Shown piece after piece: positions 1 to 64,000 of a DNA stretch of 64,000 nucleotides. This DNA is from Lysobacter gummosus (GTDB lineage Bacteria > Pseudomonadota > Gammaproteobacteria > Xanthomonadales > Xanthomonadaceae). Numbering within the stretch: the first letter of the stretch is position 1; each line of letters starts with the position of its first letter. The stretch is from assembly GCF_001442805.1 (NCBI RefSeq), contig NZ_CP011131.1, positions 3,596,001 through 3,660,000 of the forward strand, given 5' to 3'. The translations under genes were made by a program, and so were the position numbers. The notes under the pieces are model-generated. The model saw only the letters and a list, made by a program, of their open reading frames with translations. It had not been told where the DNA came from and made no database searches.

Positions 1-1026
1 GCCTACGTGCAGGGCAACATCGTCAACATCACTCCGCAAGTCCAGGGCACCGTGGTCAGCATCGGCGCCGACGACGGCATGAAGGTCAGCGCCGGCCAGG
101 TGCTGGTGCAGCTCGATCCCAACGATGCGCAGGTCGCCTACGATCAGGCCACGGCCAATCTGGCCAACACGGTGCGTCAGGTGCGCGGCTTGTTCAGCGC
201 GGTCGATGCCGGCCAGGCCGATCTGTCGGCGCGCGAAGTCGCGGTGCAGAAGGCCCGCGCCGACGTGAAGCGTCGCGAGGGACTGGTCGCCGGCGGCGCG
301 GTCTCGGCGGAAGAACTGGCGCATGCGCGCGATGAGCTGGCCTCGGCCGAAGCGGCGATGTCGTCCTCGCGCGGCGCGTTGGCGCGCAACCGCGCCCTGG
401 TCGATGCGACCACCGTCGCCAAGCAGCCGCAGGTCGCCGCGGCCGCCGCGCAGTTGCGTCAGGCGTACTTGAATCTGCAGCGCTCGGCCATCGTCGCGCC
501 GGTCAGCGGTTATGTCGGCAAGCGCAGCGTGCAGCTCGGCCAGCGCGTGCAGCCGGGCACCGCGCTGATGACGATCATTCCGCTGGATCAGGTCTGGGTC
601 GAAGCCAACTTCAAGGAAACCCAGCTGGCCAAGATGCACATCGGCCAGCCGGTGGAACTGCATTCGGATCTGTACGGCTCCGATGTGAGCTATCAGGGCA
701 AGCTGGTCAGCCTCGGCCTGGGCACCGGCAGCGCGTTCTCGCTGTTGCCGGCGCAGAACGCCAGCGGCAACTGGATCAAGATCATCCAGCGCGTGCCGGT
801 GCGCATCGAGATCGAACCCAAGCAACTGGCCGATCATCCGCTGCGCCTGGGCCTGAGCATGCACGTCGATGTCGCCATCCGCGATCAGAACGGCGCCGTG
901 CTCGCCGGCGCGCCGCCGGCCAAGGGCGTGCTGAGCACCGATGCCTACGCCAAGCAGTTGCACGATGCCGACGCGATGATCGAGAAGATCGTTCGCGAGA
1001 ATTTGCCGGGCGTGCAGCACGGTTGA
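1..1026 (+). CDS. EmrA-type membrane fusion protein of an RND-like/MFS tripartite exporter (5' partial)
   Basis: Periplasmic adaptor (HlyD/EmrA family) that links an inner-membrane MFS pump to an outer-membrane channel. The reading frame is open from base 1 and the first residues (AYVQGNIVNITPQVQGTV) match the beta-barrel/lipoyl entry that follows the membrane anchor in this family, so about 40-50 N-terminal residues including the transmembrane helix lie outside the window; the GTG at 7 is an internal Val codon. The visible 341 residues hold the first lipoyl half, a coiled-coil hairpin rich in Ala/Arg/Glu (about residues 45-150), the second lipoyl half (RSAIVAPVSGYVGKRSVQLG) and a beta-barrel domain (VWVEANFKETQLAKM). 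The MFS exporter follows 387 bp downstream on the same strand, the usual emrA-emrB order. The substrate cannot be read from the sequence. Confidence 0.93.
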   Translation, partial: AYVQGNIVNITPQVQGTVVSIGADDGMKVSAGQVLVQLDPNDAQVAYDQATANLANTVRQVRGLFSAVDAGQADLSAREVAVQKARADVKRREGLVAGGAVSAEELAHARDELASAEAAMSSSRGALARNRALVDATTVAKQPQVAAAAAQLRQAYLNLQRSAIVAPVSGYVGKRSVQLGQRVQPGTALMTIIPLDQVWVEANFKETQLAKMHIGQPVELHSDLYGSDVSYQGKLVSLGLGTGSAFSLLPAQNASGNWIKIIQRVPVRIEIEPKQLADHPLRLGLSMHVDVAIRDQNGAVLAGAPPAKGVLSTDAYAKQLHDADAMIEKIVRENLPGVQHG

Positions 1027-1048
1027 TCGATACGTGTCGGAGCGGGTT

Positions 1049-1136
1049 GTGTGGGAGGGGCTTACGCCCCGACACCTTTCGCTCCGACATCGCGATCTGA
1101 GCGAAAAGCGTCGGGGCTCAAGCCCCTCCCACAAAA
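1049..1136. repeat. Palindromic intergenic repeat, family A copy 1
   Basis: An imperfect inverted repeat whose arms start GTGGGAGGGGCTTACGCCCC and end GGGGCTCAAGCCCCTCCCAC. The same element with small changes occurs at 3376-3466, 30003-30089 and 59186-59292. Each copy lies just downstream of a gene, which suits a REP-type element or a hairpin that terminates or stabilises transcripts. Confidence 0.85.
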
Positions 1137-1312
1137 GCTGAAGCGGCTTCGGCAAAGAGTTCGAGTCCGCTTGAAAGTTTCGCCCCGCAGCAAAGACGAA
1201 GCGCCTCCCCCACGTCGTTCTTCGTCTGTCGTTCGCAAAGCATCGTTTCGAAGCCGGCGCGCCATGCGCGCTGCCTCGACCTCCCCCAACGATGCCGCGC
1301 GAGCTCCGAAGC

Positions 1313-1338
1313 CGTCATTCCGGCCAAGGCCGGAATGA
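1313..1338. repeat. Short palindrome CGTCATTCCGGCC/GGCCGGAATGACG, family B-like
   Basis: A perfect 12-13 bp inverted repeat with a 2-base loop. It resembles single arms of the CATTCCCGCG...CGCGGGAATGACG elements found at 25665, 28848 and 48148. Confidence 0.75.
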
Positions 1339-1413
1339 CGGACCCAGGAAGGCCTCACCTCCGCTCTTGGTCCCGCGCCCGCGCGCGGCTCACCCGAACC
1401 GACAGGCAGATCC

Positions 1414-2994
1414 ATGTCCGCCACCACCGCCAACGCCGGAGCCGCGCCCGCGGCGCCCGCCGCCCCCGGGGCATTCCGGCCGCCGAATATCGCATTGACG
1501 ACGCTGGGCCTCGCCCTCGCCTCGTTCATGCAGGTGCTCGACACCACCATCGCCAACGTTTCGCTGCCGACCATCTCCGGCAACCTCGGCGGCAGCAGCA
1601 GCCAGGCGACGTGGGTCATCACCTCGTTCGCGGTCAGCAACGCCATCGCCCTGCCGCTGACCGGTTTCTTCACGCGCAAGTTCGGCGAGCGCAAATTGTT
1701 CATGTGGGCGACGATGCTGTTCGTGATCGCGTCCTTCCTGTGCGGCCTGGCCAACAGCATGGGCCTGCTGGTCGCCGCGCGCGCGCTGCAGGGCTTCGTC
1801 GCCGGGCCGATGTATCCGGTCACCCAGGCGCTGCTGATCTCGATCTATCCGCCGCACAAACGCGGGCAAGCCATCGCGCTGCTGGCGATGGTCACCGTGG
1901 TCGCGCCGATCGCCGGGCCGATCCTGGGCGGCTGGATCACCGACAACTACAGCTGGGAATGGATCTTCTTCATCAACATTCCCATCGGCATCTTCGCAAG
2001 CCTGGTGGTGGCCAATCAGCTGCGCGGCCGGCCGGAGCGGCTGGAAAACCCGAAGATGGACTACATGGGCCTGGCGATGCTGGTGATCGGCGTGGCCGCG
2101 CTGCAGATCATGCTGGACCTTGGCAACGACGAGGATTGGTTCAACTCGACCAAGATCGTGGTGCTGACCGTGGTCGCGGTGATCGCGCTGGCGGTGTTCG
2201 TGATCTGGGAACTGACCGAACGCGATCCGATCGTCAACCTGCGCCTGTTCCGCCACCGCAACTTCGCCAGCGGCACCTTGGCGATGGTGCTGGCCTACTC
2301 GGCATTCTTCTCGATCAGCCTGCTGGTGCCGCTGTGGCTGCAACGCAACCTGGGCTACACCTCGATCTGGGCGGGTCTTGCGACCGCGCCGATCGGCATC
2401 CTGCCAGTGTTGCTGACGCCGTTCGTGGGCTTGTACGCGGCGCGCTTCGACTTGCGCATGGTCGCCAGCGCGGCCTTCATCGTCATGGCGTTCACCAGCT
2501 TCGTGCGTTCGGGTTTCAATCTCGACGTGGATTTCCAGCACGTGGCCCTGGTGCAGTTGTGGCAAGGCTTGGGCGTGGCGCTGTTCTTCATGCCGGTGCT
2601 GACCATTCTGCTGTCCGACCTGGAGCCGCATGAGATCGCGGCGGGCTCGGGTCTGGCGACCTTCGTGCGAACGCTCGGCGGCAGCTTCGCCGCGTCGTTG
2701 ACGACCTGGGCCTGGAGCCAGCGCAGCACCATCCACCACGCGCAGTTGACCGAGCACATCGGCGCCTACGATCCGGCGATCCAGCAGACCGTCAACACGC
2801 TGGGCAACGGCGACGCCACCCGCGGCGCGCTGGTGCTCAATCAGATGATTTCGCAGCAGGCCGCGCAGATTGGCTTCAACGAAATGCTGCATCTGATCGG
2901 CATCCTGTTCCTGGTGGTGACGGTGTTCGTGTGGTTCGCCAAGCCGCCGTTCAGCGCCAAGGCCGCGGGCGGCGCGGCGGCGGGCGGGCACTGA
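1414..2994 (+). CDS. EmrB/QacA-type MFS multidrug exporter (DHA2, 14 TM)
   Basis: Proton-driven inner-membrane drug exporter of the DHA2 family, 526 aa, the normal length. Diagnostic segments are the TM1 motif LDTTIANVSLPTI (motif D1), motif A region TGFFTRKFGERKLF after TM2, the antiporter motif C in TM5 (GPILGGWITDNYSWEWIFFI) and about 14 hydrophobic segments. The N-terminus (about 20 residues) is Ala/Pro-rich and cytoplasmic. With the upstream EmrA-type adaptor it should form a tripartite pump with a TolC-like channel encoded elsewhere. The ATG was chosen because the first TM segment follows at the usual distance; the ribosome-binding site is weak. The substrate is unknown. Confidence 0.95.
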   Translation: MSATTANAGAAPAAPAAPGAFRPPNIALTTLGLALASFMQVLDTTIANVSLPTISGNLGGSSSQATWVITSFAVSNAIALPLTGFFTRKFGERKLFMWATMLFVIASFLCGLANSMGLLVAARALQGFVAGPMYPVTQALLISIYPPHKRGQAIALLAMVTVVAPIAGPILGGWITDNYSWEWIFFINIPIGIFASLVVANQLRGRPERLENPKMDYMGLAMLVIGVAALQIMLDLGNDEDWFNSTKIVVLTVVAVIALAVFVIWELTERDPIVNLRLFRHRNFASGTLAMVLAYSAFFSISLLVPLWLQRNLGYTSIWAGLATAPIGILPVLLTPFVGLYAARFDLRMVASAAFIVMAFTSFVRSGFNLDVDFQHVALVQLWQGLGVALFFMPVLTILLSDLEPHEIAAGSGLATFVRTLGGSFAASLTTWAWSQRSTIHHAQLTEHIGAYDPAIQQTVNTLGNGDATRGALVLNQMISQQAAQIGFNEMLHLIGILFLVVTVFVWFAKPPFSAKAAGGAAAGGH

Positions 2995-3094
2995 TCGCGC
3001 GAGAGCGGGATACCGCTTCGCGGCGTATTGACCGGCGCCTTCCGCGCTTCGCATGATGCTCGCGCCCCGCTTCGGGGCGATCGGGGAATACATC

Positions 3095-3313
3095 GTGAGA
3101 AAGGAATCGAACAAGCTCGGCATGTACGCGCTGGCCGCCGTGGTCTTCGGCTTTGCGTTCTCGTTCGGCGCCAGCGCCGGCGACGCTGTTCCGACGTGCG
3201 AGCGCACCTGCCAGATCGAGTACGCCGAATGCATGCAGGTGGTCGGCGATGAAGCCGCCTGCGGGGCGACTTATCGCGCCTGCGTTCGCAGTTGCGACTG
3301 CGCAGTGCTCTGA
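3095..3313 (+). CDS. Exported cysteine-rich microprotein, paralogue 1 (unknown function)
   Basis: 72 aa from a GTG start chosen because GGGGA lies 7 bases upstream and because this start aligns with the paralogue at 5555. The N-terminus is a basic start, a hydrophobic core and probable signal-peptidase site ASA|GDAV. The mature part is about 44 residues with seven cysteines at 35, 39, 46, 56, 63, 67 and 69, that is C-x3-C-x6-C-x9-C-x6-C-x3-C-x-C. The spacing is symmetric and helix-like, so two antiparallel helices joined by nested disulfides is a reasonable model (inference). The paralogue 2.2 kb downstream keeps every spacing although the sequence between the cysteines differs. I do not recognise the family. 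An upstream in-frame ATG at 3053 would add 14 residues before the signal peptide and is less likely. Confidence 0.75.
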   Translation: MRKESNKLGMYALAAVVFGFAFSFGASAGDAVPTCERTCQIEYAECMQVVGDEAACGATYRACVRSCDCAVL

Positions 3314-3375
3314 TCGATGGATGATCCGCGCTACGGGCCGTGGCCCGCAGCGTGTTTGTGCGCGGTTGCAGAGCG

Positions 3376-3466
3376 AAGAGCGTCGGGCCTGAAAGGCCCT
3401 CCCACAAGAGGCTTCGTACCGCCGAGGTCTTTTGTGGGAGGGCCTTTCAGGCCCGATGCTTTTCGT
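3376..3466. repeat. Palindromic intergenic repeat, family A copy 2
   Basis: Arms TCGGGCCTGAAAGGCCCTCC and GGAGGGCCTTTCAGGCCCGA flank a short centre. It lies between the convergent ends of the microprotein gene and the hoxX-like gene, so it could terminate both. Confidence 0.85.
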
Positions 3467-3492
3467 TAAGGCAATGCATCACCCACCCGCAC

Positions 3493-5214
3493 TCAAGCCG
3501 ACACCTCCGCAGGCCGCGGCGCGCTTTGCTCCGGCAAAGCCTCGCACGCCGTCGCCGCGCACTTGAGCACGAAACGCCGCCGCGCCTCGTGATAGCTGCG
3601 ATCGCTGCCGAAGAAGTTGCGGTACATATGCGCCAACTCCTCCGCGCCGTAGCTCTCCAGTGGCTTGCGGCGTTCGTCGGCGGCGCGGCGGCGGCGCTTG
3701 CCGGCCAGGGCCTTGCGCACGCCGACCGGATCGGCCGCGCGTTCGGCGCGCTGCTCGACATGCGCGACGAAATCCGCCGCGCTGGCGCCGAAAGCGGCGT
3801 CGACCAACCCGATGCGCTCGGCGCCGGCCGCGCCGATCGGGCGCAGGCCTTCGGTGAGTTCCTGCGCCAAAGTCTCGCCCACCCGGCGCGGCAGCAGGTA
3901 AGTCCAGTACTCCGATCCGTACAGGCCGCCCATGCTTTTGTAATGCGGATTCATCACCGCGCCGCGCCGCGCCCACACCTGATCGGCGGCCAGCGCCAGG
4001 ATCACTCCGCCCGCGCCGGAATTGCCCTGCATCGCCGAGATCACCAGGTGCGAATCGGTCAGCACGATCTCGCGCACCAACGCATTCATGGCCAGGATGT
4101 TGCGCCACGATTCCAGCGCCGGATCGGCCGCCGCCTGGATGGTGTTGAGGTGGATACCGTTGGACCAGATATCGCTGCCGCCCATCAGCACGATGGCCCG
4201 CGTCGGCCGCTGCCGCGCCTGCAGGAACGCGGTGCGCAGGCGATCGCACTGGGCCGTGGACATGGCGCCGTTGTAGAAATCGAAATGCAGATAACCGACC
4301 GCGCCGACTTCGCGATAACGGATCTGCCGATAGGCGTGATCGCGCCGCCCGGCCACCGAGGTCGCCGGCCGCAGCGGCCGCTGCGCCACTTCGCGCAGGC
4401 GTTTCTCGCCCAGCACCAGGGTCGCCGGCAGCTTGATTCCGTCCTTCTCGCGCAGATGGCTCAGCCACAGCGCGCCGTCGCGCGTGCCGATACAGATCGC
4501 CCCTTCGCGTCGCCCCAGCAACTCGCCCGGACGCCCGCGCAGGGACGGTTCCACATGCGCGCCGAACACGTGGCAACGCACGCCGGCGATTTCGCCGCGC
4601 GCACCGGGAAAACTGTCGCCGCTGCGGATGCGCGCGAGCAGGCTGGCGTTGTCCATCTCCCAGTCCAGGCTGCGATCGGCGGCGCGCATGCTCGCGCGCA
4701 GGCGGCCGCGCACGCCCGCCGCGGCATAGTCCAGCGGTTGCGGCGCGTAGCCGCCGGTTTCGAAACGCTCCACCGCCTGCAACAGCGCGCGGCTGGCCGC
4801 GTCGGTGACTTCGTGCCGGTACAACTGGCTCTTGGACGCGCCGCGCATGGCGAAACCGGCGCTGGCCCAGATGTCGCCGGCGTCCATCTCGGCCGCGGCC
4901 TGCAGCACGGTGACGCCCCAGTCGTGCTCGCCTTCCAGGATCGCCCAGTCCAGCGAGGACGGGCCGCGATCGCCGACGATGCCGGGATGCACGATCAGGC
5001 AGGTGTGGCGGCGCCAGACGTCTTCCGGAATCGCCGTCTTGAGCATCGGCGCGACGATCAGCTGCGGCCGCTCGCGGGCGACGGCGGCGCGCATCGTGTC
5101 GGGATCGGATGCGATCTGTACGGATACCTGATGACCCAGGTCGGTCAACTCGGCCCAGGCGCGCTGCGCCAGTCCGTTGTATGCGGTGCACAGGAACAAA
5201 ATCCGCAGCGACAT
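3493..5214 (-). CDS. HoxX/HypX-like protein: formyltransferase-type domain fused to crotonase domain
   Basis: 573 aa, the length of HypX/HoxX, which in hydrogenase bacteria turns formyl-tetrahydrofolate into CO for the NiFe(CN)2CO centre. The N-terminal half (about 1-260) looks like a formyl-THF-hydrolysing transferase domain (CLIVHPGIVGDRGPSSLDWA; AAEMDAGDIWAS), followed by its C-terminal subdomain. The second half (about 265-500) is a crotonase fold (GGSDIWSNGIHLNTIQ; MQGNSGAGGVILALAADQ). The C-terminal tail is a basic helical segment (about 505-570). No hydrogenase structural or hyp gene occurs in the window. It is flanked on both sides by + strand cysteine-rich microproteins. The role could be CO-ligand synthesis for a hydrogenase encoded elsewhere, or a different formyl/acyl transfer reaction. 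Confidence 0.85.
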   Translation of the reverse strand: MSLRILFLCTAYNGLAQRAWAELTDLGHQVSVQIASDPDTMRAAVARERPQLIVAPMLKTAIPEDVWRRHTCLIVHPGIVGDRGPSSLDWAILEGEHDWGVTVLQAAAEMDAGDIWASAGFAMRGASKSQLYRHEVTDAASRALLQAVERFETGGYAPQPLDYAAAGVRGRLRASMRAADRSLDWEMDNASLLARIRSGDSFPGARGEIAGVRCHVFGAHVEPSLRGRPGELLGRREGAICIGTRDGALWLSHLREKDGIKLPATLVLGEKRLREVAQRPLRPATSVAGRRDHAYRQIRYREVGAVGYLHFDFYNGAMSTAQCDRLRTAFLQARQRPTRAIVLMGGSDIWSNGIHLNTIQAAADPALESWRNILAMNALVREIVLTDSHLVISAMQGNSGAGGVILALAADQVWARRGAVMNPHYKSMGGLYGSEYWTYLLPRRVGETLAQELTEGLRPIGAAGAERIGLVDAAFGASAADFVAHVEQRAERAADPVGVRKALAGKRRRRAADERRKPLESYGAEELAHMYRNFFGSDRSYHEARRRFVLKCAATACEALPEQSAPRPAEVSA

Positions 5215-5554
5215 CGCACGCTCCTTGTCACGACGAAGGCTCGAATGTGTGCCAACACGTGTTCACAAACATGAGCGGAGATCACAGATTCCTGCTGCAC
5301 CGCAGCGGGGTTTCGATTTTTCGACGGGTATCGCTATTCCTTGCACGCCTCGTCGGAAGGCAGCGATTTCGTGTCCGTTGGCTCGCGGGTATTGCGTTGT
5401 CCGAAGCCGTCGCGCACACGTCGCGGCGACGGCCGCCCTTGGCCGTGCGCCTGCGTCGAATGCGCTCGCCGTCGATGCCGCGCATCGGCGGCGGCGCGGC
5501 GCGCGGCCATCGCGCTCATGCCGAGCGTTGTCGATACCGACCAAGGAGAAGTCG
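5215..5554. other. Gap between the hoxX-like gene start and microprotein 2
   Basis: This 340-bp gap must contain the divergent promoters of the minus-strand hoxX-like gene and the plus-strand microprotein. Apart from the AAGGAG at 5543-5548 I see no clear operator, hairpin or additional gene. Confidence 0.5.
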
Positions 5555-5767
5555 ATGTTCAAGCGCAAAAACAACCGGATGCTGGCGATGTGCGCGTTCT
5601 GTTTCGGCGTGGCATTTTCGCTCAGCGCGTTCGCCGCGACCTGCGAGGAGTGCTGGCAGAACTGCTTCGCCCAACGCGTGGCCTGCCGCGCCGCCGGCAC
5701 GCCGGCCTCGGTATGCCTGATCAACTACAACGCTTGCGGCCGCGCCTGCGGCTGCCAGATCCCCTGA
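5555..5767 (+). CDS. Exported cysteine-rich microprotein, paralogue 2 (unknown function)
   Basis: 70 aa; the ATG has AAGGAG six bases upstream. The signal peptide (basic KRKNNR, then a hydrophobic core, cleavage about SAFA|ATC) resembles that of the protein at 3095 (shared FG-AFS core). Mature cysteines at 33, 37, 44, 54, 61, 65 and 67 reproduce exactly C-x3-C-x6-C-x9-C-x6-C-x3-C-x-C, with one extra cysteine at 30 and two within the signal peptide. The middle helix pair carries different residues (FAQRVA, LINYNA against QIEYAE, GATYRA), so the framework is what is kept. The protein probably lives in the periplasm or outside the cell. A membrane-anchored glutaredoxin gene follows 334 bp downstream on the same strand. 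Function unknown. Confidence 0.8.
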   Translation: MFKRKNNRMLAMCAFCFGVAFSLSAFAATCEECWQNCFAQRVACRAAGTPASVCLINYNACGRACGCQIP

Positions 5768-6101
5768 GGCGAACACGGCCGGGGAGCGCACGCGCTCCCC
5801 GCTTCGCCGGCCCGGGTGACGCGCAAAGTCGTGCGGCGGCGCAACGAATTCGCCGCGATCCGTGCCGCGCGGGCGCACGCCGCGCCGATGTGAGTGCCGT
5901 CGCGAACCGTGCCGGTGCGCAGCGCACGTAAATTCCGCAACGCCGGTCACATCGGCCGCCATCCGCGGCCATGGCGAGGCACGTCGGCGATGTTATAACC
6001 CTAGCGCTCATCGATCGGCGCGTGCGGCCGCCGCCGATCCGCACCTACCTCGGCGCGAGCGATCGCGCACGACACACCGACGACCTATCTGAGGACAAGG
6101 A
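5768..6101 (+). other. Gap with terminator-like hairpin downstream of microprotein 2
   Basis: A hairpin GGGGAGCG-CACG-CGCTCCCC spans 5781-5800 just after the microprotein stop but has no T-run, so termination is only possible. The rest, up to the glutaredoxin gene, shows no further gene; its promoter is presumably in the last 100 bases, next to AGGACAAGGA before the ATG. Confidence 0.5.
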
Positions 6102-6530
6102 ATGAACTTCAAGTCGATCCTGACCACCATTGCGGTGATTGCGCTGGCGCTGGGCCTGGGCGTCGGCGCCGGTTACCTGGTCCGCCACAGCGGCCTGATG
6201 GGCGGCGGCGGCGGTAGCGGCGGCGTGGAGGTGACCCAGGGCGATTACTCGGCGATCTACGCCAAGACCGGCGGCGACGTGGTCGTCTACACCTTGTCCA
6301 CCTGCCCGTTCTGCCAGCAAGCCAAGGCGCTGCTGGCGAAGCAGAACGTCAGCTTCGTCGAGCGCGTGATCGACAAGGACGACGTCGCGCGCAAGGAAGC
6401 CGACGGCCTCAAGATCAACAGCGTGCCGGTGATCTTCATCGGCGACACCAGCATGCGCGGCTACAACGAAGCCAAGCTGGTCGAGCTGCTCAACACCCAC
6501 GGCAAGGCCAAGGCCAAGCCGGCGGCCTGA
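6102..6530 (+). CDS. Membrane-anchored glutaredoxin-domain protein
   Basis: 142 aa. Residues about 5-27 form one N-terminal transmembrane helix, followed by a glycine-rich linker (GGGGGSGG, about 34-41) and a glutaredoxin/thioredoxin-fold domain (about 57-135). The active site is C68-P-F-C71 (TLSTCPFCQQAK), and the cis-proline loop NSVPVIFIG is present. No cleavage site follows the helix, so the domain is tethered to the inner membrane; by the positive-inside rule (K4 before, R28/H29 after) its side is not certain. AAGGA precedes the ATG. It is close to two cysteine-rich exported microproteins and could act on their disulfides if it faces the periplasm (inference). Confidence 0.88.
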   Translation: MNFKSILTTIAVIALALGLGVGAGYLVRHSGLMGGGGGSGGVEVTQGDYSAIYAKTGGDVVVYTLSTCPFCQQAKALLAKQNVSFVERVIDKDDVARKEADGLKINSVPVIFIGDTSMRGYNEAKLVELLNTHGKAKAKPAA

Positions 6531-6682
6531 TCGGGTCGTCTCGGAGTTCAGAGGATCGGCGGGCGGCGGTTAGCGGCCCGCGGCGGCCGTTCGGCTTGTT
6601 CGATGTGTTCGCGCTGCTGCGTGTGCAACGGCGCCTCGCGGCGTGGATCGTCGCGACGACCCCGTCGCTTGGCCGCGCCGGC

Positions 6683-7410
6683 TCAGCCTACCCACACCTG
6701 CAACGCCAGCGCCGCGACCGCGCCGAGCACGGTTCCGCCGATCACTTCCATCAGCGTATGCCGCGCCATGCGCACGCGCGCCCAGCCCAACAGCGGCAAT
6801 AGCACCGCACCAGCCAACGCCCACGACGGCGACAACGCGCTCAGCGACACCGCCGCGAACGCCATACTGGCCATGTGCAGCGACAGCTTGATCCAGCGAT
6901 TGCACAACGCCGCCACGACCAACATCGCTGCGACCGCGGCGATGCCCGGCGCCAGCGCGGCGGCGCGCTCGCGCATCCACCACCAACAGATCGCCAGAAC
7001 CCCCAGCAACACCGCATAGAGCAAGGGCCGTTCGCTGCGATGCGAAGCGTCCACCGTGCCCCAGCGCCCGGATCGGCGGCGCTGAATCACGAACAACCAT
7101 GTCACCACGATCGCCGCGGCGACGCCGATGAGCGCATGCGGCGTCGCCTGCGGCGCGAGCAACTGCACCGTCCGCAACGTCAGCAGCGCGAACACCGCGA
7201 ACGGATGCAGTACGACCGACACTGCGCGCGCGAGGCGATACGCGCCGCGTTCCGGCAGCGGCTCCGGGCCAACGTCCGCGACAGCATCCGAAGCTGCGTC
7301 GGGACCGCGATCGAGTCCGCTCTTCACGCCAACCGGTGCCGCGCCATCGCTCGCACCGGCCGGCGCACCGGTCCGCATCGGCTTGGACGAATCGCCGCGC
7401 TCGCCGCCGC

Positions 7411-7414
<4 letters not shown>
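6683..7414 (-). CDS. PAP2-like membrane phosphatase family protein
   Basis: 243 aa from a GTG whose bases overlap the radA stop (GTGA), which suggests translational coupling; an in-frame ATG at 7378 would give 231 aa. After a polar N-terminal stretch of about 50 residues there are five or six hydrophobic segments. The C-terminal motif ARVRMARHTLMEVIGGTVLG fits motif 3 of PAP2 phosphatases (R-x5-H-x3-[DE]-x3-G), and SLHMA may supply the motif 2 His. The usual motif 1 (K-x6-RP) is represented only by RRRSGR...SERP. It probably acts on a lipid phosphate or pyrophosphate; the substrate is not readable. Confidence 0.72.
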
Positions 7415-8832
<1,418 letters not shown>

Positions 8833-9139
8833 GGCGGGCGGCACTGCGACGGAGCGGAACCGCACTGTAGCGGCTGCCGGTCGCATCGTGCGAGACGCGG
8901 CGGCGCTGCCGCGGCAAAGTCCTACATCGCGACGCGCCGGCGGGTCGGCAGGCGCCGCGTAAGCCGCGACCGCGAAGCACGCCTGCGGTGCAGGCCGAGA
9001 TCGCCATCGCGGCTTACGCCGCGTCTGCCGCCGGACCGGGCCCGGCCATCCCAACGCAAGTCGGCATGAAGCCGACTGGGCCGGTCACCGCGATGGCCGG
9101 CGTTTATCCCCGGCCTACGCATTCATCCGCGCGGCGGCC
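8833..9139. repeat. Inverted-repeat cluster upstream of radA
   Basis: This gene-free 307-bp gap holds a perfect 12-bp inverted repeat, CGTAAGCCGCGA at 8958-8969 and TCGCGGCTTACG at 9007-9018. A second imperfect palindrome covers 9040-9115 (GGCCATCCCAACGCAAGTCG...CACCGCGATGGCC with inner AGTCGG/CCGACT). These look like intergenic repeats. The radA promoter should lie near 8835-8900 but I cannot point to it. Confidence 0.6.
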
Positions 9140-9436
9140 TCAGGCCGCCATCGGCCGGTCCGGCCGGTGCTGCTCGGGATAGATCGCATACAGATGCTGC
9201 TGCGGCCGCGCCAGCAAACCGCCGACGTCGTTGGCCGCGACGATGCTGTAGCCGCGCGCATCGATATCGTTCGCGATCGCGTGCCAGTCCAGCTTCGGCA
9301 TGGCCATCGCGGTATCGATGGTCCAGCCGAAACGCAATGCGCCCAGCGCCTTCATCTCATCCAGGGGCAGCCAACTGTCGGAAGGCGCCACCACGAAGCC
9401 CTCATCCTCGCCCACCACGAATACGTCTACGCGCAT
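9140..9436 (-). CDS. Small protein of unknown function
   Basis: 98 aa from ATG at 9436 (MRVDVFVVGEDEGFVV); another in-frame ATG at 9478 would add 14 residues. It appears soluble and acidic with no signal peptide or membrane segment. Recurrent hydrophobic strands (VDVFVVG, GYSIVAAND, HLYAIYP) suggest a small alpha/beta fold. I do not recognise the family. It lies in a loosely packed stretch with another unknown small gene. Confidence 0.55.
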   Translation of the reverse strand: MRVDVFVVGEDEGFVVAPSDSWLPLDEMKALGALRFGWTIDTAMAMPKLDWHAIANDIDARGYSIVAANDVGGLLARPQQHLYAIYPEQHRPDRPMAA

Positions 9437-9906
9437 TTTCGTCACTGCCTTTGCTGTTGATCCCGCAAGCCGGCGCATGGTGTCGATCAGCCCGATAAAA
9501 ATTAGTGAAAAAGGGATGGCGAATTGGTGAAGACGCCGTCGCCGCGTAGTTTGGGTTCACCTTCTATGCACGCCGATGACAAGCGCCGGGTTACGCAAAG
9601 TTTGTATGAAGGCGGTCGCATTGGCTGCGATTGGGGCGGAGGGTGCCTTGGCAGCTGGCTGCGGTGGTGCCGGGAAGGGGCGAAACCGGCATCCTCGGCG
9701 GCGCGGTGCGCGACACTCCCGAATTCAAACACGTCGCCGATATGAATGCGCTTGCCGGACGACAGCGGACCGATGATCGCCAGCCTGTTATCCGAGCGGA
9801 ACCGCTGGATGAACGCGCTGCGGATCGGGGCGATGGGCATTCGGGCGATCCGATCGGACAAATAACGCCCCGCCGGTCGAGGCGTTTTCGTATTCGTCGC
9901 GAATAT
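9437..9906. other. 470-bp gap, no supported gene
   Basis: The base composition is less extreme than in the flanking genes. Short open frames exist on both strands but none has both a ribosome-binding site and a protein-like composition. On the plus strand, 9606 onward begins like a lipoprotein signal (MKAVALAAIGAEGALAAGCG) and then becomes arginine-rich, which could be a decayed gene. A hairpin at 9864-9886 belongs to the next minus-strand gene. Confidence 0.5.
9864..9886 (-). terminator. Probable terminator of the small membrane protein gene
   Basis: Read on the minus strand, AACGCC and GGCGTT form a six-bp stem around an 11-base loop, followed by ATTTG. It lies 20 bases past the stop of the gene at 9907. 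The T-run is weak. Confidence 0.45.
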
Positions 9907-10272
9907 CTAGCCGACCTGCGCTTTAACCAGATAACCGATCACATACATGATCAGCCAGATAGAACCGAAGGTGATCGGCGCGGCCAGAAGCACGCGCCAT
10001 CCCCATCCGGTGCGCGCGCCAGGCGCAGCGCCCTGCAGTCCGGCCACGATGTAGACGGATCGGTTGCCGATGTAAATCGAGAGCAGCACGGCCAGTGCAT
10101 ACGATGCATACGTCAACAAGCTGCTGCTGAACTTCGCGCCGACATAACCCACGGCGGCGACCAGGGTGGTCCACTCGACGATTCGGAACACTTCTTCGGA
10201 AAAGTGCTTGAGCTTGGCGTCGAAGCCGATTTCCTTGTAACGACCTGCCCAGTCCTTTATCTCGCCGTTCAT
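9907..10272 (-). CDS. Small membrane protein of unknown function
   Basis: 121 aa from ATG at 10272, which has AAGGGA about eight bases upstream; a GTG two codons earlier is less well placed. Residues about 1-35 are a charged amphipathic region (MNGEIKDWAGRYKEIGFD), followed by three hydrophobic segments at roughly 38-50, 53-77 and 93-116. There is no signal peptide. I do not recognise the family. Confidence 0.65.
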   Translation of the reverse strand: MNGEIKDWAGRYKEIGFDAKLKHFSEEVFRIVEWTTLVAAVGYVGAKFSSSLLTYASYALAVLLSIYIGNRSVYIVAGLQGAAPGARTGWGWRVLLAAPITFGSIWLIMYVIGYLVKAQVG

Positions 10273-10396
10273 GAGCACTTCCCTTTTAGGCCGTGAACCG
10301 ATTGAACATAACGGGCCTGGCGTCTTACGCCGGCCATAACGTCGTTCGAAATCTCAGGTGCCCAGGTAATCAAGCGGCTTCGGCTTGGACAGGCGC

Positions 10397-10786
10397 TCAG
10401 CCCTCGGCAAGCGCGCTGACCATCACGTAGTACCCGTCCGGATCGCGAAGCGCGAACTCCTGCGTTCCGGTGCTGGGATTCAAATGGGGCTCCTCTTCCA
10501 GCTTGGGCGCGAGCGACCGCGCCCTGAGCAGCGCCTGCTCGAAGTCATCGACACGGAAAAACAAGATGAGCCCATTCCCGGGCTCGGCACGCTCGGGGCT
10601 GGCCAAGGGCGGATGCTCGTGATCGCCCCATCGATGCAGGCAGATCAACACCGTCCCGTCCGTGTCCAGGATTTGCCCGAAGTAATCGTGCGCCGGAGCC
10701 GTGAGCGCCTGGCCGAACAACGACTGATACCAACCGAAGCTGCGAGCGACATCGGCGACACCGATGATGGTCCACGTGCGTTTCAT
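10397..10786 (-). CDS. VOC superfamily protein (glyoxalase/bleomycin-resistance/dioxygenase fold)
   Basis: 129 aa with a strong ribosome-binding site (GAGGAGG) just upstream of ATG. The single vicinal-oxygen-chelate domain shows the two beta-alpha-beta-beta-beta modules: an N-terminal WTIIGVADVARSFGWYQSLF and a C-terminal FALRDPDGYYVMVS (the DPDGN-type turn). His/Glu residues at the usual metal positions (LHRWGDHEH; QEFALRDPDG) may bind metal. The reaction cannot be assigned. It stands alone. Confidence 0.85.
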   Translation of the reverse strand: MKRTWTIIGVADVARSFGWYQSLFGQALTAPAHDYFGQILDTDGTVLICLHRWGDHEHPPLASPERAEPGNGLILFFRVDDFEQALLRARSLAPKLEEEPHLNPSTGTQEFALRDPDGYYVMVSALAEG

Positions 10787-10955
10787 GGTTCCTCCTCGGT
10801 CTCACATCTGTGAACTGTCAGAGACAACGCCAGCCGACGCCGGTTTCAGGCCAACACCGGCGCCGTAAGCAACCCATACAACGCCGTCTTTCTTAGCAGA
10901 ATTCACTCGTGCAAATCGGACCGGCGGCACGTGCCCGCCGATCCGTGCGCCGATC

Positions 10956-13076
10956 TCAGCGCCGCACGACGGACCAGCCGCTCGGATAGTCCGGCATCGG
11001 CACGCCGATGAAACTCGCGCCCTGCGATTGCCACAACTGCATCGCGCTGCCATTGGTCCAGACGATATCGGCGCGTCCGTCGCCGGTGAAATCGCCGGTC
11101 TGCGCCACGCGCCAGTCCACGCCGGGCAGGTAACCCTCGCTGGACACGTATGCGCCGCCGTCCATATGCCATATCGCGAAATGGCCCAGCTCCGGATAAC
11201 GCCACATCAGATCGGCCTTGCCGTCGCCGTCGACGTCGCCGGTCGCGGCCAGCTCCCAACCTTGCGGATAGTCCCGCATCGTCTCGCCTTCGAAGGCCAG
11301 ACCCGTAGCGGCCTTCCACAACTGCATCTGCAAGCCGTCGGTCCACACCACATCGAGCCGGCCATCGCCGTTGAAATCGCCGCTGCCGGCGACCCACCAC
11401 TGCGGGCCGGTCGAGTATCCGGCGCTGTCGATCACCTGCGCGCCCTGCATCACCCACAGCGCGACCGAGATGTTGGCCTCATCGCGCCACAGCAGATCGG
11501 CCTTGCCGTCGCCGTTGACGTCGCCCACCGCCACCACGCGCCAGCCGCTCGGATAGTCGCGCATCTGGATGCCGACGAAGCCGCCCTTGCCGTCTCCTTC
11601 CCACAACTGCATCTGCGCGCCGTTGGTCCAGATCACATCGAGCTTGCGATCGCCCTGGAAATCGCCGGTCGCCAGCACCCGCCAGTCCGCCCCCACCGCA
11701 TGGCCGATGCCTTCGACGACATCTGCGCCATCCATGCGCCAGATCGCCAGATTCTCGCGAGCGTCGTCGCGCCATAGCAGGTCGGATTTGCGGTCGTCGT
11801 TGATGTCGCTGGAGGACGGCGGTACGCAGCCCTTCCCGTGCAGGGCCCAAAATCCGGCTCCGCCGGCGACAGTCACGTCGGTGCAGCCGTCTCCGTTGAG
11901 ATCGCCTATGGCCATACTGGAAGCGCTGAACCACGGGAAAGCAATGGGACGCTGGATATTGAGATACACCGGATCAGCCAATTCGCCCTCCCGCTGCAGG
12001 TAAAAACCGATGCTTCGTGTGGAGGTGACACCGACCAACAGATCCTGCCGCCCGTCACGATCCAGATCGGCAATCTCCAGATCCTCAGCCGGTGCCGCAA
12101 CCGGATAGACAACATCCGAGCCCAGCATCCCATCCTCGTTCTGCAGGAATACGTGAATCTTGCTGTCGGGCGGCGTCAGCGTGCCGGTGGCGGCCAGGTC
12201 GTCGCGGCCATCGCCGTTGAGATCGCCGGCGGCCAGATACAGCACTTGGGCGCTGCTGTCGATCGCATACGGCACCTGGAAACCGCCAGTACCGTCGTTG
12301 AGAAATACCTTGATCGGATACGACCACGATTGGCCGGCGGCATCGAATTCGTCGAAACGGATCGCCAGATCGAGCAGACCGTCGTGATTGAAATCGCCTT
12401 CGGCCATCGAACGCGCCTTCTGCACGTCGCCGGCGTTAACCGCGCCGGTCACCAGGGCGATTTCTTCCGCGACCCCACCCTGCCCGTCGCCCTTGAACAC
12501 GATCAAGCGACTGCCCGGCGTGGCGGGCTGGTCGCTGCCGGCCACGCTGTAGTGAGTCACGATATCCATCGTGCCGTCGCCATCGACGTCGATCAGGCGA
12601 GCGGGAACGTCGGCAGTCAGGCCCGCGGTCGGCGTGTAGGTGCTGATGGCCGGCATGGCGTCGCTGCCGTATAGCAGGATGTCGAAGGATTTCTTCGAGG
12701 TGATCACCAGGTCCTGCCGGCCGTCGTGATTTACATCGGCCATGCCGGTGCCGAGGAATGACGCTGCCAGCGTGGGCACAGGCGCGCGCAGATACTCGCT
12801 AGTGCCGTCGGAATTTTGCCGAGTCACCTCGGCGTCAAACCTGATCGGGCCAAAACCATTAAGGACGAGAGAGGCGATGTCAGCACGACCATCCCCATTG
12901 AGATCGCCAACTTCCGTGGCTCTCCACGACGTCGGGTATTCGAAGATGCTGACGTAAGCCCTTGCAATCTCAAGCGAGTAGCGAGACGGCGGCGATTGCG
13001 CGGGCGCGGCATGCGCACCTGCGAGGCAAAGCAACGCTGCGGCACCAAACACCTTGGAATATCGCTTCGCTCTCAT
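10956..13076 (-). CDS. Secreted FG-GAP/VCBS repeat protein
   Basis: 706 aa from ATG at 13076, preceded by GAGGGAG, with a clear signal peptide ending about HAAPAQS. The whole mature protein is made of FG-GAP (beta-propeller blade) repeats bearing DxDxDG-type calcium loops: DLNGDGRADI, DVNHDGRQDL, DVDGDGTMDI, DFNHDGLLDL, DLNGDGRDDL, DLDRDGRQDL, DLNGDGCTDV, DINDDRKSDL, DFQGDRKLDV, DVNGDGKADL, DFNGDGRLDV, DVDGDGKADL and DFTGDGRADI. From about residue 440 the C-terminus changes to a longer repeated module that alternates LLWRD...LAIWRMDG with DVxWTNGxQMQLW. No catalytic domain is attached. Likely an extracellular or surface adhesion/binding propeller; the ligand is unknown. Confidence 0.85.
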   Translation of the reverse strand: MRAKRYSKVFGAAALLCLAGAHAAPAQSPPSRYSLEIARAYVSIFEYPTSWRATEVGDLNGDGRADIASLVLNGFGPIRFDAEVTRQNSDGTSEYLRAPVPTLAASFLGTGMADVNHDGRQDLVITSKKSFDILLYGSDAMPAISTYTPTAGLTADVPARLIDVDGDGTMDIVTHYSVAGSDQPATPGSRLIVFKGDGQGGVAEEIALVTGAVNAGDVQKARSMAEGDFNHDGLLDLAIRFDEFDAAGQSWSYPIKVFLNDGTGGFQVPYAIDSSAQVLYLAAGDLNGDGRDDLAATGTLTPPDSKIHVFLQNEDGMLGSDVVYPVAAPAEDLEIADLDRDGRQDLLVGVTSTRSIGFYLQREGELADPVYLNIQRPIAFPWFSASSMAIGDLNGDGCTDVTVAGGAGFWALHGKGCVPPSSSDINDDRKSDLLWRDDARENLAIWRMDGADVVEGIGHAVGADWRVLATGDFQGDRKLDVIWTNGAQMQLWEGDGKGGFVGIQMRDYPSGWRVVAVGDVNGDGKADLLWRDEANISVALWVMQGAQVIDSAGYSTGPQWWVAGSGDFNGDGRLDVVWTDGLQMQLWKAATGLAFEGETMRDYPQGWELAATGDVDGDGKADLMWRYPELGHFAIWHMDGGAYVSSEGYLPGVDWRVAQTGDFTGDGRADIVWTNGSAMQLWQSQGASFIGVPMPDYPSGWSVVRR

Positions 13077-13303
13077 CTTCGCTCCCTCGAGTAGTGCTGC
13101 CGCTTGGTATGTTTCGACCGTGTGCCGCGCCGCGGTAAATACCGCTCCATGCGACCGTTCTGCGCGGATCATAGAGCTTTCGTCGCCAGGTTGGGCCGTA
13201 TTATTTCTTGTGGGTCGCGGGCGGTGCCGGGCGGCGTGCTGGTTGCTAACTGGGTGAAACAAAAAGGCGGAGTTGGGGTGATGTCCGCGTGTTTTTGGGT
13301 GGG

Positions 13304-13572
13304 CTGGGCTGGCCGTTGGATCGATGCGCGGTTGATTGAGGCCGCTGTATGTAGCGGCTAAAAGAAAGTCACGCGGGTAGAGGGACTTTCCATTGGTCCG
13401 GCGTCGGGCGCTTGAGGAAAAAACCTAGCGGATGGCGAGGCTTCCTTTTCCGGGAAGGTACCGGCCGTTGGATCGGCGCACGGGCGGTTAGGTCTTAAAG
13501 AAAAAGCCCCGCGGGCGGCGGGGCTTTCTTTTCCGGGAAGGTGCCGGCCGTTGGATCGGTGGCCGGGCGGTT
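13304..13572. repeat. Diverged tandem repeat, about 82-bp unit
   Basis: Units 13414-13490 and 13496-13572 share a hairpin-like block, then CTTTTCCGGGAAGGT, CCGGCCGTTGGATCGG and a CGGGCGGTT end. A partial third copy (GGCCGTTGGATCGATGCGCG) lies at 13311-13330. Each full unit has a terminator-like hairpin downstream of tRNA-Thr. Confidence 0.7.
13505..13526 (-). terminator. Terminator of tRNA-Thr
   Basis: GCCCCGC and GCGGGGC arms flank a short GGGCG loop with A- and T-rich tracts on both sides (AAAGAAAAA before, TTTCTTTT after on the plus strand), so it can act in both directions. It lies about 70 bases past the 3' end of the tRNA. Confidence 0.7.
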
Positions 13573-13592
13573 GTTTTCTTCTCGGGATTACT

Positions 13593-13668
13593 TGGTGCCG
13601 GAAATAGGAATCGAACCTACGACCTACGCATTACGAATGCGCCGCTCTACCAACTGAGCTATTCCGGC
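13593..13668 (-). tRNA. tRNA-Thr (anticodon CGT)
   Basis: 76 nt including encoded CCA. The acceptor arms GCCGGAA/TTCCGGC pair fully, the D-arm is GCTC...GAGC, the anticodon stem GCGCA/TGCGT carries loop TTCGTAA with anticodon CGT, and the T-arm holds TTCGATT. It reads threonine ACG codons, which are frequent in this GC-rich genome. Confidence 0.97.
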
Positions 13669-13854
13669 GAGAGTCCGCAATTCTAGGCGGCCGGCCCCCA
13701 GGCGGTCAATTCAGACTTGTCCTGGATCGCGGCGGCGACCGCCCGCCGGCGACGCGCAGTTGCGATCCGCGTCCGTCTGCGCATGGTCGCAGCGACGACC
13801 AGCAAGGCCGCTCATGCGCCCTGCGCGCAACGTGACGGCGATATCATCCGCCCC

Positions 13855-15123
13855 ATGCACCCCGTCCTCGCCGCCTGCGCCGATGCGCTGATCTTCGTTC
13901 TCCTGTCCTGGGGGCTGTGGCGCCTGTTCGGCCGCTCGGTGCCGCTGGCGGTGCTGCCGATCGTGATCGGGCTGGTGCTGGCCGCCAGCGGCTGGCTGCC
14001 GCCGGAGCTGGGCGTGCCGTCGGCCATCGGCGACAAGCTCGGCTGGGTCGGCGTGCTGGCGCTGGCGTTCAGCGCGGGGCTGGAGACGCGGCAGAGCCAC
14101 TACCGGCCGCAGCCGGAGGCCGAGGCGACGCCGTCTGTACCGGCCGCGGGCCCGGTGCGGGCGCGACGGTCGGTCTCGCGTTTCGCGCTCAGCGCCGGGT
14201 TGGCCCTGGTCCTGCCGTTCGCGGTGGGCACCCTCGCCGCCTACGGCTATTTCAATCAATTGCCCGGCTGGACCGCGCCGCGCGGCGACGGCTGGCTGGG
14301 CGCGGTCGCGATCGGGCTGTGCGTGGCGGTCAGCGCTCTGCCGGTGCTGATCGGGATCGTGCGCGAGCTCGGGCCGCTGCATCGGCCGCTGACTCAGGTC
14401 GCGCTGGCGATCGCGGTGGTGGACGACGCGGTGCTGTGGATCGGGCTGGCGCTGCTGCTGTTTCTCGCGGAAGGCACCGGCCTGAGCGGCTGGGGCGGGC
14501 TGGATGCCTTGGCGGTGGCGACCATGATCGCGCTGGCGACGCTGGGCGCGTGGCTGCATCGCCGCTACCCCTCGCCGCCGCGCGCGGCGGTGTGGCTGGC
14601 GCTGCCGCTGTATCTGGCCGCCGGCGCGTGGGCGAGTTCGCGACTGGGCTTGCACGCCCTGCTGGGCGCGTATTTCGCCGGCGCGGTGCTGGCGCCGAGC
14701 TGGGCGCGGCAATTGCCGCTGGAACGCCTGGGCGGCTACGCGCTGATCGGCCTGGCGCCGCTGTTCTTCGGCCACAGCGGCCTGCGCATCGATGGCGAGG
14801 TGCTGGGCTGGGCCTCGCTGCAAGCGGCGCTGGCGCTGTTGCTGGTATCGGTCGCGGCCAAGCTGGCGGCGTTGCTGATGTGTCCACCGATCGCGCGCCT
14901 GCCGCGGCGCGAGGCCCTGGCCGTCGGCGCGCTGCTGCAGTGCAAGGGGCTGATGGAAATCGTCGCGGCGACGATCCTGCGCGACAAAGGCCTGCTGTCG
15001 GAACACGCCTTCGCCGCGCTGGTGACGCTGGCGGTGCTATCGACGGTGCTGACCGGCCCGCTGTTCCGCTGGATGCTGCGCGGCCGCCGCGCGGCGGCGC
15101 AGGCGCGATACGAATACGTGTGA
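13855..15123 (+). CDS. Cation:proton antiporter, CPA2 (NhaP/KefB-like) membrane domain
   Basis: 422 aa, almost wholly hydrophobic with 11-13 predicted TM segments, matching the Na+/H+ exchanger domain of the CPA2 family. The segment VAIAVVDDAVLWIGLALLL carries the adjacent Asp pair of the ion-binding site and LQCKGLMEIVAATILRDKGL is the typical C-terminal helix. There is no C-terminal TrkA-N/RCK regulatory domain, so it resembles the minimal forms. The start at 13855 places the first helix near the N-terminus; the open frame extends upstream but with arginine-rich, non-protein-like sequence. It converges with ispH. Confidence 0.9.
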   Translation: MHPVLAACADALIFVLLSWGLWRLFGRSVPLAVLPIVIGLVLAASGWLPPELGVPSAIGDKLGWVGVLALAFSAGLETRQSHYRPQPEAEATPSVPAAGPVRARRSVSRFALSAGLALVLPFAVGTLAAYGYFNQLPGWTAPRGDGWLGAVAIGLCVAVSALPVLIGIVRELGPLHRPLTQVALAIAVVDDAVLWIGLALLLFLAEGTGLSGWGGLDALAVATMIALATLGAWLHRRYPSPPRAAVWLALPLYLAAGAWASSRLGLHALLGAYFAGAVLAPSWARQLPLERLGGYALIGLAPLFFGHSGLRIDGEVLGWASLQAALALLLVSVAAKLAALLMCPPIARLPRREALAVGALLQCKGLMEIVAATILRDKGLLSEHAFAALVTLAVLSTVLTGPLFRWMLRGRRAAAQARYEYV

Positions 15124-15165
15124 AGTCGCGCCGGCAGGGCCTGGCCCGACCGGCGCGCGAAACCT

Positions 15166-16116
15166 TTAGCCGACCAGTTGCAGGCGCAGTTCTTTCGGCA
15201 GCGCGAACACCATGTTTTCCGGCTCGCCATCGAGTTCGCCGACGTGTTGCGCGCCGAGTTCGCGCAGGCGCTCGATCACCCCGCGTACCAGCACTTCCGG
15301 CGCCGACGCGCCGGCGGTGACGCCGATGCGCTTGCGTCCCACCACCCACTGCGGATCGATTTCGACCGCGCCGTCGATCAGGTAGGCCTGCACGCCTTCG
15401 CGCTCGGACAGCTCGCGCAGGCGGTTGGAGTTGGAACTGTTGATCGAGCCGACCACCAGGACCAGATCGCATTTGGCCGCCAGTTCGCGCACCGCGTCCT
15501 GGCGATTCTGCGTGGCGTAGCAGATGTCGTCGTGACGCGGGCCCTGGATCGCCGGGTACTTGCCACGCAGCGCTTCGATCACGCTGCGGGTGTCGTCCAC
15601 GGACAAGGTCGTCTGCGTGGTGTAGGCGAGGTTTTCCGGCTGATCGACCTGCAGGCGCGCGACGTCTTCCGCGTCCTCTACCAGGTAGATCCGGCCCAGG
15701 CCGGCTTCGCGCCGCCACTGGCCCATGGTGCCTTCGACTTCCGGATGGCCGGCGTGGCCGATCAGGATCACGTCGCGGCCGGCGCGGCAGTGGCGCGAGA
15801 CTTCCAGGTGCACCTTGGTGACCAGCGGACAGGTCGCGTCGAACACCTTGAGCTGACGCCGTTCGGCTTCTTCGCGCACGGCCTTGGACACGCCGTGGGC
15901 GCTGAAGATCACGGTCGCGCCGTCGGGGACTTCGTCGAGTTCTTCCACGAAGATCGCGCCGCGATGCTTGAGGTCATCGACGACGAAACGGTTGTGCACG
16001 ACTTCGTGGCGCACGTAGATCGGCGCGCCGAGGGTTTCGATGGCGCGCTTGACGATTTCGATCGCGCGATCGACGCCGGCGCAGAAGCCGCGGGGGTTGG
16101 CTAGCAGGACGTCCAT
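15166..16116 (-). CDS. ispH: 4-hydroxy-3-methylbut-2-enyl diphosphate reductase
   Basis: 316 aa, normal length. Last enzyme of the MEP pathway, converting HMBPP to IPP and DMAPP with a [4Fe-4S] cluster. The three cluster cysteines are visible in [20 protein letters not shown] and [11 protein letters not shown], and the substrate-binding histidines in [10 protein letters not shown] and [10 protein letters not shown], as is the SNSNRL region. The N-terminal [14 protein letters not shown] fixes the start. Last gene of the murJ-ribF-ileS-lspA-ispH run, 142 bp after lspA. Confidence 0.98.
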
Positions 16117-16258
16117 GGAACGCGATTGTACTCCTGTGGCGGAAAAGCGGCCGTGACGCAGGCCGGACACGGGCGACGCGACGGCCTGGGGGCGGCGCTG
16201 GACCTGTGCGCCGTCGCGGCCCGGCTCGTTCAGGCCCGGGCGAGCCGGGCGCGGCCGC

Positions 16259-16789
16259 TCAGGCCTTGCCCTCGCCCGCCCGCCGTTTGGCGTCGGCGCG
16301 GCTCGGGAACAGGCCGTAGATGGCGATGCCGATCGCGCCGGCGACGATCGCCGAGTCGGCGATGTTGAACGAAGGCCAGTGGTAATCGCCCACATACCAC
16401 TGGATGAAATCGACCACGTGGCCGTGCAGCATGCGGTCGATCACGTTGCCGATCGCGCCGCCGATCACCAGGGCGAACGGCAACGCCGATTTCCAGTCGC
16501 CGCGCTCGGTCCGGGCCAGCCAGCGCGCCAGCAAGCCGCTGATCGCCACCGCCAGGACCATGAAGAAATACTTCTGCCAGCCGCCGGCGTCGCTGAGGAA
16601 ACTGAAGGCCGCGCCGGTGTTGTAGCTGCGATACCAGTTCCAGAAGCCGTCGATCACCGGCACCGGCGTGTACTCGGGCAGCGATGCCAGCACCCAGGCC
16701 TTGCTGAGCTGGTCGAGCGCGATCACCACGACCGAGACGATCAGCCATACGAGCGCGTTCTTGCCGGGTTTGCTTGCGGTATCGGTCAT
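16259..16789 (-). CDS. lspA: Lipoprotein signal peptidase (signal peptidase II)
   Basis: 176 aa with four TM helices. It cleaves prolipoproteins such as those at 29077, 34731 and 46901 after lipid attachment. The catalytic aspartates lie in [12 protein letters not shown] and SFNIADSAI, and the conserved NTGAAFSFL is present. Start chosen at [10 protein letters not shown]; upstream in-frame sequence is arginine-rich. It follows ileS by 76 bp. Confidence 0.98.
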
Positions 16790-16865
16790 CGGGCCTGGGG
16801 TCTGCGAAGAAAAGAATGGAACCGGAACGCGCGCGGCCTTACGACCGCGCGCGGGTGCGCGCAAC

Positions 16866-19757
16866 TCAGAACCAGCGACGGTCCTCGCCCGGGCCGGCGA
16901 CATTGCTCACGCAACGGCCGCACAGGTCCGGATGCCGCTCGTCCACGCCGACATCGGCGCGGTGATGCCAGCAGCGCACGCACTTGGTCTTGCCGGTGCG
17001 CGCGGCGAGCACGGCGATGTCCTTGATGTCGTCGTCGGCGATCACTTCCACATCGCCGCTGATGAACAAGAAGCGCAGCTCATCGGCCAGCGGCGCCAGC
17101 CAGTTCTGATCGGCGACGCCGCAGCGCAGCGAGATCTCCGCTTCCAGCGCGGCGCCGATCTGGCCGGCGGCGCGCATCGGCTCCAGGGTCTTGGCGACGC
17201 TGTCGCGCAGGCCAAGCAGGCGCTTGAAGTCTTCGTCGGACAACACCGCGTCGGCCGGCAGCAAGGCCAGGCCGTCGTACCAGGTGGTGAACAGCACGTT
17301 GTCTTCGCGCGGGCCGTGCTCGGTGTTGGCCGGCAGGTGGCGCCACATTTCGTCGGCGGTGAACGCCAGGATCGGCGCGATCCAGCGCACGAAGCCTTCC
17401 GCGATGTGGTACATCGCGCTCTGCGCCGAACGCCGGCCGCGCGAGTTTTCCTGCATCGTGTACAGGCGGTCCTTGGTCACGTCCAGGTACAGCGAACCCA
17501 GATCGACGCTGCAGAAATTCGACAGCGCCTGCACGATTTCGGCGAAGTCGTAACGCTCGTAGGCCGAGGCGATGCGATCCTGCAACTCGGCGGCGCGATG
17601 CACGATCCAGCGATCCAGCGCGACCATGTCGTCCAGGCCGACCAGATCGCGGGTGGGATCGAACCCGCTCAGGTTGCCCAGCAGGAAGCGCGCGGTGTTG
17701 CGGATGCGGCGATAGACGTCGGCGTTCTGCTTGAGGATCTTGTCGGAGACCGTCATCTCGTTGCGGAACTCGGTCGATGCCACCCACAGACGCAGCACAT
17801 CCGCGCCCAGGGTGTCGGTGACCTTCTCCGGCGCCAGCGCGTTGAACATCGACTTGGACATCTTCTTGCCGTGCTCGTCCACGGTGAAGCCGTGGGTCAG
17901 CACTTGCCGGTACGGCGCCGCGCCGTCCATCGCCACGCCGCTGAGCAGCGCGCTGTGGAACCAGCCGCGATGCTGGTCGGAGCCTTCCAGATACAGATCG
18001 GCCGGCTTGCGCAGACCGTCCTGCGGACGCTGCGCGAGCACGCACTCGTGGCTGGTGCCCGAGTCGAACCAGACGTCCAGAATGTCGTTGACCTTCTCGT
18101 AGTTGCCGGCCTCATCGCCCAGCAGTTGTTCGGCGGTCATCGCGTACCAGGCGTCGGCGCCTTCGCGTTCGACCGCGTCGGCGACCTGGCGCATGATCTC
18201 GACCGTGCGCGGATGCGGCTGGCCGCTTTCGCGATCGAAGAACAGCGCGATCGGCACGCCCCAGTAGCGCTGGCGCGAGATCGTCCAGTCCGGACGGCCC
18301 TCGATCATGTTGTAGATGCGCGCCTCGCCCCAGCCCGGCACCCACGACACGCCGCCGATCGCGTCGAGCGCGTCGCGGCGCAGCCCTGCCTGATCCATCG
18401 AGATGAACCACTGCGGCGTGGCGCGGAACACCACCGGCGTCTTGTGGCGCCAGCAGTGCGGATAGCTGTGCTTGAGCCGGCCCGACGCCAACAGCACGTC
18501 GTGCGCCTTGAGCACGTCCAGGATGATCGGATCGACCTTGAAGATATGCACGCCGGCCAGCGCGTGCTGATCGGCCGGCGGCGTCGACGGCAGGTACAGG
18601 CCGCGCCCATCGACCGGATTGAACTGCGCCGGCGTGTAGTGATCCAGCAGGCCGTACTTCAGCGCGACCGCATAATCTTCCTGGCCGTGGCCGGGCGCGT
18701 TGTGGACGATGCCGGTACCGTCTTCGGCCGACACGTAGCTGTCCACCAGCACCGGCAGTTCGCGTTCGGCGTAGAACGGATGCTGCAGGCGCTGGCCTTC
18801 GAGTTCGACGCCGCGCGCGCGGCCGTGCACGACCACGTCCTCGATGCCGTAGCGCTTGAGCGCCTTGGCCGCGAGCGCTTCGGCCAGCACCAGCAGACGG
18901 CGGCCGCCGTCGGCGCGCTGCGGGCCGTCTACCAGCACGTAGTCGAACTCCGGGCCGACGGTGACCGACAGGCTGGCCGGCAGCGTCCACGGCGTGGTGG
19001 TCCAGATCGGCACCGCGATCAGGGTGTCGTCGTCGATCGCCGCGCCGAACAGCGCCGCGAGCGAGCGTGCGTGCTTGGCGACATAGCCGACGTCGATCTG
19101 GGTGGATTCCTTGTCCTGGTATTCGATCTCCGCCTCAGCCAGCGCCGAGCCGCAGTCGAAGCACCAGTGCACCGGCTTGGAGCCGCGCAGCAGATGGCCG
19201 CGTTCGACGATCTTCGCCAGCGAACGCATGATGTCCGCCTCGTAGCGGAAATCCATGGTGCGGTACGGGTTGTCCCAATCGCCGGTCACGCCCAGGCGCT
19301 TGAAGCCGCGGCGTTGCAGGTCGATCTGGGTGGTGGCGTATTCGCGGCACTTGGCGCGGAACGCGGCGGCGTCGAGCTTGTCGCCGACCTTGCCGAATTC
19401 CTTCTCGACCTTGTGCTCGATCGGCAGGCCATGGCAATCCCAGCCCGGCACGTAGGGCGCGTCGAAGCCGGCCAGCAGCTTGGACTTGACCACGATGTCC
19501 TTGAGCACCTTGTTGACCGCGTGGCCGACGTGGATCTCGCCGTTCGCGTACGGCGGGCCGTCGTGCAGGACGAAGCTGCGCTCGCGGCCGCCGGTTTTTT
19601 CACGAATTCGCTGATACAGACCTTCGCTCTCCCAGCGCGCCAGGGTTTCCGGCTCGCGCTTGGGCAGATCGCCGCGCATCGGGAAGTCGGTCGCCGGCAG
19701 CAGCAAGGTGGCCTTGTACGGATTGCCGGGGGCGGATTGGCTCGGGTCGTTGGTCAC
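16866..19757 (-). CDS. ileS: Isoleucyl-tRNA synthetase
   Basis: 963 aa class I synthetase. The HIGH motif is HVGH in [19 protein letters not shown] is in [10 protein letters not shown], and the editing (CP1) domain includes [11 protein letters not shown] and the region around [16 protein letters not shown]. The C-terminal zinc finger is CVRCW...CGRC, so it is the bacterial zinc-containing type. A GTG start at 19757, nine bases after the ribF stop, gives the family N-terminus ([19 protein letters not shown]) and suggests translational coupling with ribF. Confidence 0.98.
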
Positions 19758-19765
19758 AGCGGGTC

Positions 19766-20800
19766 TCAGGCAGTTTTCTCGGCCGCGCTTGCGGCTTGAG
19801 CTGGCGACGTAGAAGCACGTCGAGGGTCGTGTTGCGAAACAGGCGATGCGTACGGCGGCCGGCGCTGCGCATCGAATTGCAGCAGCTCGCGCGCCTGCGC
19901 GGCGTCGCGGTGCATCTGCGTGGTCAGCGAGGCCAGGTCGGGGAACTTGAGCTCGGCGCGCAGGTGGGCGACGAATTCGACCTCGATCCTGCGACCGTAC
20001 AGGTCGCCGTCGAAATCGAACAGATGCGCTTCCAGCAGCGGCTCCACTCCGGCCACGGTCGGCCGCGTGCCCAGGCTCGACACCGACGGCCAGGGCCGCT
20101 CGCCGACACCGTGCACCCAGGTGGCGTAGATGCCGGACAAGGCCGGGGTCTTGCCGCCGAAGCGCAGGTTGGCGGTCGGAAAGCCCAGGGTGCGGCCGAG
20201 CTGCTTGCCGTGCACGACGTGGCCGCCGATCGCGTACGGGCGGCCGAGCAGGCGCGCCGCGGCAGTGAAATCGCCGGCCAGGATGGTTTCGCGAATGCGG
20301 GTGCTGGACACGCGCTCGCCATCCAGGTGCACCGGTGCGATTTCGTGCGCGCTGAAACCGGCGCTCTCGCCCATCCGCCGCAGCAGCGCGATATCGCCGC
20401 CGCGCGCCTTGCCGAAACGGAATTCCGGACCGACCCACACTTCGCGCGCGGCCAGTCGCCGAACCAGCACGCGCTCGACGAATTCTTCCGCGCTCAGGCC
20501 GCTCAGCCGCTTGTTGAAACGCAGCAGGCCGACCTGGTCGGCGTCCAGCGCCAACAGGCCCTCGGCCTTGGCGCGCGGCAACAACAGCCGCGGCGGCGGC
20601 GCGCCGGGGGCGAAGAATTCACGCGGCAACGGCTCGAAACTCAGCGCCACCGCGGGCAAGCCCAGCGCGTGCGCACGCGAAACCGTGTGGCGCACCAGCG
20701 CGCGATGCCCGAGATGCAGGCCATCGAAGGCGCCGATACAGACCACACTGCCGTGCGGGCAACGCGGCCCGCTATCGACGTCACGAAACAGCCTGCTCAT
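19766..20800 (-). CDS. ribF: Bifunctional riboflavin kinase/FAD synthetase
   Basis: 344 aa. The N-terminal FAD synthetase (nucleotidyltransferase) domain has [14 protein letters not shown] and the region up to [10 protein letters not shown]; the C-terminal flavokinase domain starts about 185 with [20 protein letters not shown] and contains GIYATWV and [14 protein letters not shown]. It makes FMN and FAD. The tail of about 35 residues (from RRPPYASP) is low-complexity and not part of the fold. It sits between murJ and ileS as in other gammaproteobacteria. Confidence 0.97.
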
Positions 20801-20857
20801 TAAGATTCTGGCGTGGGATCCCGGGCGAACCCGGGACATGGATTGGGGGCGAGAAAA

Positions 20858-20922
20858 GAGTTCAGTAGAGTGAGAAATGAGCAGAAGCCGGGCATTCTCT
20901 CGTTTCTCACTCCTCTAAACTC
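20858..20922. repeat. Inverted repeat, family D copy 1
   Basis: Left arm 20858-20881 (GAGTTCAGTAGAGTGAGAAA...) pairs with the right arm 20899-20922 at about 20 of 24 positions. It is related to the perfect repeat at 37052-37111. It lies between murJ and ribF. Confidence 0.75.
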
Positions 20923-21029
20923 ATTCCTAAGCCCTGAAGTATAGCCGCCGCCCGCAAGTCTCAACGGCACCGGCAACGGTCAATCGCCGACGATGGCGGC
21001 GGCCGGCCGCCATCGTCCAGGCGTTGGCC

Positions 21030-22664
21030 TCAGTGGCCGCGCAGATCGCGCAGGCGGATGCCCTGCAGCCACAGCAGCGCGCCGTAGGCGCCGCCGCCGG
21101 CGCCGACCACCACCGCCAGCTTGATCAGGCGCTCCCACCACGGCCACACGGTCCAGCCCTGCCACAGCCACAGCAGGCTCAGCACCACCACCGTCATGGC
21201 CACGCTGGCCACGCCGATCTGGCGCAGGAACCGGCCCCAGCCCGGCTGGCGCCGATAGACCTTGGCCCGGCGCAGATACCAGGCCAGCTGCAGCGCATTG
21301 GTCCAGCCGGCGATCGCGATCGCCGCCGCCAGGCAGGCGTGCGCGCCGGGGATTTCGCCCAGGGCTTCGCGCGGATCGCCGCCGGTCTTGGCCAGCGCGG
21401 CCTGGCCGGCGTCGGTCAGGTACAGCACGGCCAGCAGCAGGAGCACGGTCGAAGCCAGGTTCACCAGCACCGACACCACCGCCGACTTGACCGGGGTCTT
21501 GGTGTCCTGGCGCGAATAGAACGCCGGCGCCAGCACTTTCACCAGCAAGAACGCCGGTACCGCGGTGGATTGCGCCATCAGGCTCAGGCGGATCATCTCG
21601 GTATCGTGCGCATGCAGCCGTCCGTACTGGAACAGGGCCGCGATCAGGGCCTCGGCGCACAGCACCAGCCCCAGGCAGGCCGGCACGCCGATCAGCAGGC
21701 ACAGGCGGAAGCCCCAATCCAGCCCCTTCGAATAGCCGTCGGTGTCGGTGGCGGCATGGCGCTTGGACAAGTGCGGCAGGATCACCGTGCCGATCGCCAC
21801 GCCGAACATGCCCAGCGGGAATTCGAGCAGGCGATCGGTCAGGTACAGCCAGCTCACGCTGCCGACGATCAGGAACGAGGCCAGCGCGGTGTTCAGCAGC
21901 AGATTGACCTGGGCCACCGAGGAGCCGAACAAGGTCGGCACCATCAGCCGCATGATCTTGCGCACGCCCTGATGCGCCCCGCCCCAGCGCGGCCGCGGCA
22001 GCAGCCCGAGCTTGGCCAGCGCCGGCAACTGGAACGCCAGCTGCAGGATGCCGGCGAAGAACACGCCCCACGCCAGCGCCAGCACCGGATTGACGTTGAA
22101 CGGCTGGGTCAGCGGCACCGAACACACCGCCGCGGCGATCATCGAGATGTTCAGCAGCACCGGCGACAGGGCCGGGATCGCGAATTTCTCGTAGCTGTTG
22201 AGGATGCCGCCGGCCAGCGAGGCCAGCGAGATGAACAAGGCGTACGGGAAGGTGATCTGCAGCATTTCGGTCGCCAGCCGGTACTGCTCGCTCAGCGGGT
22301 CCCAGCCCGGGGCGAACAGTTGCATGACCCAGGGCGCGGCCAGCACCACCACCGCCGTCATCGCCAGCAGCGCGGCGGTCAGGGTGCCGGTGACCCGATC
22401 GACCAGTTCCTTGACCGCGGCGTGATCCTGTTTTTCCTTGTACTCGGCAAGGACCGGCACGAAGGCCATCGAGAACGAGCCCTCGGCCGAGATCCGGCGC
22501 ATGAAGTTCGGAATCCTGAACGCGATGAAGAACGCGTCCATGGCCGGACTGGCGCCGAACTGCCAGGCGTACACTTGGTCGCGGACCAGCCCCGAGACCC
22601 GCGAGATCAGGGTCATGGCGCTGAAAATGACCGAGGAGCGCAACAAACCGCCTCCCTTACTCAT
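21030..22664 (-). CDS. murJ: Lipid II flippase MurJ
   Basis: 544 aa, MOP-superfamily polytopic membrane protein with about 14 TM helices. It moves lipid II across the inner membrane for peptidoglycan synthesis. The N-terminus LLRSSVIFSAMTLISRVSGL and VYAWQFGASPAMDAFFIAFR with FRIPNFMRRI and EGSFSMAFVPVLAEY are the conserved first helices with the charged cavity residues. First gene of the murJ-ribF-ileS-lspA-ispH run, divergent from rpsT. Confidence 0.97.
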   Translation of the reverse strand: MSKGGGLLRSSVIFSAMTLISRVSGLVRDQVYAWQFGASPAMDAFFIAFRIPNFMRRISAEGSFSMAFVPVLAEYKEKQDHAAVKELVDRVTGTLTAALLAMTAVVVLAAPWVMQLFAPGWDPLSEQYRLATEMLQITFPYALFISLASLAGGILNSYEKFAIPALSPVLLNISMIAAAVCSVPLTQPFNVNPVLALAWGVFFAGILQLAFQLPALAKLGLLPRPRWGGAHQGVRKIMRLMVPTLFGSSVAQVNLLLNTALASFLIVGSVSWLYLTDRLLEFPLGMFGVAIGTVILPHLSKRHAATDTDGYSKGLDWGFRLCLLIGVPACLGLVLCAEALIAALFQYGRLHAHDTEMIRLSLMAQSTAVPAFLLVKVLAPAFYSRQDTKTPVKSAVVSVLVNLASTVLLLLAVLYLTDAGQAALAKTGGDPREALGEIPGAHACLAAAIAIAGWTNALQLAWYLRRAKVYRRQPGWGRFLRQIGVASVAMTVVVLSLLWLWQGWTVWPWWERLIKLAVVVGAGGGAYGALLWLQGIRLRDLRGH

Positions 22665-22816
22665 CTCGCGCCTCCGGCCAGTTGACCCAACCCACTGAAT
22701 CGGCCATACTTTTGGGTCTGATTTTCCGCAACTGCGAATTGAACCGCTTTTTCAACCGTAGTTCCTCGCTTAGTTTCTTCAACGCTTAACAGCCTAAATT
22801 TTTCAGGAATCCACCC

Positions 22817-23086
22817 GTGGCAAACATCAAGTCCGCCAAGAAGCGCGCCAAGCAGACTGTCGTGCGTAACGCCCGCAACGCCAGCCAGCGTTCGATGCTG
22901 CGTACCGCCGTCAAGAAGGTGCTCAAGGCCCTCGGCGAGAACGACGCCGCCGGTGCCAAGTCCGCGTTCGACGTCGCTCAGCCGATCCTCGACCGTTTCA
23001 GCTCCCGTGGCCTGATCCACAAGAACAAGGCCGCCCGCCACAAGAGCCGTCTGACGGCCCGTATCAAGGCGCTGTCCGCCGCCTGA
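22817..23086 (+). CDS. rpsT: 30S ribosomal protein S20
   Basis: 89 aa, rich in Lys/Arg/Ala helices ([40 protein letters not shown]). It binds 16S rRNA early in 30S assembly. The start is GTG, with AGGA about eight bases upstream; non-ATG starts are common for S20 and are linked to its autoregulation in E. coli. A strong terminator follows. Confidence 0.98.
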
Positions 23087-23114
23087 TACGCAGTCCGCAA
23101 GGACTTGCGCATGC

Positions 23115-23140
23115 AAAAGCCCGGCTTCGGCCGGGCTTTT
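23115..23140 (+). terminator. Rho-independent terminator of rpsT
   Basis: AAAAGCCCGGC-TTCG-GCCGGGCTTTT followed by GTTT, 28 bases after the stop: a strong stem with a UUCG loop. Confidence 0.92.
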
Positions 23141-23360
23141 GTTTGCGCGCGCGTTTTGTCCGGCGCAGGCGCGCGCCGCGAACGCGCACACCCCTGCCCG
23201 CGCGGCGACGCGGGAGGCGGATGCGGAACGGGGGCGGCCGTGCGACATGCCGCACATGATTGGCGCGAGGTGTGAAGTCAGATTGAAGCCGCGAGCGCCG
23301 GCGCTGCGGCGCATTGCGGGCCGCGAGCCGATGACGATGCGATAACGCCGAGCCCGCGGC

Positions 23361-24868
<1,508 letters not shown>

Positions 24869-24880
24869 GGCTGCTGCTCC

Positions 24881-25201
24881 TTACTTGTTGTCACCACCGG
24901 CGATGCCGGTGATTTCGATTTCGGTGTAGTGCTGACGGTGGCCCATCTGCTTGCGATGGTGCTTACGACGGCGGAACTTGACGATGCGCACCTTGTCGGC
25001 GCGGCCGTGGCCGACAACCTTCGCGGTGACGCTGGCGCCCTTGAGCGCGTCGCCGAGCTTCACGCCTTCGCCGTCGCCGAGCATCAGGACGGTATCGAAC
25101 TTGATTTCGCTGCCGGCTTCGACATCGAGCAGCTCGACGCGGAGCGTCTCGCCTTGCATCACGCGGTATTGCTTACCGCCGGTGACCAGTACTGCGTACA
25201 T
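24881..25201 (-). CDS. rplU: 50S ribosomal protein L21
   Basis: 106 aa; [20 protein letters not shown] and [20 protein letters not shown] are the conserved blocks. Binds 23S rRNA. First gene of rplU-rpmA. Confidence 0.98.
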
Positions 25202-26669
25202 GACCAGATTCCTCTGTAGTTATTTTTGGTCCTGCCGGCGCCCAACTGCGGGCGGACAGAAGCGGAATTGTAGGGACTTCAGCGAGTTACGGCAACTGTG
25301 CGGAAGTCGCGCGGCGACGGGGGGCCGGCCTGGGGCTGCGGTCGAACCGGGTGGCGACGCTGTCCGCCGGGCATCAGGCGTTTAAAATCAAATAGTTACC
25401 TAAATCCCAGGTCAGCCCGAGGCATTCGGCGCAGGCGCTGACGCGCCAGCCCGACTTCGGCCCGGTCTCGGCGCTGCTTCGCCCGCCGGCCCGGAAGAGC
25501 ATGGCCGATGGGTCGGAAAACGAGGCTCGGCGGCCGGCCGGGGCGCCGGCTCAGCGACCGGCGCGAGGCGATCGTCGCCGGCAGGCTCCAAACCCGCACC
25601 ACCGGTTCCGGCACCTCAGAGAACCCATCTAAACAACTCGCTGCCTGCGCGCTTCGCCTTTGCTCGTCATTCCCGCGAACGCGGGAATCCAGTGACTTTG
25701 ACGTGGCTGCACGAAAGTCGCTGGATTCCCGCGTTCGCGGGAATGATGGCAATCGTCAGTCGGAAGGTCGGTGACCGTCGTGCTCGACGCACAGGCTCGC
25801 GTCGAAAGGCACATTCGAGACCATGACGCCGATCTCGATCCACTACCGCAGCCGCGTACACACCAATAAACATCGCCGATACACGCGCACGCATCGCCCC
25901 ACCTCAAACACGTTCCGCCCCTGCAACACCGCAAGCTTCCAACGCGTGAAGCCTCTTCACCCCGACAGCGCAAAAATCGCGCCGCGTCGCAAAGCCTCGG
26001 AAGAATCGCGTAGCCATTCTTAAAAACCGCAGACGCGCCCGGTAAAAATAGAACGACCCAGTTCACAGTTCTGAAAGAAACTTGATCGAGCGTGAAAATC
26101 GCCGCACCCAACGGCGAAGCCGTCGCGATCGATAAAAACCGCTGATTTTCCAGGCTCCGCCGCCAGCATCGAAAATCGCACCATCTGTATGCATTGTGCG
26201 TGTATGTGCGCTCAGTCGCATTCATGCGGCTATCACAGCTTCGATGACACTTGCACGCACTGGGCACGCTCAATTAGTTTCGAACCCGAGCGACTTGCAG
26301 GGGGTCGCGCGACAAGGAACAGCCGAATCGATGCGCAGCGTATGCGACGCATGCGCGCCAGGATGAGGCGGTCGCGTTCTTCGGGGACTCCCTGCATGTG
26401 GTTTGCAGTCGTCGGTCAAACCGGTTTACGGCGCAGCGGCTTTGCCGCGCGCAATCGGATGCACGTGCTCTTGTTTTCCATGTCGCCCTGCGCGCATGGA
26501 AACGGGAGAGTGCGTCCGCGATCCAACCCTGCAGCACGCAGGCGCCGATGCGCGCCGGGCGCGCTGCGCAAGGAAGTCCCGCGGAGGTAGAACGGCACGC
26601 CTGCCGCGGACCAAGGCCCGACGCTAAACAGGGGATGCGAAGGGGATCATGCGAAACGAAGGATCAAGG
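25202..26669. other. 1.47-kb gene-free region between rplU and the subtilase gene
   Basis: The region begins with the rplU promoter zone, contains a paired palindrome at 25665-25749 and turns clearly less GC-rich from about 25840 to 26260. Open frames are short, overlap each other in several phases and have unlikely composition (Arg/Cys/Ser-rich), so I call no gene. A plus-strand promoter for the subtilase is expected near 26200-26600. An unannotated RNA is possible but I cannot show one. Confidence 0.55.
25665..25749. repeat. Paired palindrome, family B copy
   Basis: Two hairpins, CATTCCCGCGAACGCGGGAA and ATTCCCGCGTTCGCGGGAAT, face each other across about 40 bases, with CCAGTGACTTT/AAAGTCGCTGG extending the outer pairing. 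It resembles BIME-like dimers found at 28848 and 48148. Confidence 0.85.
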
Positions 26670-28754
26670 ATGTTTGTCATGACTCGCAAAGCACGTTCAT
26701 TGAAATGGACCGCTCTGGCGCTGGCTACGGCGGCGATTATCGCGCCGGTGGCCTACTCCAGCGGTAAGTTCCAAGCCGTCAACAAGGCGCAAGTGGCCAA
26801 GGTGGTCGCGCCCAAGGCAGCCGCCAAGCAGGCCGCTACCGAAACTCATAACCGCTTCATCATCACCCGCGCCGCCGGCGCCTCCAGCAAGGCCGCTGTT
26901 TCGAGCAGCCAGCTCTACGCCAAGGCCGCCAGCACGCTCGGCCTGGGCATCATGCCGCTGCGCACGCTCGCCACCGGCTCGAACCTGATCAAGACCGATA
27001 CCGCGCTCGACGCCGCCGCGACGAAGGAACTGGCGATCGAGTTGATGAAGCAGGACCCGAGCATCATCGAAGTCATTCCCGACACGCTCAAGCACAAGAC
27101 GATGGTCCCCAACGACCCCGCCTATGCGCAGCAGTGGCATTACAAGAACGGCCCGGGCGGCCTGAATCTGGAACCGGCCTGGGACATCGCCACCGGCGAC
27201 GGCATCGTGGTCGCGGTGCTCGACACCGGCATCACCCCGCACAGCGACCTCAACGCCAACATCATTCCGGGCTACGACTTCATCGTCGATCCGGAAGTCA
27301 GCGTCGACGGCGACGGCCGCGATGCGGATCCGAACGATCCGGGCGACTGGCACGACGGCGAATGCGACCTGTTCGGCCAGCCCGACGACAGCAGCTGGCA
27401 CGGCACCCACGTGGCCGGCACCATCGCCGCGGTGACCAACAACGCCACCGGCGTGGCCGGCGTCGCGCACGGCGCCAAGGTTCAGCCGGTACGCGTGCTC
27501 GGCAAGTGCGGCGGTTACACCTCCGACATCATCGACGCGGTGACCTGGGCCTCCGGCGGCACCGTCGCGGGCGTGCCGGACAACACCACCCCGGCCGAAG
27601 TCATCAACCTCAGCCTCGGCGGCAGCGGTGCTTGCTCGGCGGCCGAGCAAGTAGCCTTCGCCGATGCGCGCGCACGCGGCACCACGGTGGTCATCGCCGC
27701 GGGCAACTCCGGCGGCGACGTCGCCAACTTCTCGCCCGCCAACTGCGACAACGTGATCGCGGTATCCGCGGTGGGCCCGACCGGCGCACTGGCCGGCTAC
27801 TCCAACTTCGGTCCCAAGATCGACATCGCGGCACCGGGCGGTTCCGGCGTGATACCGGCGGCCGACAACATCCTGTCCACCCTGAACCTGGGCGCGCACG
27901 AACAAGCCGGCGAAGGTTATGCGTGGATGGCCGGCACCTCGATGGCGGCGCCGCACGTCGCCGGCGTGGTCGCGCTGATGCAGTCGGCGGTGACCACGCC
28001 GAAGACCCCGGCCGAGATCGAGAAGATCCTGGTCAACACCGCCCACGTCGGCGGTCAGCCGGGCGGCTGCAGCTTCGCCAACTGGTGCGGCTCGGGCATC
28101 GTCGATGCGCGCTTCGCCGTCGCCGTGGCCAAGGGCACCGAACCGCTGCCGCCCGATCCGGTCCCGCCGGAACCGGAACCGCCGATCGAGCTGGAAAACG
28201 GCATCACCGTGACCAACATCGAAGTCGGCGCCAACGGCATCATCAAGTACCAGCTGCTGGTGCCGAACGGCGCGTCGAACCTGTTGTTCGCCATGTACGG
28301 CGGCACCGGCGACTCGGACATCTACGTCAAGTACGGCGCGGAACCGACCAGCACCTCCTACGACTGCCGTCCGTTCACCTCGTCCAACAACGAGACCTGC
28401 TTCTTCCCGACCCCGCAGGGCGGCGTGTGGTACGTCCAGGTCAAGGGCTACCGCGCTTCGGCCGGCATGTCGCTGTACCCGAGCTTCGTCGACGCCAACT
28501 ATCCGCGTCGCGTCGAAGCCAAGGCCAGCGCCATGTCCAACCACCGCACCTCGGTGAACCTGTCGTGGGAGAAGGGCAAGAAGAACATCGACGTGTACCG
28601 CAACGGCGCGATCCTCAAGACCGTGCGCAACACCGGCGCCAATACCGATACCTTCCGCATCATCGGCAGCGGCACCATGAGCTACAAGCTGTGCAACAAC
28701 GGTACGCAGGAATGCGCTGATCCGGTTTCGATCACGTACAACTCCAGCCGCTGA
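26670..28754 (+). CDS. Secreted subtilisin-family (S8) serine protease with PPC and C-terminal beta domain
   Basis: 694 aa from ATG at 26670, preceded by GAAGGA at spacing 6; ATGs at 26649 and 26679 are alternatives. Signal peptide (RKARSLKW, hydrophobic core, cleavage near AYSS), a propeptide of about 115 residues, then the catalytic domain with Asp185 (VAVLDTGITPHSDL), His244 (SWHGTHVAGTIAA), Asn346 (AAGNSGG) and Ser424 (GTSMAAPHVAG). A Pro-rich linker leads to a PPC domain (about 515-610: GDSDIYVKYGAEP...GGVWYVQVKGY) and a terminal Fn3-like segment of about 80 residues. Paired cysteines are frequent in the mature part. It should be exported by Sec and type II secretion and help degrade extracellular protein, in keeping with a predatory or lytic lifestyle. 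Terminator follows. Confidence 0.94.
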   Translation: MFVMTRKARSLKWTALALATAAIIAPVAYSSGKFQAVNKAQVAKVVAPKAAAKQAATETHNRFIITRAAGASSKAAVSSSQLYAKAASTLGLGIMPLRTLATGSNLIKTDTALDAAATKELAIELMKQDPSIIEVIPDTLKHKTMVPNDPAYAQQWHYKNGPGGLNLEPAWDIATGDGIVVAVLDTGITPHSDLNANIIPGYDFIVDPEVSVDGDGRDADPNDPGDWHDGECDLFGQPDDSSWHGTHVAGTIAAVTNNATGVAGVAHGAKVQPVRVLGKCGGYTSDIIDAVTWASGGTVAGVPDNTTPAEVINLSLGGSGACSAAEQVAFADARARGTTVVIAAGNSGGDVANFSPANCDNVIAVSAVGPTGALAGYSNFGPKIDIAAPGGSGVIPAADNILSTLNLGAHEQAGEGYAWMAGTSMAAPHVAGVVALMQSAVTTPKTPAEIEKILVNTAHVGGQPGGCSFANWCGSGIVDARFAVAVAKGTEPLPPDPVPPEPEPPIELENGITVTNIEVGANGIIKYQLLVPNGASNLLFAMYGGTGDSDIYVKYGAEPTSTSYDCRPFTSSNNETCFFPTPQGGVWYVQVKGYRASAGMSLYPSFVDANYPRRVEAKASAMSNHRTSVNLSWEKGKKNIDVYRNGAILKTVRNTGANTDTFRIIGSGTMSYKLCNNGTQECADPVSITYNSSR

Positions 28755-28773
28755 TAGCAGCGTAAGCAAGGAC

Positions 28774-28805
28774 GAAGGGCCCGGTGTGCCGGGCCCTTCG
28801 TTTTT
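28774..28805 (+). terminator. Terminator of the subtilase gene
   Basis: GAAGGGCCCGG-TGTG-CCGGGCCCTTC followed by GTTTTT, about 20 bases past the stop; a strong stem. Confidence 0.92.
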
Positions 28806-28847
28806 CCAAGGGTTTGCCGCGGCGGATTTGTTCGCCGGTTTGTCGTT

Positions 28848-28932
28848 CGTGATTGCCGCGAAAGCGGGCATCGGCTGGCTTCGCGGGTTCTCGCGCGAAA
28901 GATGCCGGGTTGCCGCGTTCGCGGGAATGACG
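28848..28932. repeat. Paired palindrome, family B copy (diverged)
   Basis: Starts CGTGATTGCCGCGAAAGCGG and ends TTGCCGCGTTCGCGGGAATG, facing each other around a 30-base centre. A diverged relative of the elements at 25665 and 48148; it fills most of the gap before the lipoprotein gene. Confidence 0.7.
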
Positions 28933-29076
28933 AGCGAACAAGCATGCAACCTGGCATCCAATTCATCGGAACTTGAGGCCCGCTTTCGCACTCCACTGTC
29001 GATAGCCGCGCGCAACGCCGCCTCGCACGCATCGCATCACCTCGCTTCCCCCAAGCCCCATCCCAGCGGAGACTCC

Positions 29077-29979
29077 ATGCGCACCGCCCTGCCCGTTTCC
29101 CGCACGCCCCGCTCCTCCTTTCTCGCCGGCGGCCTGCTGCTGGCCGCGCTCGCCGGCCTGAGCGCCTGCAACCGCAACGCGCCTTCCACCGATGCCGCGC
29201 CGGCCGATGGCGCCGCTCCGGCCGCCGCAGCCGCGCCGGTGGTGCGCTTCGACGCCAGACTCAGCCTGGTCAACAACAACGGCGCGATCCGCTACGACGG
29301 CACCGTCGATAGCGAAGCCACGCGCAAGGCCCTGACCATCGCCCTGGCGCAGGCCTACGCCGGCCAGATCAGCGGCACCCTCAACGCCGACAAGGCCGCC
29401 AAGCCGGCGCCGTGGCAAGACAAGCTGCCGCAGTTCGCCGCAGCGCTGACCATGCCGGGCGTGGCGGTGAATTTCGAAGGCAACAAGATCGAGCTCAGCG
29501 GCCAGGTCGGCGACGCCGACCGCGCGCTACTGCTGGAGAAGGCCAAGACCCTGTTCCCCGGTTTCAGCTACGGCGGCCTGTTCGAGGGCGTCGGCGGCAC
29601 CGCCGCGTCCAGCGACGCCGCCGCCCAGGCCCTGGCCGCGCTGGAGCCGGGCAAGTCCGGCGCCGCCGACATCGCCAAGGCGCTGAACCAGATCAACCTG
29701 CGCTTCGACGAAGGCGGCGCGCGCATCGCCCCGGCCAGCCTGGACATCCTCAGCCGCGCGGCCAAGGCCATCGCGGCCGGGCCCAAGGACGCGCGCTACG
29801 AAATAGTCGGCCCCGGCGGCGGCGCCGGCCAGGCCGCCGACAACGAAATCCTGTCGCGCCAACGCGCCGAGGCGGTCAAGGTCCAGTTGATCGTCAACGG
29901 GGTCAATCCGGGGGCCCTCGATACTCGCGGCGAGCCGGGGACCACGACTACGCCGCTGCGCTTCAGCGTGGTCAAGTAG
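29077..29979 (+). CDS. BON/OmpA-like outer-membrane lipoprotein
   Basis: 300 aa. Signal peptide with lipobox AGLSAC (Cys at about residue 31), followed by an Ala/Pro-rich linker. The middle (about 55-165) resembles BON-type repeats (VRFDARLSLVNNNGAIRYDG; VAVNFEGNKIELSGQVGDAD). The C-terminal part (about 200-300) looks like an OmpA-family peptidoglycan-binding fold (INLRFDEGGARIAPASLDIL; SRQRAEAVKVQLIVNGV) that lacks the usual GHTD. Probably anchored in the outer membrane and facing the periplasm. The exact job is unknown. Confidence 0.75.
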   Translation: MRTALPVSRTPRSSFLAGGLLLAALAGLSACNRNAPSTDAAPADGAAPAAAAAPVVRFDARLSLVNNNGAIRYDGTVDSEATRKALTIALAQAYAGQISGTLNADKAAKPAPWQDKLPQFAAALTMPGVAVNFEGNKIELSGQVGDADRALLLEKAKTLFPGFSYGGLFEGVGGTAASSDAAAQALAALEPGKSGAADIAKALNQINLRFDEGGARIAPASLDILSRAAKAIAAGPKDARYEIVGPGGGAGQAADNEILSRQRAEAVKVQLIVNGVNPGALDTRGEPGTTTTPLRFSVVK

Positions 29980-30002
29980 TCCGCGGAGGGCTTTCAGTGA
30001 GC

Positions 30003-30089
30003 CTGTGGGAGGGGCTTCAGCCCCGATGCTTTTCGTTCAGATCGCCGCGTCGGAGCGAAAAGCATCGGGGCTGAAGCCCCTCCCACAAC
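30003..30089. repeat. Palindromic intergenic repeat, family A copy 3
   Basis: The best-preserved copy: arms TGTGGGAGGGGCTTCAGCCC and GGGCTGAAGCCCCTCCCACA are perfect complements, extended by GATGCTTTTCG/CGAAAAGCATC. 24 bases after the lipoprotein stop. Confidence 0.9.
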
Positions 30090-30478
30090 AGCCGTCACGG
30101 GGCGGAAGCCTTTCCATAAGTTGCCAGCGCTCGGTTCACGGCTCCGGCATCGGGCTCGGCTCGGGACCTGCCTGCACCGGCCTGGGCCGACCTGCACTGA
30201 CGGGCACCGGCCCGACACCCGTGGCCCGCGACCGCCCCACCCGCCCCATCCAGTTCGCGCAATCGGCTTTGCCGGATCAGTCCGCCGCGTTCACGGCGAT
30301 CCCGGGCCCACCCGGCGCCGACGCCTGAATCCCAAGCCCCACGGGCCCGGCATGACATCGCCGGTGACGCCCTCGCGCGCTTTGGTTCGGCGGATTTGCC
30401 CCCACCTTCCCCACTCGATACGCTCCCCTGTTCGCCGTCGCCTTTCGCGCCGGCGACTCTCCCCCTTGCAGGCACCCG
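30090..30478. other. Gap upstream of uvrA
   Basis: About 390 bp without a supported gene. I searched for a LexA-type operator (TTAG-N6-TACTA or CTGT-N8-ACAG) near uvrA and saw none. The sequence is C-rich with short dispersed CCGGC repeats. Confidence 0.5.
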
Positions 30479-33399
<2,921 letters not shown>

Positions 33400-33403
<4 letters not shown>

Positions 33404-34002
33404 GCGATACCAAGAAGAAGGCCCCCGCGGCCGGCGGCGACGCCGGCAAAACCAAACCGGCGCCGCGCAAGCGCAGCCCGCGTTCGCGCAAGCAGACCGA
33501 AGCGGCGACGGTTACCGACAACGCGGTAACCGCGCAAGCGACTCAGCCTGCGGCTTCCAACGCGCCGGCGGTCGCGGCGCAGGCGCCGACGCCGGCCGTC
33601 CCGCCCGCATTGATCCGTGTCCCGCTGTCGGTGCGCTGGCGCGATCTGGACGCCTTCAACCACGTCAACAATTCGCAGTTCCTCAGCTACCTGGAGGAAG
33701 CGCGCCTGCGCTGGATGGTGACCCTGCCCGGCCACGGCATGGACGAGCACGTCGCGCCGGTGGTCGCCGCCGCGCATTTGAACTATCGCCGGCCGATCGA
33801 ATGGCCGAACGAAATCGATGTCGAACTGTTCGTCGAACGCCTGGGCAACACCAGCCTGAGCATCGGCCATCGCATCGTCGGCGCCCACGACGAATCGGCG
33901 ATCTATTGCGACGGCAATGTCGTGCTGGTGTGGATCCATCGCGATACCGGCCAACCGGCGGCGTTGCCCGAACCCGTTCGCGCGGCCTGCTCGGCGGGTT
34001 GA
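33400..34002 (+). CDS. 4-hydroxybenzoyl-CoA thioesterase-like (hotdog) acyl-CoA thioesterase with basic N-terminal extension
   Basis: 200 aa. Residues about 1-68 are Lys/Arg/Ala/Pro-rich and low-complexity; the hotdog domain follows ([20 protein letters not shown], with the catalytic Asp and [13 protein letters not shown]). FadM/YbgC-type proteins are normally about 130-140 aa, so the extension is unusual. It overlaps uvrA by four bases and so is probably cotranslated. Substrate unknown. A shorter start (for example GTG near VPLSVRW) is possible, but the overlap favours the one given. Confidence 0.85.
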
Positions 34003-34072
34003 TGGCGGCGCGGGCAGGAGCGAATCCCCCGCGCTGAAGATTTTTCCGGCTTCGATTTCGCGCCGTGCACTC

Positions 34073-34195
34073 GCCCCCTTTTCCAGAGAGGGCGCCGAGC
34101 TACGCGCCTGGAATTGCCGCAGATTCGCGCGGCACCGAACGCTCACAGTCCATGCCCGCGGGCCAGGGGATTCGCGCTTGGCGACAAGATCGCCG
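34073..34195. repeat. Repeat-like block, family E copy 1 (degenerate)
   Basis: CCCCCTTTTTCCAGAGAGGG, then GATTCGCGCGGCACCGAACG and GGGGATTCGCGCTTGGCG. The internal order matches the block at 58466-58590. It fills the gap between the convergent thioesterase and PCuAC genes. Confidence 0.6.
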
Positions 34196-34209
34196 CGTCA
34201 GCAACCGCC

Positions 34210-34692
34210 TCAAGGCGCGGCCTTACGCACCTCGAACTCACCCAGCAGCGAGCCGCCGTCCTTGAGCCGGAACTCGATCGCCACGCGGCTGCCGTCCTTG
34301 AGCGGCGCATGCGGCTGCATCAGCATCAGATGCATGCCGCCGGGCTTGAGCACCGCGGCGCCGTCCGGGGCGATGCGCAGTTCGGGCAAGGCGCGCATCT
34401 TGCTGACCCCATCGACGATGCGGGTCTCGTGCAGCGATACGTCGGCGAAGGCCGCGCTGCTCGCGCCGACGATCACCACCGGCGCCGCGCAGCGGTTCTC
34501 GATGCGGCCGAACCCGGCCATCATCGGCATCTGCATCGGCGGCAAGCGCACCCAACCCTCGCGCACCTGGGCCAGGCAGCCGGCCGTGGCCGCGGCGGCC
34601 TTCGGAGGCGACTTCGCCGCGACGCTGAATACCGTGCCGACGGCGACCAAAGCCGCAAGCGCCAACCCCGTTCGGATGCTCGATACGTTCAT
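34210..34692 (-). CDS. Periplasmic copper chaperone PCuAC-like protein (DUF461)
   Basis: 160 aa with signal peptide (cleavage near VAA|KSP). The family copper motif H-x10-M-x21-H-x-M is perfect: His88, Met99, His121 and Met123 (VSLHET; KPGGMHLML). PCuAC binds Cu(I) and delivers it to the CuA site of cytochrome oxidase, usually with a Sco partner; neither Sco nor oxidase genes are here. Two extra cysteines (39 and 68) may form a disulfide. Start at MNVSSIRTG with the divergent DUF4139 gene 38 bp away. Confidence 0.93.
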   Translation of the reverse strand: MNVSSIRTGLALAALVAVGTVFSVAAKSPPKAAAATAGCLAQVREGWVRLPPMQMPMMAGFGRIENRCAAPVVIVGASSAAFADVSLHETRIVDGVSKMRALPELRIAPDGAAVLKPGGMHLMLMQPHAPLKDGSRVAIEFRLKDGGSLLGEFEVRKAAP

Positions 34693-34730
34693 CGGCCTAT
34701 CATAACCCCCGAGCATCGATGGAGTTGACG

Positions 34731-36284
34731 ATGAAACAGCTGAGCCTGCTCGCCCTGGCCGTGGCCCTGAGCGCCTGTTCCTCACCCTCCGGCGACCGTG
34801 CCGGCAAGTCCGCGCCCACCGCGCCGTCCGACGCCGACGGCGGCGATGCGCGCAGCGGCGGCGCAACCCGCCTGACCGTCTACAGCGGCGACTACGAGTC
34901 GCTGGCCAACGTGCGCAGCGCCAGCGCCGGCATGCCCGGCTACGCCCTGGTCGAACGCCCGCTGCGCTTCGATCTCAAGCGCGGCGGCAATTCGCTGTCG
35001 GACAAACCGCTGCCGCCGTCGATGGACGTCGAAGCTGCGGTGCTGCAGCCGCGCAGCCCCGGCGTCAGCATCGTGGGACAGCGCTACATCGCGCCGGTCT
35101 CGGGCGCGCAGAACGTGGTCGGCGTCGCCATCGGCCGCAAGGTCAGCGTCGAACATACCGCCGGTGGCGCCAAGCAGACCGACAGCGGCGTGCTGCTGGC
35201 GGCCGGCGACGGCCTCACCCTCGCCCTCGACGACGGCCGGGTCAAGGTCATCCGCAGCTACGACAGCTTCAGCCTGGCCGATAACGACAACGTGCTGCCG
35301 CGCCAGTCGGCGCTGCAGTGGACGGTCAATGCCGCGCAGGCCGGCAATGCCGATTTCGTATTGAGCTATCCCATGGGCGGCATGGCCTGGCGCGCCGAAT
35401 ACCGCGCCACGCTCGCCTCCGGCGGCGGCTGCAAGCTGGCGCTGGACGGCGCGGCGCTGGTCGCCAATCGCAGCGGCCGCGCCTTCAACGACGTGCGCCT
35501 GAGCCTGGTCGCGGGCGAGCCCAATCGCACGCGCTCGGCGCCTCCGGAAATGTATGCCGAGGCGCGCGCCATGGACGCGGCGATGCCGGCCTTGCCGGCG
35601 CCGATGGAAGCCAGCGCGGTCGTGCAGCGCGCCGCCGGCGAATACCACGCCTACGACCTGTCGCAACCGGCCAGCCTGAACAACGGCGGCACCGAACGCA
35701 TCGCGCTGTTCCCGCGCAACGACGCGGTCGCCTGCGAACGCATCTACTCGCTGGAAGTCAGCGACAACGGCTGGCAGCCGCCGACGCCGCTGATCGATCG
35801 CGGCTACGGCGGACAGACCGGCGACATCCCGGTGGTGTCCAAGGTCGAGTTCAAGAACGACAAGGCCTCCGGCCTGGGACTGCCGTTGCCGGCCGGCCGC
35901 GTGCGCGCTTTCGACGGCGGCGATTTCCTCGGCGAATCCCAGCTCCAGCACACCCCGTCGGGCGCCGACATCAAGCTCGAACTCGGCAAAGTCTTCGACC
36001 TGAGCGGCAAGCGCGAAGCCACCGCGTTCCAGCTCGACCGTACCGGACGGACCATCACCGAATCGTTCGCGATCACCGTCAAGAACGCGAAGAAGAGCCT
36101 CGCCACGGTTCGCGTCACCGAACCCTTGCCGCGCTGGACCGATTGGGAGATCGTGTCCTCCAGCCTGCCGTCGAAGAAGAAGGACGCGCGCCACGCTCAG
36201 TTCGAGGTGCCCGTGCCGGCCGAAGGCGAAACCAAGCTGACCTACACCGTGCGCTATCGCTGGCCCCAGGACGTCAAACCATGA
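34731..36284 (+). CDS. DUF4139-domain lipoprotein
   Basis: 517 aa from ATG at 34731 with GGAG six bases upstream; an ATG four codons earlier is less likely. Signal peptide with lipobox ALSAC at Cys17. The mature protein has an N-terminal beta domain (TRLTVYSGDYESLANVRSAS) and the DUF4139 region (WRAEYRATLASGGGCKLALDG; NRSGRAFNDVRLSLVAGEPN; to the end). The family function is unknown; it is mostly beta strand and outer-membrane or periplasmic in location. Its stop overlaps the next ATG (ATGA). Confidence 0.85.
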   Translation: MKQLSLLALAVALSACSSPSGDRAGKSAPTAPSDADGGDARSGGATRLTVYSGDYESLANVRSASAGMPGYALVERPLRFDLKRGGNSLSDKPLPPSMDVEAAVLQPRSPGVSIVGQRYIAPVSGAQNVVGVAIGRKVSVEHTAGGAKQTDSGVLLAAGDGLTLALDDGRVKVIRSYDSFSLADNDNVLPRQSALQWTVNAAQAGNADFVLSYPMGGMAWRAEYRATLASGGGCKLALDGAALVANRSGRAFNDVRLSLVAGEPNRTRSAPPEMYAEARAMDAAMPALPAPMEASAVVQRAAGEYHAYDLSQPASLNNGGTERIALFPRNDAVACERIYSLEVSDNGWQPPTPLIDRGYGGQTGDIPVVSKVEFKNDKASGLGLPLPAGRVRAFDGGDFLGESQLQHTPSGADIKLELGKVFDLSGKREATAFQLDRTGRTITESFAITVKNAKKSLATVRVTEPLPRWTDWEIVSSSLPSKKKDARHAQFEVPVPAEGETKLTYTVRYRWPQDVKP

Positions 36285-37039
36285 ATTGCGTAGAAACCCA
36301 GACCCACGGCGACATCGTCGAAATCAAACTGGCGCGCGCGCCGGTCAACGCGCTCAATCCGGCGCTGTGCAACGCCGCGCGCGAAGCGGTCGAACAGGCG
36401 GTGCTGCACGGCGCGCACGGCATCGTGCTCAGCGGCGGGCCGAAAGTGTTCTCCGCGGGTCTGGACGTGCCTTACCTGCTCTCGCTGGGCGATCAGCGCG
36501 ATCATCTGTTGCTGGCCTGGCAGGCCTTCTTCGGCCTCAGCCGCGCACTGGCATCCTCGCCGGTGCCGGTGGTCGCGGCGATGGCCGGTCACGCGCCGGC
36601 CGGCGGCTGCGTGCTGGCCTTGTGCTGCGATTACCGGGTGATGGCCTCGGGCAATTACAGCATCGGCCTCAACGAAACCCAGGTCGGCCTGGTCGCGCCG
36701 GAAGGCATCCAGCGCCTGATGCGGCGCGTGGTCGGCACCTATCGCGCCGAACGCCTGCTGGTGGCCGGCGCGATGGTGAACGCCGAAACCGCGCTGCGCA
36801 TCGGCCTGGTCGATGAACTGGTCGAGATCGACGCCGTTTCCGAGCACGCACGCGAGTGGCTGCAGCAACTGCTGAGCCTGCCGCGCAGCGCGATGCTGCA
36901 GACCCGCGCGCTGGCCCGCGCCGATCTGATCGAGGCCCTGCGCCCGGAACATATCGAACTCGATCGCTTCGTCGAATCCTGGTATTCGCCGGATACGCAG
37001 ACGGCGTTGAAGGCGCTGGTGGCCAAGCTGGGCAAGTGA
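36281..37039 (+). CDS. Enoyl-CoA hydratase/isomerase family protein with one catalytic Glu
   Basis: 252 aa crotonase. The oxyanion loops are VFSAGLDVPYLLSLG and MAGHAPAGGCVLALCCDYRV. At the position of the first catalytic Glu of true hydratases (GGGxELA) there is GGCVLAL, while the second Glu is kept (GLNETQVGLVAPEGIQRLM). Enzymes with only this Glu are often enoyl-CoA isomerases, so isomerase is more likely than hydratase. Translationally coupled to the DUF4139 gene, an unexpected partner. Confidence 0.85.
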   Translation: MNCVETQTHGDIVEIKLARAPVNALNPALCNAAREAVEQAVLHGAHGIVLSGGPKVFSAGLDVPYLLSLGDQRDHLLLAWQAFFGLSRALASSPVPVVAAMAGHAPAGGCVLALCCDYRVMASGNYSIGLNETQVGLVAPEGIQRLMRRVVGTYRAERLLVAGAMVNAETALRIGLVDELVEIDAVSEHAREWLQQLLSLPRSAMLQTRALARADLIEALRPEHIELDRFVESWYSPDTQTALKALVAKLGK

Positions 37040-37051
37040 TGTAGCAGAAAA

Positions 37052-37111
37052 GAGTGCGTAGGAGTGAGGAGTGAGTAAGGGCTTTCACTCACTCCTCACT
37101 CCTACGCACTC
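37052..37111. repeat. Perfect 24-bp inverted repeat, family D copy 2 (bidirectional terminator?)
   Basis: GAGTGCGTAGGAGTGAGGAG... at 37052-37075 is exactly complementary to 37088-37111 with a 12-base centre. It lies between the convergent crotonase and phosphate-binding-like genes, so it could end both transcripts. Confidence 0.85.
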
Positions 37112-37121
37112 GTTCCTCGCT

Positions 37122-38468
37122 TCAAAGCAACCACACCTCGACGCGCTCGTTGCGATAACGCGCCGCCGCGTCGCGCGGGCCGGCCACCGGCAGCGCGGTG
37201 CCCATGCCGCGCGCCTGCTGCACCTTGAGCCCGCGCGAAACCAGTTCCTGCGCGATCAGGTCGGCGCGGTCGTTGCTCATCATCATCGCCGCCATCGTCG
37301 AACCGGCGCTGATGTCGGCGAAACCGATCACCAGCAGGCGCCGGCCGCGATTCGGCGGCAATTGCATGAACGCGCGCAGACGGTCGAGGTCGCGCACCGC
37401 GCGGCTGTCGTACACGCTCGCCGCCACGCCGCTTTCGCTGGGGCCGTTGAAGTTGAAGCGCAGGCTCAGCGGCAGGCGCACGGCGTTGTCGACCAGCTGA
37501 CGGTACTCGCCCGGGCCCAGGGTGACGCGGCGTTCGCGTCCGGGCACCAGCGTCACCGCGACATGGCCGCTGCGCGCGACCGCGCGCTGGCCGGGCCGGG
37601 TCATCGCATACAAGGCGAAGCTGCGGCTGAGCGCGCCCATCATCTGGCCGCCGTACAGATACAGGCGCCGGCTCAGCGGATAGTCCTCGCTCACCACTTC
37701 GGTGCGGGTCGGCGCGATCGCGCGGCCGCCGTCGGCGATCGCCAGCGGCTTGGTGCCGGCGCCGTAATGTTCGCCGAGCGGAATCAAGCCGATCGCGAGC
37801 GGATCGGCGGCGACCGCGGCGATCAGTTCGCGCGCGTTCGCATGTTGCTGCGCTTCGGCGAAGGCGGCGCCGCGCATCACCCGCTCGTTGATCAGATCGC
37901 GCACCGCGCCGGCGCTGGAATCCAGGTGCACATGCACTTGCCCGGCCGCGCCGAGTTCGCGCCAGTCGCGCGATTGTCCGGACAACAAAGCGCGCAGTTG
38001 ATTGAAATCCAGGCGCACGACCGGGTTGTTGCGATTGACCACCACCGCCACGCCGTCGAGCGCGATCACGAATTCCTGCTCGGGCGTGCCCAGATCGCCG
38101 AGCTGCCAACCTGCGTCGAGCTCGGCCGCGTTCGGGCGCCGGGTCATCATCGCGATCTGGGTCTGGCCTTCGATCAAGTCGTTGAAGCCGCGCGCCGAAT
38201 CGCTGGCGCCGATTTCCACGATCAAGGGCTGGCCGTCCCGAGTGGCGTGGATTTCGGTCAGCGCCGGTTTCGACCGATCCACGCGGATGCCGGTGTAACC
38301 GATATCGCGCAGCCACGATTGCGCGACCTCCGGCACCAGCGCATGCGCCAGGGTGTTGGAACCGCGGATGCGCACGCGCTCGGCGTCCTGCGCGTCGGCG
38401 GGAGCGGCGAATGCTGAAAGGACGAAGGCAAAAACCAACAACAACGGCGAAACCACGGCACGCGACAT
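37122..38468 (-). CDS. PstS-like substrate-binding domain fused to OmpA-like C-terminus
   Basis: 448 aa with signal peptide (cleavage ADA|QDAE). Residues about 28-310 match phosphate-type periplasmic binding proteins (VRIRGSNTLAHALVPEVAQS; IVEIGASDSARGFNDLI; GVAVVVNRNNPVVRLDFNQL). Residues about 330-448 are an OmpA-family domain (LSLRFNFNGPSESGVAASVY; LVIGFADISAG; NDRADLIAQELVSRG). Thus a ligand-binding module is tethered to peptidoglycan, with no transporter genes adjacent. It may scavenge or sense a ligand in the periplasm. Related to the phosphate-binding family of the pst block 7 kb away, but only distantly. Confidence 0.85.
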   Translation of the reverse strand: MSRAVVSPLLLVFAFVLSAFAAPADAQDAERVRIRGSNTLAHALVPEVAQSWLRDIGYTGIRVDRSKPALTEIHATRDGQPLIVEIGASDSARGFNDLIEGQTQIAMMTRRPNAAELDAGWQLGDLGTPEQEFVIALDGVAVVVNRNNPVVRLDFNQLRALLSGQSRDWRELGAAGQVHVHLDSSAGAVRDLINERVMRGAAFAEAQQHANARELIAAVAADPLAIGLIPLGEHYGAGTKPLAIADGGRAIAPTRTEVVSEDYPLSRRLYLYGGQMMGALSRSFALYAMTRPGQRAVARSGHVAVTLVPGRERRVTLGPGEYRQLVDNAVRLPLSLRFNFNGPSESGVAASVYDSRAVRDLDRLRAFMQLPPNRGRRLLVIGFADISAGSTMAAMMMSNDRADLIAQELVSRGLKVQQARGMGTALPVAGPRDAAARYRNERVEVWLL

Positions 38469-38757
38469 GGCGCGCACTCCCCCTGTGCGAATTGCGCGCA
38501 AGGATGGGCGCGGCCTGTGACGCGGCCGTTACGCGACGCGCGTCACTTCGATAACGTTAAGCGATCGACTTATTCCGCACAGTTGGGTTGCGCCGCGCGA
38601 ATGCGCGGTGCGTGCGGGAGTCGCGCAGTTCGCGGCGCAAAAAAGATGCGGGCTTTGATCTGCATCGCAACTGTCATCGCGAATGAACTATTGAAAGCGC
38701 CGCGCAAACAAACGGCTACGCGCCATCGGACCGGATCGGGCGCCAACGACGCGCCCG
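38469..38757. other. Gap between PstS/OmpA fusion and sulfurtransferase
   Basis: Divergence-free minus-strand gap of 289 bp. A less GC-rich stretch at 38545-38580 (TAACGTTAAGCGATCGACTT) and at 38660-38700 could be the promoter of the fusion gene. No gene seen. Confidence 0.45.
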
Positions 38758-39609
38758 TCAGCCTTCGCCGGTCGCGATCGGCCGCTGCGGATCTTCGATC
38801 CAGCCGCTCCAGGAACCGGTGTACAAGGCCGCGCCGTCGAAACCGGCGTGCGCCATCGCCAGCAGATGATGGCAGGCGGTCACGCCCGAGCCGCACATCG
38901 CCGCGACTTGCGCCGGCGCCCGCCCGCCCAGCAACGGCGCGAATTCCGCCGCCAGCGTTTCCGGCGATTTGAAGCGGCCGTCGGCCAGATTGGTGGAGTA
39001 CGCGCGATTGCTCGCGCCCGGTACGTGCCCGGCGACGCGGTCCAGCGGTTCGACTTCGCCGCGAAAGCGCTCGCCGGCGCGCGCATCGATCAGCAGGCCG
39101 CCGCAATCGAGCAAGGCGCGCACGTCCTGCGCGTCGAGCAGGCGGCGCGCGTCGAAGCTGGCTTCGTATTGCGTCGCTTGCGGCGTGGGAATCTCGACGT
39201 CGGTCGGCAAGCCGAGCGCGCTCCAGCGCTGCCAGCCGCCGTCGAGCACGGCCACGCGCCGATGGCCGAGCACGCGCAGCAGGAACCACAGGCGCGAAGC
39301 GGCCAGCGCGCCGTCGGCGGCGTCGTAGACCACGACCTGATGCTGCGGCGTGATGCCCCAGCGGCTCAGCGTCGCGGTGAAATCGGCGGCGTCCGGCCAC
39401 GGGTGGCGACCGCCGGAGGTCTTGCGATGATCCGACAGGTCGCGATCCAGATCGGCGTAACGCGCGCCGGGGATGTGCGATTGCCGGTAGGCATTCTCGC
39501 TGGCCGCGCGATCGGTGAGCGAGGTGCGGGTGTCGATCACGATCAGATCTTCGCGGCCCAGCGCCGCGGCGAGATCCTCGGCCGATACCAGGGTGGTCCA
39601 AGCGGTCAT
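38758..39609 (-). CDS. sseA: 3-mercaptopyruvate sulfurtransferase-type tandem rhodanese
   Basis: 283 aa with two rhodanese domains. The C-terminal one carries the active site CGSGVTACHHLLAM, and CGSGV[TS] is the loop of mercaptopyruvate rather than thiosulfate sulfurtransferases. The N-terminal inactive domain has VIDTRTSLTD. It transfers sulfur from 3-mercaptopyruvate to thiols or cyanide in the cytoplasm. Overlaps the Nudix gene by four bases (ATGA type). Confidence 0.93.
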   Translation of the reverse strand: MTAWTTLVSAEDLAAALGREDLIVIDTRTSLTDRAASENAYRQSHIPGARYADLDRDLSDHRKTSGGRHPWPDAADFTATLSRWGITPQHQVVVYDAADGALAASRLWFLLRVLGHRRVAVLDGGWQRWSALGLPTDVEIPTPQATQYEASFDARRLLDAQDVRALLDCGGLLIDARAGERFRGEVEPLDRVAGHVPGASNRAYSTNLADGRFKSPETLAAEFAPLLGGRAPAQVAAMCGSGVTACHHLLAMAHAGFDGAALYTGSWSGWIEDPQRPIATGEG

Positions 39610-40280
39610 CGCGCAGCCTCCAGTCGTTGTCGCAGGTTGAGCAGCATCGACGCGGTCGCGCCCCAGATGCGCTGGCTCGGGTAGCGATATTCCAGCACAT
39701 GGCGCGCGCGGCCCTTGTACTCGAGCGTGCGCGTGCTGAGGTTGTCCGGGTCCAGCAGGAAGGTCAGCGGCACTTCGAACACGTCCGCGACCTCGGACGG
39801 ATCGGGCCGCGCCACATAGGCGGGGTCGATTACCGCCACCAGCGGCAGCACGCGAAAGCCGGTGATGGTGACCAGCGGGTCGAGAAACCCCAGCGGCGCG
39901 ATCAGCGCGGCCGGCACGCCGATTTCTTCTTCGGTCTCGCGCAGCGCCGCGGCGACCGCGTCTTCGTCGCTGGGTTCGATGCGTCCGCCGGGAAAACTGA
40001 CCTGCCCGCCGTGCTGGCGCAATCCGTCGGTGCGCCGGGTCAGCAGCACCTGCACGCCTTCGCCGCGCGGCACCAGACCGACCAGCACCGCGGCCTGCGC
40101 GTGCAAGGCGTTGTCGGGCAGCAGGTCGGTGACATCGTCGAGATTCCAGCCGTCGCTCTCGGGCGCGGCGTCGAGCGGATGCAGCGCCGCCAGCAGGCGC
40201 GTGCGCGCGCGCGAATCGCCGTCGAGAAAATTGCCGGCGAACGCGGACGCGGCGGAACCGGAGGCGGCGTCGGAACTCAC
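39606..40280 (-). CDS. CoA pyrophosphatase, Nudix family
   Basis: 224 aa from a GTG that overlaps the end of the DUF1289 gene. The NudL-type UPF0035 signature precedes the Nudix box: RRTDGLRQHGGQVSFPGG, then GGRIEPSDEDAVAAALRETE and EEIGV. It hydrolyses CoA derivatives to 3',5'-ADP and phosphopantetheine. The N-terminal about 45 residues are less conserved. The four genes DUF1289-nudL-sseA form one minus-strand run with overlaps. Confidence 0.92.
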   Translation of the reverse strand: MSSDAASGSAASAFAGNFLDGDSRARTRLLAALHPLDAAPESDGWNLDDVTDLLPDNALHAQAAVLVGLVPRGEGVQVLLTRRTDGLRQHGGQVSFPGGRIEPSDEDAVAAALRETEEEIGVPAALIAPLGFLDPLVTITGFRVLPLVAVIDPAYVARPDPSEVADVFEVPLTFLLDPDNLSTRTLEYKGRARHVLEYRYPSQRIWGATASMLLNLRQRLEAAR

Positions 40281-40477
40281 CGCAGCCCCGCCTCGCGCTT
40301 GGGCAGCACGTCTTCCATCAGGCGCAGGCGCTCGTCGTCGTTCATTTGCGACCAGCGCGCGATCTCCGCGTTGGTGCGATGACAGCCCATGCACAGGCCG
40401 TCGTCGCTGAGTTGGCATACGCCGATGCAGGGGCTGAGCACCGCGCGAAAAGTCGTCATATCGTCCACCGGGGCCAT
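40277..40477 (-). CDS. DUF1289-family small cysteine protein
   Basis: 66 aa from ATG at 40477; an ATG at 40459 with GGTGGA upstream would give 60 aa. The family motif SPCIGVC-x7-C-x2-C (SPCIGVCQLSDDGLCMGCHR) followed by EIARWSQMNDDERLRLM is complete. The four cysteines suggest zinc or another metal. Function of the family unknown, often near Fe-S or thiol genes. It overlaps the Nudix gene. Confidence 0.9.
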   Translation of the reverse strand: MAPVDDMTTFRAVLSPCIGVCQLSDDGLCMGCHRTNAEIARWSQMNDDERLRLMEDVLPKREAGLR

Positions 40478-40648
40478 GCCGCCATTTTGCCTGGCGGGAC
40501 GGCCGGATAAAGCCTCGCCGCGCAGGCGGCAAGCAGAACGGGAAAGCGGCGCCATGCCGGGCATGCGCCGCCGGACCCCACAAACGACTTGCGCCGGACG
40601 GGCCGGCGCAAGTGCGTCACACAACTGCGTTCGAGCTTCGTGGTCGTA

Positions 40649-41335
40649 TTACTTGACGCTGACCAGCTTGATTTCGAACTGCACCGCCACGTTCGGCGGG
40701 AACGGGGTGCGCGGATCGGCGCCGTAGGCCTGGGCCGAGGGCAGCGTCACTTCCCACTTGGAACCGGTCGGCATCTGCAGCAGGGTTTCCTGCATCGCCT
40801 TCATTTCGATGTCGCTGACCTTGATCGACGGGATCGAGTTGGCCGGACGCGTCTGCGCCGGACGCTCGCCCCAGGGGAACGGGCCGGCCACTTCCAGCGC
40901 CACGGTGCTCGCCGACGTCGGCTTGGCGCCGGTGCCGTTGTCGATCACGCGGTACTGCACGCCGCTCGGCAGCACCTTCACGCCCGCCTTGGACTTGTTG
41001 GCGTTGATGAAGGTTTCGCTCTTGGTCTTGTTCTCGGCCGCGGCCTTGTCCCACTCGGCCTTGGCGCGCTCGGTCTGGCGCTTCTGCATGTTCTGCACGG
41101 CCGTGCGCAGCTGGTCCACCGGCACGGTGGGCTGCTTCTTGGAATAGCCGTCCTGCAGACCCTTGATGATGGTGTTCACATCGACCTGCTCGCCGCTTTC
41201 CACGGCATTCCTGCCGAGGTCGTAGCCGAGCGCGTAGCTCAGCTTGCCCTTCTCGGAAGAAGTGTCCTGCGCGACGGCGTTGCCGGCGGTCAGTGCCAGG
41301 GCCGCGACGGCGGCAGCAATCAAACGCAACTTCAT
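40649..41335 (-). CDS. Periplasmic FKBP-type PPIase-like protein with degenerate active site
   Basis: 228 aa. Signal peptide (KLRLIAAAVAALALTAGNAV|AQ), an FkpA/Mip-like N-terminal dimerisation domain (about 25-115: KLSYALGYDLGRNAVESGEQ; a long Lys/Glu-rich helix) and an FKBP-like C-terminal domain (MPTGSKWEVTLPSAQAYGAD; PFPPNVAVQFEIKLVSV). The part that normally holds V-x-Y-x-G-x-L-x-D-G and FDSS is replaced by EVAGPFPWGERPAQTRPANS, so the Tyr, Asp and Phe of the prolyl isomerase pocket are lost. It may be a chaperone without isomerase activity. Confidence 0.85.
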   Translation of the reverse strand: MKLRLIAAAVAALALTAGNAVAQDTSSEKGKLSYALGYDLGRNAVESGEQVDVNTIIKGLQDGYSKKQPTVPVDQLRTAVQNMQKRQTERAKAEWDKAAAENKTKSETFINANKSKAGVKVLPSGVQYRVIDNGTGAKPTSASTVALEVAGPFPWGERPAQTRPANSIPSIKVSDIEMKAMQETLLQMPTGSKWEVTLPSAQAYGADPRTPFPPNVAVQFEIKLVSVK

Positions 41336-41579
41336 TCGGTGAAACCTCCGGTAATGGCACGGGGCGACCTTCGCCGCCCCGATCAGCTGGGAGCACTTTC
41401 CAATGCCCCAATGTGTAAAGCCCTGCGGTCGAAAGCCCCGGACAGGACGGGTTAGGATACCGGCGGCAGCGCTTAACCGCCACTGACGCCGCCCGTCTAT
41501 GACAGCGCCGCGGCCGCGGAGTTCAACGGCGGTCGCAGTCCCCACTCCCCGCAATTTTCGAGAATCCTACGGCCATCAC

Positions 41580-42362
41580 ATGACCGAATCGCCTTTGCTG
41601 ATCGCCGATCGCGGCGCCGTGCGCCAGATCTCCGTGAACCGTCCGGACAAGCTGAACGCGCTCAACGCAGCCACCCTGGACGCCCTGCTGGCCGCCTTCG
41701 AGGCCGCCGAGGCCGACCCGGCGGTGCGTGCCGTGGTCCTGACCGGGGCCGGCCCGAAGGCCTTCGTCGCCGGTGCCGATATCTCGGAAATGAACGCTTT
41801 GACCCCGGTCCAGGGCCGCGATTTCTCCCTGCGCGGGCAGAAACTGATGCGCCGGATCGAGAAAATGCCCAAGCCAGTGATCGCGATGATCAACGGTTTC
41901 GCCCTCGGCGGCGGCCTGGAACTGGCGATGGGCTGCCATCTGCGCCTGGCCGCGGACAGCGCCAAGATCGGCCAGCCCGAGATCAACCTCGGCCTGATTC
42001 CCGGTTTCGGCGGCACCCAGCGCCTGCTGCGCCTGGCCGGCCGTGCCGCGACCCTGGAGCTGTGCCTGCTCGGCGCGCCGATCGACGCGGCGCGGGCGAA
42101 GGAGTTGGGCATCGTCAACCGGGTCGTCGCCGCGGCCGAACTGGAAGCGGAGACCTTCAAACTGGCCGAGCAACTGGCCGCGTCCGCGCCGCTGGCGCTG
42201 CGCGGCGTGCTCGACTGCGTCGCGGTCGGCGGCGAATGCGGCATCGAAGAAGGTCTGGAATACGAGACCGCGCAATTCGGCTTGATGTTCTCCACCGACG
42301 ACATGCGCGAAGGCACCACGGCGTTCTTGGAACGGCGCAAGCCGGCGTTCCACGGCCGTTGA
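41580..42362 (+). CDS. Enoyl-CoA hydratase (crotonase)
   Basis: 260 aa with both catalytic glutamates: FALGGGLELAMGCHLRLAAD and KIGQPEINLGLIPGFGGTQR; oxyanion loop KAFVAGADISEM. It hydrates trans-2-enoyl-CoA in fatty acid or amino acid degradation. ATG at 41580 chosen because the family N-terminus follows directly. No other beta-oxidation gene is adjacent. Confidence 0.95.
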   Translation: MTESPLLIADRGAVRQISVNRPDKLNALNAATLDALLAAFEAAEADPAVRAVVLTGAGPKAFVAGADISEMNALTPVQGRDFSLRGQKLMRRIEKMPKPVIAMINGFALGGGLELAMGCHLRLAADSAKIGQPEINLGLIPGFGGTQRLLRLAGRAATLELCLLGAPIDAARAKELGIVNRVVAAAELEAETFKLAEQLAASAPLALRGVLDCVAVGGECGIEEGLEYETAQFGLMFSTDDMREGTTAFLERRKPAFHGR

Positions 42363-42369
42363 GTCCGGC

Positions 42370-42849
42370 GTGAGCGCATCGGGCCATCGTCAATCCGATA
42401 GCGGCCACGCGCCGGGCGATGCCGCCTGCGCGTGCGGCTGCGCCGATCCGCTCGGCGCGGCGGCGCATGCGATCGCGCGCGCGCTGGCGCGCGACGATCT
42501 GGATCGCGCCATCGCCCTGGGCCTGTTGAACGACGACGCCGACCCGGCGCGCGCCTGCGCGCATTGCACGCCCACGTGCGCGCTGGCGATCAGCGAAGCA
42601 CGCGCGAATCGGTTGACCGCATTGGCCGCGCGCGAACGCTATCGCGCCCGCGCGCAACGCCTGCAACGCCGCGCCGACGAACGCGCGGCGCAACGTGCCG
42701 GCGCCGCTCCCGTCGCCGCGAGCGAAGTCGCCGATACCGTTGATGCGGCCATCGAAGCGGCACCGCCGCCGCGCCCCGCCCTGCCCAACGCCGCCGCGGC
42801 CGCGCTCGCGCGCGCCAAGGCCAAAGCCGCGCAGCGCGGACCCACCTGA
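42370..42849 (+). CDS. Small Cys-containing protein of unknown function
   Basis: 159 aa from a GTG seven bases after the crotonase stop. N-terminal cysteines in ACACGCADPL and a second group ACAHCTPTC (about 63-70) look metal-binding; the region between is an alpha-helical Ala/Asp-rich stretch and the C-terminal half is Ala/Arg-rich, probably coiled coil then disordered. I do not recognise the family. It ends 14 bp before nth, and a DNA-related role is only suggested by that. Confidence 0.7.
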   Translation: MSASGHRQSDSGHAPGDAACACGCADPLGAAAHAIARALARDDLDRAIALGLLNDDADPARACAHCTPTCALAISEARANRLTALAARERYRARAQRLQRRADERAAQRAGAAPVAASEVADTVDAAIEAAPPPRPALPNAAAAALARAKAKAAQRGPT

Positions 42850-42863
42850 GTTACGAATCCCGC

Positions 42864-43820
42864 ATGCCCAAGACCGCGCCCGCCAAGAAGCCAGCCAAGT
42901 CGGCCACCACCTTCAAAAACGCAGACGTCAAAGGTCCGGCGAAGAAAGCGGCGAAGGCCGCGACGTCCCCGATCGGCACGGCGGCGAAAAAGAAAACGTT
43001 GCCCCGCGCGTCCACGCCGGCGGCGAAGCAGCCGGCGAAGACCGCCCGTGCTTCGAGCAAGGCCCCGTCCGCCGGACGCGCCACGGCCAAGACCGCCGGC
43101 GCGAAATCCCCCAAGCGCGCGCCCGCCGCCGACGCACCGGTCAAGGAACGCAGCGGCGCGCAGATGAAGCCTGCGCAGATCCAGGACATGTTCGCGCGCC
43201 TGCAGGCGCTCAACCCCGCGCCGACCACCGAGCTCGAATACACCACGCCTTATGAATTGCTGGTCGCCGTCGCGCTGTCGGCGCAGTCCACCGACGTCGG
43301 CGTCAATAAAGCCACGCGCAAGTTGTTTCCCATCGCCAATACGCCGCGGCAGATCGCCGCCCTCGGGGTCGAGGGGCTCAAGCCGTATATCGCCACGATC
43401 GGGCTGTTCAACACCAAGGCCGCGAACGTGGTCGCGCTGTCGCAGCAGTTATTGGAACTGCACGGCGGCGAAGTGCCGCGCGATCGCGCTGCGCTGGAAG
43501 CATTGCCCGGGGTCGGCCGCAAGACCGCCAACGTCGTGCTCAACACCGCCTTCGGCGAGCCGACCATCGCGGTGGACACGCACATCTTCCGCGTCTCCAA
43601 CCGCACCGGCCTTGCGCCGGGCAAGGATGTGCTCGCGGTCGAGCATAAGCTGCTCAAAGTGGTACCCGATGCCTACCTTCAAGATGCGCATCACTGGCTC
43701 ATCCTGCACGGACGTTACGTTTGCAAGGCACGAAAACCGGATTGTCCGCACTGTGCGATCCGTGATCTTTGTCGTTTTCCGGACAAGACGCCGGGCGAGC
43801 CCGACCCCGTAGCTGCTTGA
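42864..43820 (+). CDS. nth: Endonuclease III with long basic N-terminal extension
   Basis: 318 aa, against about 210 for the family. Residues about 1-100 are Lys/Ala/Pro-rich repeats (AKKPAKSATTFKNADVKGPA), then the catalytic domain: helix-hairpin-helix LPGVGRKTANVVLNTAFGEP with the catalytic Lys in GVGRKTAN, the catalytic Asp in AVDTHIFRVSNRTGL and the [4Fe-4S] loop C-x6-C-x2-C-x5-C (CKARKPDCPHCAIRDLC). It removes oxidised pyrimidines and nicks abasic sites. The extension may bind DNA nonspecifically; a shorter start at MKPAQIQDMF (about 43165) is possible. Confidence 0.95.
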   Translation: MPKTAPAKKPAKSATTFKNADVKGPAKKAAKAATSPIGTAAKKKTLPRASTPAAKQPAKTARASSKAPSAGRATAKTAGAKSPKRAPAADAPVKERSGAQMKPAQIQDMFARLQALNPAPTTELEYTTPYELLVAVALSAQSTDVGVNKATRKLFPIANTPRQIAALGVEGLKPYIATIGLFNTKAANVVALSQQLLELHGGEVPRDRAALEALPGVGRKTANVVLNTAFGEPTIAVDTHIFRVSNRTGLAPGKDVLAVEHKLLKVVPDAYLQDAHHWLILHGRYVCKARKPDCPHCAIRDLCRFPDKTPGEPDPVAA

Positions 43821-43860
43821 TCGCAAAGGCAATTCGAATGGCAACACCGCCGTTGCCCGA

Positions 43861-43878
43861 GCGTCATCGCTCCGTCAT
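43861..43878 (+). promoter_or_regulatory. Candidate Pho box upstream of oprP
   Basis: Two 7-bp half-sites, GCGTCAT and CCGTCAT, separated by four bases (11-bp period) as in PhoB operators (CTGTCAT-N4-CTGTCAT). A further CTGTCAC half-site lies at 43899-43905. About 88 bp before the porin start. Confidence 0.65.
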
Positions 43879-43965
43879 GCCCGCGAAATAAGTCAGTTCT
43901 GTCACATTTACGCAACTTTCACACCCTAGCCTGCGCGGCATCTCTCCACGCCTCAGGGCTAGACC

Positions 43966-45201
43966 ATGAAACTCTCGCGCAACACCCTTGCCGTCGCGCT
44001 GCTCGCCGCCCTCGTGGCGCCGGCCGCACACGCCGAAGTCGCTCTCGACGTCATCGGCAACTCGGAAGTCTCCTTCGAAGGTCTGGTCCAGGCGGATTTC
44101 TACAAGTTCGACACCGACACCATCGACTACGGCGCCGACGTGCCGGGCACCGACGTCGACGGCAAGGAGTACCTCAACGAACTGCGCCGCGCCGAGCTGG
44201 TGCTCAAGGGCAAGGGCCCGGGCAACATCGAATGGGTGCTGGGCTACGACGCCAAGGACGACAAGTTCCTCGACGCCAACATCAAGTACAAGTTCGGCAA
44301 CAACGCCAACCACTTCATCCAGGTCGGCCAGTACAAGCAGCCGGGCGCGACGATGGAAGAGTTGTCCTCGACCAAGAACAACGACTTCGTCTCCAAGTCC
44401 TCGATCACCAACAGCCTGGGCACCGCGCGCCGCGTCGGCGTTCAGTACAACTATGGCGACAACAACTGGGGCCTGACCGCGAGCTACTTCGGCCGCGAGC
44501 TGACCCGCAACCGCGAGCACGGCGCCGGCTACGGCCTGCGCGGCTACTACGCTCCGATCAACGAAGCCGGCAACATCCTGCACTTCGGCGCGTCCTACTC
44601 GAACAAGGACACCGACGCCGACGGCATCCGCCTGCGCGCGCGTCCGATGGCCGACATGGTCGCGACCCGCTTCATCGATACCGGCAGCAGCGCCACCAGC
44701 GCCAACACCCTCAACAACCGCAGCGACCGCGTCAGCGTGATCGGCGCCGAAGGCCTGTGGGTCAAGGGCCCGTTCAAGCTGCAGGGCGAGTACATGACCA
44801 TCGACGTCAAGCGCCTCAACGGCCTGGACGATTTCAGCGGCGACGGTTTCTACGTCTCGGGCCTGTGGAACATCAGCGGCGAGACCTGGGGCTACAAGGC
44901 CGGCACCCCGACCACGCCCCTGCCGAGCGATCCGTCCAAGGGCCTGTGGCAGTTGGGCCTGCGCTACGACACGATCGATCTCAACGACGGCAGCCCGATC
45001 GCCGGCACCAACCGCGTCAACGGCGTGCTCGGCGGCAAGATGGATTCCTGGACGCTCGGCGTGAACTGGTACTGGCGCTCGAACTTCAAGTTCATGCTGA
45101 ACTACGTGATGGTCGATCAGGAAAAGTACAGCACCACCTTGCGCGCGAAGGCCGAAGACAACCCGAACGTCCTCGAAGCGCGCATGCAGTTCTACTGGTA
45201 A
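43966..45201 (+). CDS. Phosphate-selective porin, OprO/OprP family
   Basis: 411 aa with signal peptide (cleavage AAHA|EVAL). The trimeric OprP-type beta-barrel features are seen: N-terminal VSFEGLVQADFYKF, ELRRAELVLKGKGPGNIEW, KYKFGNNANHFIQVGQYKQP, and a C-terminal strand ending in aromatic FYW. Lys-rich strands would supply the phosphate ladder. A Pho box precedes it, a strong terminator follows and the pst genes come next, so it feeds phosphate to the periplasm under starvation. No fixed symbol given because OprO and OprP cannot be told apart here. Confidence 0.93.
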   Translation: MKLSRNTLAVALLAALVAPAAHAEVALDVIGNSEVSFEGLVQADFYKFDTDTIDYGADVPGTDVDGKEYLNELRRAELVLKGKGPGNIEWVLGYDAKDDKFLDANIKYKFGNNANHFIQVGQYKQPGATMEELSSTKNNDFVSKSSITNSLGTARRVGVQYNYGDNNWGLTASYFGRELTRNREHGAGYGLRGYYAPINEAGNILHFGASYSNKDTDADGIRLRARPMADMVATRFIDTGSSATSANTLNNRSDRVSVIGAEGLWVKGPFKLQGEYMTIDVKRLNGLDDFSGDGFYVSGLWNISGETWGYKAGTPTTPLPSDPSKGLWQLGLRYDTIDLNDGSPIAGTNRVNGVLGGKMDSWTLGVNWYWRSNFKFMLNYVMVDQEKYSTTLRAKAEDNPNVLEARMQFYW

Positions 45202-45277
45202 GGCAAGGCCGCCGGCGCGGACCCGTTCGCGCCGGAGGATGCATCTCTCTCCCCCTCGATCGAATTCGGTCGTTCCA

Positions 45278-45305
45278 GGGCGCGGCAGTGCCGCGCCCTT
45301 TTTTT
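45278..45305 (+). terminator. Terminator of oprP
   Basis: GGGCGCGGC-AGT-GCCGCGCCC and seven T, 76 bases after the stop. Confidence 0.93.
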
Positions 45306-45389
45306 GCTCGCGCCCTCATCGCCGATGGCCGCCCGCCGGGCGCCCGATTCGGCGGGCAATGACCGCTACCGCGCATCGGCCAGCCGGGC

Positions 45390-45440
45390 AAGTCATCTGA
45401 TTGTCATGATTCCGACCCGCGACCGTCATCGAACTGTTAT
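45390..45440 (+). promoter_or_regulatory. Two candidate Pho boxes upstream of the first pstS
   Basis: Box 1: AAGTCAT-CTGA-TTGTCAT (45390-45407). Box 2: CCGTCAT-CGAA-CTGTTAT (45423-45440). Their starts are 33 bp apart, three 11-bp turns, so PhoB dimers would sit on one DNA face. 53 bp before the pstS start. Confidence 0.78.
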
Positions 45441-45492
45441 GGAATTCGCCGCAACGGATTCGTGCCAGCCGTCTCTCTTCAGGAGCCCCATC

Positions 45493-46515
45493 GTGTTCAA
45501 TTCCCGTTCCTTCCGCGTGACCGCGCTTGCAGTGGCCGTCTCGTTCGCAGCATTCAGCGCGCAGGCCGCCGACGTGACCGGCGCCGGCGCTTCCTTCGTC
45601 TACCCGGTGATGTCCAAGTGGTCGGCCGACTACGCCAAGGCCACCAGCAAGAAGGTCAACTACCAGTCGATCGGTTCCGGCGGCGGTATCGCCCAGATCA
45701 AGGCCGCGACGGTGGACTTCGGTTCCTCCGACGCCCCGCTCAAGCCCGAAGAGCTGGCCAAGTTCGGCCTGGCCCAGTTCCCGTCGGTGATCGGCGGCGT
45801 GGTGCCGGTGATCAACGTGCCGGGCGTGGCCTCCGGCGCGATGAAGCTCGACGGCGAGACCCTGGGCAACATCTTCCTGGGCAAGATCACCAAGTGGAAC
45901 GATCCGGCCATCGTCGCCCTCAACGGCGGCCTGCAGCTGCCCGACAAGAAGATCACCGTCGTGCACCGCTCCGACGGCTCGGGCACCACCTTCAACTTCG
46001 CCAACTACTTGTCGAAGGTCAACGCCGAGTGGAAGACCTCGGTCGGCGAAGGCACCGCTGTGAAGTGGCCGATCGGCATCGGCGGCAAGGGCAATGAAGG
46101 CGTCGCCGCCTACGTCAAGCAGATCCAGGGCGGCATCGGCTATGTCGAGCTGTCGTACGCACTGCAGAACAAGATGTCGTACTCGCGCATGAAGAACGCC
46201 GACGGCAAGTTCGTGCTGCCGACCGACGAGACCTTCGGCGCGGCCGCGGCCAGCGCCGACTGGGCCGGTGCGAAGGACTTCTATCTGGTCATGACCAACG
46301 CGCCGGGCGAGAACTCCTGGCCGATCACCGCGACCAACTTCATCCTGATGTACAAGCAGCCCAAGAACGCCGAAGGCGCCAAGAACGCGAAGGAATTCTT
46401 CCGCTGGGTCTACGCCAACGGCGATCAGCAGGCCAAGTCGCTGGACTACGTGCCGCTGCCCGACGCGCTGGTCAAGCAGGTCGAGAGCTACTGGTCGGCG
46501 AACATGAACTACTGA
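45493..46515 (+). CDS. pstS: Phosphate ABC transporter substrate-binding protein PstS (first copy)
   Basis: 340 aa from GTG at 45493, AGGAG eight bases upstream. Sec signal peptide (cleavage SAQA|ADVT), no lipobox, so a free periplasmic protein. Phosphate-binding motifs GAGASFVYPVMSKWS, SIGSGGGIAQIKAATVDFGS and VHRSDGSGTTFNF are intact. The second copy at 46901 is about as long and is a lipoprotein. Strong terminator after this gene and Pho boxes before it suggest it is expressed separately at high level. Confidence 0.96.
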   Translation: MFNSRSFRVTALAVAVSFAAFSAQAADVTGAGASFVYPVMSKWSADYAKATSKKVNYQSIGSGGGIAQIKAATVDFGSSDAPLKPEELAKFGLAQFPSVIGGVVPVINVPGVASGAMKLDGETLGNIFLGKITKWNDPAIVALNGGLQLPDKKITVVHRSDGSGTTFNFANYLSKVNAEWKTSVGEGTAVKWPIGIGGKGNEGVAAYVKQIQGGIGYVELSYALQNKMSYSRMKNADGKFVLPTDETFGAAAASADWAGAKDFYLVMTNAPGENSWPITATNFILMYKQPKNAEGAKNAKEFFRWVYANGDQQAKSLDYVPLPDALVKQVESYWSANMNY

Positions 46516-46583
46516 TCGGCCAGGTCGTCCGGCGCGAGCCGGTCGGATCCGGGGGGTTCCGCAGACCAGGGGAAGATCGGACG

Positions 46584-46613
46584 AAACGGGCCTTCGGGCC
46601 CGTTTTGTTTTTG
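46584..46613 (+). terminator. Terminator of the first pstS
   Basis: AAACGGGCC-TTCG-GGCCCGTTT followed by TGTTTTT, 69 bases after the stop. Confidence 0.92.
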
Positions 46614-46641
46614 TGGGGTGTGTTCAGGAAACGAGGACGAA

Positions 46642-46690
46642 GCCCTTCTCCCGCAGGCGGGAGAAGGTGGCCCGAAGGGCCGGATGAGGG
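46642..46690. repeat. Xanthomonad-type intergenic palindrome, family F
   Basis: CCTTCTCCCGCAGGCGGGAG-AAGG, then TGGCCCGAAGGGCCGGATGA-GGG: two adjacent hairpins. Single copy in the window. Confidence 0.7.
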
Positions 46691-46815
46691 CCGCCAGACC
46701 CGCGGCCGCCCGCCCCAGCCAAGCCGATTGTTACGTTCCGATCACCCTAAACCCATGCAAAACCGCGACGCCCGCCACCGCCTCCGGCCTTTCACTACAG
46801 ATTGATGACGAATCG

Positions 46816-46833
46816 ATGTCATAGCGGTGTAAC
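46816..46833 (+). promoter_or_regulatory. Candidate Pho box upstream of the second pstS
   Basis: ATGTCAT-AGCG-GTGTAAC, 7-4-7 arrangement, second half diverged. 68 bp before the ATG of the second pstS. Confidence 0.6.
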
Positions 46834-46900
46834 AAAAAGATCATCAAATGGCGCCACCAAGCCGGCGCCCATGCCGGCCCCTCCCCTCACGGAGTTCCAC

Positions 46901-47989
46901 ATGAAATCCTCGCCGGCCCGCATCGCCGTCCTCTCTCTCGCCATCGCGCTGGCCGCCTCCGCATGCGGCGGCAAACAGAATCCGGCCCCCGCCGCGGGCG
47001 AGCCCAAGACCGACGCGGCCGCTCCGGCCGGCGACCAGGTCGCCGCGCAGATCACCGGCGCCGGCGCGAGCTTCGTCTACCCGCTGATCTCCAAGTGGTC
47101 GTCGGACTACAACAAGGCCAGCGGCGCCAAGGTCAACTACCAGTCGATCGGTTCCGGCGGCGGCATCGCCCAGATCAAGGCCGCGACGGTCGATTTCGGC
47201 TCCTCCGACAAGCCGCTGCCGAGCGACGAGCTCGCCGCCGCCGGCCTGGGCCAGTTCCCGTCCGCGATCGGCGGCGTGGTCCCGGTGATCAACGTGGACG
47301 GCGTCGAGGCCGGCAAGCTGCGCCTCACCGGTCCGCTGCTGGCGAACATCTTCCTGGGCACGGTCGGCAAGTGGAACGACCCGAGCATCGCCGCCGTCAA
47401 CCCGGGCGTGACCCTGCCCGACCTGAAGATCAACGTCGTCCACCGCTCCGACGGTTCGGGCACGACCTTCAACTTCTCCAACTACCTGTCCAAGGTCAGC
47501 CCGGAGTGGAAGACCAAGGTCGGCGAAGGCACCTCGGTGCAGTGGCCGGGCGGCGTCGGCGGCAAGGGCAACGAAGGCGTTGCGTCCTACGTGATGCAGA
47601 TCAAGGGCTCGATCGGCTACGTCGAACTGGCCTACGCGGTGCAGAACAAGATGGCGCACACCCAGCTGCAGAACGCGGCCGGCCAGTTCGTGCAGCCCAA
47701 CGCGGAAGCCTTCGCCGCCGCGGCCTCCACCGCCGACTGGGCCAACGCGAAAGACTTCAACCTGATCATCACCAACGCCGCCGGCGAGAAGTCCTGGCCG
47801 ATCACCGCGACCAATTTCATCCTGATGTACAAGCAGCCCAAGGACGCCAAGCGCAGCGCCGACACGCGCGCGTTCTTCAAGTGGGCCTTCGAGAACGGCC
47901 AGGAGCAGGCCAAGTCGCTGGACTACGTGCCGCTGCCGCCGGAACTGGTCAAGCAGATCGAAGCTTATTGGGCGGCTGAGTTCAAGTGA
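46901..47989 (+). CDS. pstS: Phosphate ABC transporter substrate-binding lipoprotein PstS (second copy)
   Basis: 362 aa from ATG with GGAG upstream. Signal peptide with lipobox AASAC (Cys about 22), then an Ala/Pro-rich tether, then a domain very similar to the first PstS (GAGASFVYPLISKWSSDYNK; SIGSGGGIAQIKAATVDFGS; VHRSDGSGTTFNFSNYLSKV). The duplication gives one soluble and one membrane-tethered phosphate binder. It is the copy next to pstCAB and probably the one that docks on them. Confidence 0.96.
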   Translation: MKSSPARIAVLSLAIALAASACGGKQNPAPAAGEPKTDAAAPAGDQVAAQITGAGASFVYPLISKWSSDYNKASGAKVNYQSIGSGGGIAQIKAATVDFGSSDKPLPSDELAAAGLGQFPSAIGGVVPVINVDGVEAGKLRLTGPLLANIFLGTVGKWNDPSIAAVNPGVTLPDLKINVVHRSDGSGTTFNFSNYLSKVSPEWKTKVGEGTSVQWPGGVGGKGNEGVASYVMQIKGSIGYVELAYAVQNKMAHTQLQNAAGQFVQPNAEAFAAAASTADWANAKDFNLIITNAAGEKSWPITATNFILMYKQPKDAKRSADTRAFFKWAFENGQEQAKSLDYVPLPPELVKQIEAYWAAEFK

Positions 47990-48147
47990 CGCATCGGCCC
48001 CCGCCCGCAAAGCGGGAGCGGGTGAGCGGATGCGTTTGCGAGCCACCGGCTCGCGCATCCGCGAACGCCAGGGCGACCCGCCCTGGCCGGGACGCGAAAG
48101 AAACAAGAGTGATGCCACCTATCTGAAAGGTTTGTCGCGATGCAGCC

Positions 48148-48218
48148 CTGGATCCCCGCCTTCGCGGGGATGACGGAAAAAACGAAGTCGCTGGATCCCC
48201 GCGTTCGCGGGGATGACG
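48148..48218. repeat. Family B repeat as direct pair
   Basis: CTGGATCCCCGCCTTCGCGG... (48148-48175) and CTGGATCCCCGCGTTCGCGG... (48191-48218) are near-identical direct repeats, each containing a hairpin and ending GGGGATGACG. It sits between the second pstS and pstC. Confidence 0.85.
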
Positions 48219-48342
48219 AGCAAAAGCCAAGCCCCATGACGAACAGCCGGCTCAACGCAACAACGCCTTACCGCACTCCCGGTTTCACGCAAAGCACCAA
48301 GCCCGCCACCGCAAGCCCGGCCAAGACGGATCTCCCCTCGCA

Positions 48343-49314
48343 ATGAACGCGACCGCCCTACCTGCTTCAAACGGCGTCTCCGCCCGCGATCGCACCGACG
48401 CGCGCAACGATCGATTCTTCCGTTACTTCGTCACCTCCACCGCCATCTTCGTTCTGGTCGCGCTGGCCGGCGCCGCGCTGTCGATGCTGTGGGGCGGCCG
48501 TGCCGTGCTCGCATCGGAAGGCCTGAACTTCTTCACCTCCAGCGACTGGAACCCGGCCGCGGACAAGTACGGCGCGCTGGTGCCGATCTACGGCACCATC
48601 GTCACCGCGGTGATCGCGATGGTGATCGCCGTGCCGATCAGCTTCGGCATCGCCTTTTTCCTGACCGAAGTCGCGCCGCGCTGGGCGCGCGGCCCGATCG
48701 GCACCGCGATCGAACTGCTCGCCGGCATCCCCTCGATCATCTACGGCATGTGGGGCTTCTTCGTGCTCATGCCGGTGATGCGCGAACACATCATCCCCTG
48801 GCTCATCGACCACCTCAGCCCGCTACCGCTGATCGGGCCGCTGTTCCAGGGACCGCCGATCGGCGTGGGCATGCTGACCTCGGGCCTGGTCCTGTCGATC
48901 ATGATCATCCCCTTCATTTCCTCGGTGATGCGCGAGGTCTTCCTGACCGTGCCGACCCGGCTCAAGGAATCGGCCTACGCGCTGGGCTCGACCAAGTGGG
49001 AAGTCAGCTGGGACATCGTGCTGCCGTACACGCGCTCGGCGGTGATCGGCGGCGTGTTCCTGGGCCTGGGCCGCGCGCTCGGCGAGACCATGGCGGTCGC
49101 CTTCGTGATCGGCAACGCGGTGCAGTTCACCCCGTCGCTGATCGATCCGAGCACGACCATCGCCGCGCTGATCGCGAACGACTTCGGCGAGGCTTCGGAA
49201 ACCTATCGCTCGGCGCTGGTGCTGCTCGGCTTCGTGCTGTTCATCGTCACCTTCGTGGTGCTGGCCGCCGCGCGCCTGATGTTGATGCAACTGTCCCGCA
49301 AGGAGGGCAACTGA
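48343..49314 (+). CDS. pstC: Phosphate ABC transporter permease PstC
   Basis: 323 aa with six TM helices. The EAA-loop typical of permeases is in AYALGSTKWEVSWDIVLPYT; LLAGIPSIIYGMWGFFVLMP and LGRALGETMAVAFVIGNA are conserved. First of three overlapping transport genes: its TGA overlaps the pstA start. Confidence 0.97.
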   Translation: MNATALPASNGVSARDRTDARNDRFFRYFVTSTAIFVLVALAGAALSMLWGGRAVLASEGLNFFTSSDWNPAADKYGALVPIYGTIVTAVIAMVIAVPISFGIAFFLTEVAPRWARGPIGTAIELLAGIPSIIYGMWGFFVLMPVMREHIIPWLIDHLSPLPLIGPLFQGPPIGVGMLTSGLVLSIMIIPFISSVMREVFLTVPTRLKESAYALGSTKWEVSWDIVLPYTRSAVIGGVFLGLGRALGETMAVAFVIGNAVQFTPSLIDPSTTIAALIANDFGEASETYRSALVLLGFVLFIVTFVVLAAARLMLMQLSRKEGN

Positions 49315-50222
49315 TGGCCACCGCCTTCGCCACCGATGCCCGCACCCGGGCCGCGGACAAGCTTTATCGCCGCCGCCGCGTCGTCAACGTCATCGCCCTC
49401 GCCCTGGCCTGCGCGGCCGCGGTGTTCGGCCTGGCGTTCCTGGGCTGGATCCTGTGGACGCTGCTGGTCAAGGGACTGGGCGGCGTGAACCTGGATCTGT
49501 TCATCCGCGACCAGCCGCCGCCGATGGAAGCCGGCGGCCTGCGCAACGCCATCTTCGGCAGCATCGCCATGTGCACGATGGGCCTGCTGATCGGCACCCC
49601 GCTCGGCATCGCCGCCGGCACCTGGCTCGCCGAATACGGCAACAAGCGCAAGTTCGGCACCGTGGTGCGTTTCGTCAACGACATCCTGCTGTCGGCGCCG
49701 TCGATCGTGCTGGGCCTGTTCGTGTACGCGGTGTTCGTCGCCAAGCCGACCCCGGACAGCAACGCGCTGCTGGGCTTCTCGGCGCTGTCGGGCGCGATCG
49801 CGCTGGCCTTCATCGTGCTGCCGGTGGTGGTGCGCACCACCGACGAAATGCTGCGACTGGTGCCGGGACAGATGCGCGAAGCGGCGCTGTCGCTGGGCGT
49901 GCCGCAATGGAAGGTGATCGTGCAGGTGCTGTACAAGTCGGCGCTGCCGGGCATCGTCACCGGCGTGCTGCTGGCGCTGGCGCGAATCTCCGGCGAAACC
50001 GCGCCGCTGCTGTTCACCGCATTCGGCAATTCGTTCTGGACCGTGGACGTGACCGGGCCGATGGCCGCGGTCTCGATCGTGATGTTCAACTTCGCCGGCA
50101 AGGGCTACGAGAACTGGGAACACATCGCCTGGGCCGGCGCCCTAGTCCTGACCGCGTTCGTGCTGCTGGTCAGCCTGGTCGCCCGCGCACTTCTGCTACG
50201 AAACAAAATCAGCCATGACTGA
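49314..50222 (+). CDS. pstA: Phosphate ABC transporter permease PstA
   Basis: 302 aa, six TM helices, EAA-loop [37 protein letters not shown] near the C-terminus. Start at ATG overlapping the pstC stop with AAGGAGG upstream. Its end overlaps pstB by eight bases. Confidence 0.97.
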
Positions 50223-51069
50223 CCTGTCAACCGTGAACACCGAGCGAACCCCGGCCATGAAAGATGCACGTCTCACCGTCGCCGCACCCGACCGCGACGC
50301 GGTCGTCGGCGCCAATCCGGTCAAGCTCGCCGCGCGCGGCCTGGACTTCTATTACGACAAGTTCCACGCCCTCAAGTCGATCAACCTGGAAATCCCGGAG
50401 AAACAGGTCACCGCGCTGATCGGGCCGTCGGGTTGCGGCAAGTCCACCCTGCTGCGCATCTTCAACCGCATCTACGCGCTGTACCCCAAGCTGGAAGCGC
50501 GCGGCGAAGTGGTGCTGGACGGCGAGAACATCCTCGACCCGAAGTACCCGATGAACCGCCTGCGCAGCAAGGTCGGCATGGTATTCCAAAAGCCGGTGCC
50601 GTTCCCGATGACCATCTTCGAGAACGTGGCCTACGGCATCCGCCATCACGAGAAGCTGTCGAAGTCGGAAATGAACGATCGCGTCGAACACGCGCTGCGC
50701 CAGGGCGCGCTGTGGGATGAGGTCAAGGACAAGCTGGGCCAGAGCGCGCTGGGCCTGTCCGGCGGCCAGCAGCAGCGTCTGTGCATCGCCCGCGCGGTGG
50801 CGCTCAAGCCCTCGGTGCTGCTGCTGGACGAACCGACCTCGGCGCTGGACCCGATCTCCACCAGCCGCATCGAGCAACTGGTCGAAGAACTCAAGAAGGA
50901 CTACACGATCGCGATCGTGACCCACAACATGCAACAGGCCGCGCGCGTGTCCGACTTCACCGCCTTCATGTACCTGGGCGACCTGATCGAGCACGGCCCG
51001 ACCGAACAGATTTTCTCCAAGCCGACCAAGCAGCAGACCGAGGATTACATTACCGGTCGCTTTGGTTGA
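50215..51069 (+). CDS. pstB: Phosphate ABC transporter ATP-binding protein PstB
   Basis: 284 aa. Walker [13 protein letters not shown] (about 70-81), Q-loop [11 protein letters not shown], signature [17 protein letters not shown], Walker [15 protein letters not shown]-loop IVTHNMQQA. Overlapping pstA by eight bases suggests coupling; ATG at 50257 is an alternative start. Confidence 0.97.
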
Positions 51070-51080
51070 TTTCGACGGGA

Positions 51081-51200
51081 ATGGGGAATCGGGAATCGGG
51101 AATCGTAAAAAACGACGAACCCGCCTCCCGACTCCAGTCCCGCGACCGCAGCCGTTGATCCTGCCGTTGCTTTTCCGATTCCCGATTCCCGATTCCCCAT
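51081..51200. repeat. Perfect 25-bp inverted repeat, family C copy 2
   Basis: ATGGGGAATCGGGAATCGGG... at 51081-51105 is exactly complementary to 51176-51200, each arm being a tandem of GGGAATC units. It fills the gap between pstB and phoU. Confidence 0.85.
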
Positions 51201-51216
51201 ACCCGGCGGTACCGCC

Positions 51217-51927
51217 ATGAGCACCCAAATGCACGATCACATCGTCAAGAGCTACGACGACGAGCAGCGCCGCCTGCTCGACGAAACCCTGCGCATGGGC
51301 GAGATGGCCGCGTCCCAGCTCGAATCCGCGCTCGACGTGGTCCAGCGCCGCGACGACAAGGCCGCCGAACGCATCATCGCCAACGATGAGGCCATCGACG
51401 CGCTGGAGCAGGAAATCAGCCACGACGTCATGAAGCTGGCCCTGCGCGGGCCGATGGCGCGGGATCTGCGCGAGATTCTGGCCGCGATCCGCATCGCCGC
51501 CGACATCGAGCGCGTCGGCGACTACGCCGCCAACGTCGCCAAGCGCTCCACCGCGCTGAACCTGTCGCCGCCGCTGCCGCACGTGGCCGGGCTGCATGCA
51601 TTGGGCACGCTGGCGGTCAAGCAGTTGCGCGACGTGCTGTCGGCCTATCGCGACAACGACATCGAGCTGGCCCAGCGCGTGCGCGAGCGCGACGCCGAGA
51701 TCGACACCGCTTACACCGGCCTGTTCCGCGAGCTGCTGACCTACATGATGGAAGACGCGCGCAGCATCACCGCCTGCACCCATCTGCTGTTCATGGCCAA
51801 GAACATCGAGCGGGTCGGCGACCACGCCACCAACATCGCGGAGAACGTCTGGTTCCTGGTCAAGGGCGAAGAACTGCTGCCGCCCCGCGAGAAGCGCGAC
51901 GACACCAACACCACCGGCGCGATCTGA
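51217..51927 (+). CDS. phoU: Phosphate signalling protein PhoU
   Basis: 236 aa with two three-helix PhoU repeats; metal-binding D/E-rich stretches are ANVA-preceding DIERVGDYAANVAK and NIERVGDHATNIAE. It links Pst to PhoR and represses the Pho response when phosphate is ample. Last gene of the pst block; phoB/phoR are outside the window. Confidence 0.97.
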   Translation: MSTQMHDHIVKSYDDEQRRLLDETLRMGEMAASQLESALDVVQRRDDKAAERIIANDEAIDALEQEISHDVMKLALRGPMARDLREILAAIRIAADIERVGDYAANVAKRSTALNLSPPLPHVAGLHALGTLAVKQLRDVLSAYRDNDIELAQRVRERDAEIDTAYTGLFRELLTYMMEDARSITACTHLLFMAKNIERVGDHATNIAENVWFLVKGEELLPPREKRDDTNTTGAI

Positions 51928-52281
51928 TCCGCCCAGCGCCCGCGGCCATCGCGGGCGCGTTCATCGGCGCCGCCGCCGCGCATCGCGGCGCACGCTGCAG
52001 TGCAGCAAGCTTCGGCGAGCGCCTGCCCGCCTCATCCCTCACCGCACCCCTCGCGCTGCGTCGTCGCCCCGGCCGCCTCCGCGCGCGCCGATCCGGTCGC
52101 GGCCAAGTCCTTGCCGCGCAAGGGCTGCAAACGGTTACATGCCGATTTCGATGAACCCGTTCTAAACGCGGCTGTCACTTCGATGCGATTCCGCGAATCC
52201 GATCGCTTCCTGCCCAACTCTTGGTACGTACACGCGACACCGCGTCGCAGTGTATTTTTACTGGACTGGGAGGAGACCCGG
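51928..52281 (+). other. Gap between phoU and the ECF sigma gene
   Basis: A nine-bp stem GCGCCCGCG/CGCGGGCGC at 51937-51959 follows phoU with no T-run and may end the pst transcript. The rest has no gene; the sigma gene promoter should lie within 52100-52260, where AAACGGTTACATGCCG stands out as less GC-rich. Confidence 0.5.
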
Positions 52282-52797
52282 ATGACGGTATTGATGGCTA
52301 ACGGAGATTTGGCCGCCGCCCGCTCGGGCGACCCGGCCGCCTTGGAGCGGGTGCTGATCCACTCGCGCCAGGATCTGCGCCGTTACGCCGAGTACCACTG
52401 CGTCATCAACGACATCGAGGACGCGGTGCAGGAAAGCCTGATCACGATCTCGCGCAAACTGCGCGACCTGCGCGTGCTCGAATGCTTCGTCTCCTGGACC
52501 TTCCGCATCGTCAAGCGCGAATGCAACCGCTTCAAGCGCGGCCGGCGCATGCTCAGCGGCGACATGATCACCGAGGACATCCTGCCCGTCGTCACGCCCG
52601 AGCCGGCCGAATGGCGCCATGATGTCGCCGCGGCCTTGGAATCGTTACCCGCGCACTATCGCCAGATCATTCTCCTGCGCGATCTTGAAGGCCTGAGCAT
52701 CGCCGAGATCGGCGACCGCCTGGGCACCACCCGCGAAGCGGTGAAGTCGCGCCTGCACCGGGCGCGCGCACTGGCGCGCGAATACCTGGATGCCTGA
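52282..52797 (+). CDS. ECF-type RNA polymerase sigma factor
   Basis: 171 aa from ATG with GGAGGAG seven bases upstream. Region 2 (about 8-80: ARSGDPAALERVLIHSRQDL; DIEDAVQESLITISRKLRDL) and region 4 (about 115-168: SLPAHYRQIILLRDLEGLSI; LGTTREAVKSRLHRARALAR) are both complete. No anti-sigma gene follows; instead the HvfA-like precursor starts 211 bp downstream on the same strand. It is the obvious candidate regulator of the operon (inference from position), which fits known ECF control of bufferin-type operons. Confidence 0.92.
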   Translation: MTVLMANGDLAAARSGDPAALERVLIHSRQDLRRYAEYHCVINDIEDAVQESLITISRKLRDLRVLECFVSWTFRIVKRECNRFKRGRRMLSGDMITEDILPVVTPEPAEWRHDVAAALESLPAHYRQIILLRDLEGLSIAEIGDRLGTTREAVKSRLHRARALAREYLDA

Positions 52798-53008
52798 CTG
52801 CATCCACGCCGCGATCGCCCCCGTATCCATTCGCACCGACATTCGCTATACCCCACCGCAACAAACCCGCTGCACGCAACACCCGCAACATCTGGATGCT
52901 TACGATTCGCCCTGGCAACAATGCAAGACCCTTACAAACGGCCCCGGCACTCCGGGCCGTCAATCCAACGGCGGGACCCCCGCCCTCATCGCCACACAGG
53001 AGTCATCC
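52798..53008 (+). promoter_or_regulatory. Leader region of the HvfABC-like operon
   Basis: 211 bp, unusually AT-rich for this genome, with CTTACAAACGGCCCCGG near 52930-52947 and an inverted repeat CGGCCC/GGGCCG at 52939-52960 shortly before the AGGAG at 52999-53003. Probably holds the operon promoter; the ECF recognition sequence is not certain. Confidence 0.45.
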
Positions 53009-53479
53009 ATGTCCAAGCAAATCAAGAAGCCCCTCGCCCTCGCTCTCGGCGCTACCCTCATCGGTGGTCTGAGCCTGTCGGCTTCCGCATTCGCGATGAG
53101 CGATCTGTCGCAGGGTTATCTGCTCGGCGCCCAGCAGGCTCCGCCGGCCGCCGAGAAGGCCGCCGACGCCAAGGCCGCCGCCGACACCGCCAAGCACGCC
53201 GAAGGCACCTGCGGCGCCGACAAGAAAGCCGGTAAGGAAGGCAGCTGCGGCGCCGACAAGAAGGCCGGCAAGGAAGGCAGCTGCGGCGCCGACAAGAAGG
53301 CCGGCAAAGAAGGCAGCTGCGGCGCCGACAAGAAGCACGCCGAAGGCAAGTGCGGCGAAGGCAAGTGCGGCGCCGACAAGAAGGCGGGCGCTGCCAAGGC
53401 CGTGAAGACCGGCGACGGCGCCGCCAAGAAGGCCGCGGAAGGCAAGTGCGGCGAAGGCAAGTGCGGCGGTTCGATCTGA
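53009..53479 (+). CDS. HvfA/bufferin-like multi-cysteine precursor peptide (substrate of the MNIO enzyme)
   Basis: 156 aa with a Sec signal peptide (MSKQIKKP, hydrophobic core, cleavage about SAFA|MSDL). After an acidic/Ala linker come eight cysteines at 68, 80, 92, 104, 115, 120, 147 and 152. The first four sit in a 12-residue repeat (EG[TS]CGADKKAGK) and the last four in EGKCG motifs, two of them as [15 protein letters not shown] is the known modification motif of Haemophilus HvfA, whose Cys become oxazolone/thioamide-type groups that bind copper; BufA peptides of Caulobacter are analogous. The linker Lys-Ala segments and repeat copy number distinguish this one. No adjacent export gene; Sec export is expected. 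Twenty bases before the MNIO gene. Confidence 0.9.
53204..53335 (+). repeat. 36-bp coding tandem repeat in the precursor gene
   Basis: Three full units (53204-53239, 53240-53275, 53276-53311) and a partial fourth, beginning GGCAGCTGCGGCGCCGACAA; units differ by only one to three bases. Each codes for one G-[TS][10 protein letters not shown] block. Confidence 0.92.
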
Positions 53480-53498
53480 TCGCGCAGCACGACTGACG

Positions 53499-54392
53499 AT
53501 GGACGGCATGCATCCACTGTCTTCGGATGCCGTCGGCCTCGGCCTGCGGCGGGCCCTGTTGGGCCCGCTGCAGTCCGCGCCGTTCGGCGCCGGCGCGCGC
53601 CGGGATTTCGACTTCCTCGAATGCGCTCCGGAAAACTGGATCGGCATCGGCGGCGTCTACGGCGAAGCGCTGCGCGAGTTGTCCTCGCGTTATCCGCTGG
53701 TCTGCCACGGCCTGTCGCTGTCGTTGGGCGGCACCGCACCGCTGGACGAAACCTTCCTGGCCCGGGTGCGGCGTTTTCTCGATGAACATCGCGTCGCCCG
53801 CTACAGCGAACATCTGAGCTACTGCAGCGACGACGGCCATCTGTACGACCTGCTGCCGATTCCGTTCACGGAAGAAGCCGTGCACCACGTCGCCGCGCGC
53901 ATCCGCCGCACCCAGGACATCGTCGGCCGCCGCATCGCGGTGGAGAACGCCTCCTACTACGCCGCGCCGCACCAGGAAATGAGCGAAATCGAGTTCACCC
54001 GCGCGATCCTGGCCGAAGCCGACTGCGATCTGCTGCTGGACGTCAACAACGTCTACGTCAACTCGATCAATCACCGCTACGACGCACGCGAATTCATCCG
54101 CGCGATGCCGCACGAACGCATCGCCTACATCCATGTGGCCGGGCATTACGACGAAGCCGACGATCTGAAAGTCGACACCCACGGCGCGCCGGTCAAGAAC
54201 GAGGTCTGGTCGCTGCTCGGCGACGCTTACCGCATGTTCGGCGCGCGCCCGACGCTGCTGGAACGCGACTTCAATTTCCCGCCGTACCAGGAACTGGTCG
54301 ATGAGCTGGACATCGTGCGCCGCGTGCTGAGCGAATCGGCCCACGCCGCCGCGCCCGAACGCGACGCCGCGCGCCGCGCCCAGCGCGCCTGA
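53499..54392 (+). CDS. MNIO-family (DUF692) multinuclear iron oxidative enzyme, HvfB/BufB-like
   Basis: 297 aa TIM-barrel enzyme. Predicted metal ligands are all present: His70 ([11 protein letters not shown]), His105 (YSEHLSYC), Glu149 (AVENASYY), Asp181 ([14 protein letters not shown]), His212 and His216 (YIHVAGH), Asp226 and His228 (VDTHG), Glu255 (LLERDFNFP). MNIO enzymes use a mixed-valent iron cluster to oxidise Cys in peptide precursors, here surely the adjacent peptide. Works with the DUF2063 partner, which starts three bases after its stop. Confidence 0.95.
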
Positions 54393-54395
54393 GCC

Positions 54396-55184
54396 ATGAA
54401 CGACGCCCCCTCGCGCCTGCGCGCGCAACAGTTCGAACTCACCCGCCATCTGCGCGATCCTAACGCCAGCCCGGCGCCGGCGGGTATCGAAGATCGGCGG
54501 CTGGGGATTTATCGCGATCTGCTGTTCAACAATATCGAAGGGTTGTTGTCGGGCAATTTCCCGGTGATCCGCAAGCTGCTCGGCGAAGAACGCTGGGAGC
54601 GGTTGGTGCGCGATTTCTATCGCGACTACCGCTGCCACACGCCGTTGTTCGCCGAGATCGCGCGTGAATTCCTGCGCTATCTGCAGGAACTCGAAGCCGC
54701 CGACGCGCCGCCGCCGGCGCCGTTCCTGCCCGAGCTGGCGCATTACGAATGGGTGGAACTGGCGCTGCAGCTCAGCGACGCGCAGGCGCCGTGCGACGAT
54801 GCCGGCATCGGCGATAGCGAACTGCTCGCGCACGCGCCGCAGCTGTCGCCGCTGGCGTGGCCGCTGGCCTACGCCTGGCCGGTGCACCGGCTGGGCCCGG
54901 ATTTCCAGCCCGATGCGCCGCCGCCCGCGCCGACCCTGGTGCTGCTGCGCCGCGAAGCCGACGGCGAGGTGCGTTTCTCCGAACTCAGCCCGCTGGCTTA
55001 TCGCCTGGTCGAACGCATCGGCGAATCGCCGCAGTTGTCCGCGCGCGAGCAACTGCAGGCGCTGGCGCAGGAAGCCGGCAGCGACGATGTCGCCGCTTTC
55101 CTCGAACTCGGCCAGGGCCTGCTGCGGCAGATGCGCGCCAGCGGCGTGATCTTTTTTCCCCGCGCGGCGAATCCTTCCGCCTGA
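54396..55184 (+). CDS. DUF2063 partner protein, HvfC/BufC-like
   Basis: 262 aa. N-terminal DUF2063 domain (about 5-100: [54 protein letters not shown]) and a C-terminal domain of the NMB-type (about 110-250). In HvfABC systems this partner binds the precursor leader and presents it to HvfB. Three bases from the MNIO gene, so cotranslated. The C-terminal [13 protein letters not shown] helix is conserved. Confidence 0.93.
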
Positions 55185-55246
55185 TCGCGGACTCTTACTC
55201 AGAGCAAGCGCCGGCGTTTCCGGCGCAGTTCTGTACGGAGTCCACC

Positions 55247-55909
55247 ATGGCCGTCCCCTGCCTCGCCTGCTTCGGCGCCCTGCGCGATCGCCTCGACGGC
55301 GTCGGGGCCTGGCTCGCACCGTTGGGCCTGCGCGCGGTGCTGGCCTGGGAGTTCTACGAATCCGGGCGCGAAAAACTGCAGGGCGAGAACTGGTTCGGCG
55401 CGGTCATGTCGAACTTCCCGTTTCCCTTCGACCGCGTGCCCGCCGGCCTGAGCTGGGGCATGGCCACCTGGTTCGAATTGCTCGGCGGCCTGGCGCTGCT
55501 GCTCGGATTGGCCACGCGCGCGGTCGCCGCCTCGTTGTTCGTGCTGACCGTGGTCGCGATCGCCGCGGTGCACTGGCCGCGCGACTGGATGGGACTGAGC
55601 CAGCTCGCGCAAGGCTATGCGATCAGCGACGCCGGCGCCGGCAACTACAAGCTGCCGCTGCTGTTCCTGGTGATGCTGTGGCCGCTGATCCTGGGCGGCG
55701 CCGGGCGCCTGAGCCTGGACGCGGCACTGGCGCGCGCGTTGCCGGCGGCGTCGGCGCGCAACGATCTGCTTGGCTGGGGTCTGGTCCTGTTGCCGTTCGG
55801 CGGGGTCGTGGCGATGCTGCTGCCGGCGCCGGGCCTGACCCTGGCCGGGCTCGGCGCGACGGCGCTGCTGATCGCGGCGCGGCCGCGCGGGCCGTTTGCT
55901 CCTGCCTGA
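55247..55909 (+). CDS. DoxX-family membrane protein
   Basis: 220 aa with four to six TM helices; conserved features are [20 protein letters not shown] and [24 protein letters not shown] lies six bases before ATG. DoxX proteins often close bufferin/HvfABC operons (sometimes called HvfD). The role may be in electron transfer or membrane handling of the product, but this is not known. Confidence 0.88.
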
Positions 55910-56020
55910 CCTGGAAGCGCGGGCCGCGGGCGAGAACCGTCGCTGACCTCTACGCCGGTTCGCGGCCGTCGCGGCGGCCGCGCGGACGAAGCCCGCGCGA
56001 CAACCTGCTAGGCTTTCGCG

Positions 56021-56665
56021 ATGACCGAAACCGGCCCCCTTCAGACCGCGACCGCCGCGGCGCCCTTCCCCACCACCCTCGCCAACCGTTTCCGCGGCTA
56101 CCTGCCGGTCGTGGTCGACGTGGAAACCGGCGGCTTCGACTGGAACAAGCACGCGCTGCTGGAAATCGCCGTGCAACCGCTGGAACTGGACGCGCAGGGC
56201 CGGATCGTGCCCGGCGAGATCGCCAGCGCCCACGTCGTCCCCGCCGCCGGCATGCAGATCGATCCCAAGTCGCTGGAAATCACCGGCATCGACATCGACC
56301 ACCCGTTCCGCGACGCCAAGCCCGAGCGCCAGGCGCTGGAAGCGGTGTTCGCGCCGGTGCGCGACGCGGTGAAGCGCCACGGCTGCCAGCGCGCGATCCT
56401 GGTCGGCCACAACGCCCATTTCGATCTCAACTTCCTCAACGCCGCGGTCGCCCGCAGCGGCCACAAGCGCAACCCGTTCCACCCCTTCAGCGTGTTCGAC
56501 ACCGTAACCCTGGCCGGCGTCGCCTACGGCCAGACCGTGCTCGCCCGCGCCGTGCAGGCCGCGGGGCTGGACTGGAACGCACAGGAAGCGCATTCGGCGG
56601 TGTACGACACTCAGCGCACGGCTGAGTTGTTCTGCAAGATCGTCAATGCGTGGCCGCGAGGCTGA
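56021..56665 (+). CDS. rnt: Ribonuclease T
   Basis: 214 aa DEDDh exonuclease that trims tRNA and other small RNA 3' ends. Catalytic acids: [19 protein letters not shown] (Asp and Glu), [11 protein letters not shown] (Asp), and [15 protein letters not shown] (His and Asp). Confidence 0.97.
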
Positions 56666-56708
56666 TCCGCGCGCCGATCGATCGACCGGCCTGCACAAGG
56701 AGCGTCGC

Positions 56709-57679
56709 ATGCCTTCCGCTCAACCAAGCTATCGGTGGATTCCCGGCCACGGCCCGGACCCTGATGCGTTGCGGCGCCTGCGCGAACGCGCGCCGATGCC
56801 GAAAAATCCGATGGGCGAAGCCTGGTTCATGGGCGGCGAGCGGCAGATGTACACCGGGCTGTTGCAGCCCGATCCGCGGAACTGGTCCAGGCCGGAACTC
56901 GACAACGCGCTGGACGCGCTGACCTCCGGGCCGCGTTGTTTCGACCACAGCGACGAATGGAGCGAGTGGTTCGACTACTTGCTCCCGCGCGTGCTCGAAC
57001 GCACCGACGATCACCACAGCTTCGAACTGCTGGTCAGTGCCGTGTTCGTGCATTGCCTGGACCCCGCCCTGCCCGGGCGCACGCCGCGGTTCCGTCGCGA
57101 CCTGCTCGATACCCTCGGCCGCAGGCTGATGGTCGCTTCGTATTGGAACGGTGCCGAGGCCGACAGCGACGATCGCCTGCTGCGTCCCATCGACGGCGGT
57201 TTTTACAAAATCGGCGCCAACGGCGCGATTTCGGCGGCCTGCTGTCTGGTGCTGCGTTACCTGGACGCCGATTGCATCGACGACTGGATCGGCTCGGTGC
57301 TGGCCATCGACGATGCCGCATGGCGCTGCGCGTTCGTGGTCTGGCTGGCCGGTGCCGCCGCCCTGATCCTGGACGGCGAACAGCCCGAGCGCATGGACAA
57401 CCCGCCTTATCGGAACATCGGCTGGGACGGGCATTGGCTGCTCGATGGCAGCATTCCCGCGCGCGATCTCGATCCGGATGCCACCCAGTTCGCCTTCATC
57501 GCCCCCCCCAGCGCCATGCGCTGCTCGCCGCGCTCAAACGCCGGCTCGATCTGGCGACGATGCTGGCTTGGGGCCAGACCCTGGCCGAGTTGCCGATCGT
57601 CGAGCACGACCGCGCCACGACCCTGTGGCAATACGACGACGCCGTGCTGACGGTGGCCGAGCGCTACGGCCTGGCTTGA
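56709..57679 (+). pseudogene. Gene of unknown function interrupted by a single-base frameshift at a C8 tract
   Basis: ATG with AAGGAG upstream opens a frame that ends at 57650 (313 aa), with a compositionally odd last 45 residues (RRCWLGARPWPSCRSSS). A second frame from 57510 to 57679 continues protein-like (ALLAALKRRLDLATMLAWGQ; VLTVAERYGLA). The switch is at C8 (57502-57509): adding one C would join them into 323 aa. Thus either a sequencing error, a mutation or phase variation. The intact part (GGERQMYTGLLQPDPRNW; FYKIGANGAISAACCLVLRY) shows no family I recognise; it seems a soluble alpha-rich protein with no signal peptide. Confidence 0.75.
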
Positions 57680-57837
57680 CGCCGCGGGGTCATCGCGACT
57701 GTTTCACCGCTGCAACATCGCGGTCTGGCCTTCCCGGCAAAGCACACGCGTTCAATGAGACATCGAGCGGCATCGCGCCGCCTCGCCCGGTCCCTGCGCG
57801 GCGCGCGCGGGCCGTGGATCATGGACGGGAGGACAGG

Positions 57838-58449
57838 ATGTTCGCTTTCGACGACGAGCAATTTCTAGACGGTTACCGCCGCCGTTTCGGCCCGCTGAAC
57901 GACCAGCTGGCGCAGGCGCTGCGCTTTCTGATCGGGCGCATCGAGCAGGACGCGAGCTTCACCCAGAACCCGGTGCATCGCAATCAGATCGCCTACTGCC
58001 TGGCGACGTTCAAGTGGGAAACCGCGCATACATTGCGGCCGATCGACGAGTTCGGCGACGACGCGCGCTTCAACCGCCTGTACGGCCCGGACACGCGTGT
58101 GGGCAAGATGCTCGGCAACACCAAGGCCGGCGACGGCGCGCGCTTCCACGGCCGCGGCTACGTGCAGCTGACCGGCCGCGCCAACTACGATCGCGCCGGC
58201 AAGCTGCTGGGCATCGATCTGCTCAGCAAGCCCGAGGACGCGAAGAAGCCCGAGGTCGCGTACGCGATCGCGCTGGAAGGCATGAAGAAAGGCTGGTTCA
58301 CCGGCAAGAAACTGGACAACTACTTCAAGTCTGGACAGTTGCCGAATTACGAAGAAGCCCGGCGCATCATCAACGGCCAGGACAAGGCACAGACCATCGC
58401 CGACATCGCCCGCCGCTTCGACGAGTTGCTCTTAAACGCCCTGGAGTAA
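57838..58449 (+). CDS. GH19-family chitinase/endolysin-like muramidase
   Basis: 203 aa; GGAGGAC before ATG. Conserved GH19/endolysin motifs are FKWETAHTLRPIDEF (probable catalytic Glu) and FHGRGYVQLTGRANYDRA. There is no signal peptide or cell-wall-binding domain. Length and lack of signal peptide resemble phage or toxin-type peptidoglycan/chitin hydrolases, although no phage genes are near. In a predator it could be released by lysis or a secretion system. Confidence 0.88.
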   Translation: MFAFDDEQFLDGYRRRFGPLNDQLAQALRFLIGRIEQDASFTQNPVHRNQIAYCLATFKWETAHTLRPIDEFGDDARFNRLYGPDTRVGKMLGNTKAGDGARFHGRGYVQLTGRANYDRAGKLLGIDLLSKPEDAKKPEVAYAIALEGMKKGWFTGKKLDNYFKSGQLPNYEEARRIINGQDKAQTIADIARRFDELLLNALE

Positions 58450-58465
58450 CCAGCACCGACCCTCC

Positions 58466-58590
58466 CCCAAAACCTCTCCCCCCTTTGAAAAAGGGTGAAG
58501 GGCCGCGCTTGCGAACCGCAGGTTCGCGCGGCACTGAACGCCCACAGGCTAGGCCTGTGGGCCGGAGGGTTAGGGGGGATTCGCTTTTGC
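58466..58590. repeat. Repeat block, family E copy 2
   Basis: CCCCTTTGAAAAAGGGTGAA, GCGAACCGCAGGTTCGCGCG, CCACAGGCTAGGCCTGTGGG, then GTTAGGGGGGATTCGC: a series of hairpins between convergent genes. Related to 60239-60391 and 34073-34195. Confidence 0.7.
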
Positions 58591-58630
58591 TCTTGCCCCA
58601 GCGCAACACCTGGAACACAACCGCAAAACC

Positions 58631-58942
58631 TCAAGCCAGCTTCAACCCCACCAGCCCGGCGACGATCAACAAAACGCTGACGATGCGCAAGGCATTGGCC
58701 GGTTCGTTGAACAGCACCATGCCGAGAATGACCGTGCCGACCGCGCCGACGCCGACCCACACCGCATACGCGGTGCCGACCGGCAGCGACTTCATCGCTA
58801 CGCCAAGCAGCCCCAGGCTGACGATCATCGCCGCGATGGTGCCGACCGACGGCCACAGTTTGCTGAAACCTTCCGTGTATTTCAGACCGATCGCCCAACC
58901 CACTTCGAACAGGCCGGCGAATACGAGCAAGACCCAAGGCAT
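58631..58942 (-). CDS. gdx: SMR-family guanidinium exporter-type protein (SugE/Gdx)
   Basis: 103 aa with four TM helices. The SMR binding Glu13 lies in [20 protein letters not shown], which with [20 protein letters not shown] is the SugE/Gdx pattern rather than that of EmrE. Gdx exports guanidinium in exchange for protons. The two-hairpin riboswitch upstream strengthens the guanidine assignment. GGGAG lies ten bases upstream of ATG. Confidence 0.93.
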
Positions 58943-58962
58943 GACAGTGCTCCCATGAAGAT

Positions 58963-59038
58963 GGGGCCGTCCCCGGATAAACGTCGCGCGATGTACGGAT
59001 AAGGCCGCGTGGCTGCGCGGAACCGGGTCGTCCCGGTT
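58963..59038 (-). promoter_or_regulatory. Guanidine-II (mini-ykkC) riboswitch candidate
   Basis: On the minus strand, hairpin 1 is AACCGGG-ACGA-CCCGGTT (59038-59021) and hairpin 2 is GGGG-ACGG-CCCC (58974-58963). Both have the four-base ACGR loop that defines guanidine-II, and the second is 20 bases before the start of the gdx-type gene, next to its ribosome-binding site. The 46-base linker, longer than usual, folds as CCGCG-CAGCCA-CGCGG. Guanidine binding would dimerise the loops and free the ribosome-binding site (family knowledge). Confidence 0.85.
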
Positions 59039-59331
59039 CGCGGCGAATTATATCGGCGCGGCTGCGCGATGGGAGGCGAAGCGGTCGGCGGGGTCAGCGG
59101 GGGGTTACATAGCGCGGTGTCGCGCGAAGAGCGCATTCGCGCAGCCGTACCGAGAGCCGCCCTACCCGATGACTTCGCTAAGCGAAGTCTTTTGTAGGAG
59201 GGCTTCAGCCCGATGTTCTTCGATCCGCTGCGGTGAAACTTCCCGATAACTGATCGGAAAGCATCGGGGCTGAAGCCCCTCCCACAAAAGACTTCACGCT
59301 CCCGCAGGCGGCGCGAGCGCCGTCGCACGCA
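59039..59331. other. Gap between the gdx riboswitch and rlmB
   Basis: It holds the promoter for the riboswitch-gdx transcript (59040-59180) and the family A repeat copy 4. No gene seen. Confidence 0.5.
59186..59292. repeat. Palindromic intergenic repeat, family A copy 4
   Basis: AGTCTTTTGTAGGAGGGCTT...CCCGATG and CATCGGGGCTGAAGCCCCTC...AAAGAC. The left arm has diverged. Just after the rlmB stop. Confidence 0.8.
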
Positions 59332-60087
59332 TCAACCGCGCTGGCGCACCGCTTCGAACAAGGTCACGCCCGAAGCCACCGACACATTGAGGCTTTCCAC
59401 GCCGCCGGCCGCGTTGCCGCCGGGCATCGGAATCTTGACCAGCTGATCGCAGTTCTCGCGGGTCAGGCGGCGCAGACCGTCGGCTTCGCCGCCCAGGGCC
59501 AGGGCGACATTGCCGCGCAGGTCGATCGAATACAGCGAAGCCTCGGCCTCGCCGGCCAGGCCGTAGATCCACACGCCGAGCTGTTGCAGATCGCGCATCG
59601 CCCGCGCCAGATTCGTCACCGGGATCACCGGGATGCTGTCGGCGGCGCCGGCGGAGGTCTTGCGCACGGTCGCGTTGACCTGCACCGACTTGTCCTTCGG
59701 GATGATCACCGCGGTGGCGTTGGCGGCCGCGGCGCTGCGCAGGCAGGCGCCAAGGTTGTGCGGGTCCTGGACGCCGTCCAGGATCAGAATCAGCGCCTTG
59801 CCCTGCGCCGCTTCGACCAGCGCTTCGAGCTCGTTCTCGTTCCAGGTCTTGGCCGCGGCGTAGCGCGCGACCACGCCCTGATGGCGCAGATTGCCGACCA
59901 CGCCTTCCAGCGCATTGGTCGCGACCCGGCGCACGTCGATGTCGGCGCGGCGCGCGGCGGTCTCGATCTCGGTCAGGCGCGGGTTCTTGGCGCCGGCTTC
60001 GATCAGCACCTCGCGCACGTTGGCGGCGTCGTGCTCGATCGAGGCGGAGACGGCGTTGATGCCGGCGATCCATTGTTTCTGGCTCAT
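59332..60087 (-). CDS. rlmB: 23S rRNA (guanosine-2'-O-)-methyltransferase RlmB
   Basis: 251 aa SPOUT methyltransferase that modifies G2251. N-terminal SpoU substrate-binding domain (QWIAGINAVSASIEHDAANV) and C-terminal knot: LILDGVQDPHNLGACLRSAA, ALALGGEADGLRRLTRENCD, IPMPGGNAAGGVESLNVSVA. The Asn in DPHN and Glu in GGEADG are in place. Probably cotranscribed with rnr, as in other gammaproteobacteria, though 367 bp with a repeat block separates them. Confidence 0.96.
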   Translation of the reverse strand: MSQKQWIAGINAVSASIEHDAANVREVLIEAGAKNPRLTEIETAARRADIDVRRVATNALEGVVGNLRHQGVVARYAAAKTWNENELEALVEAAQGKALILILDGVQDPHNLGACLRSAAAANATAVIIPKDKSVQVNATVRKTSAGAADSIPVIPVTNLARAMRDLQQLGVWIYGLAGEAEASLYSIDLRGNVALALGGEADGLRRLTRENCDQLVKIPMPGGNAAGGVESLNVSVASGVTLFEAVRQRG

Positions 60088-60238
60088 GGGGGTTCCGTGG
60101 GGCTGTCGTGGCCAGGCCGCTGCGGGCGCCGGGGCGCGGCCGGGGCGGCGGGGCTTGGGGGTGCGATTCTAAGCTACCGGCGGGTTTTCGGCTTTTTGCC
60201 GTCCCGTCCCCCAATCATCCGAAACCCACCCGATGAGT

Positions 60239-60391
60239 TCCCCCCTTTGAAAAAGGGGGGTTAGGGGGGATTTGCTTTTTGCTGGCCGAAACCTGGAGGC
60301 CGCCAGAGCAAAAGCAAATCCCCCGCGCTGCGGCGACTCCACAGAATCGAAGCAGAGCCGGGCGCTGGCCCCCTTTTTCAAAGGGGGCTAA
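60239..60391. repeat. Repeat block, family E copy 3
   Basis: CCCCCCTTTGAAAAAGGGGG and GCCCCCTTTTTCAAAGGGGG bracket GTTAGGGGGGATTTGC, AAAAGCAAATCCCCC and a short centre. The full block is palindromic. It sits between rnr and rlmB. Confidence 0.8.
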
Positions 60392-60454
60392 TTGACGCGC
60401 TTGATTCGGAATCGGAGAGCCGGAACCGGGCCAAACGCCCCGGCCCGCCGCGAC

Positions 60455-62896
60455 TCAATACTTCTGCTTAGGCCGCTTCGCCGGCGTACCGCGCGGCGGC
60501 AAGAGCTTGGCGCCGCGCTCCTCGACCAGACGGAAGTCGATCTTGCGATCCTCGACGCTGGCCTTGAGCACCACGATCTGGACCCGGTCGCCGAGCCGGA
60601 ACTCGCGCGCGGTGCGCTCGCCCTTGAGCGTCTTGCGGATCGGATCGAAGTGGTAGTAGTCGTGCGGCAACTGGGTCACGTGAACCAGACCATTGACCTT
60701 GGATTCGTCCAGCTCGATGAACAAGCCGAAACTGGTCACGCCGCTGATGGTGCCTTCGAATTCGCCGCCGACGTGCTGCTCCATCCACGCCGCGCGGTAG
60801 CGCTCATCGACCTCGCGCTCGGCCTCGTCGGCACGGCGTTCGCGCTCGGAGCATTGCAGCGCCAGCGCCGCCATCTGCGTCGGCGAATATCCGTATGCGA
60901 TCGGCTTGGCGCCGCTGAGCGCATGCTTGATGGCGCGATGCACGAGCAAGTCCGGATAACGCCGGATCGGCGAGGTGAAGTGCGCGTACGCCTCCAGCGC
61001 CAGGCCGAAATGGCCGACGTTCTCCGGCGCGTACACCGCCAGGCTCTGGCTGCGCAGCAGCACCGACTCGATCAGCGCCGCGTCGGGGCGCTCGCGGATC
61101 TTCTTCAGCAACTGGGTGAAATCGCGCGGCTCGACCTGATTCCAGGCCGGCATGCGCAGCTTGAATTCCTTCAGGAACTCCTGCAGATCGGCGTACTTCT
61201 GTTCCGGCGGACGGTCGTGGATGCGATACGGCGCCGGCACCTGCTGCGCGATCAGGAACTTGGCGGCCTCGACATTGGCCGCGATCATGCATTCCTCGAT
61301 CAGCTTGTGCGCATCGTTGCGTTGAAGCATGCCGGCCTGGACCACTTCGCCGTCCTTGCCCAGCACGAAACGCACTTCGCTGGATTCGAACTCGATCGCG
61401 CCACGCTTCTGCCGCGCTTTCAGCAGCACCTGGAACAATTGATGCAGGCGCTCGATATGCGGCAGGAGCGAGCCGACCTGCGCGCGCGCTTCGCTGCGCA
61501 GTTCTTCCGGCACTTCGCCGACCGCGTTCCAGACCGTGGTGTAGGTCAGGCGCGCATGCGAGTTCATCACCGCTTCGTAGAACCTGGACTGGCTGACCTG
61601 GCCTTCGCGATCGACCTGCATGTCGCAGACGAAGCACAGCCGGTCCACCTTCGGGTTCAACGAACAAATACCGTTGGACAGCGTTTCCGGCAACATCGGC
61701 ACGACGAAACCGGGGAAGTACACCGAGGTCGCGCGCTTTTGCGCCTCATCGTCCAGCGGCGTGCCGGGACGGACGTAGTGCGAGACGTCGGCGATCGCGA
61801 CCACCAGACGGAAACCGTCGCGGTTGCTTTCGCAGTACACCGCGTCGTCGAAGTCCTTCGCATCCTCGCCGTCGATGGTGACCAGCGGCATCTGCCGCAG
61901 ATCCACACGTTGCGCGGAAACCGATTCGGGCACCGTCAGCGGCACCGCCGCGGCTTCGTCGAGGGTTTCCTGCGGGAACACATCGGGAATTTCGTGGCCG
62001 TGGATCGCCGCCTGCACCGCCAGCGAGGCGGTGAGCTTGTCGCCGAGCACGGCCAGCACGCGGCCGATCGGCGGGCGCTTGTGATCGGGCGCCTGCACCA
62101 GTTCGCACACCACCAGCTGGCCGTTGTGCGCGTCCATGCGCGCGTCCGGCGGAATCTGCACGTTGCGCTGGATGCGGCGGTCGTCGGGCACGACGTAGCT
62201 AATGCCCTGCTCGACCGTGAAGCGGCCGATCAGGCGATTGAGACGGCGTTCGAGCACTTCCACGATCGCGCCTTCGCGGCGGCCGCGGCGGTCCACGCCG
62301 GTGACGCTGACCAGCACGCGGTCGCCGTGCATGGCCTTGCGCATTTCGTACGGCGGCAGGAACAGATCGTCGCCGCCGGCCTCCGGGCGCAGGAAGCCGA
62401 AGCCGTCCGGGTTGGCGATCACCGAGCCGGAAATCAGGTCCATCTGCGCGGCCGGGGCGAATTCGCCCTTGCGGTTCTGGATCAGCTGGCCGTCGCGCAG
62501 CATCGCGCCCAGGCGCTTGCCCAACGCGTCGGCGCGATCGTCTTCGGTCAGTTCCAGGCGCTGGGCCAGATCTTCGGCGCGCAGCGGGCCGTCGGCCGCG
62601 GCCAGGGTCTGCAGGATCAGCTCGCGGCTGGCGATCGGCTGGGCGTAGCGCGAGGCTTCGCGCTCGGCGTAGGGATCGTGATACGGGGCCGGCGCACGCG
62701 CCGGGCCGGGGGCCGGGGCGGCGGCGGATTTTCCGCGCGAGCCCTTGGCGGGCGGGCCGTGCTGGAGATTCTCCGGCAGCCAGGGCGGGCGCGAAGCGGC
62801 GGCCTTGCGGGGTTTGCCGGCGCCGCCGGGCGTGTTGCGGGAAGGAGTCTTGCTGCCGGTGGCTCCGGCCTTCTTGCTCTTAGGTTTTTTTGTCAT
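60455..62896 (-). CDS. rnr: Ribonuclease R
   Basis: 813 aa, the E. coli length. A Lys/Pro/Ala-rich N-terminal extension (about 1-70), then cold-shock domains (about 150-310), the RNB catalytic domain with acidic cluster TIDGEDAKDFDDAVYCE, HFTSPIRRYPDLLVHRAI, and a C-terminal S1 domain (GEFEGTISGVTSFGLFIELD). It degrades structured RNA 3' to 5'. ATG chosen at 62896; upstream in-frame sequence is unlike protein. Confidence 0.97.
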   Translation of the reverse strand: MTKKPKSKKAGATGSKTPSRNTPGGAGKPRKAAASRPPWLPENLQHGPPAKGSRGKSAAAPAPGPARAPAPYHDPYAEREASRYAQPIASRELILQTLAAADGPLRAEDLAQRLELTEDDRADALGKRLGAMLRDGQLIQNRKGEFAPAAQMDLISGSVIANPDGFGFLRPEAGGDDLFLPPYEMRKAMHGDRVLVSVTGVDRRGRREGAIVEVLERRLNRLIGRFTVEQGISYVVPDDRRIQRNVQIPPDARMDAHNGQLVVCELVQAPDHKRPPIGRVLAVLGDKLTASLAVQAAIHGHEIPDVFPQETLDEAAAVPLTVPESVSAQRVDLRQMPLVTIDGEDAKDFDDAVYCESNRDGFRLVVAIADVSHYVRPGTPLDDEAQKRATSVYFPGFVVPMLPETLSNGICSLNPKVDRLCFVCDMQVDREGQVSQSRFYEAVMNSHARLTYTTVWNAVGEVPEELRSEARAQVGSLLPHIERLHQLFQVLLKARQKRGAIEFESSEVRFVLGKDGEVVQAGMLQRNDAHKLIEECMIAANVEAAKFLIAQQVPAPYRIHDRPPEQKYADLQEFLKEFKLRMPAWNQVEPRDFTQLLKKIRERPDAALIESVLLRSQSLAVYAPENVGHFGLALEAYAHFTSPIRRYPDLLVHRAIKHALSGAKPIAYGYSPTQMAALALQCSERERRADEAEREVDERYRAAWMEQHVGGEFEGTISGVTSFGLFIELDESKVNGLVHVTQLPHDYYHFDPIRKTLKGERTAREFRLGDRVQIVVLKASVEDRKIDFRLVEERGAKLLPPRGTPAKRPKQKY

Positions 62897-63299
62897 GTCC
62901 TCTATGGTCGCACATCGGCATGAATACGGCGTCTGCGGCCTGCGCCGCTGGTCGGAGGCGGGTCCGGCGACGAATTCGCGCGCCGGGCGGGCCGCGGCCC
63001 GTGTGCAGTGCAACATGCGCTCGGGTGGATTGCGCGCCGCGCGCGTGGCGTCGTCTCCGGGAACCTCGCGGTTCGCCGACATCTATTCCAGCGTGTCGAG
63101 CTATTTCAATCCCTGATCGCCGCTGGCGGATTCGTGGTTGATGCGAGCGGGTTGCTGCTTACGCAGCGGCCGTTTTTCATGGCCGGCGATGGCTGTCGCG
63201 ACGGTCCCGGCGGCACCGCCTGTCGGAAACCGCCCGCGCCCGCATTGCCGCCAGGGCAGGAATCGCTATAACCTTTAAAACGACTTTAAAAGGTAAGCC
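62897..63299. other. Gap between divergent rnr and CGNR regulator genes
   Basis: About 400 bp with the two divergent promoters. Mostly GC-rich with no supported gene or hairpin except the AT-rich inverted repeat at 63271-63294. Confidence 0.5.
63271..63294. promoter_or_regulatory. AT-rich inverted repeat, possible operator of the CGNR gene
   Basis: ACCTTTAAAACG-ACTTTAAAAGGT: nine of ten bases in the arms pair, ending six bases before the ATG and overlapping the ribosome-binding site AAGGT. It also contains CTTTAAAA twice, 11 bases apart. In a GC-rich genome this suggests autoregulation. Confidence 0.5.
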
Positions 63300-63917
63300 A
63301 TGCGACTGGAGCATCACGACTTCCGCGGCGCCGATCTGGTCGGCGGCGATCCCGCGCTGGATCTGGTCAATACCGTGACCGCGCGCGACACCCAGCCGCG
63401 CGACTGGCTCGACGACTACTTCGCCCTGCTGCGCTGGGCGCGCCACACCGAATGCTTCGCCCGCGCCGATCTGGCGACGCTGGAAACGCAGGCACAGGCC
63501 GCGCCGGCCAAGGCCGCCGCCGCGCTGACGCGCTGCAAGGCCCTGCGCGAAGCCTTGTGCGATGCGCTCTACGCCCTCGCCCACGAGCGCGCGCCGACGC
63601 CGCTGGACCTGGATACGATCGATCAGGCGCGCCTGGCCGCGTCCAAAGCCGCGCGCCTGGTCTCGCGCGATTCGCGCCTGCAGACCCAATGGTCGGCCGA
63701 GCGCTCGGGCCTGGACCTGATCGCGCACGTCATCACCGCTTATGCGATCGAGCTGCTCAAGGACGCGCGCGTGGAGCGCCTGCGCGTTTGCGACGGCAAC
63801 GATTGCGGTTGGGTGTTCATCGATACATCGAAGAACGGACGCCGGCGCTGGTGCGATATGGCGACCTGCGGAAACGTGGCGAAGGCCAGGCGCTTCCAGC
63901 AACGTCAGCGCGAGTAA
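63300..63917 (+). CDS. CGNR zinc-finger / ABATE-domain transcriptional regulator
   Basis: 205 aa. N-terminal ABATE (DUF1470) domain (about 1-140: DLVGGDPALDLVNTVTARDT; DWLDDYFALLRWAR) and C-terminal CGNR zinc finger (about 160-205) with C-x4-C (CDGNDCGWVFIDTSKNGRRR) and CDMATCGNVAKARRFQQR. CGNR proteins are DNA-binding, probably stress regulators. Ends 83 bp before the window edge; no further gene is visible there. Confidence 0.9.
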   Translation: MRLEHHDFRGADLVGGDPALDLVNTVTARDTQPRDWLDDYFALLRWARHTECFARADLATLETQAQAAPAKAAAALTRCKALREALCDALYALAHERAPTPLDLDTIDQARLAASKAARLVSRDSRLQTQWSAERSGLDLIAHVITAYAIELLKDARVERLRVCDGNDCGWVFIDTSKNGRRRWCDMATCGNVAKARRFQQRQRE

Positions 63918-64000
63918 GCCGATCGCGGGGCCGCCGCATCGTGCCCGCGACGCGCGTTTCATGCATTCCGATTCGATCGTCCACACGTTCTATCGCGGAG

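Follow-up and report, generated by a model that had tools for sequence, protein, structure and literature searches.

A captophorin-type metallophore operon of Lysobacter gummosus that is probably controlled by its own ECF sigma factor

Overview

A metallophore operon of the captophorin (HvfABCX) class in Lysobacter gummosus opens with the gene for an ECF sigma factor and is probably controlled by it. All coordinates refer to the window, the whole stretch of 64,000 nucleotides that was analyzed. In the mechanism that we favor, stress would raise the level of active sigma factor, which would recognize the sequence CGMAYC-N18-CTCTT and amplify transcription of both its own gene and hvfABC; a second transcript would begin at hvfX. 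By analogy with studied relatives, HvfC would present the precursor peptide to HvfB, HvfB would convert the cysteines of EGxCG motifs to 5-thiooxazoles (loss of four hydrogens each), and the peptide would reach the periplasm via Sec and buffer copper there. Thiooxazoles and copper binding have been reported for EGKCG relatives (PMC13097082), and also in the accessible part of PMC12538549.

Gene content and class of the operon

The five open reading frames at 52282-55909 are present with gaps of 211, 19, 3 and 62 bp, just as the original prediction had claimed. They encode, all on the + strand, the ECF sigma factor (52282-52797, 171 aa), the hvfA-type precursor (53009-53479, 156 aa), the MNIO enzyme HvfB (53499-54392, 297 aa), the DUF2063 partner HvfC of the PME1 type (54396-55184, 262 aa) and the DoxX-family membrane protein HvfX (55247-55909, 220 aa). 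The starts of the sigma, precursor and DoxX genes are in-frame starts within longer mechanically called reading frames, and that of the sigma gene is common to 18 orthologs of the genus. Of the 20 genus genomes searched, 19 have the order sigma-hvfA-hvfB-hvfC, and the arrangement is therefore not due to chance; the twentieth genome carries fragments of the sigma-hvfABC type that are broken at contig ends (L046, L146).

Families were assigned with NCBIfam and Pfam models at their curated cut-offs. HvfB (NF003818, 430.5 bits over a cut-off of 360; PF05114, 341.4 over 25), HvfC (NF050145, 300.4 over 142; PF09836 and PF22106 also above cut-off) and HvfX (NF050144, 138.1 over 80; PF07681, 67.5 over 23.6) all passed, and the precursor exceeded the cut-off of the HvfA-family repeat domain (NF050137, 52.8 over 19.5), in agreement with the predicted HvfABC(X)-type operon. 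The narrower HvfA equivalog NF050188 was not reached by the precursor (27.9 versus 95 bits). HvfB and HvfC matched the structures 3bww (E 6.7e-72) and 3dee (E 3.3e-11), respectively. HvfB residues R17-R18 and D257-F258 lie in motifs resembling those of the selectivity residues reported for FonB, Arg15-Arg16 and Asp249-Phe250, a putative correspondence judged by motif likeness. An Rfam search of 51900-56100 gave no match up to E 1.

The term bufferin, also used in the original prediction, holds only loosely. BufA bufferins combine a DUF2282 or BufA2 precursor with a BufB MNIO; the precursor studied here matched no Pfam family and only HvfA models in NCBIfam, and the MNIO enzyme stayed below the MNIO_BufB cut-off (266.1 versus 310 bits). 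The HvfB-family MNIO, the DUF2063 partner with an RRE-type domain, the cysteine-rich EGKCG precursor directly before the MNIO gene and the DoxX-type HvfX are all features of the captophorin class. A DoxX-type HvfX is frequent in this class but not obligatory. Hence, as judged from its sequence, the operon is a member of the known HvfABC/captophorin (EGKCG, oxazolin) class and not of the BufA bufferins.

Two kinds of cysteine repeat in the precursor

The precursor begins with a predicted Sec signal peptide (53009-53095, + strand; cut SAFA|MSDL, judged by eye). The mature peptide expected from this cut has 127 aa and a calculated monoisotopic mass of 12121.8 Da, which would fall to 12105.7 Da with four and to 12089.6 Da with eight modified cysteines. 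Its eight cysteines are exactly those originally described: one EGTCG and three EGSCG motifs in isolated units with a spacing of 12 residues (53201-53323, +), and two ten-residue tandem doublets (53342-53371 and 53438-53467, both +). Tandem Repeats Finder (TRF) reported the isolated units as a 36-bp repeat of 3.8 copies with 95% matches at 53201-53335.

The original prediction had called this mixed architecture unusual, and it proved to be real and clade-wide. In 20 precursors of the genus, 45 of the 61 isolated EGxCG units have Ser or Thr before the cysteine; none of the 96 motifs in tandem doublets does, the residue there being nearly always Lys (EGKCG). The mixed precursor thus follows an orderly rule by which Ser/Thr before Cys is confined to isolated motifs. 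In Haemophilus HvfABC, fontiphorin (FonABC) and gonophorin (captophorins; Buf_EGKCG/oxazolins), an EGKCG-repeat precursor is likewise accompanied by an MNIO enzyme, a DUF2063 partner and often DoxX; in contrast to these, the precursor of the window has half of its cysteines in isolated EG[ST]CG units. Bulbicupramide (Microbulbifer mmrABC) also carries EGKCG cassettes, and all six of its cysteines are modified according to the accessible part of PMC12538549; its precursor consists of three two-Cys cassettes, and no Ser/Thr singletons appear in that part of the source.

That the peptide holds two chemically different copper-binding parts, as originally proposed, is plausible. In a two-repeat peptide, FonBC accepts Ala, Arg or Thr ahead of the cysteine of both repeats, but it left a single-repeat peptide unprocessed (PMC13097082), so the chemistry of the isolated units could go either way. 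The cysteines of the isolated EG[ST]CG units may remain free thiols, with thiooxazoles formed at the EGKCG doublets only, which would make the product a hybrid thiol/thiooxazole chelator. Such a product is favored by the strict separation of the two motif classes in the genus precursors and by the finding that FonBC processed the two-repeat but not the one-repeat peptide. However, the tolerance of FonBC for other residues in both repeats argues against it, as does the finding, in the accessible part of PMC12538549, that MmrBC still modified the remaining cysteine after the other cassette cysteine had been changed to Ala. We regard the hybrid chelator as possible rather than probable.

A promoter-like element upstream of the sigma gene

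Control by the linked sigma factor is suggested by an ECF-type promoter-like element, CGAATCC-N17-CTCTT, which EM motif search and pattern scans placed at 52194-52222 (+ strand), 88 nt before the sigma start. In its loose form, CG[AC]A[ACT]C-N18-CTCTT, the element lies 87-94 nt before the start of all 19 sigma genes of this type examined in the genus, with 0.0 expected from shuffles. The claim that the operon has an ECF sigma factor of its own was borne out and is strengthened by this element. A second copy lies 79 nt before hvfX (55168-55196, +). Its first bases fall within the last codons of hvfC, and coding constraint may therefore account for some of its conservation. The loose form is missing upstream of hvfX at five of 12 loci within the genus and at 14 of 18 outside it.

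The strict pattern, CGMAYCC-N17-CTCTT, had five exact matches in the L. gummosus genome versus one for the reversed-pattern control; three of the five lie outside the operon and were read as two inside genes and one just behind a gene. With one mismatch allowed, three matches stood against four in the control. Across the 20 genus genomes, 19 strict matches were found in 15 genomes (control, two), which we assigned to the sigma gene (12), hvfX (one), hvfA of a sigma-less paralogous operon (two), a DUF417 gene (three) and an unrelated site (one). In 60 genomes of the family, the three strict matches, one of them in L. gummosus itself, are at background (control, four).

In loci of other genera, the loose element precedes the sigma gene in 18 of 36 cases where hvfB is present. 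An EM search directly upstream of hvfA in sigma-bearing loci was made for a further element of the sigma type; it returned only a hairpin-like stretch, and transcription of hvfA is therefore assumed to start at the promoter of the sigma gene. The hairpin itself was also rejected as a feature of the window: many relatives show one, and a set of 36 is mildly more stable than shuffles (mean z -0.63, 16 of 36 below -1, Stouffer -3.8, a statistic that ignores relatedness), but the window scored z 0.31 against dinucleotide shuffles.

Linkage suggests that the sigma factor encoded beside the element is the one that reads it. Alternatively, the element could be recognized by a different sigma factor or by some other regulator, with the linked sigma gene itself a target and its product serving a different regulon. 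A relative of hvfB lies just downstream in 45 of the 54 sigma loci in named genomes (one at only 35% identity). The sigma gene is kept without hvfB in the other nine, which, together with L112, were read by open reading frames only, on the + strand, and the sigma factor may thus have other targets. Against another reader, the element is always present where the two are paired in the genus (19/19) and absent upstream of the sigma genes without hvfB (0/9), the latter being a weak control since these sigma factors are more distant relatives (57-72% identity); in genus genomes it is also present before hvfA of the sigma-less paralogous operon and before DUF417 genes. A different reader therefore appears improbable to us, and transcription of the operon, along with that of a small set of further genes, probably depends on the linked sigma factor.

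The sigma factor and its relatives

The protein has the makeup of an ECF sigma factor, with sigma2 and sigma4 domains only (TIGR02937, 65.9 bits over 42.9; Sigma70_r4_2, 63.3 over 25.7; Sigma70_r2, 22.8, just below 24), and it ends at sigma4 with no C-terminal extension. CorE-type metal-sensing ECF factors carry a Cys-rich C-terminal extension and a CXC in the linker, according to the accessible part of PMC8999054; with 171 residues, an end at the sigma4 domain and no CXC, the sigma factor of the window is not of this type.

Two ECF-controlled operons offer parallels. In the Neisseria rpoE operon (NMB2140-NMB2145), an autoregulated ECF sigma gene is co-transcribed with DoxX, as the accessible part of PMC2893595 describes; we infer that captophorin genes also belong to this operon because NGO1945/3DEE is the gonophorin partner protein. 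There the sigma gene lies downstream and its product is held by the ZAS anti-sigma factor MseR, whereas here the sigma gene comes first and the genome contains no match to zf-HC2 (PF13490), a model that may not detect MseR. In Caulobacter, SigF-NrsF controls an operon of DUF2282, DUF692, DUF2063 and DoxX genes (PMC3511200, accessible part), with a BufA1 (DUF2282) precursor where the window has one of the HvfA type. Regulation of this ECF16 kind does not apply here: NrsF (PF06532) gave no match in the L. gummosus genome, with a positive Caulobacter control, and the SigF promoter given in that part of the source, GTAACC-N16-CGAA, differs from CGMAYCC-N17-CTCTT. The genome search for anti-sigma factors covered these two families, NrsF and zf-HC2. 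Haemophilus HvfABC, FonABC and gonophorin differ in that the operon of the window opens with an ECF sigma gene, beside which no anti-sigma gene was seen; the word sigma is absent from the accessible main text on bulbicupramide (PMC12538549).

The only cysteines of the sigma factor are at positions 40, 68 and 81. C40 and C81 are invariant and H39 nearly so in an alignment of 121 sigma factors, made up of the best 120 of 1367 protein-search matches (identity 68% or more) and the sigma factor of the window. The 54 loci give a biased picture of C40 conservation, as this residue was part of one of the two patterns used to scan for them, but the protein search behind the alignment did not use that pattern. 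C68 was dropped as a candidate sensor part (present in 88 of 121). A speculative extension, to which we give little credence, would make the sigma factor a direct sensor that works without an anti-sigma factor: H39-C40 and C81 of sigma2 would bind copper or react with oxidant and so set its activity. It would then control a hybrid metallophore that holds copper in one way at Ser-type singletons (as free thiols or as Ser-thiooxazoles) and in another at Lys-type doublets of thiooxazoles.

The stimulus

The operon may respond to oxidant stress (HOCl, peroxide) and not to copper as such. With its last base left free, the element precedes a DUF417 gene in all ten genus genomes that have this gene; E. 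coli RclC contributes to HOCl resistance (PMC7527725, accessible part), and msrAB is under the control of the Neisseria sigma-E, whose operon also contains DoxX and a DUF2063 gene (PMC2893595, accessible part). However, the DUF417 protein is only weakly RclC-like and far under the RclC cut-off (63 versus 275 bits), the L. gummosus genome has no match to it, and the characterized EGKCG peptides bind copper. We consider an oxidant stimulus less likely than not.

Significance

More than 24,000 MNIO-PME1 loci have been reported (PMC13097082). The ECF-controlled MNIO cases of Neisseria and Caulobacter both use an anti-sigma factor, as far as the accessible parts of their sources go. What is new relative to the known class is a sigma factor of its own with a recognizable promoter-like element, for which the genome gave no match to NrsF or zf-HC2, and the orderly mix of two cysteine repeats. 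The named element sites and the candidate further target gene make the proposed control directly testable, and the confinement of Ser/Thr to isolated motifs offers a clean test of the substrate range of MNIO enzymes and of two kinds of copper site in one peptide.

Gene content and distribution of hvf operons in the genus

The original prediction of a five-gene run on the forward strand (window 52282-55909), in which an ECF sigma factor, an HvfA-type precursor, HvfB (MNIO), HvfC (DUF2063) and HvfX (DoxX) are encoded with gaps of 211, 19, 3 and 62 bp, was borne out in the sequence. HvfB, HvfC and HvfX passed curated NCBIfam cut-offs with concordant Pfam assignments (MNIO, DUF2063 and DoxX), and solved-structure relatives are 3bww for HvfB and 3dee for HvfC. 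The precursor exceeded the cut-off of the NCBIfam HvfA-family repeat domain but did not reach the narrow HvfA equivalog (27.9 versus 95 bits), and a Pfam search with it returned no match. The operon's neighbours are phoU on the upstream side and, downstream, a gene for an RNase T-type exonuclease; no anti-sigma gene was seen in this interval.

HvfC was present in all 20 genus genomes searched. Among 38 further HvfC loci fetched from the genus, 18 were operons of the window's type with sigma factor, one was a sigma-less paralogue (L049) and one (L046) was truncated where its contig stops; the other 18 belonged to a second type with the order hvfX-A'-B-C, whose precursors, judged by eye, carry EGKCG motifs and EF-hand-like stretches. 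The L. gummosus genome itself has one second-type operon (L033, G000:C1:3289148-3299861). By eye, a direct repeat resembling TTTGTATC and TGTATC was noticed upstream of this locus and 17 further second-type loci. Of the 19 genus loci with a sigma gene, 10 (including that of the window) have an hvfX match after the operon.

The precursor contains two ordered classes of cysteine motif

In 20 genus precursors, all 157 cysteines lay within E[GA]xCG motifs. Lysine preceded cysteine in 96 of 96 motifs of tandem doublets, and the 61 isolated motifs had S (40), K (15), T (5) or G (1) at this position, a split never reached in 5000 within-precursor label shuffles, which ignore kinship. The motif order was optional K, then S/T/G, then K in 20 of 20. 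The non-genus set comprised 31 precursors (L112, a locus described below, was left out, and four hvfB-bearing loci yielded no precursor), with 263 of 273 cysteines in E[GA]xCG motifs. Its doublets had K (216), H (5), A (2) or Q (2) and never S or T; its isolated motifs had K (21), S (12), N (2), G, A and H (1 each). A simple pattern detected EF-hand-like stretches in 15 of 41 named-set precursors.

The sigma factor and its conserved residues

A profile built from 10 orthologues found 54 sigma loci in named genomes (Lysobacter, Pseudoxanthomonas, Stenotrophomonas, Arenimonas, Luteimonas and MAGs). An hvfB relative lay directly downstream at 45, counting L112 (35% identity), and was lacking at nine. 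Hvf genes are missing at three loci (L096, L101 and L103), where the sigma gene is located either between phoU and the exonuclease gene or next to them; apparently the operon either disappeared from these loci or was not acquired in the first place. L112 has the same sigma family ahead of a BufA2-like precursor, an MNIO gene and a DUF2063-like ORF.

H39, C40 and C81 were invariant in a 26-sequence alignment, and among 121 sigma sequences (the window's and the best 120 of 1367 protein matches) C40 and C81 occurred in 121 and H39 in 120. The anti-sigma search in the L. gummosus genome covered two families, NrsF and zf-HC2; neither gave a match, and both controls were detected. That the sigma factor senses by itself, taken jointly with a hybrid metallophore holding copper in two ways, is a candidate reading we consider rather improbable.

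A promoter-like element shared by sigma, hvfX and a DUF417 gene

An EM search of upstream regions found CGMAYCC-N17-CTCTT ahead of sigma. The L. gummosus genome (6.06 Mb) holds five exact matches (reversed-pattern control, one): one before sigma (window 52194-52222), one before hvfX (55168-55196) and three elsewhere, two read as intragenic and one as lying immediately past a gene. Upstream of the sigma site, a further genus-conserved block (TGCAAACGGTTACA ... TAAAC) occupies 52125-52180.

Across the genus, a stricter form of the element gave 19 matches in 15 of 20 genomes (control, two), assigned to sigma (12), hvfX (1), hvfA of the sigma-less paralogue (2, genomes G007 and G008), DUF417 (3) and an unrelated position (1). 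In 60 family genomes (58 non-genus) it gave three matches versus four in the control; one was the L. gummosus genome, and the remaining two seem to belong to dispersed repeats. With one mismatch permitted, the L. gummosus genome gave three matches and the control four.

The loose form CG[AC]A[ACT]C-N18-CTCTT, scanned within 150 nt (shuffle expectation at most 0.01 per set), occurred in 19 of 19 genus sigma regions and 7 of 12 genus hvfX regions of the window's type. In other genera it lay ahead of sigma at 18 of the 36 loci that carry hvfB and at none of the nine that lack it, and ahead of hvfX at 4 of 18 loci. None of the 18 second-type hvfX regions contained it, and the second type is likely under another regulator.

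The DUF417 gene was matched in 10 of 20 genus genomes (L149-L158), L. gummosus not among them, with the element 66-77 nt ahead of its start in 10 of 10 when the pattern's final T was left free. Its product is a membrane protein (DUF417, 95.7 bits) that is weakly RclC-like (63.4 against a cut-off of 275).

Comparison with described systems

The chemistry of the proposed mechanism follows the consulted parts of PMC13097082 and PMC12538549; portions of PMC3511200, PMC3420878, PMC8315932, PMC8999054 and PMC7527725 were also drawn on. According to the consulted text of PMC12452194, sigma genes accompany BufA1, not BufA2, clusters, and no sigma is named there for EGKCG clusters. L112 differs in pairing sigma with a BufA2-like precursor, albeit one whose score of 34.5 bits falls short of the cut-off (60). 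A previous example of an EGKCG-type operon that includes a sigma factor comes from Neisseria (consulted parts of PMC2893595 and PMC3240639), if that operon is, as we infer, the gonophorin cluster. Among the matches listed from the searchable text of open-access papers, no description of EG[ST]CG units of the precursor's kind was found. The operon is known in kind; its novelty is in its control and in its ordered two-class precursor.
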